Assembly: GCA_018606725.1 (NCBI GenBank) | Contig: JAGYID010000026.1 | Coordinates: 1 to 33,467 of the forward strand | Source of the DNA: Acidobacteriota bacterium | Lineage (GTDB): Bacteria; Acidobacteriota; Polarisedimenticolia; Gp22-AA2 | Reading direction: 5' to 3' | DNA length: 33,467 bases | Shown here: positions 1 to 33,467 of the stretch, one piece after another | Layout: every line of letters starts with the position of its first letter | Position numbering within the stretch: the first letter of the stretch is position 1 | Notes under the pieces: generated by a model | Told to the model about the DNA's origin: nothing | Databases searched by the model: none | The model's input: only the letters and a program-made list of their open reading frames with translations | Program-made: the position numbers and the translations under genes

Positions 1-134
1 ATACGTTGACGGGTGCGAGCCGCGAGGACGCCCGTCAGGGCGGCCAGATCCGCGGTCGCAGCAGAAGACCGGTGAGAAATCCGGGCTAGGAGCCTGTCCG
101 AGTATTCGGCTGGCTCCCGGCGGTCAAGGGTCAA
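1..134 (-). CDS. Possible 5' end of a further gene in the operon (partial, uncertain)
   Basis: A minus-strand frame stays open from a TTG at 134 to the window edge. The TTG overlaps the TGA stop of the 78-residue gene as TTGA, the kind of coupling used elsewhere in this window. The translation begins (M)TLDRREPAEYSDRLLAR and has no recognisable motif. Third-position GC is only about two thirds, lower than in the certain genes nearby. A plus-strand frame ending in TAG near 87-89 is also open and cannot be excluded. The stretch is too short to decide. Confidence 0.22.
   Translation of the reverse strand, partial: MTLDRREPAEYSDRLLARISHRSSAATADLAALTGVLAARTRQR
89..117. other. Imperfect hairpin downstream of the 78-residue gene
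   Basis: The arms GGAGCC (89-94) and GGCTCC (112-117) enclose a second stem, CCGA (98-101) with TCGG (106-109), around a four-base loop. No T-tract follows on either strand, so it is not a classical intrinsic terminator. It could be an attenuating structure, a remnant of a mobile-element end or chance. Confidence 0.3.
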
Positions 135-367
135 TCGGGCTCGTAGCGCAGCTCCATCGAGCTGCGAGTCCCCAGCGCCCGGCGCAGCATGGCGACCAGA
201 CCGGCGTCGGCGCCGTTTCCCTCCAGGCTGGCGAGCGCCGAACCGTTGATGTTCCAGGAGTACTCGTCGATGGTCTCCTCGACGAGAGTCTCCACCAGCT
301 GCTCGAGCTGGATGTCGGTGATCGCCCCCACCTCCGCCTCGGTATCGCCGTCGAACAGCTTGATCAT
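131..367 (-). CDS. Small conserved-looking protein of unknown function (78 aa)
   Basis: This is a 78-residue acidic protein starting MIKLFDGDTEAEVG. It has no signal peptide, membrane segment or cysteine. Its N-terminal part is rich in acidic residues, and a helix-prone tail contains GADAGLVAMLRRALG. The GAGGAGGGGACG leader just before the ATG at 367 is a good ribosome binding site. It follows the metallophosphoesterase gene after 26 bases and is probably the last or next-to-last gene of the accBC-aroK operon. I recall similar short proteins in Acidobacteriota and neighbouring phyla but know no function. GC-rich codon use and the clear ribosome site argue that it is real. Confidence 0.72.
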   Translation of the reverse strand: MIKLFDGDTEAEVGAITDIQLEQLVETLVEETIDEYSWNINGSALASLEGNGADAGLVAMLRRALGTRSSMELRYEPD

Positions 368-393
368 CGTCCCCTCCTCGTGGAAGCGGGGTC

Positions 394-1134
394 CTACGCA
401 CCCAGGAGCAGCCGGTCGCCGAGCCAGGACGGCAACCCGGCCGCCAGGATCTTGCGACGCGTCTCCTCCGCCGCGTAGGCGACCCGGTGAAATGTGACGG
501 TCCGCGCCGCTTCGTCATAGATGGCGAAACCGCAGCGCGGATCGCGGTCGCGTGGCTGGCCGACCGACCCGGGATTAACCAGGTAGCGCCGCCCCGGCTG
601 CAGCGCCAGAACGGTTCGCTCGCCGGCTGCCGGCTCGAAATGAACGTGCTCCCCCTCCAGGACGAACGCGCCCGGCAGGTGCGTGTGACCATAGAAACAG
701 AGCGCGAACGGCAGCGCCGCGAAGCAACGCCGCGCCTGGCCGGCGTCGAGCAGGTACTGGTCCTCGTCGAGCGGCGAGCCGTGGCACAGCAGCGCGCCGT
801 CCGTGAAGTGGCGTGGCCCCTGCGGCAGCCCGGCCAGGAATTCGCGCCCCCCGGGGCTCAGGCTGGCGCGAGTCCACAGGGCGGCGGCGCGCGCGGCGTG
901 ATTGAACTCTCCGGCGTCTCCGAGACCGGAGGCCACCCGGTCGTGATTGCCGCGCACCCCCATCAGACCCGGCAGGGCCCTGACGGCGTCGACCGTCTCG
1001 TTGGGATCCGGTCCGTAGCCGACCAGATCGCCCAGCGCCAGCGTTCGGTCGTAGCCGGCGGCCGCGGCCGACTCGAGGGCGGTGGCGAGCGCCTCGATGT
1101 TGCTGTGAACATCCGACAGCACGAGCGCCCGCAT
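394..1134 (-). CDS. Metallophosphoesterase (YfcE/MJ0936-like family)
   Basis: This is a 246-residue cytoplasmic calcineurin-like phosphoesterase. The five metal-site motifs are visible in order: SDVHSN (residues 7-12), GDLVGYGPDP (about 35-44), GNHD (about 62-65), a lone CHGSP (about 117-121) and GHTH (about 149-152). Together they bind two divalent metals. Members of this family hydrolyse phosphodiesters or phosphomonoesters; the natural substrate cannot be told from sequence. Its ATG at 1134 directly abuts the aroK stop at 1135, so translation is probably coupled. The length is usual for the family. Confidence 0.9.
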   Translation of the reverse strand: MRALVLSDVHSNIEALATALESAAAAGYDRTLALGDLVGYGPDPNETVDAVRALPGLMGVRGNHDRVASGLGDAGEFNHAARAAALWTRASLSPGGREFLAGLPQGPRHFTDGALLCHGSPLDEDQYLLDAGQARRCFAALPFALCFYGHTHLPGAFVLEGEHVHFEPAAGERTVLALQPGRRYLVNPGSVGQPRDRDPRCGFAIYDEAARTVTFHRVAYAAEETRRKILAAGLPSWLGDRLLLGA

Positions 1135-1635
1135 CTACAGAAGCTCCGCGATCCGCTCGGCGATCCGCTCGGCCGTGAGCCCGGCGGCGTCGACCCGCAG
1201 GCGGGCGGCGCGGTAGCTCGGCAGGCGCCTCAGGTACAGCGCCTCAGCCTGGGCCTGGTCCTTGAACAGCGGTCGTCCGGATGCCGACCCGCAGCGCGCC
1301 AGGGCGTCCGCCAGCGGCACCTGCAGCCAGACCGCCACGCCCAGGCTGTCGATCAGCGTCCGGCTCTCCTCCTGGGCGTAGGTGCCGCCGCCGCAGGCGA
1401 CCACCACCCGCTCCCGGCCGCGCAGCGTCGCCAGGAGCTCGGCCTCGCGGCGGCGGAAATGGCGCTCCCCGTCCTCGGCGAAGATCCGGCTGATGCTCCG
1501 CTTTTCGTCGGCTTCGATCGCCTCGTCCAGGTCGAAGAAATCCCATCCGAGGAGACGCGCCAGCGCTTTCCCCGCGGTCGTCTTGCCGGCACCCATGAAG
1601 CCGACCAGGAAGATCAGCCCGCGTGGGTCGCGCAT
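1135..1635 (-). CDS. aroK: Shikimate kinase
   Basis: This enzyme of 166 residues phosphorylates shikimate at the 3-hydroxyl, the fifth step of the chorismate pathway. Visible motifs are a P-loop GFMGAGKT (residues about 10-17), the shikimate-binding DLDEAIE (about 32-38), an RRRE stretch and the CGGGTY loop that ends the substrate site. A lid arginine lies in the region after SASGRPLF. The frame stays open far upstream, but the ATG at 1635 gives the family's usual length and places the P-loop correctly. It lies 32 bases after accC in the same operon. Confidence 0.95.
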
Positions 1636-1667
1636 CGCGTGTGTCGTCGCCCGGTCGCGGACCGACC

Positions 1668-3032
<1,365 letters not shown>

Positions 3033-3075
3033 CGGCTCGACCCGGGGAATGGAGCGGCGGCGCGGACGGCCGTCA

Positions 3076-3555
<480 letters not shown>

Positions 3556-3684
3556 GCGGGTCCTCCCTGCTGGGCCGCGGCGGCGCGTCCGCGCCGACCG
3601 CGTTCGGCGCCCTGGCCGGGCGCTATGCTACCCCAAAAGTTCATCCACCGGGGGCCGGGCGGGTCCGCCGGCGCTCCGAGAGCT

Positions 3685-4041
3685 TTACGCAAGGGCCTGC
3701 TGCAGTTCCTGCCCCGCCCGCCAGGCTTCGTACCGCGCCCGGCCGGGGATGCAGTCGGGGCCGACGACCAGCACCAGATAATAGTCCGCCCCGAGAGACC
3801 TCAGGACGGTCAGCCCGACGCGGCTCTGGACCGAAATCTCCTCCGGCGGTCCGGCCCCCTGGTCGCGCAGCGACCCGAGGGCCCGTTTCACCAGACCGAT
3901 TCCCTCGGCGGACGCGAGATCGAGATTGATGCGCCCCTCGTCCGCCGCGGCGCGCTCCACCGTGATGCCGTCGAGCCCGACGACCGCCGCCCCGAGGGAC
4001 CCCGGGGTGCGATCGAGCGCGTCCTGCAGGATCCGCTTCAT
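3685..4041 (-). CDS. Roadblock/LC7-domain protein
   Basis: This 118-residue protein is essentially one roadblock/LC7 fold: an N-terminal helix (residues 1-12), a strand with GAAVVGLDGI, a central helix, then VGLTVLRSLGADYYLVLVVGPD and a C-terminal helix. MglB and related proteins of this fold regulate small Ras-like GTPases that set cell polarity and pilus placement. No MglA-type GTPase is encoded in the window, so a GAP role is only a possibility. Its start overlaps the stop of the TPR gene as ATGA (4038-4041), implying that the two proteins are made together and may interact. Confidence 0.8.
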   Translation of the reverse strand: MKRILQDALDRTPGSLGAAVVGLDGITVERAAADEGRINLDLASAEGIGLVKRALGSLRDQGAGPPEEISVQSRVGLTVLRSLGADYYLVLVVGPDCIPGRARYEAWRAGQELQQALA

Positions 4042-5198
4042 CGGGACGCCGCCTTGCCCGAACGGTCCGCCTGTACGGAGTTCAGGAAGCGGCGCAGTCG
4101 CTCGAGCCGCTCCGCATTCGGCCCCGAGGCCGCGCCGGGGACCGGGGCCGGCACGCCGCTCTGGAGCGTCCCGGCCGGGGCGGCCGCCACGGGGCTCACC
4201 GCCGGCGCGGCGACCGGCATGGGGAGCGCGGGCGGCACGGGGGGCCGCCCGGCGGACGATGCCATCGCTGTCGGTGGGGATTCTCTCGTGAAGGCGTTGC
4301 CCCCGAGCTCCTGCAACCGCCGAAGGATGCGATCGTTCTCCGGGTCGAGGCGCAGCATGGCGCCGTAGACCTCGATCGCCTTGTCGACCAGACCCTGTCG
4401 CAGGTACAGCTCCGCCAGGGTGTTCGTCTGCAGCTCGTCCGCCAGGCCCTCTTCCGCCGCGGCAACCGCTGGCTTCGCCGCGGCCCGTGTGGCCGGCGGC
4501 GCCGGCAGACCGAGGTCCTCGAAACTGTAGTCAAACGATGGCTCGCTGACTCCTGTGCCCGTGATCGCGGCGGGCGGCGGCGCCGGCGCCGCCGCAGGGG
4601 GCGGCATCGCCGCGGCAGCAGGCCGTGGCGTCGGCCGTGGCGCGGCGATCGGAGCAGCAGGCGCTCTCGGCGCTGCGGGCGCCACCGCAGCAACCGGCGG
4701 CGCCGGAACGGGAGCCGTACGCTGCGGTTGCGGCGACGGAGCCTGGACCTGGGACGCGGTCGGCGCCGCCGGAGACGGGGCCGGCCTGGTCAGGTCGCGC
4801 AGCAGGGCCTCGATCTCCTTGTCGGCCGGGTAATGGCGCAGGATGGTGCGGTAGGTCTCCGCCGCCCCCTGCGTGTCGCCGATCTTGCGCTGCACCTCGG
4901 CGAGCAGCCGTCCGGCGAGATGGTTCTCCGGCGCCATCTCGAGCACCTCCGCGAGCGCCCGGCGGGCGGCGTCGAGATTGCCGGCCTCGAGGTACGTGCG
5001 CCCGAGGGCGATGCGGGCGGTGTGATAGGTCGGATGCCTGGCCAGGCCGTCGAGGCAGACCTGCACCGCGTCCTCGAAGCGGCCGGTCTTGCGATATTCC
5101 TCGGCGAGCTGCAGGAACGCCCGGGAGAAGGGGTCCTTGGCGACCTTCTCCTTGAGCGATTCGATTGCCGGGTTTCGCTGGGGCGACGGGCGAGCCAT
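4038..5198 (-). CDS. TPR-repeat protein with Pro/Ala-rich linkers
   Basis: This is a 386-residue soluble protein with no signal peptide. TPR-like helical repeats occupy roughly residues 15-135 (motifs such as GRFEDAVQVCLDGLARHP and GNLDAARRALAEVLEMAP). A low-complexity Ala/Pro linker of about 90 residues follows, then a further TPR unit around 245-300 (LAELYLRQGLVDKAIEVYG), then another Pro/Ala stretch and a basic tail. It is probably a scaffold. Translational overlap with the roadblock gene suggests a complex. It is the first gene of the operon, about 50 bases downstream of a consensus promoter. No strong Shine-Dalgarno sequence lies before the ATG. Confidence 0.82.
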   Translation of the reverse strand: MARPSPQRNPAIESLKEKVAKDPFSRAFLQLAEEYRKTGRFEDAVQVCLDGLARHPTYHTARIALGRTYLEAGNLDAARRALAEVLEMAPENHLAGRLLAEVQRKIGDTQGAAETYRTILRHYPADKEIEALLRDLTRPAPSPAAPTASQVQAPSPQPQRTAPVPAPPVAAVAPAAPRAPAAPIAAPRPTPRPAAAAMPPPAAAPAPPPAAITGTGVSEPSFDYSFEDLGLPAPPATRAAAKPAVAAAEEGLADELQTNTLAELYLRQGLVDKAIEVYGAMLRLDPENDRILRRLQELGGNAFTRESPPTAMASSAGRPPVPPALPMPVAAPAVSPVAAAPAGTLQSGVPAPVPGAASGPNAERLERLRRFLNSVQADRSGKAASR

Positions 5199-5253
5199 CT
5201 GTTAAGTGACTGAGCCTCTTGGGTTAAGCGAGCGCCTCGCAGCCAACGCCGCG

Positions 5254-5283
5254 ATTATAGGCGCGCCCTCAAACTGTTGTCAA
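5254..5283 (-). promoter_or_regulatory. Consensus sigma-70-type promoter for the TPR-roadblock-accBC-aroK operon
   Basis: On the minus strand, a perfect TTGACA (5278-5283) and a perfect TATAAT (5254-5259) are separated by 18 bases. Transcription should begin near 5247, giving a leader of about 50 bases. The -35 box overlaps the T-tract of the upstream terminator. Confidence 0.85.
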
Positions 5284-5317
5284 AAGCAAAACGCCCCCGG
5301 CGCGGGCGCCGGGGGCG
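5281..5317 (-). terminator. Intrinsic terminator of the pilMNOPQ-lipoprotein operon
   Basis: A perfect 12-base inverted repeat (5292-5303 with 5306-5317) has a two-base centre. Read on the minus strand it is followed by TTTTGCTTTTG (5281-5291). It lies 21 bases after the lipoprotein stop codon and is the only textbook intrinsic terminator in the window. Confidence 0.9.
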
Positions 5318-5338
5318 CAGCAATGCAAAGCCACCGCT

Positions 5339-5827
5339 CTACGGCGTGACGGACCACGCCAGGTTGGCGTCGAAGGAGATCGGCCGTCCATTCGTGATGT
5401 CCCGGCCATCGTAGTGCGTGCTCATGGCGTAGGTGACTCCGGCGACCCTCGCGCCGGACGGGAGCACATCCAGAAGGATCTCATTGTCCTGGGACGGACA
5501 ATAGAACTGGACCGTGTTCGGCAGGATGGCGCCCGACAGAGGGGGGAAATTCGCCGAGAAGAAGCCGCTGTCGAACTGGACCTGCGCCTTCGAAACCGCG
5601 GCGGTGTCGCCGATGGTGTCGCCCCGGAAGTTCAGATCGAACTTGATATGGGCGACGACGTCCTCGGCGTCGGCGAGGCTGGTGCCGGTGTAGGTGATCG
5701 ACGTGATCTGGACGTACGCGTCGGCGATCCTCGGGTCGTCGCCGAGGTCGTTGCAGGAACTCCCGCCGAGCAGCAGGGCGAAGGCCGCCAGGGCGGCGAT
5801 CAGCGCGTTTCTCTTGTGGCTCCTCAT
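5339..5827 (-). CDS. Putative lipoprotein encoded with the secretin PilQ
   Basis: This 162-residue protein has a lipoprotein-type signal: a basic N-terminus, a hydrophobic core LIAALAAFALLLGG, then SSC, with the modified cysteine at about residue 26. The mature part is predicted to be mostly beta strand (YVQITSITYTG, VVAHIKFDLNFRG) with no domain I recognise. It has no TPR repeats, so it is not a PilF/PilW-type pilotin. Its start overlaps the pilQ stop as ATGA (5824-5827) and it is the last gene before the terminator. That linkage suggests a role at the secretin or the outer membrane; this is inference. Confidence 0.78.
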   Translation of the reverse strand: MRSHKRNALIAALAAFALLLGGSSCNDLGDDPRIADAYVQITSITYTGTSLADAEDVVAHIKFDLNFRGDTIGDTAAVSKAQVQFDSGFFSANFPPLSGAILPNTVQFYCPSQDNEILLDVLPSGARVAGVTYAMSTHYDGRDITNGRPISFDANLAWSVTP

Positions 5828-8493
5828 CGTCCCTCCAGGACCTCAGCCTTCTTGGAGATTCTCGGCGTGAGGAAGATCAGCAATTCCGTGTTCTGCCGGG
5901 TGATGTTCTTGTTCTTGAACAGCCAGCCGATGCCCGGGATCTTCGACAGCCCCGGCACCGACTGCTGCGACACGGCGTCGTTGATCTTGAAGATCCCGCC
6001 GATGACCGCCGTGCCGCCGTCGGCGACCAGGATCTGGGTCTGCGCCCGCTCGGTATTGATCGGCGGCACGTCGCCGACCCGGTTGACGAAGTCGGGCGAA
6101 GAGTTGTCGACCGACACGTCCATGATCACCGTCCCCTCCTTGGTGATCTGCGGGGTCACCGCCAGCTTCAGCGACGCCGAGATGAACTCGACGTTGATCT
6201 GCGTCGCGGTGGTGCTGACCACCGGGATCTGGGTGCCCTGCTCGATGGTGGCCCGCTGGTTGTTCTGCGTGGCGATGCGCGGCGACGACAGGATCTTCAC
6301 GTCGCCGTTGAGCTCGAAGGCGTCGAGCGTGGCGTCGAGGTTGAACGAATCGAGCACGTTCCCGAGGCTCAGGGTCAGCCGCCCGGCGCTGGCCGCGGCC
6401 GGGACGTCGACGTCCGAGTCGAGGCTGATCCGGTGCGGAAACTTCATCCCGGTCTGGGTGCCGTGCGCCGCGTCCCAGCGGCTGTGGGTGCGCCAGGTCA
6501 CGCCCAGGTCGCGCTCGAACGCGCGGTCGGTCTCGACGATGCGCGCCTCGATGACCACCTGGGGCGTCTGCTCGTCGAGAGTGTCGATGAGCCTGTTGAT
6601 CGCCTCCTGGCGGTCCCGGAGATCGGTGATGATCAGCGTGTTGGTGCGGTCATCCATGATCACGTCGCCGCGCTTGGACATGATCTTCTTGGCGATCGGC
6701 GCCACGTCCTTGGCCTTGGCGTAGGAGAGGCTGCGGGTGAAGGTGATCGGCTCCTCCTCCAGCTCCTTCGCCTCGATGAGGGCCTTGCGCGACGCCGCCT
6801 CGGACGCCAGTTTCTGGGTGGTGGCGATGCGGATGACGTTGTTCTCGAACACCTTGTCCAGGCCGTTGTTCTTCAGGATGATGTCGAGCGCCTGATCCTC
6901 CGGAACGTTCTCCAGGACGATGGTCAGGGTGCCCGCCACCGCCGGATCGAGGACGATGTTGTAGCCGGTGATCTCGTGGAACAGCCGAAATACATCCTTA
7001 AGGTCGGCATCCTTGAAGTTCAGCGAGATCCGCTTGCCGGTGTATTTCGGACCGTTGTCGGAGATCGACTTGGTCCCGTACCGGTTGGGCGCTGCGTTGA
7101 TCATGACGCCCTGGGACCGGCTGCGCGGCGACGGCTTGAAGACCACTTCGCCGGGCTGCTCGATCTTGACGTCCCCCTGGGCCAGCAGCGGGTTGTCCTG
7201 CGACAGGCCCGTTTGCTTCGCCTCGGCCTCGGCGGCCGGGGCCGGCTCGGCTGGCGCGGGCTGCGATTCGGCGGCGGCCACCGGCGCCGACGACTCGGCC
7301 GCGGCCGTTTCGGTCGAAGGCGCCTGCGCTGCCGGCGCCTCCGCCGCGAGCGGCGCGGCGATCGCCTGGCCCGCCGGGGCGGCCTCCTGCGCGTGTCGCA
7401 CCGCTTCCTCGGAGAAGTCGACGACCAGTCCGTCGTCGGTCGGGACGATGGCGTACGGCCGCGGCGCGCTCAGGTCCAGCACGACGCGCACCACCGGCTC
7501 CGGCCGGGTGGCGAACTGGGCGACGCGGACCCGCGTCAGGATGTCGGATGCCACGCTCACGGTCTTCACCTTGGTGCGGTCGAGCACGCCGGGCAGATCG
7601 ATGACCAGGCGCGGCGGGTTCTTGAGCTCGAAGTGCTCGTTGTTGAGACCGCCATCGGCGGTCAGCACCACGGCGCGATCCGGATCGGTGCCGCGCGCCT
7701 CGACGCCGAGCAGCGACTTGGCGAGGGAGCCGCCGACCGCGGCACCGCGGCTCACGTTGACCGGCGAGGGCTTCGACGAGGCGGCGACCGCCGACGGCTG
7801 CTCCGCCGCCGGGGCCGACGCGGATGCGGTCGCCGGCATTTCCTTCAGTTCCTGGGCCGCGGCCATCTCGCCGGCCGGCGCGGCGCCGGGCTCCGGGGTC
7901 GCGGGCTTCGCCGCGCTCGCCGCCTGGCCGGTGCTGTCGACCGGCTCGAGGGGAGCGCCCTCGGCGGATGTCTCGGTCGATGGCGTCGTCCCGGTCGCGG
8001 CGGCGTCGCCGGCGGGGGCGGCTTCGGCCAGGACGTTCTCGGCCGGCGCGTTGGCGGTGTCCCCGAGAGTCGGGAAATCGATGACCAGGTCATGGCCGTC
8101 CAGTCGGATGGTGTGCTGCGACGCGGCGATGTTGTTGAACTCGAACTTGGCGATCTTGCCGCCGTCGACGCTTTCGACCGCCGAGACGCGGACCCCCTCC
8201 ACCTGGGGCGTCCCGATGCGCACCTCCTGGGCCAGGTTTTCGACGTGCACGTCGAGGAGCTCGAGGACGAGGGTCGCCGGATCGGGCTGGTAGGAGGTGT
8301 AGCTGAACGGATAGTTGCCGTGCAGGATCACCTCCGTGCCGGCCGGCGTCGCCGCATGGTCGATGCCGTTGATCACCACCGCCGACGGCGCATTGAGCAC
8401 GGCCTGTCCCGGCTCGCTGACGGGCGGATTGCCCGAACAGCGCACGGTGGCCGCGGCGATGAGGAGCAGACTCGCGACCTGCCCGTACCTCAT
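5824..8493 (-). CDS. pilQ: Type IV pilus secretin PilQ
   Basis: This 889-residue protein forms the outer-membrane channel through which the type IV pilus emerges. In order it has a hydrophobic export signal, a first AMIN domain (about 40-150) that binds peptidoglycan, an Ala/Pro/Glu-rich linker, a second AMIN domain (about 260-370), a second linker, an STN domain (about 475-560, starting ISLNFKDADLKDVFRLF), a secretin N domain (about 585-655) and the secretin core with VPPINTERAQTQILVADGG and a GLSKIPGIGWLFK segment. A cysteine follows the signal, but an arginine precedes it, so lipidation is doubtful. It overlaps pilP by ATGA (8490-8493). Confidence 0.96.
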   Translation of the reverse strand: MRYGQVASLLLIAAATVRCSGNPPVSEPGQAVLNAPSAVVINGIDHAATPAGTEVILHGNYPFSYTSYQPDPATLVLELLDVHVENLAQEVRIGTPQVEGVRVSAVESVDGGKIAKFEFNNIAASQHTIRLDGHDLVIDFPTLGDTANAPAENVLAEAAPAGDAAATGTTPSTETSAEGAPLEPVDSTGQAASAAKPATPEPGAAPAGEMAAAQELKEMPATASASAPAAEQPSAVAASSKPSPVNVSRGAAVGGSLAKSLLGVEARGTDPDRAVVLTADGGLNNEHFELKNPPRLVIDLPGVLDRTKVKTVSVASDILTRVRVAQFATRPEPVVRVVLDLSAPRPYAIVPTDDGLVVDFSEEAVRHAQEAAPAGQAIAAPLAAEAPAAQAPSTETAAAESSAPVAAAESQPAPAEPAPAAEAEAKQTGLSQDNPLLAQGDVKIEQPGEVVFKPSPRSRSQGVMINAAPNRYGTKSISDNGPKYTGKRISLNFKDADLKDVFRLFHEITGYNIVLDPAVAGTLTIVLENVPEDQALDIILKNNGLDKVFENNVIRIATTQKLASEAASRKALIEAKELEEEPITFTRSLSYAKAKDVAPIAKKIMSKRGDVIMDDRTNTLIITDLRDRQEAINRLIDTLDEQTPQVVIEARIVETDRAFERDLGVTWRTHSRWDAAHGTQTGMKFPHRISLDSDVDVPAAASAGRLTLSLGNVLDSFNLDATLDAFELNGDVKILSSPRIATQNNQRATIEQGTQIPVVSTTATQINVEFISASLKLAVTPQITKEGTVIMDVSVDNSSPDFVNRVGDVPPINTERAQTQILVADGGTAVIGGIFKINDAVSQQSVPGLSKIPGIGWLFKNKNITRQNTELLIFLTPRISKKAEVLEGR

Positions 8494-9041
8494 AAGCTAC
8501 CCTCCTCCGCTGTCGTCAGTTTCTTGGTCACGTCCCTGAATGGTTTGATACTGCGTGGATCGTTGACGTCCTGCCGGAACACCACGGTGCCGGTCCTGCG
8601 GTCGATGCGGACGATCTTGCCGTCATACAGCGAGTCCCCCACCTTGAGGAAATACCCCTTGTTGTCGCTGCCGTTGAAGAAGGCGATGTTGCCCCTGCCC
8701 TTCTGCACGATGCCGACCAGATCGACCTCGGAGATGAGCATGCCGGCGATGCCGCGCGGCCGCGGTCCCTTGCCGATCGCGTTCAGCGCGTCGACCAGGG
8801 AGCGGAACGGATCGCGCCGGCCGGCCGGGTCATAGGTGAAACCCCGCCCGGTGAGCATCGCCTCGTTGTCCTGCATGATCCGGTTGATGGTCTCGGCGGA
8901 TTCCGGGGACACCGCTTCGGGAGCGGCTCCCGCCGCCCCGCCCGTCGCCGGTGCGGCGGCCGGCTCCTCCGCCCGCGCCGCCGGGACGGCGGGGAGGGCG
9001 AGCGCCACGATGAGACCGAGGGCGGCAGGCGCGCGTCTCAC
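8490..9041 (-). CDS. pilP: Type IV pilus assembly protein PilP
   Basis: This protein is 183 residues long if it starts at the GTG at 9041, which overlaps the pilO stop as GTGA (9038-9041). The frame is open far upstream, but this start places a proper signal peptide (residues 1-27) first. Unlike many PilP proteins there is no lipobox cysteine, so it is probably released or anchored only by protein contacts. The linker is followed by the hallmark GRRDPFRSL (about 75-82) and a C-terminal beta domain (about 97-160, GIVQKGRGNIAFF). It connects the PilN/PilO inner-membrane complex to PilQ. Confidence 0.92.
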   Translation of the reverse strand: MRRAPAALGLIVALALPAVPAARAEEPAAAPATGGAAGAAPEAVSPESAETINRIMQDNEAMLTGRGFTYDPAGRRDPFRSLVDALNAIGKGPRPRGIAGMLISEVDLVGIVQKGRGNIAFFNGSDNKGYFLKVGDSLYDGKIVRIDRRTGTVVFRQDVNDPRSIKPFRDVTKKLTTAEEGSL

Positions 9042-9613
9042 TGCGGCGTCCCTCCCTTCTCGTCGTAGACGAAGGTCGTGGCCGTGAACGTCGAAGCGAT
9101 CGAGCCGTGCCCGTCCTTGTTGCCGCCGATCGACACCCCGCTGACGTTGATGATGCGCGAGTACTTGCTGATCCGATCGAAGAACACGCCCAGGTCGTGG
9201 TAGTCGCCCCGGACGTTCATGTTGATCGGGAATTCCTTGTAGAACTCCTGCGGTCGCAGGGCTCCCGGCGTGAACGCCATGAGATCCAGGTTCGACTGAT
9301 CGGCCAGGTTCTTGACCCACTTGAGAAGCTCGCCGGTCTCGGGCTCGGTCGGCAGAATCGCCAGCAGGTCGTTCAACTTCAACTGCAGATTTTCGATCTC
9401 CTTCTCGAACTCCGGCAGCTTCGCCTCGATCGCCTGACCCTTGCGGATTTCCGTCTGCAGCTCCTCGAGGCGCTGTTGGTCGGCGATGTTCTTCTTCTTC
9501 ATCTCGCTGAAGTTCGGATAGCCCATCCACGCGCCGGCGACCAGGACTCCCGCCACCGCGGTGATCACGCCGATCTGCGCGCCGAATGGAAGCTTCTTGA
9601 ACTCGAACGCCAT
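9038..9613 (-). CDS. pilO: Type IV pilus assembly protein PilO
   Basis: This is a 191-residue bitopic inner-membrane protein. It has a short cytoplasmic N-terminus, one membrane helix (about 12-32, IGVITAVAGVLVAGAWMGY), a coiled coil (about 36-88) and a periplasmic ferredoxin-like domain with DYHDLGVFFDRISKYSRII. It heterodimerises with PilN and carries the alignment complex to PilP. The ATG at 9613 lies 15 bases after pilN and the ribosome site is weak but GA-rich. Confidence 0.93.
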   Translation of the reverse strand: MAFEFKKLPFGAQIGVITAVAGVLVAGAWMGYPNFSEMKKKNIADQQRLEELQTEIRKGQAIEAKLPEFEKEIENLQLKLNDLLAILPTEPETGELLKWVKNLADQSNLDLMAFTPGALRPQEFYKEFPINMNVRGDYHDLGVFFDRISKYSRIINVSGVSIGGNKDGHGSIASTFTATTFVYDEKGGTPQ

Positions 9614-9628
9614 CGTCGCCCCCGCCCT

Positions 9629-10237
9629 CTACCCGCCCGCCGCCACCGCGGCCTCCTCGCCTCCCTGCGTCGCCGCCGGGTGCGGCAGGAACTGGCAGGA
9701 GACGGAGAAAGTCACGCCGACGGGGACCGTGGTGATCGGCCCCAGCACGACGTTCTGGAAGTACCGGGACCCGGTCAGGTTGTTGTAGAAGTTCGACACC
9801 GCGTTGTAGGTTGTCGCCTTTCCGACGATGCTGATGTTGAAGTTCGATTCGGTCATGCTGTCGAGCCAGAGGAAATCGGGCAGCTGCTTGCTGACCTCGT
9901 CCAGCAGGTGCACCGGACCGCTCTGGTTGCGCTTGAGTTGCGTGATGATCGAGATCTTCCGCTCCAGGAGCTCCTTCTTCGCCTTGTACTCGTCGCCCTT
10001 CTTGATGATGGCCTGCAGGCGCTCTTTCTCCTTCTCGGCGTCGGCGATCTCGTGCATCAGCCTGTTGTGCTCGCTGGCCAGGCCGTACCAGCGCCAGGCG
10101 ATGAAGGCGATCGCCAGGATCAGGACGCCGGCCATCAGGGCGTTCTGGCCGATCGTGCCGGCGCCCTCGAAGCGCGGGGTCTTGGCGACGCGGGCCTTGC
10201 CCTGCTCGGCGGTGGTGAGGAGGTTGATCCGGATCAT
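9629..10237 (-). CDS. pilN: Type IV pilus assembly protein PilN
   Basis: This 202-residue protein begins MIRINLL, the conserved cytoplasmic segment that docks onto PilM. One membrane helix follows (about 34-50), then a periplasmic coiled coil (about 55-100) and a small alpha/beta domain ending in a Gly/Ala-rich tail. It works with PilO as the inner-membrane ring of the pilus machine. Its start overlaps the pilM stop as ATGA (10234-10237). Confidence 0.93.
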   Translation of the reverse strand: MIRINLLTTAEQGKARVAKTPRFEGAGTIGQNALMAGVLILAIAFIAWRWYGLASEHNRLMHEIADAEKEKERLQAIIKKGDEYKAKKELLERKISIITQLKRNQSGPVHLLDEVSKQLPDFLWLDSMTESNFNISIVGKATTYNAVSNFYNNLTGSRYFQNVVLGPITTVPVGVTFSVSCQFLPHPAATQGGEEAAVAAGG

Positions 10238-11298
10238 CGGTTGTCCCCCGCCCGGCGCGACGCGAGCCCGACGGCGATCGACACGCTGCTGCCGAGCTCC
10301 TCGACGAGCTCCGGCGACAGGCCCCTGCCGACCTGGACCTTGTGGAACGGGTTGAGCGGTTCGACCGGCACGCCGAAGCGCTCGGCGAGGGCCTCGCGCA
10401 GGTGCGGCACGCGCGAGGATCCGCCGGCGATGACCAGCTTCTCGATGTTTTCCCCGGGCGTCGTGTTCTTGAAGAAGTCGATGGTCTTCTGGATTTCGGC
10501 ACCGATGAAGTCATTGACCGACGCGATGATCGGGGTGACATTCTCGATGGGGATACCGTCCACTTCCTCGCCGCGCTTGAGGCTTTCGGCCTGCTCGAAG
10601 CTCAGGTTGAGCTCCTTGCGCACGGCGTCGTTGTAGTGATTGCCGCCCACCGAGATGTCGCGCCAGAAGATCGACGTAGTCCCCTTCAGGATGGCGACGT
10701 TGGTCGTCGACGCGCCGATATTGATCAGCGCCTTGGCCGAGTCGCCCTCGTCGCCGTAGTTCATCTCGTAGCAGTTCTGCAGCGCGAAGACGTCGACATC
10801 GACGAGCTGCGGGTTCTTCCCCGCCTGGCTCACGACCGAGGTGTAGTCGTTGATCTTGTCCTTCTTGGCCGCGACCAGCAGGACATCCATGTTCCCTTCG
10901 TCGCCGGAGGCGCCCTTGAGCACCTGATAAGCGAGATTGACGTCCTCGACGTCGAACGGGATGTACTGCTCGGCCTCCCACGGGATGACCTCGGCGAGCT
11001 CCTCTTCGGAGGTCGCCGGGATGGAGATCTTCTTGATGATGACGCTGTGCCCCGACAGCGCGATGGCGACGTCGGACCCCTTGATCTTGCGCGATGCGAA
11101 GGCCCGCTGGATGGTGTCGACCACCAGCCCCGCGTCCATGATCGCCCCGTCGACGATCGCCTCGGGCGACAGCCGTTCGAGCGCGAGGTTCAGGAGCTGG
11201 TAGCCCTTCCCTTTCCCGAGATCCTTCAGCTCGACGATCTTGATGGCGCTCGAGCCGATGTCGAGCCCAACGAGACTTTTCGCCCTCGAGAAGAACAC
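10234..11298 (-). CDS. pilM: Type IV pilus assembly ATPase-like protein PilM
   Basis: This is a 354-residue actin/FtsA-fold cytoplasmic protein. The phosphate-1 motif VGLDIGSSAIKIVEL is at residues 10-24, a second nucleotide loop includes INIGASTTNVAIL, and the adenosine motif VIAGGSSRVPHL lies near 295-306. It binds the INLL tail of PilN and links the membrane alignment complex to the motor side. It is the first gene of the operon; the AGGGGGCG leader before the ATG at 11298 is an adequate ribosome site. Confidence 0.96.
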   Translation of the reverse strand: MFFSRAKSLVGLDIGSSAIKIVELKDLGKGKGYQLLNLALERLSPEAIVDGAIMDAGLVVDTIQRAFASRKIKGSDVAIALSGHSVIIKKISIPATSEEELAEVIPWEAEQYIPFDVEDVNLAYQVLKGASGDEGNMDVLLVAAKKDKINDYTSVVSQAGKNPQLVDVDVFALQNCYEMNYGDEGDSAKALINIGASTTNVAILKGTTSIFWRDISVGGNHYNDAVRKELNLSFEQAESLKRGEEVDGIPIENVTPIIASVNDFIGAEIQKTIDFFKNTTPGENIEKLVIAGGSSRVPHLREALAERFGVPVEPLNPFHKVQVGRGLSPELVEELGSSVSIAVGLASRRAGDNR

Positions 11299-11372
11299 CG
11301 TCGCCCCCTAGCCGCGCGCCTTGCCGGCCGTAGTGTTTCGTGGCGCCCAGCGGTTCTTTGTCACGAGTTTCC

Positions 11373-11400
11373 AATATATTCCGCGACTGCATTTTTGCAA
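11373..11400 (-). promoter_or_regulatory. Promoter of the pilMNOPQ operon
   Basis: Minus-strand TTGCAA (11395-11400) and TATATT (11373-11378) are 16 bases apart, giving a leader of about 70 bases to pilM. It lies just downstream of an AT-rich island (about 11421-11475) that is unusual in this GC-rich sequence. No sigma-54-type GG-N10-GC element is present. Confidence 0.65.
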
Positions 11401-11555
11401 GGCGCCGGAACGGAAGCGGTATTGTGATTGTGATAATTTTGTATATGCGGTTGTAAGGCTAATAATTTGAGTAACTTACGGAGACGATCTTGGGACCCGC
11501 CGCGCGGACCTCAGGCGATGCGGTGGCGGGTGTCCCTGGCGGGGGGCTCGGCGGG

Positions 11556-11585
11556 TTGATCGCAGCGAGGCGGGTGTGCTAGAGT
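11556..11585 (+). promoter_or_regulatory. Promoter of rpmB
   Basis: TTGATC (11556-11561) and TAGAGT (11580-11585) are separated by 18 bases, with an extended -10 TG dinucleotide at 11577-11578. The leader would be about 50 bases, with GAGGAG (11628-11633) as ribosome site nine bases before the GTG. Confidence 0.6.
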
Positions 11586-11642
11586 CCGCGCTTCCCGTGC
11601 TCGAGGCGGCGGGCTCGCGTCCGCCGCGAGGAGATCACCCCA

Positions 11643-11837
11643 GTGGCCCGTTCGTGTGAAGTCTGCGGCAAGGGGCCGGTTCACGGCCATCAGATCAGTC
11701 ACGCCCACAACGTGTCGTCGCGCGTCTGGTATCCCAACGTGCAGCGCTTCAAGGTCGTCGTCGGCAAGACCCGCCGGCGCATGAAGGTATGCACGCGCTG
11801 CCTGCGCTCCGGCAAGATCGTCAAAGCCGTCTCCTGA
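11643..11837 (+). CDS. rpmB: 50S ribosomal protein L28
   Basis: This 64-residue protein of the large subunit starts at GTG 11643 after a clear GAGGAG site. It shows the typical N-terminal MARSCEVCGKGP with SHAHN, then RRRMKVCTRCLRSGKIVK. The two CxxC pairs mark it as the zinc-binding (C+) form of L28. Its stop is one base away from the stop of the convergent ridA gene, with no terminator between them. Confidence 0.95.
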   Translation: MARSCEVCGKGPVHGHQISHAHNVSSRVWYPNVQRFKVVVGKTRRRMKVCTRCLRSGKIVKAVS

Positions 11838-11838
11838 G

Positions 11839-12222
11839 TCAGCGAAGCGCGGCGATGGCGTCGATCTCCACCCGGGCGCCCTTCGGCAGCGCCGCGACCT
11901 GCACCGTGGCGCGCGCCGGCCGGTTGGTTCCGAAGGCCCGTCCGTAGACCTCGTTCATCGCCTGGAAGTCGGCCAGGTCGGTGAGGTAGACGGTCGTCTT
12001 CACCACCCCGTGCATCCCCGAGCCCGCCGCCTCGAGGACCGCCTTGAGATTCTCCAGGACCCGGGTCACCTCGTCCTGCACCGTTCCCTGCACCAGCGCC
12101 CCCGTCTTCGGATCGATCGGCACCTGCCCCGACAGAAACAGGAAGCCGCCGCTGGCGATCCCCTGCGCGTAAGGACCGATGGCCTGTGGGGCGTCGGGCG
12201 TGGCGATGACCTTTGCGTCCAT
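11839..12222 (-). CDS. ridA: RidA family enamine/imine deaminase
   Basis: This is a 127-residue trimeric YjgF/YER057c-family protein that hydrolyses reactive enamine/imine intermediates of PLP enzymes. Diagnostic parts are AIGPYAQGI near the N-terminus, LSGQVPIDPKTG, TTVYLTDLADFQAMNEVY, the conserved catalytic arginine in PARATVQV, and VEIDAIA at the end. The open frame runs far upstream, but the ATG at 12222 preceded by CGGAGGTC gives the family's exact length. It lies 44 bases downstream of spoT and is probably cotranscribed with it. Confidence 0.95.
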   Translation of the reverse strand: MDAKVIATPDAPQAIGPYAQGIASGGFLFLSGQVPIDPKTGALVQGTVQDEVTRVLENLKAVLEAAGSGMHGVVKTTVYLTDLADFQAMNEVYGRAFGTNRPARATVQVAALPKGARVEIDAIAALR

Positions 12223-12266
12223 GCTCTGACCTCCGAAAGGAGCCTTTCCGAGTCCCGGGCCGGACC

Positions 12267-14414
<2,148 letters not shown>

Positions 14415-14436
14415 CGCCGCTGGCTGTCGCTCGGGA

Positions 14437-14445
14437 AGTCTAGCA
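14437..14445 (-). promoter_or_regulatory. Extended -10 promoter element of spoT-ridA
   Basis: The minus-strand sequence TGCTAGACT has a -10 hexamer TAGACT (14437-14442) preceded by the TGn extension. No good -35 is seen 16-18 bases upstream, as is allowed for extended -10 promoters. The motif nearly repeats that of rpmB. Confidence 0.45.
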
Positions 14446-14556
14446 CAACGTCCCCGCAGCATCCTGCAGCGTGGCGCAGCCGCGATTCGTCGGCGGGGCG
14501 CCCGGGGCGTTCGCGGCGGGCCGGCCGGGTCGACGGCACCGGGGGCCCCGCGGCCC

Positions 14557-15753
14557 TCAGGCTTTCACGAGCTTGGCGCCGAAGCGGTTGTAGATGACGA
14601 CCAGCATCGCCGAGGCGACGAAGATCGACGAGTAGCTGCCGAACACCACCCCGACCAGCAGGCAGAACGACAGCGGGTTCAGCTTGTCGCCGCCGTAGAG
14701 GTACAGGGCGGTCACCGCGATGAACACCGTGAACGAGGTCAGCACGGTCCGGCTCAGGGTCTGGTTGACGGAGGCGTTGACCACGGTCACGAAATCCTGG
14801 TCGCGGTACAGGCGGAGATTCTCACGGATCCGGTCGAAGACGACGATCGTGTCGTTGATCGAATAGCCGAGGATGGTCAGCAGGGCGGCGACCACCGGCA
14901 GCGAGAATTCCTTGCCGGTCAGGGCGATCGCACCGGCGGCGATCAGCACGTCGTGGATCAGGGCGACGATCGAAGTCAGACCCCACACCCACTTGTGGAA
15001 CCTGAACCAGACGTAGATCAGGATGCCGGCGACCGAGCCGAGGATCGCCAGCCCGGTGTCCCGGAGCAGCTCCTTCCCCGCCGTCGGGCCGACGAATTCG
15101 ACGCTCCGCAGGGTGAACCGCCCCAGGGTCGCCTGCGACTGCAGCAGCCTGATCGCCTCGGCCGGCAGGCCCGGGATGGCGCTGAGTTCCGCGAGGTCCT
15201 TGAACAGCCCCCCGTGCTCCGTGCGGTAGGTGGCGATCGTCTTCGCGACCGCCGCAGCGCCCATGCCGCCGCCGGCCGCGGCCTCGGCCGCGGGGGCCGG
15301 CAGCCGCTGCGCCAGCCAACTCTCGAGATCCGCCACGGAGGCCATGTTGAGATCGATCTTTCCCGCCGTGGCGGCGCCCGTCTCCTCCGCATTCTTGAGC
15401 GCCTCCAGGACACGGGCGCTGACGTCGCCCCCCTCCCCCTCCGGCGCGCCGGCGGGCGGTCGCCGCTGCTCGACCCGGATCAGGACCTCGTTGTCGTCCG
15501 CCGCGCCGATCGACTGGATGCTGATGTCGCCCAGCCCGGCCTTTTCCAGGGCGGCGCGCATCGCGTCGACCGGAGGGCGCTCGTTGAATTTGAGCTGCAC
15601 CGCCGTCCCGCCGGCGAAGTCGATGCCGTAGTTGAAGCCGATGAAGATGATGGCGTAAAGGGCCAGAAGGTTCGCCAGCGTGGAAAAGGCGAAGAAAGCC
15701 CATCTGATGCGCCCCATCAGGGGGAAGTTGGCGTGCGTGAAGACCTGCAGCAT
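14557..15753 (-). CDS. secF: Protein translocase subunit SecF with an inserted helix-hairpin-helix-like domain
   Basis: This is a 398-residue RND-fold subunit that, with SecD, uses the proton gradient to pull exported proteins through SecYEG. TM1 (about 17-40) is followed by GIDFAGGTAVQLKF, and the C-terminal half has five more membrane helices with GYSINDTIVVFDRIREN and the LSRTVLTSFTVF segment. Usual SecF proteins are about 300-320 residues. The excess lies in the periplasmic P1 domain, residues about 130-210, with IDLNMASVADLESWL, AKTIATYR, GLFKDLAEL and IPGLPAEAI, a pattern like ComEA/GspK-type helix-hairpin-helix repeats. The frame is continuous. It starts 10 bases after secD. Confidence 0.95.
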   Translation of the reverse strand: MLQVFTHANFPLMGRIRWAFFAFSTLANLLALYAIIFIGFNYGIDFAGGTAVQLKFNERPPVDAMRAALEKAGLGDISIQSIGAADDNEVLIRVEQRRPPAGAPEGEGGDVSARVLEALKNAEETGAATAGKIDLNMASVADLESWLAQRLPAPAAEAAAGGGMGAAAVAKTIATYRTEHGGLFKDLAELSAIPGLPAEAIRLLQSQATLGRFTLRSVEFVGPTAGKELLRDTGLAILGSVAGILIYVWFRFHKWVWGLTSIVALIHDVLIAAGAIALTGKEFSLPVVAALLTILGYSINDTIVVFDRIRENLRLYRDQDFVTVVNASVNQTLSRTVLTSFTVFIAVTALYLYGGDKLNPLSFCLLVGVVFGSYSSIFVASAMLVVIYNRFGAKLVKA

Positions 15754-15763
15754 CGCCTCCGCC

Positions 15764-17359
15764 TCAGATGCTCAGCCGCTCGACCCTCGGATGGAGGGTC
15801 AGCGCGGCGTCGAAGATGGCACGCGACACGAAGACCGCGGTCACCAGGTTGGCCATGATCCCGACGTTGAGGGTCACCGCGAAGCCCCGCACCGGGCCGG
15901 TGCCGTAGGCATACAGGAAGATTCCGGCGATCAGCGTCGTCAAGTTGCTGTCGACGATGGTGCTCAGAGCCTTGTCGAAGCCGGCGTGGATCGCCGCCTT
16001 GACCGTCCGCCCCAGCCGCAGCTCTTCCCGGATGCGCTCGAACACCAGGACGTTGGCGTCCACCGCCATGCCCACCGTCAGGGCGATGCCGGCGATCCCC
16101 GGCAGGGTCAGGGTCGAATGGACGTAGGCCATCGCCGCCAGCAGGATCAGGACGTTGAGACCGAGCGCCAGCACCGCGTTGATGCCGGACAATCGGTAGT
16201 AGACCAGCATGAACAGGATGACGATGATCGACCCGATGACCGAGGCGACGATCCCCTGCCGGATCGAATCGGCGCCCAGTGACGGGCCGACGGTCCGCTC
16301 CTCGAGAATCTCCATGCCGGCCGGCAGGGCGCCGGAGCGCAGCTTGAGGGCGAGATCCTCGGAGCTCTCCATGGTGAAGTTGCCGCCCTCGATGATCCCC
16401 TCGTCCGAAATGACGGCGTTGATGCGCGGCGCCGAGATGATCTTGCGGTCCAGGACGATGGCGAGGAGCTGACCCTGGTTCCTGCGGGTCAGCTCCTGGA
16501 AGCGCTGGCCGGCGTCGGCGGTCAGCAGGAAGCTGACCGCCGGCGCGCCGAAGCGGTCCTGCGAGCGGCGCGAGTTCTTCAGATCATTGCCGGTGATCGG
16601 CGAGGACTTGGTGACCGGCCAGTAGACCCGCATCGTCCTGCCGTCCGTAGTCGTGCGGTCCTGCGGCAGCGCCTCGACGTCCTCAGGCAGCCGCCCCCCG
16701 AACGCCTGATCGAGCGCCTGCGGGCTGTCGGGCGGGTTGAACTGCTCGACGGTCAGCCCGGGCGGCACCTTGACAAGCTTCCACTCCAGGAACGCCGGCG
16801 AGCCGATCAGGTCCTTGACCCGCTCCGGGTCCTCGACGCCCGGGAGCTGTACCAGGATCCGATCGGCGTTCCCCGACATCTGACGCTGGATGGTCGGTTC
16901 GGCGACCCCGAACTTGTCGACGCGGGTCCGGATCGTCTCCAGCGCCTGGCGCACCGCCGAATCGCGGACCGCCTGGGTCTCTGTCGCGCTCAGCTGCAGG
17001 CGCAGCCGCCCCGTCCCGTCGCTGGTGACGCGGTACTGGGCGAACTGCCGGCCGAGCAGGTCGCGCGCCTCCGACAACCGCGCCGGGTCGAGACCTGACA
17101 GGATGATCGTGTCGAGGCCGTCGGCAGCCGCCTGCTGCGGGGCCAGCCCCTTCTCCCCGAGGGCGGCCCGCACCCGCTCGGTGGTCAGGTCGATCTCGGC
17201 CTTGACGGCGTCGTCCGTCTTGACGCGCATGACCATGTGAATGCCGCCCTTGAGGTCGAGACCGAGGTGAATCTTGTCGGCGGGCGGGTAGATGATGAAC
17301 CCGCAGAGCAGGATGAGCCCGAGGATCAGGAGAAGCCGCCAGCGAAGGTCAAACGTCAT
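15764..17359 (-). CDS. secD: Protein translocase subunit SecD
   Basis: This 531-residue inner-membrane protein acts with SecF in the late steps of protein export. TM1 (about 8-25) is followed by the signature HLGLDLKGGIHMVM, a large periplasmic P1 domain (about 50-340) and five C-terminal membrane helices with GIAGIALTVGMAVDANVLVFERIREEL, which includes the conserved acidic residue of the proton path. The length is within the family range. It is preceded by yajC with a 46-base gap and followed by secF, the classic order. Confidence 0.97.
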   Translation of the reverse strand: MTFDLRWRLLLILGLILLCGFIIYPPADKIHLGLDLKGGIHMVMRVKTDDAVKAEIDLTTERVRAALGEKGLAPQQAAADGLDTIILSGLDPARLSEARDLLGRQFAQYRVTSDGTGRLRLQLSATETQAVRDSAVRQALETIRTRVDKFGVAEPTIQRQMSGNADRILVQLPGVEDPERVKDLIGSPAFLEWKLVKVPPGLTVEQFNPPDSPQALDQAFGGRLPEDVEALPQDRTTTDGRTMRVYWPVTKSSPITGNDLKNSRRSQDRFGAPAVSFLLTADAGQRFQELTRRNQGQLLAIVLDRKIISAPRINAVISDEGIIEGGNFTMESSEDLALKLRSGALPAGMEILEERTVGPSLGADSIRQGIVASVIGSIIVILFMLVYYRLSGINAVLALGLNVLILLAAMAYVHSTLTLPGIAGIALTVGMAVDANVLVFERIREELRLGRTVKAAIHAGFDKALSTIVDSNLTTLIAGIFLYAYGTGPVRGFAVTLNVGIMANLVTAVFVSRAIFDAALTLHPRVERLSI

Positions 17360-17405
17360 GGTTCACCGGGATGCCGGCGGGCCCTCGCCCGCGGCGCTCG
17401 ATCCG

Positions 17406-17732
17406 TCAGGACTCGGATGACGAGGAGGTCATCGCCTCGTCCTGCAGCCCGACGATGGCACTGCGCGTCACGTCGATTTTGAGCTTGTCGGCGATCCGCA
17501 GCTGCACGATGCTCCGATCGATCCCGACGACGGTCCCGAGGATGCCACCGGACGTGATCACCTTGTCGCCGTTCTTGAGCCCGTCGAGCATCTTCTGGAC
17601 GGCCTTCTGGCGATTTCTTGCCGGGCGGATCAACAGAAAATAGAAGATGACGAAGATGAGCAGCAGCGGCAGCAGCTGGACGAGCGCGTTGGGCTGCCCC
17701 TGGCCGGGCGAAGGGGACATCATGCCGATCAT
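17406..17732 (-). CDS. yajC: Preprotein translocase accessory subunit YajC
   Basis: This is a 108-residue single-span protein of the SecDF-YajC complex. One membrane helix (about 17-36, LLPLLLIFVIFYFLLIRP) is followed by the family core RNRQKAVQKMLDGLKNGDKVITSGGILG and a short KOW-like beta region, with a Ser-rich tail. I place the start at the ATG at 17732 (MIGMMSPS), behind GGAGGAACG; a longer frame has no ribosome site. It is the first gene of the yajC-secD-secF operon. Confidence 0.94.
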   Translation of the reverse strand: MIGMMSPSPGQGQPNALVQLLPLLLIFVIFYFLLIRPARNRQKAVQKMLDGLKNGDKVITSGGILGTVVGIDRSIVQLRIADKLKIDVTRSAIVGLQDEAMTSSSSES

Positions 17733-17763
17733 CGGGACACGTTCCTCCGCTTGAAAGGCGGAC

Positions 17764-17792
17764 AGATTGCCCGAAGCGCACGGCCTTGTCAA
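17764..17792 (-). promoter_or_regulatory. Promoter of yajC-secD-secF
   Basis: A perfect minus-strand TTGACA (17787-17792) lies 17 bases from a weaker -10, CAATCT (17764-17769). Transcription would begin near 17757, about 25 bases before the ATG. Confidence 0.55.
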
Positions 17793-17845
17793 GGCGGAAG
17801 GGCCGATGGGGCCGGTGGAACTGACGGCGCCGATGGGCGCGGCGG

Positions 17846-17874
17846 TTGCGATTTCCCGACCGGGCGCCTAGACT
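17846..17874 (+). promoter_or_regulatory. Promoter of pgeF-gmhA, placed for a leaderless transcript
   Basis: TTGCGA (17846-17851) and TAGACT (17869-17874) are exactly 17 bases apart. The -10 ends six bases before the ATG at 17881, so the transcript should start at or next to that ATG. Confidence 0.55.
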
Positions 17875-17880
17875 GCGCCC

Positions 17881-18630
<750 letters not shown>

Positions 18631-18648
18631 TCCGCGGCGGAGGATGAA

Positions 18649-19329
18649 GTGGCGAAAGCGGGATTGCGGAAGCGGCGTGCGGGACGGCGCGCGATCCTCA
18701 CCGGCGGCGACAGGCCGGAGGCGGACATCGCCGTTCGATCGGACCCGGCTCAAGCCGGCAGGATCGAGCGTCTCTACCGCGAACATGCGGACGCCGCGCG
18801 GGAATTCTTCACGTCCGGAGCCGGACAGGTCGGCGCCGTGGCCGAGACGTTCATCGACTCGCTGCGCTCCGGCCGGACGCTGTTCTTCTTCGGCAACGGC
18901 GGCAGCGCCGCCGACGCGCAACACCTCGCCGCCGAGTTCGTGAACCGGTTCGCGCGCAATCGCCCCGGCCTGCCGGCGATCGCCCTGACGACCGACAGTT
19001 CGATCCTGACCAGCATCGGCAATGACTTTTCCTTCGACAGGGTCTTCGCGCGCCAGATCGAGGCCCTCGGCCGCGCCGGTGACGTGGCGGTCGGCATCTC
19101 GACTTCGGGCCGTTCACCCAATGTGCTGGCCGGTTTGCGGGCCGCCCGCGAGCGCGGTCTGACGACGGTTGGATTCACGGGCGGCGACGGCGGCACGATG
19201 CGGAGGTTGTGCGACCGGCTCGTCCACGTCCCCTCCCGCATGACCCCGCGCATCCAGGAGGTCCACATCCTGGTCGGGCACATCATCTGCCAGCTGGTGG
19301 ATGACGCCCTGTTCCCCGGGGCCGACTGA
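18649..19329 (+). CDS. gmhA: Phosphoheptose isomerase (SIS domain)
   Basis: This 226-residue protein is predicted to convert sedoheptulose 7-phosphate to D-glycero-D-manno-heptose 7-phosphate for lipopolysaccharide core synthesis. The SIS fold motifs FFFGNGGSAADAQHLAAEF, LTTDSSILTSIGNDF and GISTSGRSPNVL are intact, as is the catalytic histidine in IQEVHILVGHIICQ. GTG 18649 is chosen because GGAGG sits just upstream. This leaves a basic N-terminal extension of about 35 residues before the usual start of the family. A heptose role supports an outer membrane; other SIS sugar isomerases such as DiaA-like proteins are the alternative. Confidence 0.9.
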   Translation: MAKAGLRKRRAGRRAILTGGDRPEADIAVRSDPAQAGRIERLYREHADAAREFFTSGAGQVGAVAETFIDSLRSGRTLFFFGNGGSAADAQHLAAEFVNRFARNRPGLPAIALTTDSSILTSIGNDFSFDRVFARQIEALGRAGDVAVGISTSGRSPNVLAGLRAARERGLTTVGFTGGDGGTMRRLCDRLVHVPSRMTPRIQEVHILVGHIICQLVDDALFPGAD

Positions 19330-19370
19330 ACTCGCGCACCGCCCGCCGGGCCAGCCGCGGGCGCTCCTCG

Positions 19371-20714
19371 CTACTTCAGCAGGGCGATGCTCTCCTGAAT
19401 TTCCTTCGAGTCGGGAGCCTTCGGGTCGAGCTTCAGGTATTCCTGGAACGCCTTGAGGGCACCGGGGAAATCCTGCGTTGCCATCAGGGCGTAGCCGAGC
19501 TGCCGGTGCGACGCCGGATAGGTGGGATCGATTTCGATCGACTTGCGGAAGGCCTGCACCGCTTCCTTCGGCCGGTTCTGGTTCTGCGCCTTGGCCCCGA
19601 TGTTGTAGAAGAGGATGGCGGCGTTCTTCGGATCGACGGCCTTGATCCGCTCGTACATCTCATCGCGCTTGACGGGGTCCTTCTTCTCCTCGTAGATCGC
19701 CGCCATCAGCATCAGGGGGTCCGGCTTGCTGGGGTCGAGGGCGGCCGACTTCTCGAGCGCTGCGATCGCCTTGTCGGGATTGCCGGCCTTGGACTCGGCC
19801 TCGCCGAGCTTGAAGGTGACGTTCGAGGAGTCGGGGGAGAACTGCATCTCCTTCTCATATTCGGCGGCCGCGTCGGCCGCCCTCTCCCCCCGCAGGGCGA
19901 TGTTGCCCAGGTAGAAGTGCGCGCCCTTCATGTCGGGCTTGAGCTCGAGCCCCTTGCGCAGGGCCTGGTCGGCGCCACCATCGTCGTTCATCTCGTAGAG
20001 GCTCTTGCCGAGGTAGTAGTACACCGCCGGGTTGCCGGTCGCATCCTTGACCAGGTAGGACTGGTACAGCTTCACCGCCTCCTCGTACCGGCCGGCGTCG
20101 GTGAGGGCCTTCGCCTGCTCCAGCATCTCCTTGCCGCCCGCGACCGTCCCGGGCGCCGCGGCCCCGGCGGGAGCGCTGCCGGTTCCCGGCGCCGGCACGC
20201 CGGCCGGCGCGCCCCCCGCCACGGAGTCGCCGCGCTTGCGCCGCTCCTCGTCCACGGCGGCGTTGTACTCCGCCTCCTTCGCCATGACGAAGTCGACGAC
20301 GTTCCGGCCGAGGTCGCCGACGAGCGCGAACTTCAAGTCCGGGAAGTTGTCCTGCTTGCTGCTGATCAAGATGTCGCGCTTTTCGACCTGGTTTCCTTCC
20401 GAGTCGACGATCTCGTAGCTGATCTTGACCGCTTTGTAACCGGCCAGCTCGGGGATGATGCGCCACTGACGGACGATCGACACATCGAGCGTCGCGTAGA
20501 GATACGACCCGTCCTTCTTGGTCGGGAGGGGGGCCAGCTTCTTGTTGATATCGACCCCCTCGAAGTGGAGTTTCACTTTCTCGAGCGGCTTGCCGTGGTT
20601 GTCCACGACCTTGCCCTTGATCCGGGTGATGCCCTCGGCGAGCGCCGGCCGCGCCGGCGCGGCGAGAAACAAGGCGACGGCGAGCAACGGCATCACGCGC
20701 GCAATTCGTCTCAT
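19371..20714 (-). CDS. Secreted protein with carboxypeptidase-regulatory-like domain and TPR repeats
   Basis: This 447-residue protein has a signal peptide (residues 1-27, ending ARPALA). A beta-sandwich of the carboxypeptidase-regulatory type follows (about 28-110, beginning ITRIKGKVVDNHGKPLEKVKL), then a coil with a Gly/Ala/Pro linker (about 130-165). At least seven TPR units fill the rest (about 168-447), such as GRYEEAVKLYQSYL and NRPKEAVQAFRKSIEIDP. It is probably periplasmic and scaffolds a complex or binds polysaccharide or peptide; no enzymatic motif is visible. The ATG at 20714 has GGGAGG upstream and gives the correct signal peptide. It stands alone, with its own promoter. Confidence 0.85.
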   Translation of the reverse strand: MRRIARVMPLLAVALFLAAPARPALAEGITRIKGKVVDNHGKPLEKVKLHFEGVDINKKLAPLPTKKDGSYLYATLDVSIVRQWRIIPELAGYKAVKISYEIVDSEGNQVEKRDILISSKQDNFPDLKFALVGDLGRNVVDFVMAKEAEYNAAVDEERRKRGDSVAGGAPAGVPAPGTGSAPAGAAAPGTVAGGKEMLEQAKALTDAGRYEEAVKLYQSYLVKDATGNPAVYYYLGKSLYEMNDDGGADQALRKGLELKPDMKGAHFYLGNIALRGERAADAAAEYEKEMQFSPDSSNVTFKLGEAESKAGNPDKAIAALEKSAALDPSKPDPLMLMAAIYEEKKDPVKRDEMYERIKAVDPKNAAILFYNIGAKAQNQNRPKEAVQAFRKSIEIDPTYPASHRQLGYALMATQDFPGALKAFQEYLKLDPKAPDSKEIQESIALLK

Positions 20715-20769
20715 GGCAGCCTCCCTCGGTGGCGGGTCTCGAGGACCCGGGCGCGATGATCGACACGCG

Positions 20770-20798
20770 AGTCTATACCGGCCCCCGGGGCCGATCAA
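20770..20798 (-). promoter_or_regulatory. Promoter of the 447-residue TPR protein, with a palindrome in the spacer
   Basis: Minus-strand TTGATC (20793-20798) and TAGACT (20770-20775) are 17 bases apart. A perfect 6-1-6 GC palindrome, GGCCCCCGGGGCC (20780-20792), fills most of the spacer and could be an operator. Confidence 0.55.
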
Positions 20799-20823
20799 GG
20801 CACCGCCTTCGGGGCGCGAGCTC

Positions 20824-21309
20824 TCAGGAGGCGCGCCGTCGGGCGGCGCGCCGACCGGAGCGGACCCGGGATGCGCCGTTGCGCGACCGGCGGATCCACC
20901 CCACGCCGGCGTGGGCGGCGAACAGCAGGACAAACAGTCCCCCGGTGACGAGATGGATGATCACCAGCGTCCGTCGAACCGTCGTCCCGGTCACCACCTG
21001 GATCAGGTACCCCGATGCGATCATCGGCAGCGCCGGCAGCACCGTCATCGCCCCAGAAGAGCGCGCCGGGTGGGGTGCCTTGTCCCGGTATCCCTCGATG
21101 ACGTGGCCGCGCGCGATCAGCCCGAGCGCGAACACCAGAATCGGTCCCGCCAGGACGTGCAACGCCAGCATCTGCGGCTGCCAGGGATGATGCAGCGCCG
21201 AGAACGGGTCGCTCCCCTGCATCACGGACTTCATCCAGAAATAGACGACGCCCGAGGCGGCCGTCAGCCACGTGCCGGCGTGCAGCAGGGCCGCCTCGGC
21301 GCGGCTCAT
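20824..21309 (-). CDS. Four-helix membrane protein, cytochrome b-like, of the flavin redox operon
   Basis: This 161-residue integral membrane protein has four predicted helices (about 8-26, 46-66, 88-107 and 115-135). Histidines in helix 1 (His10), helix 2 (His51) and helix 4 (His119, His133) are spaced as expected for two b-type hemes. The loop after helix 1 reads DPFSALHHPWQP. The layout resembles the cytochrome b561/DUF4405-like proteins found next to FMN-binding-domain proteins; family membership is from memory, not search. It would pass electrons across the membrane to the flavoprotein encoded just before it (ATGA overlap at 21306-21309). The tail after helix 4 is strongly basic, so the C-terminus should be cytoplasmic. 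Confidence 0.75.
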   Translation of the reverse strand: MSRAEAALLHAGTWLTAASGVVYFWMKSVMQGSDPFSALHHPWQPQMLALHVLAGPILVFALGLIARGHVIEGYRDKAPHPARSSGAMTVLPALPMIASGYLIQVVTGTTVRRTLVIIHLVTGGLFVLLFAAHAGVGWIRRSRNGASRVRSGRRAARRRAS

Positions 21310-21944
21310 GGTGTGCGCGCCGGCCCCGGTCCCGATCCGGGAGAGCCCGCCGGGCCGGCGCCCGCCGGCATCGGGGTCGCGGCGGCGCCCGCGGGCTCGA
21401 CCGCGGCGACGAACAGTCGATGCAGGGCCAGGACGCGCCGCGCCGCCTGGGTCACCGCGCGGGCCGACAGCGTCGCGCCGGTCAGCGTGCGAATGCCCCG
21501 GCCGAGCGCCAGGTCGTCGTCCAGCCGGCGCCCGGGGAACTGCTCCCGCCAGCGATCCTTCGGGAAGTAATCGTCCGGCTCGTCGAACGACAGGATGTCG
21601 ATGCGCCGGATCCGATCATCGGGCCCGATGACGATCATGACCGACTCCGGCAGCGTGCGGACCAGGTGCGTGTCGAAGTAGGCATACCCCAGGATCGCCC
21701 CGTTCGCCGAGGCGCCGGTGGAGGCGACGTAATACGTCACGACGCGGCTGTCGACCGGCACCTCCGCCAGCGCGGCGGCGCGCCGCACTTGATCCGGATC
21801 GAGATACAGCGTCCGCCGCTCCACCGCCGCCGGCGGGGGGAACGCCGCCCGCAGCGCCTGTTGTTGATCCATGAGAACCCGGGCCGTGGCCGGCGCCGGC
21901 GGCAGCGCCAGGAGGACCGCGATCATGCAGGTCCGGCGGCGCAT
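21306..21944 (-). CDS. FMN-binding-domain protein with covalent flavinylation motif
   Basis: This is a 212-residue exported protein with a signal peptide (about 1-22). It carries a single FMN-bind domain (about 80-175) like the soluble parts of NqrC and RnfG. The flavinylation motif LTGATLS places the predicted FMN-carrying threonine at residue 158. A DEPDDYFPKDRW segment before it and GRGIRTLTGATLSARAV match the family pattern. The C-terminal 35 residues are Ala/Gly/Pro-rich. The flavin would be attached by the ApbE encoded two genes upstream. Its ATG at 21944 shares one base with the porin stop, and its stop overlaps the cytochrome-like gene as ATGA. Confidence 0.88.
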   Translation of the reverse strand: MRRRTCMIAVLLALPPAPATARVLMDQQQALRAAFPPPAAVERRTLYLDPDQVRRAAALAEVPVDSRVVTYYVASTGASANGAILGYAYFDTHLVRTLPESVMIVIGPDDRIRRIDILSFDEPDDYFPKDRWREQFPGRRLDDDLALGRGIRTLTGATLSARAVTQAARRVLALHRLFVAAVEPAGAAATPMPAGAGPAGSPGSGPGPARTP

Positions 21945-23383
21945 CAGAACAGGTAGCCGAGCGCGAAGTTGAAGCGATCGACGCCCGTGCCGGCGGTATT
22001 GCCGAAATCCTGGAAATCGAACTTCAGGGCGATGGCCGGGATCGGTTTCCAGGAGATCCCCAGCGTGCGCACTGTCCTGTCGTTGGCGCGGTCGGCGGCC
22101 GGCGAACCGGCTTCGGTCTCCTTCTGGGTGTCGAGCGACTCGAAACGGGCGAACGGGCTCAGTTCGCTGCCCGCGCCCCTGCGCCGCGCCAGGAGGTTGT
22201 AGCCGACCTCGGCGTAGTAACCGACGGCGACCGAGCCGACGGCCTCTACGACCGATTGGCTGACCGCGGCGGCCTCGTCGAGCGTGCCCTGCGCATACAG
22301 GGCGCGCAGATGCAGACCGCGCCAGTTCCATTGCCCATGGACGTCCCAGAGGGTCGTCCGGGCACCCCCGAGCGCCGGATCGGCCTGCCCGCTGTCGCCG
22401 GTCCAGGCCGAGGCGCCCAGGAGCAGGCCGATGACCGGGGTGACGTCGAGCCGCCCGGTCAGGGCGAAGTCGGCCGCCGTCACCTCGGCTCCCTCCTGCC
22501 GCCCTCCACGGATCCACCCGGCGCCGCTGAATCCGGAGGCATCGAGGCCGGTGACCAGGTAGGCGCGCCAGGAGAGGCGCCGCGTCTCGCCGTAGATGCC
22601 GCCGCCCAGCTCGCGCCAGGTGGTCGGGATGATGAAGCGCTCGACCTCGGGGCGGGTGGCGCCGAGGAAGATCGGCGGCTCGTGAAGCTCGTTGATGAAC
22701 CCGAGCGGCACCAGCACCAGCCCGCCGCGCACCCCGAGCGCCTTGGTGGCCCGGTAGTCGATGTACGCGAACTCCACGGCGACCTCGCCGGGCTCCCCGT
22801 CCCCGGCCACCGCGTGCTCGAATTCGATCTCGGAGTTGAACACGAAGCGGTCGTCGAATTTGTAGCCGAAGTAGAGCACCGCCCGCAGGAAATCGGCGCG
22901 ATCGGTCGCGAAGTCGGGATCGACGGCGGACGAGCGCGAGCCGTCGTCGGCCGTCTGATTGAAGTTCTGGTACAGCAGCTCGCCGTAGCCGCCGATCGAG
23001 ACGCCCGGTTTCGCCGCGTAGACCTTCGAGGCCGCCGGACCGAAGCCGAGCGCGGAGCCCCCGGCCGGCGGTCCGGCCGCCGCCCCGAGCCTCAGTCTCT
23101 CCACCTCCGCGGACAGCGCGTCGATTTTCGCTTCCAGCCCGGCGACGGCCTGCGCCGGCCCCGACGGGACCGGCCCGCCGGCCCGCAGCGCCGCGAGCTC
23201 CGCGCGCAGCGCCGCGATCTGGGCCTCGAGGACTGCCAGGCGCTGCTCCATCGATCGGTCGGATGTCTCGGCGGCGCTGGCGGCGGCCGGCGCCGCGACG
23301 AGGAACACGGCGGCGAGAACCGCCGCGAGCGCCCGGGCGGCGATCCCCCGCGTCAGGCTGTTCCCCGGTTCGATGCGACTCAT
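21944..23383 (-). CDS. Outer-membrane porin with N-terminal coiled coil
   Basis: This 479-residue protein has a signal peptide (about 1-38, ending SAAE). A heptad-rich coiled coil follows (about 43-110, MEQRLAVLEAQIAALRAELAAL and GLEAKIDALSAEVERL), then a beta-barrel of about 330 residues ending in a terminal phenylalanine (FALGYLF), the usual signal for barrel assembly. Parts such as VFNSEIEFEHA and RGGLVLVPLGFINELHEPP resemble phosphate-selective porin O/P-like proteins. The coiled coil would lie in the periplasm and could trimerise the porin or bind the wall. Its start overlaps the apbE stop as ATGA (23380-23383). It may admit or release the substrate of the redox module. Confidence 0.83.
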   Translation of the reverse strand: MSRIEPGNSLTRGIAARALAAVLAAVFLVAAPAAASAAETSDRSMEQRLAVLEAQIAALRAELAALRAGGPVPSGPAQAVAGLEAKIDALSAEVERLRLGAAAGPPAGGSALGFGPAASKVYAAKPGVSIGGYGELLYQNFNQTADDGSRSSAVDPDFATDRADFLRAVLYFGYKFDDRFVFNSEIEFEHAVAGDGEPGEVAVEFAYIDYRATKALGVRGGLVLVPLGFINELHEPPIFLGATRPEVERFIIPTTWRELGGGIYGETRRLSWRAYLVTGLDASGFSGAGWIRGGRQEGAEVTAADFALTGRLDVTPVIGLLLGASAWTGDSGQADPALGGARTTLWDVHGQWNWRGLHLRALYAQGTLDEAAAVSQSVVEAVGSVAVGYYAEVGYNLLARRRGAGSELSPFARFESLDTQKETEAGSPAADRANDRTVRTLGISWKPIPAIALKFDFQDFGNTAGTGVDRFNFALGYLF

Positions 23384-24489
23384 GGTGTCCTCCCTTCGGC
23401 GGCCGGGCCGCCCTCCGAAAACGCCGGAAAGTTCCGGCTCAACCGGCGCACCGCGGTCCCGTCCGCGGCGGGCCACTGATACAGGACCCCGATGCCATGC
23501 TGCTCCGCCCAGGGGAGCCCCCTGTCAGGTCCCATGACGAAGAGCGCCGTCGACAGGGCGTCGGCGGCGGTGGCGTCCGGGGCCAGCACGGTGACCGTCC
23601 CCGCGTATCCGGCCGGCGCGCCGCGGGCCGGATCGAGGATGTGCCCCAGGCCGTCCGGGCCACTGCGTTCGCCGTTCCCCGAGCTCGCCAGAGACGAGCC
23701 GCGTAGGACAATCCACAAGGCGGCGCTGTCGCGGTCACCGGGGCCGGCGATGCCGACCGGCCAGGCGCCGCCCGGGCCGGAACCGGTTGCCAGGACCTGA
23801 CCGCCGAAGTCCAGCAGCGCCGCGCGAATGGCGCGCTCACCGAGGACCCGGGCGGCGGCGTCCAGGGCGATCCCCTTGCCGATCCCGCCGAGGTCGATGC
23901 CAACCCCGGGGGCATCGAACCGGATGGAGCGGGTGAGGGGATCCAGATGAAGATGCTGCCAGCCGACGGGCCCGTCGTTTGGTCGGTCCGCAGGCGCGGC
24001 GGCGCCGGAGCCGGCGAGGCCCTGGCGCGCCGGCTCCAGGCGCCCCTCATCGCCGCGCAGCCCGAAGCGCCTGACCAGCGGTTCGACGGTGGGATCGAAC
24101 GCGCCTCCCGTCATTTCAGCCCAGTGCCGCGCGGCGCTCACCGCGACGAACAGATCGTCCGAGCAACGCACCGTGCCATCGGCCGCCGCCCGGTTGAGGC
24201 GCGACAGCTCGCTGTCGGAATCCCAGTTGCTCAGCACCCGCTCGAGACGCGCCACCTCGGCGAAGGCCTGATCGAAGACCTCATCCGCGACGGCGCCGGG
24301 GAGCGTCACCACCAGCCGCGTGCCCATCAGGAAACGTGCCCGGGTGGTCGTCGGGGCGGCGAGGCTCGGAGCCGGCGTGGCCGTGACGGCCCGGGGCGCC
24401 GCGCCTGCCGTCACCATGGCTTTCGCCGCGGCGAGCGCGGTCAGCGCAACGAGTCCGGCCAACAGTGCGGCTGCGGAGCGTTCGCGCAT
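23380..24489 (-). CDS. apbE: FAD:protein FMN transferase
   Basis: This 369-residue exported enzyme splits FAD and links FMN through a phosphoester to a threonine or serine of target proteins. An N-terminal hydrophobic signal (about 5-25) is followed by the ApbE core starting RARFLMGTRLVVTLPG. FDPTVEPLVRRFG (about 131-143), VGIDLGGIGKGIALD (196-210), DFGGQVLATG, LGHILDP (Asp286) and the metal-site segment ATAADALSTALFVMG (about 307-320) are all present, so it should be active. The target is presumably the FMN-bind protein of the same operon. It is the first gene of the operon, behind a promoter with a Fur-like box. Confidence 0.95.
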   Translation of the reverse strand: MRERSAAALLAGLVALTALAAAKAMVTAGAAPRAVTATPAPSLAAPTTTRARFLMGTRLVVTLPGAVADEVFDQAFAEVARLERVLSNWDSDSELSRLNRAAADGTVRCSDDLFVAVSAARHWAEMTGGAFDPTVEPLVRRFGLRGDEGRLEPARQGLAGSGAAAPADRPNDGPVGWQHLHLDPLTRSIRFDAPGVGIDLGGIGKGIALDAAARVLGERAIRAALLDFGGQVLATGSGPGGAWPVGIAGPGDRDSAALWIVLRGSSLASSGNGERSGPDGLGHILDPARGAPAGYAGTVTVLAPDATAADALSTALFVMGPDRGLPWAEQHGIGVLYQWPAADGTAVRRLSRNFPAFSEGGPAAEGRTP

Positions 24490-24508
24490 CCGGGGATCCC
24501 CTCGAGTG

Positions 24509-24533
24509 ATTGTGATTGCGACTCAATCTCAAT
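24509..24533 (-). promoter_or_regulatory. fur box: Fur-like operator upstream of apbE
   Basis: This 25-base dyad is centred on 24521. On the plus strand it reads ATTGTG ATTGCG A CTCAAT CTCAAT, the 6-6-1-6-6 hexamer architecture of Fur sites, with only two mismatches between arms. It begins about five bases after the predicted transcription start, so a bound repressor would block initiation. The assignment to Fur rather than another Fur-family regulator is inference. Confidence 0.65.
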
Positions 24534-24544
24534 TAGACGGGCGC

Positions 24545-24574
24545 ACTCTAGCCCACGCATTCGCGCCCTGTCAA
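24545..24574 (-). promoter_or_regulatory. Promoter of the apbE-porin-FMN-bind-cytochrome operon
   Basis: A perfect minus-strand TTGACA (24569-24574) lies 18 bases from TAGAGT (24545-24550), the same -10 hexamer as rpmB. The start is expected near 24538, giving a leader of about 50 bases that contains the Fur-like dyad. Confidence 0.65.
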
Positions 24575-24642
24575 GAGCCCGCAATCACCGCCCCCTCCGG
24601 GCATGTGCCCTTCTCCTCTCGGAACGCCGTCGTTCCCGGGTG

Positions 24643-24651
24643 TGGTAGGCT
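24643..24651 (+). promoter_or_regulatory. Extended -10 element of the thioesterase gene
   Basis: The sequence TGGTAGGCT has the hexamer TAGGCT (24646-24651) with a TGn extension. No good -35 is visible. The leader would be about 40 bases, with GGAGAG just before the ATG at 24697. Confidence 0.35.
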
Positions 24652-24696
24652 GCGCCCCGCCGGGCCGCGACGCCGGCCGGCATCCGGAGAGCCACC

Positions 24697-25194
24697 ATGA
24701 ACCGCCGTCCGCCGTCGAAATCGGCGCGCGCCTCGCGCGTCGAGATGACCGAGATCGTCCTCCCTCAGGATACCAACCAGTACGGTCACGCCTGGGGGGG
24801 CCGCGTCATGGCGCTCATCGACAAGGCCGCGGCGATCGCCGCCACGCGGCACGGCCGCACGAACGTGGTGACCGCCTCGGTCGATTCCCTCACCTTCCGG
24901 GCACCGGTGCGCCAAGGACACATCCTCAAGCTCTACGCCTCGGTCAACGCCGCGTTCCGCACCTCGATGGAGGTGGGCGTCAAGGTGCTGTCCGAGGATC
25001 CACTCTCCGGGCGGCAGGCGCACTGCTGCACCGCCTACGTGACCATGGTGGCGCTCGACGCCAACGCGCAGCCGACGCCGGTGCCGCGCCTGCTCCCGGA
25101 CGGCCGCGACGCGCGCCGCCGCCAGCGTGAGGCCCTGGAACGCCGGCGGGCGAGGCTGCGGCAAAGGGAGCGCAAGGCGCGCCGTCCGGCCTGA
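24697..25194 (+). CDS. Acyl-CoA thioesterase, hotdog fold (YciA/BACH-like)
   Basis: This is a 165-residue cytoplasmic protein with one hotdog domain (about 14-130). The signature LPQDTNQYGHAWGGRVMALID (about 22-42), containing the conserved Asp/Asn and Gly-rich helix cap, and the TASVDSLTFRAPVRQGHIL strand identify the acyl-CoA hydrolase family. It would cleave acyl-CoA to free acid and CoA; chain length cannot be predicted. The last 30 residues are a very basic Arg-rich helix, unusual for the family, and may bind nucleic acid or membrane. The histidine kinase gene follows after 87 bases. Confidence 0.88.
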   Translation: MNRRPPSKSARASRVEMTEIVLPQDTNQYGHAWGGRVMALIDKAAAIAATRHGRTNVVTASVDSLTFRAPVRQGHILKLYASVNAAFRTSMEVGVKVLSEDPLSGRQAHCCTAYVTMVALDANAQPTPVPRLLPDGRDARRRQREALERRRARLRQRERKARRPA

Positions 25195-25224
25195 TTCCAC
25201 TTTCGCAACCGCGGCGGCGGCGGT

Positions 25225-25253
25225 TTGCGTCCCCTCTCCGGCCGCCTCATATT
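25225..25253 (+). promoter_or_regulatory. Weak candidate promoter of the histidine kinase gene
   Basis: TTGCGT (25225-25230) and CATATT (25248-25253) are 17 bases apart, about 30 bases before the GTG start. The match to consensus is modest. Confidence 0.3.
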
Positions 25254-25281
25254 GCCTTCCGGCGCTTCGCCCGGAGGGTTC

Positions 25282-26781
25282 GTGTCGCCCGCTGCCGTCG
25301 CATTGGAAATCCACGACCCATCCGAAGGCACCCGCCGCGTCGCGGTCGGAGCCGCGCCGTTCCGCATCGGATCGGATCCCGGCTCCGACCTGACCCTGAC
25401 CGATCCCGGGATTTTTCCCCACCACGCGCAGATCGTCCTGCTGGGCGGCGCGCACCGGCTCGTTCCGGGTCGCCCCGGACTCCAACTCCGCGTCGACGGG
25501 CGGACGGTGCCGCAGGACGGAGCCGCGCTCGCCGACGGAATGCGCATCGATCTGGCGCCGGCCTGCCCGGTGCAGATCAGGTTCCTGGCGGACGACGGGC
25601 GGGTCCCCGAACATCCGGATCGCCTGGTCACGCTCGTGGAGGTCGCGCGCACCATCACGTCATCGCTGGCGCTCGACGAAGTCCTGGATCGCGTCGTGGA
25701 GGGGGCGGTGCGGTTCTCGGGCGCGCAACGGGGGTACCTGTTCCTGCGCGAGGGCGATTCCCTCGTGCCCTGGCGCTCCGGTCGCGAGAACGGACCGATT
25801 ATTGAGGTCAGCCTGTCGGTCGCCGAGGAGGTGGCTCGCACCGGGATGCCGGTCTACCGCGACCGGCTCGGCGGCGAATCGGGGGTTTCGCTCACCGCCA
25901 GCATCGTCCGCCTCCGCCTGCAGGCGATCCTCTGCCTGCCTCTGGCGGTGCGCCAGGACGTGATCGGCGTCGTCTACCTGGACAGCCGCCGTCCCCTGCC
26001 CCAGCACCAGCCCGACCTGCCGCTCCTCGAAGCTCTCGCCGGCCTCGCGGCCGTGGCGATCCAGAACACCAGGCTGGTCGAGGATCGGGTACGCACCGAG
26101 CGCACCCTGGTCATGGGGCGCATGGCGCGCGCCATCGTGCATGACTTGCGGAGTCCACTGGCGGGCGTCCGCGGTCTGGCGGACCTGCTGCGCGAGCGCG
26201 CCGCGGAGGGCGACCCGGCGCGGCAGCACCTGGGCACCATCATCAGCGAGATCGACCGCTTGACCGCCCTGATCGGCGATCTGCTGCAGTTCTCGACCGA
26301 GGCGCCGGCCCTGGTGCGCGCCCGCATCGGGCTCGCCGACCTGGTGCGTCAGACTCTCGAGCCGCTCGCTCCGCGCCTCGCCGCCGCCGGCATCACTCTG
26401 ACAACGGAGCTCGACGGGACGGCCCGCGCCTCGGTCGACGGGCAGCGCATGCTGCGCTTGCTTCACAATCTCGTCGCCAACGCCATCGAGTCGATGCCCG
26501 GGGGCGGCACGCTCACGCTGCGCGTCGCCCGGGCCGCTGGCGGCTGGCAGATGGGCGTCCGCGACACCGGCTGCGGCATGAGCGAAGAAGTCCGGCGCCG
26601 CGTCTTCGAGCCGTTCTTCTCCCACGGCAAGCCGCACGGCACCGGGCTCGGCATGTCCATCGTCCGGAAGATCGCCGAGGAGCACGGCGCCTCCATCCGC
26701 ATCGACACCGCCCCGGGCCGCGGCACCGAGGTCGTCCTGATCCTGCCAGCGGAGGAAGCGCCGGCGCGGCGGGCGCGCTGA
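25282..26781 (+). CDS. Sensor histidine kinase with FHA-like and GAF domains
   Basis: This 499-residue soluble kinase has no membrane segment. The start is set at GTG 25282, five bases after GGAGGG; an earlier TTG in frame at 25225 lacks a ribosome site. An FHA-like fold (about 5-95, FRIGSDPGSDLTLTDPG) has lost the usual serine of the phosphothreonine pocket (IFPHHAQI where SRxHAxI is expected). A GAF domain follows (about 110-270), then the phosphoacceptor His in VHDLRSPLAGVRGL and the ATPase motifs HNLVANAIESM, VRDTGCGMS and HGTGLGMSIVRKIAEEHG. No response regulator is adjacent, so its partner is unknown. Confidence 0.92.
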   Translation: MSPAAVALEIHDPSEGTRRVAVGAAPFRIGSDPGSDLTLTDPGIFPHHAQIVLLGGAHRLVPGRPGLQLRVDGRTVPQDGAALADGMRIDLAPACPVQIRFLADDGRVPEHPDRLVTLVEVARTITSSLALDEVLDRVVEGAVRFSGAQRGYLFLREGDSLVPWRSGRENGPIIEVSLSVAEEVARTGMPVYRDRLGGESGVSLTASIVRLRLQAILCLPLAVRQDVIGVVYLDSRRPLPQHQPDLPLLEALAGLAAVAIQNTRLVEDRVRTERTLVMGRMARAIVHDLRSPLAGVRGLADLLRERAAEGDPARQHLGTIISEIDRLTALIGDLLQFSTEAPALVRARIGLADLVRQTLEPLAPRLAAAGITLTTELDGTARASVDGQRMLRLLHNLVANAIESMPGGGTLTLRVARAAGGWQMGVRDTGCGMSEEVRRRVFEPFFSHGKPHGTGLGMSIVRKIAEEHGASIRIDTAPGRGTEVVLILPAEEAPARRAR

Positions 26782-26814
26782 CCGCCCCCGACCCGCCCGG
26801 CGCGTCGCGATCCG

Positions 26815-28320
26815 TCAGACCGGTTCGAGCCTGAAGCTGTCCCTGGACAGCGACGGGTCGGCCAGCACGCGCAGGCCGTCCGGGCCGGGGTCGCCCGTCG
26901 CGGGCGCGGCGCGCTGGACCTCGAGCAACGCCGCGACATCCGGGTGTACCCGCACCGAGAACCGGACGCCGGGCGGCGCCCCCTCCCGCCGCAGGGCCCG
27001 CCGAACCTCGAAACACACCGTCTCGGGGGACTTGACGCGCCCGGAGCCGCCGCAGTCCGGACAGGGCCGGCAGAGGATCCGCTCCAGGCTGCGCTTGGTC
27101 CGCTGGCGGGTGATCTCCACCAGCCCGAATGGGCTGATCGGCTGGATGCGCGACTTCGAACGGTCGCGCCGCATCTCCTGCTCCAGCGCCCGGACCACCT
27201 CTTCGCGGCTGGCCGTCTCCGTCATGTCGATGAAATCGATGACGATGATCCCGCCCAGATCGCGCAGGCGTATCTGCCGGACGATCTCCCGGACCGCCTC
27301 GAGATTGGTCGTGAGAATCGTCTCCTCGAGGCGCCGGGTGCCGACGTACTTGCCGGTATTCACATCGATGGCGACCAGCGCCTCGGTCTGATTGATGACG
27401 ATCGAGCCGCCGGATTTCAGCCAGAGGCGGGGGCGCAGCGCCTTCTCGATCTGCGCCTCGATCCCGTGGGCCTCGAAGATCGGGGCGTGCCCCTCGTACA
27501 GCCCGAACCTGGATCGCATCGCCGGGTGGACGCGATCCACGAACGCCAGCGCCTCATCCAGCGCCCGGCGCGAGTCGACCAGCACCCGCTCGACCTCGTC
27601 GTTGAGAACATCGCGCAGGACCCGGCCGAGCGCGCCCACCTCCTGGTAGAGCAGGGCCGGCGCGGCCTTCTCGGCGGCGCGGGAGCGGATCTCCTCCCAG
27701 GTCGCGCCGAGCTGGCGGGCATCGGCGACGAACTCGTCCGGGGCCCGCCCGGCGCCGACCGTGCGGGCGATGCAGCCGCCCCCCAGGCCGAGCCCGTCCA
27801 GGGCGCCTGCCGCGACCTCCCGCAACCGATCCCGCTCCACCGCATCCTCGATCTTGCGCGACACCCCGACGTGCGCGACCCCGGGCAGGTAAACGAGAAA
27901 GCGGCCGGCGAGCGAGATCTGCGTGGTGACCCGCGCGCCCTTGTGAGCGACCGGGTCCTTGGTCACCTGCACGACGATCTCCTGCCCCTCGGTCAGGAGA
28001 TCCTCGATGCGCGGCGGCGGAGCCGCGGGCTCGGGCAGAGCGGCGGGGTCCGGAGGCGCTTCGGGGCTCTGCGCGGGCAGCTCGTCGTCCCAGGCTCTAC
28101 CGACGACGTCCTCGACGTACAGAAAGGCGTCGCGATCCAGACCGATGTTGACGAACGCCGAGTTCATCCCCGGCAGGACGCTCGACACGCGCCCCTTGTA
28201 GACGTTGCCCATCGTGCCGCGGTCCGCCGGGCGCTCGACGAACAATTCGGTGACCAGCTCGTTCTCGAGGAGGGCGATGCGGGTCTCGGCCGTGACGCTG
28301 TCGACCAGGATCTCGCGCAT
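26815..28320 (-). CDS. rng: Ribonuclease G/E family endoribonuclease
   Basis: This 501-residue Rne/Rng-type enzyme processes rRNA and turns over mRNA by 5'-end-sensed cleavage in AU-rich regions. The S1 domain (about 38-145, starting NVYKGRVSSVLPGMNSAFVNIG) is interrupted by a Pro/Glu/Ala-rich insert around residues 75-105. The catalytic DNase-I-like core has VAIDVNTGKYVG and IIVIDFIDM, the two metal-binding aspartate motifs, and CRPCPDCGGSG, the zinc-link CxxC. The C-terminal unstructured scaffold of RNase E is absent, so it is RNase G-like. Its ATG at 28320 directly abuts the rodA stop, making it the last gene of the elongation operon. Confidence 0.95.
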   Translation of the reverse strand: MREILVDSVTAETRIALLENELVTELFVERPADRGTMGNVYKGRVSSVLPGMNSAFVNIGLDRDAFLYVEDVVGRAWDDELPAQSPEAPPDPAALPEPAAPPPRIEDLLTEGQEIVVQVTKDPVAHKGARVTTQISLAGRFLVYLPGVAHVGVSRKIEDAVERDRLREVAAGALDGLGLGGGCIARTVGAGRAPDEFVADARQLGATWEEIRSRAAEKAAPALLYQEVGALGRVLRDVLNDEVERVLVDSRRALDEALAFVDRVHPAMRSRFGLYEGHAPIFEAHGIEAQIEKALRPRLWLKSGGSIVINQTEALVAIDVNTGKYVGTRRLEETILTTNLEAVREIVRQIRLRDLGGIIVIDFIDMTETASREEVVRALEQEMRRDRSKSRIQPISPFGLVEITRQRTKRSLERILCRPCPDCGGSGRVKSPETVCFEVRRALRREGAPPGVRFSVRVHPDVAALLEVQRAAPATGDPGPDGLRVLADPSLSRDSFRLEPV

Positions 28321-29412
28321 TCAGTTGACCAGGCGCCGCATCCAGACATTCAGGACGAGGCCCATGCCGAGGAGGGTGCTGACCAGTGACGAGCCGCCGT
28401 AGCTCATGAGCGGCAGCGGCACGCCGGTCGTCGGCAGAAGTCCGACGACCACCCCGATGTTCAGCAGCGCCTGCCCGCCGAACACGCACACGACGCCGAC
28501 CGCCAGGAACACCCCGAGCCGGTCGCGGGCGGCGCGCGCCGTCGCCAGGCAGCGGTAGATGATCATGAAATAGAGGGCCAGGACGAACATCGATCCGATG
28601 AAACCGCGCTCCTCCGCCAGGACCGCCAGGATGAAGTCGGTGTGCTGCTCCGGCAGGAACTGGAGCTGTCCCTGCGTCCCCGCCAGGAACCCCTTGCCCA
28701 GGATGCCGCCTGAGCCCACCGCGATCAGCGACTGGATCAGCTGGTAACCGGCCCCCTTCGGATCCCGCGTTGGTTCGACGAACGTCTTGACTCTTTCCTT
28801 TTGATACGGCTTCAGGTGGCCCCAGACGATCGGCAGCGCCAGCATGGCGATGAGCGCGAGGATCACCAGCGTGCGCACGCGGATGCCGGCGATGAAGGTG
28901 ACGCCTGCCAGCAGCGGCGCGAAGGTCACAGCGGTGCCGAGATCCGGTTGCAGCATGATCAGCAGGACCGGCATGCCGATGATGCCGCTGATGGCCGCGA
29001 ATCTCGCCATCCCCAGGCCGCCGCGGCTCTGTTCCCGGCCGAGGAAGGCCGCCAGCATCAGGATGGTCGCCGCTTTCGCCAGTTCGGAGGGCTGAAACTG
29101 CGCGCCCCCGACGCCGAGCCACGACTTGCTGGCGTTCACGATCCTGCCGAACAGGAGAGTCAGGCCGAGCAGCAGCAGACCCAGACCGTAGAAGACGTAG
29201 GAGAACTCCGCCAGCGTGTGGTAGTCGATGCCCAGCGCGAGCAGCATGAGCACCAGTCCGAGCAGCAGCCAGAGGACCTGCCTGTGGAAGGCGCCCGACA
29301 CCGGCGTGCCGACGGTGGCGGAGTAGATGACTCCCACGCCGACGGCGCAGACGATGAGGACCGACCCCAGGAGGAGCCAGTCGAAGCTAGCGAGATAGCG
29401 CCGCGCTTGCAA
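28321..29412 (-). CDS. rodA: Rod-shape peptidoglycan glycosyltransferase RodA (SEDS)
   Basis: This 363-residue polytopic membrane protein of about ten helices polymerises lipid II during cell elongation together with PBP2. SEDS hallmarks are visible: the large extracytoplasmic loop with TRDPKGAGYQLIQSLIAVGSGG, LPEQHTDFILAVLAEERGF with the catalytic Asp, and PLPLMSYGGSSL near the end. The length is normal for RodA. Its start overlaps the mrdA stop by 26 bases, a strong sign of translational coupling between the polymerase and its transpeptidase partner. Confidence 0.97.
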   Translation of the reverse strand: MQARRYLASFDWLLLGSVLIVCAVGVGVIYSATVGTPVSGAFHRQVLWLLLGLVLMLLALGIDYHTLAEFSYVFYGLGLLLLGLTLLFGRIVNASKSWLGVGGAQFQPSELAKAATILMLAAFLGREQSRGGLGMARFAAISGIIGMPVLLIMLQPDLGTAVTFAPLLAGVTFIAGIRVRTLVILALIAMLALPIVWGHLKPYQKERVKTFVEPTRDPKGAGYQLIQSLIAVGSGGILGKGFLAGTQGQLQFLPEQHTDFILAVLAEERGFIGSMFVLALYFMIIYRCLATARAARDRLGVFLAVGVVCVFGGQALLNIGVVVGLLPTTGVPLPLMSYGGSSLVSTLLGMGLVLNVWMRRLVN

Positions 29413-31279
29413 GCTGCTGCACCCCCTGTCGCAGATCCTGCTTCTCGAAGTAGCGCTCGAGGACGGCGCGGGCGATCGGCGCCGCGGTCGTTCCGCCGTG
29501 CCCGCCGTTCTGCACGAACACCGCCCAAGCGATGGTCGGATTGTCCTTGGGCGCGAAGCCGACGAACCAGGCGTGGTCGCGCCGCTCCTTCGGCAACTTG
29601 TCGGCGTCCACGTCGCGCGACCCCTTGAAGACCTGCGCCGTGCCGGTCTTGGCGCAGATGTCGCGTCCGGCGATGCGCGCCCGCGCCCCCGTCCCCTCGT
29701 CGTTGACCACGCCCCACATGGCGTCGCGGATCACCTCGAGCGTCCGTTTCTGCAGGGGCACCGTCCGGACCAGGAAATCGGCGCCGTTCTCCTCCTCGAC
29801 CCCCTCGCGGATCTCGCGCGCGCCGATCAGGTGCGGCCGGTAGACCCGGCCACCGTTGGCGATGGCGGAGGCAAACACCGCCATCTGCAACGGCGTCGCC
29901 TCGATCGCACCCTGGCCGATCGACACCGAGATGGTCTCCCCGGGATGCCAGACCGGATCGCGCTTGAAGTAGGCCCGTTTCCAGTCTGGATCCGGCATGG
30001 TCCCCGAATCCTCGTGCGGCAGGTCGATGCCGGTCTTCTGGCCGAAACCGAACTGGTGCGCCCAGCGCGAGATCCGCTCGATGCCCATGTCGTTGCCCAG
30101 GTGATAGAAATACACATTGCAGGACTGGATGATCGCCTGCCGCATGTCCAGCCAGCCGTGCCCGCCCTTGCGGATCGCCCAGCACTGGAACGTCTTGTCC
30201 CCGAAGCGCCAGCCACCGGTGCAGTGATCGATGCGGGTCGGCAGCGCGACCCCCTCCTCGAGAGCGGCAATCGACATGACGATCTTGAACACCGAGCCGG
30301 GGGCGAACTTCGACTGGGTCGCACGGTCCTGCAGGGGATGGCGCGGATCCTCCGACAGCGCCTGCCAGGTGTCCTGCGAGAAGCGGTGCGCGAACACGTT
30401 CGGGTCGAACGCCGGCCGGGAGATCATCGCCACGACGGCGCCGCTGTTCGGGTCGAGGAAGACCGCCGATCCGGCCTCCTCGCCGTAGGCCCGCTCGAGC
30501 GCCTCCTGAAGATCGAGGTCGACGGTCAGCGACAGCGCCCGGCCGGGGGTCGGCTTGCGCCCCTCGTCGATTTCCTGAATCTCGCGCCCGAGACTGTTGA
30601 CGACGACCTGCTTCCAGCCCTTCTCGCCCTTCAGATCGGACTCATACTGAGTTTCGAGCCCGGCCTTGCCGACGATGTCGCCCAGCTCGTAGCCGATCGC
30701 CGGCCGGTCCTTGATCTCCTTCTCGCTGACCTCACCCACGTAGCCGATCGCATGCGCCGCCAGCGGCCCATGCACGTAGCTGCGGCGCGACTCCACCTCG
30801 ACCGACAGCATCGGCAGCTCCAGGCGGCGTGATTCGATGTAGGCAGCTTCCGCCAGATCGACGTCCTCCTTCAGGATCACCGGCTCGAACTTGGGCCGGT
30901 TGCGCGCCTTCGCGAGCCGATCCCGCAGGACCTTCTCGTCGGTGCGCAGCAGGGCGGCGAGCCTCGGCAGCAGCGCGTTGAGATCGGTGGCCTTGTCGCG
31001 TTGGAGGCGGACGTTGAAGGCGATGCGATTGTTGGCCAGGACCCGGTGCTCGACATCGGCGATGACGCCCCGCAGCGGCGCCAGCGTCACGCGCCGGAGG
31101 GCGTTGTTGTCCGACAGGCGGCGGTAGTCCTCGAACTTGACGACCTGCAGGTACCAGAACGACATGAGATAGACCAGCAGCACCGCGCCGAGGACGACCT
31201 GGATGAACGTCAGGCGCACGTTCATGCGGCGCGCTTCGTAGTAGTCCTGCGAGTCCTTGAATGCGGGGCGATACGACAT
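29387..31279 (-). CDS. mrdA: Penicillin-binding protein 2, elongation transpeptidase
   Basis: This 630-residue class B PBP cross-links peptidoglycan for rod elongation. A cytoplasmic tail and one membrane helix (about 22-44) are followed by the pedestal domain (about 65-240, with ANNRIAFNV). The transpeptidase domain has the active-site Ser329 in SVFK, SCN (386-388) and KTG (544-546). The frame is open well upstream, but ATG 31279 gives the standard N-terminus (MSYRPAFKDSQDYYEARR). It begins five bases after mreD. Confidence 0.96.
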   Translation of the reverse strand: MSYRPAFKDSQDYYEARRMNVRLTFIQVVLGAVLLVYLMSFWYLQVVKFEDYRRLSDNNALRRVTLAPLRGVIADVEHRVLANNRIAFNVRLQRDKATDLNALLPRLAALLRTDEKVLRDRLAKARNRPKFEPVILKEDVDLAEAAYIESRRLELPMLSVEVESRRSYVHGPLAAHAIGYVGEVSEKEIKDRPAIGYELGDIVGKAGLETQYESDLKGEKGWKQVVVNSLGREIQEIDEGRKPTPGRALSLTVDLDLQEALERAYGEEAGSAVFLDPNSGAVVAMISRPAFDPNVFAHRFSQDTWQALSEDPRHPLQDRATQSKFAPGSVFKIVMSIAALEEGVALPTRIDHCTGGWRFGDKTFQCWAIRKGGHGWLDMRQAIIQSCNVYFYHLGNDMGIERISRWAHQFGFGQKTGIDLPHEDSGTMPDPDWKRAYFKRDPVWHPGETISVSIGQGAIEATPLQMAVFASAIANGGRVYRPHLIGAREIREGVEEENGADFLVRTVPLQKRTLEVIRDAMWGVVNDEGTGARARIAGRDICAKTGTAQVFKGSRDVDADKLPKERRDHAWFVGFAPKDNPTIAWAVFVQNGGHGGTTAAPIARAVLERYFEKQDLRQGVQQLASAALSR

Positions 31280-31284
31280 GGGCG

Positions 31285-31749
31285 TCAGGGAAGGCGGGCC
31301 GCGAGCCAGAAGAACAGCAGCCCGACGATGCCGGTCCCGAGGGCCCGTTCCCCGAGGTGGAGCAACCCCGGAAAGACGAAGCTCCGGCCGAGGGCGGCCG
31401 ACAGGCCGAGCTCGGCCAGCGGGTCGAGGAAGGTCGCCAGAAAGAGGATGCCAAAGCGCGGGATCGTCTGGTTGAGCATGAACAGAGAGCCGACGGTGCC
31501 GACCAGGTATCCGAGAAGCGTCTTCTTGAAGCCGTTCATGCCGATGAGTGTGCCGAGCAGGATGTCCTCCACCAGACCGGTGCCGGCTCCCACCAGCATC
31601 GCCACCGGCGGGGGCGAGGTCAGGCCATAGTAGACCACGAGGATGGTGAACAGGTCGCAATAGCGGGCTACGCCCGGCAGATAGCTCGCCAGCAGCGCCT
31701 CGGCAAGGGCGACGACAACCAGCGCCAGGGCGCCGCGCGCGAGCCTCAC
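31285..31749 (-). CDS. mreD: Rod-shape-determining protein MreD
   Basis: This is a 154-residue membrane protein with about five hydrophobic helices. It begins with LALVVVALAEALLASYLPG and has the family-typical CDLFTILVVYYGL and GLVEDILLGTLIGMNGFKKTLLGYLVG. It links MreC and the PBP2/RodA pair in the elongasome and is poorly conserved across phyla, so the call rests on hydropathy and context. Its ATG overlaps the mreC stop as ATGA (31746-31749). Confidence 0.9.
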   Translation of the reverse strand: MRLARGALALVVVALAEALLASYLPGVARYCDLFTILVVYYGLTSPPPVAMLVGAGTGLVEDILLGTLIGMNGFKKTLLGYLVGTVGSLFMLNQTIPRFGILFLATFLDPLAELGLSAALGRSFVFPGLLHLGERALGTGIVGLLFFWLAARLP

Positions 31750-32585
31750 GGCAGCTCCTCTCCCGGCCCGCCCTCCGGCTTGCGCAGAACCAGCACCTCC
31801 TCGAGTCGCCGCAGATCGGCCTCGGGCCGCACCCGGACGATCTTGGTGAGCCCCTCCCCTTCGCCGATGGAGCTGACCACGCCGATGACGACGCCCTTCG
31901 GATAGATGAGGTCGAGGCCCGAGGTGACGACCACGTCGCCGACCTCGACGCTGGCCAGCTCGCTGACGTATTCCATGCGCAGCCCGCGCTCCCCTTCACC
32001 CACGACGATTCCTTGGACGCGGGTCCGCTGGATCAGCGCCGCCACCCCCGAGTTGGGGTCGAGAATCGTCTGCACCTTGCTGATGCCGGACGCGGCTTCG
32101 ATGATCCGGCCGACGACTCCGCGCGGCGTGACCACCGGATTGTTGACCTTGAGGCTCTGACCGGCGCCGCGGTCGAGGAGGACGGTCATCCGCGAGGTGT
32201 CCCTGCCGATGACCCGCGCCGGAACGGACGGATATTCGACGCGTTCCTTCAGATCCAGCAGGTCCCTCAGCCGCGCCGCCTCGAGGCGGGCCTCTTCGGA
32301 CTGGCGCGCCTCCGACCCGAGGCGGTCGAGATCGTCGTGCAGCCGGAGATTCTCATCACGCACACCGCGAAGATCGATGTAGGCGAGCCACAGCGAGGCC
32401 GCGCCGCCCGCCGCCCAGGTGGTGACCTTGAGGACCGGCGAAACGAGCGTCAGGACCGCCTGCTGGAGCATGGAGCGCTCCGCCGCGCCGGCGCCGCGAA
32501 CGCGCGACGACATCAGGATGAGGTTGAACGTCAGGAGGACGAGCAGGAGCAGGAACGGCCTGCGCTCCGCCAGCGGGCTGGCCAT
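31746..32585 (-). CDS. mreC: Rod-shape-determining protein MreC
   Basis: This 279-residue bitopic protein has one N-terminal membrane helix (about 11-27), a periplasmic coiled coil (about 68-115, including ENLRLHDDLDRLG) and a double beta-barrel domain (about 118-260) with VIGRDTSRMTVLLDRGAG and VTPRGVVGRIIEA. It activates PBP2 and RodA from the periplasmic side. It follows mreB after 50 bases. Confidence 0.95.
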   Translation of the reverse strand: MASPLAERRPFLLLLVLLTFNLILMSSRVRGAGAAERSMLQQAVLTLVSPVLKVTTWAAGGAASLWLAYIDLRGVRDENLRLHDDLDRLGSEARQSEEARLEAARLRDLLDLKERVEYPSVPARVIGRDTSRMTVLLDRGAGQSLKVNNPVVTPRGVVGRIIEAASGISKVQTILDPNSGVAALIQRTRVQGIVVGEGERGLRMEYVSELASVEVGDVVVTSGLDLIYPKGVVIGVVSSIGEGEGLTKIVRVRPEADLRRLEEVLVLRKPEGGPGEELP

Positions 32586-32635
32586 GACGTTACCTCGGGC
32601 GCCCGGCGTCCGACGCGTGAAGCCCGCCCTGCGGG

Positions 32636-33467
32636 TCAGTCGATCGCGATCTTGCGCAGGAGGTTGAAGTCATCCAGCATCTTCCCCGTTCCGAGCACGA
32701 CCGAGGCCTGCGGGTCGTCCGCCATCGAGACGGGAAGGCCGGTCTCCTCGCGAAGGCGCTTGTCGAGATTCTTGAGCTGCGAACCGCCGCCGGTGAGCAC
32801 GATGCCCTTGTCGACGATGTCGGCCGACAGCTCCGGCGGCGTCTGCTCCAGGGCCACGCGCACCGCCTCAATGATGTTGGACACCGTCTCCGACAGCGCC
32901 TCGCGGATCTCCTCGTCCGAGATCACCAGGGTCTTCGGGATCCCCTCCACCAGGTCCCGGCCCTTGATCTCCATGGTCAGCTCTTCGTCGAGCGGGAAGG
33001 CCGAGCCGATGTTGATCTTGATCTCCTCGGCGGTGCGCTCCCCCACCAGAAGGTTGTACTTGCGCTTGATGTACTGGATGATGTCCTCGTCCATCCGGTT
33101 GCCGGCGATGCGCACCGAGCGCGAGTAGACGATTCCGGCCATGGAGATCACCGCCACGTCGGTCGTGCCGCCCCCGATGTCGACGATCATGTTGCCGGTC
33201 GGCTCGGTCACCGGGAGCCCGGCGCCGATGGCCGCCGCCATCGCCTCCTCGACGAGGTACACCTCCGACGCCTTGGCCCTGTACGCCGAGTCCTTGACCG
33301 CCCGCTTCTCCACCTGGGTGATGTCCGACGGCACGCAGATGACGATGCGGGGGCGCACGCCGAGGCTCCGGTTGTGCGCCTTCTTGATGAAGTAGTCGAG
33401 CATCTTCTCGGTGTGCTCGAAGTCGGCGATGACGCCGTCCTTCATCGGCCGGATGGCGATGATGTTG
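32636..33467 (-). CDS. mreB: Rod-shape-determining protein MreB (5' end outside the window)
   Basis: This is the C-terminal 276 residues of the bacterial actin that organises elongation. The frame continues without a stop through the window edge with NIIAIRPMKDGVIADFE, the usual MreB sequence, so the Met at 33445 is internal and about 70 residues are missing. Visible motifs are the phosphate-2 loop DIGGGTTDVAVISM, the interface helix GNRMDEDIIQYIKRKYNLLVGE and the adenosine motif LTGGGSQLKNLDKRL. It is the first recognised gene of the mreBCD-mrdA-rodA-rng operon; its promoter is outside the window. Confidence 0.97.
   Translation of the reverse strand, partial: NIIAIRPMKDGVIADFEHTEKMLDYFIKKAHNRSLGVRPRIVICVPSDITQVEKRAVKDSAYRAKASEVYLVEEAMAAAIGAGLPVTEPTGNMIVDIGGGTTDVAVISMAGIVYSRSVRIAGNRMDEDIIQYIKRKYNLLVGERTAEEIKINIGSAFPLDEELTMEIKGRDLVEGIPKTLVISDEEIREALSETVSNIIEAVRVALEQTPPELSADIVDKGIVLTGGGSQLKNLDKRLREETGLPVSMADDPQASVVLGTGKMLDDFNLLRKIAID

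Follow-up and report, generated by a model that had tools for sequence, protein, structure and literature searches.

Here we describe a four-gene operon of an Acidobacteriota bacterium that probably supplies an iron-uptake system, active under iron scarcity, with its redox arm in the periplasm and outer membrane. The set recurs in many soil and sediment bacteria, where its products seem to work together as a compact apparatus for acquiring iron. Computational analysis of a stretch of 33,467 nucleotides (contig JAGYID010000026.1, hereafter the window) and of its relatives revealed a conserved gene set, a Fur-type operator common to this operon and a fur-FTR1 operon, and the architecture of the four encoded proteins. 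An earlier note, made from the window sequence alone, had proposed an iron-responsive flavin and heme redox operon, and its reading was supported on every part that computation can test. That note knew of no described function for this exact set of genes, and our literature search, in which journal coverage was incomplete, likewise found no description of it. The features of the operon are as follows.

24545-24574, minus strand: predicted promoter, TTGACA (24574-24569), N18 spacer and TAGAGT (24550-24545), from a sequence scan and relatives
24509-24533, minus strand: Fur-type operator, a 25-bp imperfect palindrome ATTGAGATTGAGTCGCAATCACAAT that contains the 15-mer TGAGATTGAGTCGCA (24531-24517)
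23380-24489, minus strand: apbE, periplasmic FAD:protein FMN transferase, 369 aa, from Pfam PF02424 and aligned motifs
21944-23383, minus strand: outer-membrane porin gene, 479 aa, from an AlphaFold model (pLDDT 88) and structural matches; signal sequence, periplasmic coiled coil at about residues 42-102 and 16-strand beta-barrel at residues 127-479
21306-21944, minus strand: FMN_bind gene, periplasmic protein with a signal sequence, 212 aa, from PF04205
21471-21491, minus strand: flavinylation motif RTLTGAT, residues 152-158, in the conserved G156/A157/T158 region; Thr158 codon at 21471-21473
20824-21309, minus strand: four-helix membrane protein, putative diheme b-type cytochrome, 161 aa, from invariant histidines and a model
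21157-21159, minus strand: His51 codon, proposed periplasmic-side heme ligand with partner His119 (20953-20955), from invariance and a positive-inside count
21103-21105, minus strand: His69 codon, proposed cytoplasmic-side heme ligand with partner His133 (20911-20913), from invariance

The four open reading frames, all on the minus strand, run in the order apbE, coiled-coil porin, FMN_bind protein and four-helix membrane protein. The gapless stop-to-start arrangement noticed earlier corresponds to overlaps of 4 nt (apbE/porin), 1 nt (porin/FMN_bind) and 4 nt (FMN_bind/four-helix). TTGACA-N18-TAGAGT is the sole promoter-like site on both strands of positions 20700-24720 (shuffle mean 0.1), and a matching layout is present 5′ of the cassette in loci L054, L056, L057, L058 and L061. 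Pfam detects no NapH-, MsrQ-, PepSY-, DsbD- or NQR/RNF-like marker transmembrane domain in the four window proteins.

The cassette is a conserved module. Conservation of gene order across genomes, a check suggested in the earlier note, was found in about 60 loci where the genes are kept together, in Acidobacteriota, Planctomycetota, one elusimicrobial MAG and proteobacterial plasmids (Ideonella, Methylocystis and Bradyrhizobium). Loci L089 and L090, with distant FMN_bind proteins beside a gene that by eye resembles the NapH/NosR type, were set aside. A Fur-family gene adjoins the cassette in 13 loci and FTR1 in two (L071, L075); a FeoB-like ORF lies upstream on the same strand at L076, and a multicopper oxidase gene is located inside the operon at L130 and L132. 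The ModB/ModC-like genes adjoining L077 were taken as chance neighbours. Across 297 genomes FeoB and the cassette show no co-occurrence (61 of 81 genomes with the cassette vs 162 of 216 without, p = 1); thus FeoB is not an obligatory partner. FeoB, Nramp and ZIP were searched for in the window's genome and not found, the FeoB_N matches there being other GTPases, as judged from the absent FeoB_C.

Sequence evidence linking the operon to iron is strong. The 15-mer TGAGATTGAGTCGCA matches the Fur consensus at 11 of 14 positions, a score reached by none of 100 shuffles, and a box of this quality or better is present in 39 of 61 cassette upstream regions compared to 2.1% of random windows. It is perfect in loci L008, L060, L065 and L084, and absent from the proteobacterial plasmid copies and from one acidobacterial genus (L069, L070, L072, L128). 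The operator occurs at only one other real place in the window's genome, the promoter of a separate iron-uptake operon unlinked to this one (fur-FTR1/FtrD-FtsX-FtsX-ABC/Fe_dep_repr_C). The genome encodes a Fur protein alongside a conserved Fur-type operator. The Fur-like operator of the earlier note is conserved in relatives and common to both operons. That note was made unaware of the fur-FTR1 operon, which narrows its suggestion of metal reduction or acquisition to iron uptake.

The window ApbE matches PF02424 at 3.5e-61 (207.5 bits, cut-off 25.6), and its motifs DFGGQ, GHILDP and ATAADALST, previously described as intact, align with those of the solved ApbEs 1vrm and 7esa. This is the only ApbE copy in the genome, and it shares its operon with the only FMN_bind domain (PF04205, 24.3 bits, above the cut-off of 22). 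Thr158, which the earlier note had placed within LTGATLS, is confirmed in position and is the proposed site of FMN attachment. The surrounding motif departs from the canonical D-x-x-[ST]-G-A-[ST]: the [ST/A]-G-A-[TS] part is retained and the usual Asp is missing, position -6 being R in 31, H in nine and P in two of 42 homologs, never D, while position -3 is Ala in 10 of them. In a model enzyme, replacing the motif Asp by Ala had a minor effect only (PMC12052999).

The four-helix protein has no meaningful Pfam match, including to PF01292 and PF14358; PF01292 (prokaryotic cytochrome b561-like) does match 11 of its 40 homologs, at best with 8.8e-6. Its model (pLDDT 94) contains four transmembrane helices, with membrane sidedness taken from the positive-inside count. 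H51, H69, H119 and H133 are the only invariant histidines across the homologs, Proteobacteria included, and form two pairs, H51/H69 and H119/H133, on two transmembrane helices of the bundle, in agreement with the earlier view that the histidines are placed for two hemes. The model resembles the diheme protein 4D2, cytochrome b6 and hydrogenase cytochrome b, with VIA-align scores that fall short of what is needed to decide on a helical bundle, so that the putative assignment to diheme b-type cytochromes rests mainly on the invariant histidines. Foldseek returned no match at E below 0.001, and the profile of the family gave none against the PDB. In some lineages a second, unrelated membrane family substitutes for the cytochrome.

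The second gene had been called a porin, and its model bears this out: a 16-strand OprP/OprO-like barrel follows the coiled coil, its best structural matches being OprO/OprP (Z 26.6, at 3.1-3.3 A across some 308 residues) and DcaP (Z 22.7). The window porin has no meaningful Pfam match; PF07396 (Porin_O_P) matches seven of 41 homologs, at best with 5.8e-7, and the profile matched coiled coils only in the PDB. The porin is well conserved. Porin-only matches on Manganitrophus plasmids were set aside, having no annotated FMN-binding or ApbE neighbour.

From this architecture we infer cofactors, electron direction and substrate. The OprP-like porin would let ferric iron or small ferric chelates into the periplasm. 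ApbE would load FMN onto Thr158 of the FMN_bind protein, and the four-helix protein would carry two b-hemes, held by H69/H133 towards the cytoplasmic side and by H51/H119 towards the periplasmic side. Electrons would then flow from the quinol pool through the diheme protein to the Thr158-linked FMN, and this flavin would reduce Fe(III). Import could follow through the FTR1-type permease in the window's lineage and through FeoB in the lineages having it; as no FeoB, Nramp or ZIP was found in the genome, the importer of reduced iron is left as a proposal. Where a multicopper oxidase is encoded, oxidation of the reduced iron back to the ferric form may supply FTR1, in the manner of the yeast Fre-Fet3-Ftr1 pathway. 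Points against the operon being an arm of iron uptake are the missing motif Asp, the Ala at position -3, the copies devoid of a Fur box and the lack of association between cassette and FeoB in the phylum as a whole.

Electrons could instead run inward, since permeases of the FTR1 type work in conjunction with Fe(II) oxidation and uptake through them is usually tied to ferrous iron (PMC11966278). The flavoprotein would then take up electrons from the oxidation of periplasmic Fe(II) and pass them through the diheme cytochrome to quinone while FTR1 receives Fe(III), a direction favoured by the operator shared with the FTR1 operon and by the two FTR1-linked loci. We nevertheless regard it as unlikely: the FeoB-like gene at L076 and the presence of FeoB in most cassette genomes are more in keeping with a reduction to Fe(II), two operons have their own multicopper oxidase for the oxidation, and the potentials of covalent FMN and b-hemes are usually low.

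Quite unlikely, too, is a system that responds to iron without handling it, in which quinol electrons reach another periplasmic acceptor (disulfides, methionine sulfoxide, or a respiratory acceptor, organic or metal) and low iron is the inducer. The cassette encodes no iron-binding protein and no siderophore receptor, its porin has a fold like those of OprO/OprP and DcaP, and such roles are known for other flavinylated systems (PMC8238504); yet the operator is common with an iron-uptake operon only, FTR1, FeoB and fur are linked to the cassette in relatives, and a chain using heme spares no iron. That a well-conserved, dedicated porin is encoded as one set with a flavoprotein and a quinol-linked cytochrome might even recall a mineral-reducing conduit for extracellular electron transfer, a flavin version of the porin-cytochrome conduits. 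This we consider highly improbable, because the porin, as modelled, is of the ordinary OprP-like kind for small solutes, the flavoprotein is a single small domain, and control by iron limitation is opposite to the needs of an Fe(III)-respiring system.

Several known systems come close to the redox arm of iron uptake proposed here. As in Fet (C. jejuni FetMP-FetABCDEF) and Sif/Bfe (Bifidobacterium SifABCDE-BfeUO), the genome's fur-FTR1 operon encodes FTR1, DUF2318/FtrD, two FtsX-type permeases and an ATPase. The periplasmic redox protein of Fet/Sif is an FMN-binding protein in several phyla (PMC6083913, PMC5449479), comparable to the one here, and in FTR1-linked clusters such proteins replace thioredoxin (PMC6083913, PMC5449479, PMC8238504). 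In contrast to these single clusters, all components but the FMN protein lie in the fur-FTR1 operon, and the FMN protein is accompanied by its own ApbE, membrane cytochrome and porin in an unlinked operon under a common operator. The window operon alone was rejected as a Fet system, its FMN protein being unlinked to FTR1, the FtsX permeases and the ATPase.

The PepSY/DUF2271/ApbE clusters, Fur-repressed in Shewanella and Caulobacter, similarly join a flavinylated periplasmic protein, ApbE and a transmembrane b-type cytochrome under iron control (PMC8238504, PMC3751524). The window proteins differ in having no PepSY, DUF2271 or DUF4198 domain, a four-helix family outside Pfam assignment and a porin in the operon. 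DUF4405/FezC proteins are also small heme-binding membrane proteins with conserved histidines, encoded beside apbE or iron storage (PMC10979944), heme being putative in our case. Unlike the six transmembrane helices of DUF4405, the window protein has four and does not match PF14358, to which seven of 40 homologs show weak matches. We know of no flavoprotein or porin partner for FrcB, the Bradyrhizobium diheme ferric reductase. FrcB is a diheme membrane protein under iron control (cited in PMC10760861), features that it would share with the present system.

More tentatively, the cassette could be what reductive iron uptake is in yeast, carried over to bacteria by analogy, a reading we hold possible without favouring it: ferric iron, inorganic or weakly chelated, would pass a dedicated non-TonB porin and be reduced by a diheme cytochrome fed with quinol together with a covalent flavoprotein, FTR1 (in some lineages along with a multicopper oxidase) would import it, and ApbE would be adapted to the Arg/His-containing motif. 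The heme/flavin ferric reductase, multicopper oxidase and FTR1 of yeast Fre1-Fet3-Ftr1 would have their equivalents in the cassette, in L130/L132 and in the fur-FTR1 operon, whereas the separate extracytosolic covalent flavin, the lack of an NADPH domain and the Gram-negative envelope with a porin set the two apart. The likeness is one of analogy, not homology, FTR1 excepted.

For Bradyrhizobium, the means by which inorganic ferric iron is reduced in the periplasm have been described as unknown (PMC10760861), and for the Fet system the route across the outer membrane has been called unidentified (PMC10783030); the cassette is a concrete four-gene candidate for both. Flavin-based electron transfer gains two unannotated membrane families and a variant flavinylation motif. 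The cassette is spread over a large soil phylum with few genetic systems, and its plasmid copies in culturable Proteobacteria make it testable. If the yeast-like reading is true, it would give Fet/Sif-type systems both a way through the outer membrane and a reductase for ferric iron.

The cassette belongs to a 3.74-Mb genome (95% complete) whose nearest relatives in the public collection are Acidobacteria MAGs, one of them labelled gp22, and the window is one entire contig of it. As the earlier note had proposed, its four genes follow one another stop to start without a gap, successive genes overlapping by 4, 1 and 4 nt:

24574-24545, minus strand: promoter TTGACA-N18-TAGAGT, the sole such site on both strands of 20700-24720
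24533-24509, minus strand: imperfect palindrome ATTGAGATTGAGTCGCAATCACAAT, directly downstream of that promoter
24489-23380, minus strand: apbE ORF
23383-21944, minus strand: porin ORF
21944-21306, minus strand: FMN_bind ORF
21309-20824, minus strand: ORF of the four-helix membrane protein

Immediately downstream on the same strand (19371 to about 20715) lies a gene for a secreted protein with TPR-like repeats, which adjoins the cassette in 11 related loci and has no evident link to iron.

When up to three mismatches were allowed, the operator was found at two real places in the genome, the window operon and positions 30111-30128 of a second contig (C4), directly 5′ of a Fur-family gene. Behind it, in the same orientation, come genes for FTR1 fused to an FtrD-like domain, a pair of FtsX permeases and an ABC ATPase, and the two promoters are alike in having TTGACA, a -10 element and the palindrome. 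At its C terminus the ATPase has a Fe_dep_repr_C domain, which joins an iron sensor to a transporter in an unusual way.

L123 (the C4 locus) 2705-8066, minus strand: fur-FTR1/FtrD-FtsX-FtsX-ABC operon, sharing the operator of the window operon

The Fur-like character of the operator suspected earlier holds in many related loci. Scored as 7-1-7 with at least 11/14 matches, a Fur box precedes 39 of 61 cassettes, which are mutually related loci and not 61 independent events, against 2.1% of random windows from the same loci (an earlier version of the count used shuffles). The box is perfect in L008 (Planctomycetota), L060, L065 and L084. In 13 loci the cassette has a Fur-family gene next to it, with family membership confirmed for those sampled. 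Upstream of L063, L064 and L068 the palindrome is TGCGAAnnnTTCGCA, not TGAGAATnATTCTCA, and the adjacent Fur-family protein belongs to a divergent subgroup, suggesting a coupled change of regulator and operator.

Further iron genes accompany the cassette elsewhere. L071 and L075 have FTR1 flanked by fur and apbE; in L076, apbE is preceded on its own strand by a FeoB-like ORF (judged by eye from the sequence) and an apparent DtxR/FeoA fusion gene; and a multicopper oxidase gene separates porin and FMN_bind in two loci (L130:8457-10022, L132:8442-9926). The porin of L132 is additionally duplicated or split. In the window's order (families f1 and f2), all 11 genomes sampled have the cassette and none has FeoB (FeoB_C), although FeoB_C occurs in 75% of the phylum (223 of 297 genomes). 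Nramp and ZIP were likewise not found in the window genome, so that FTR1 would be the one candidate importer of reduced iron there, a point against the reductive route proposed below.

The individual proteins fit the functions first read from the window. The ApbE is canonical (PF02424, 3.5e-61), its motifs intact when aligned with solved structures, and the FMN_bind protein narrowly exceeds the Pfam cut-off. The genome holds one ApbE and one FMN_bind domain, so other partners for enzyme or substrate are hardly possible. Among 42 homologs, the Thr158 position is Thr in 36 and Ser in 6. The Asp of the flavinylation motif (window 21471-21491), described as strictly conserved (PMC12052999), is missing from all 42, its place taken by Arg (31), His (9) or Pro (2). 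Flavinylation of Thr158 is still likely, since replacing the Asp with Ala made little difference in a model enzyme (PMC12052999); the specificity of the cognate ApbE may have changed.

The second gene is modelled as a coiled coil with a 16-strand barrel (pLDDT 88) that best matches OprO and OprP (Z 26.6), with DcaP lower (Z 22.7). Residues 182-190 (FNSEIEFEH) contain invariant E185, E187 and E189, which alternate on one predicted strand, would share one face and perhaps line the pore with an acidic stripe; OprP has an arginine ladder there.

Alone, the last protein has no Pfam match, and 11 of 40 homologs weakly match prokaryotic cytochrome b561. Its model is a four-helix bundle (pLDDT 94). 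Most of the top structural matches are diheme b-type proteins (designed 4D2, cytochrome b6, superoxide oxidase, and hydrogenase and formate dehydrogenase cytochrome b), at Z values too low to be conclusive for a helical bundle by themselves. Histidine conservation is decisive for the predicted two hemes: five are invariant across the 40 homologs, reduced to H51, H69, H119 and H133 when proteobacterial homologs are added. By the distribution of positive charges, the N terminus, loop 2 and C terminus face the cytoplasm, so that H51/H119 would hold a periplasmic-side and H69/H133 a cytoplasmic-side heme. Since no nucleotide-binding domain is present, the electron donor is likely quinol.

Of 297 Acidobacteriota genomes, 89 encode a relative of the FMN_bind protein, as do Elusimicrobia and Planctomycetota MAGs. 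Gene order is conserved in that porin, FMN_bind and cytochrome remain grouped in nearly all loci examined, with apbE before, after or elsewhere. Where porin and FMN_bind lack this cytochrome, a second membrane family takes its slot in 5/5 loci, and this exchange favours a functional partnership between the fourth gene and the flavoprotein. Members of the second family are mutually related, share an invariant TH-x-H and a further His, and match no Pfam family confidently:

L005:6529-7089, L087:5100-5855, L091:3828-4448, L127:239-1492, L138:8292-8963: second membrane family

The order is porin-FMN_bind-apbE-cytochrome on plasmids from Ideonella dechloratans, Methylocystis heyeri and a Bradyrhizobium; multicopper oxidases and a ferritin-like protein flank the copy in Methylocystis. 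No Fur box is recognisable at the proteobacterial copies, so regulation there, and perhaps the role, would differ. The acidobacterial L145 has the plasmid-type order, which suggests horizontal transfer.

The C4 operon has the make-up of the Fet-system core, FTR1-FtsX-FtsX-ABC operons with a DUF2318/FtrD-type domain (PMC10783030, PMC6083913); such operons resemble the Bifidobacterium Sif/Bfe systems (PMC5449479). They depend on redox proteins in the periplasm, which are thioredoxins in most Proteobacteria and FMN-binding proteins in several other phyla (PMC6083913, PMC5449479), and the outer-membrane route of the C. jejuni Fet system has been called unidentified (PMC10783030). Flavinylated proteins were already known in iron assimilation (PMC8238504). 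The searchable literature holds no description of the four-gene set with porin and this cytochrome family, and the 2021 and 2024 flavinylation surveys do not mention a porin.

Electrons could possibly run from Fe(II) oxidation, to which FTR1 transport has been tied (PMC11966278). In the direction we propose, they would pass from quinol through heme and FMN to Fe(III), the C4 operon supplying the FTR1 core and the window operon the flavoprotein, its maturase, the membrane electron donor and the porin. Since one operator precedes both the operon of the FTR1 core and the cassette, the cassette is most likely the redox and outer-membrane arm of FTR1-type iron uptake.
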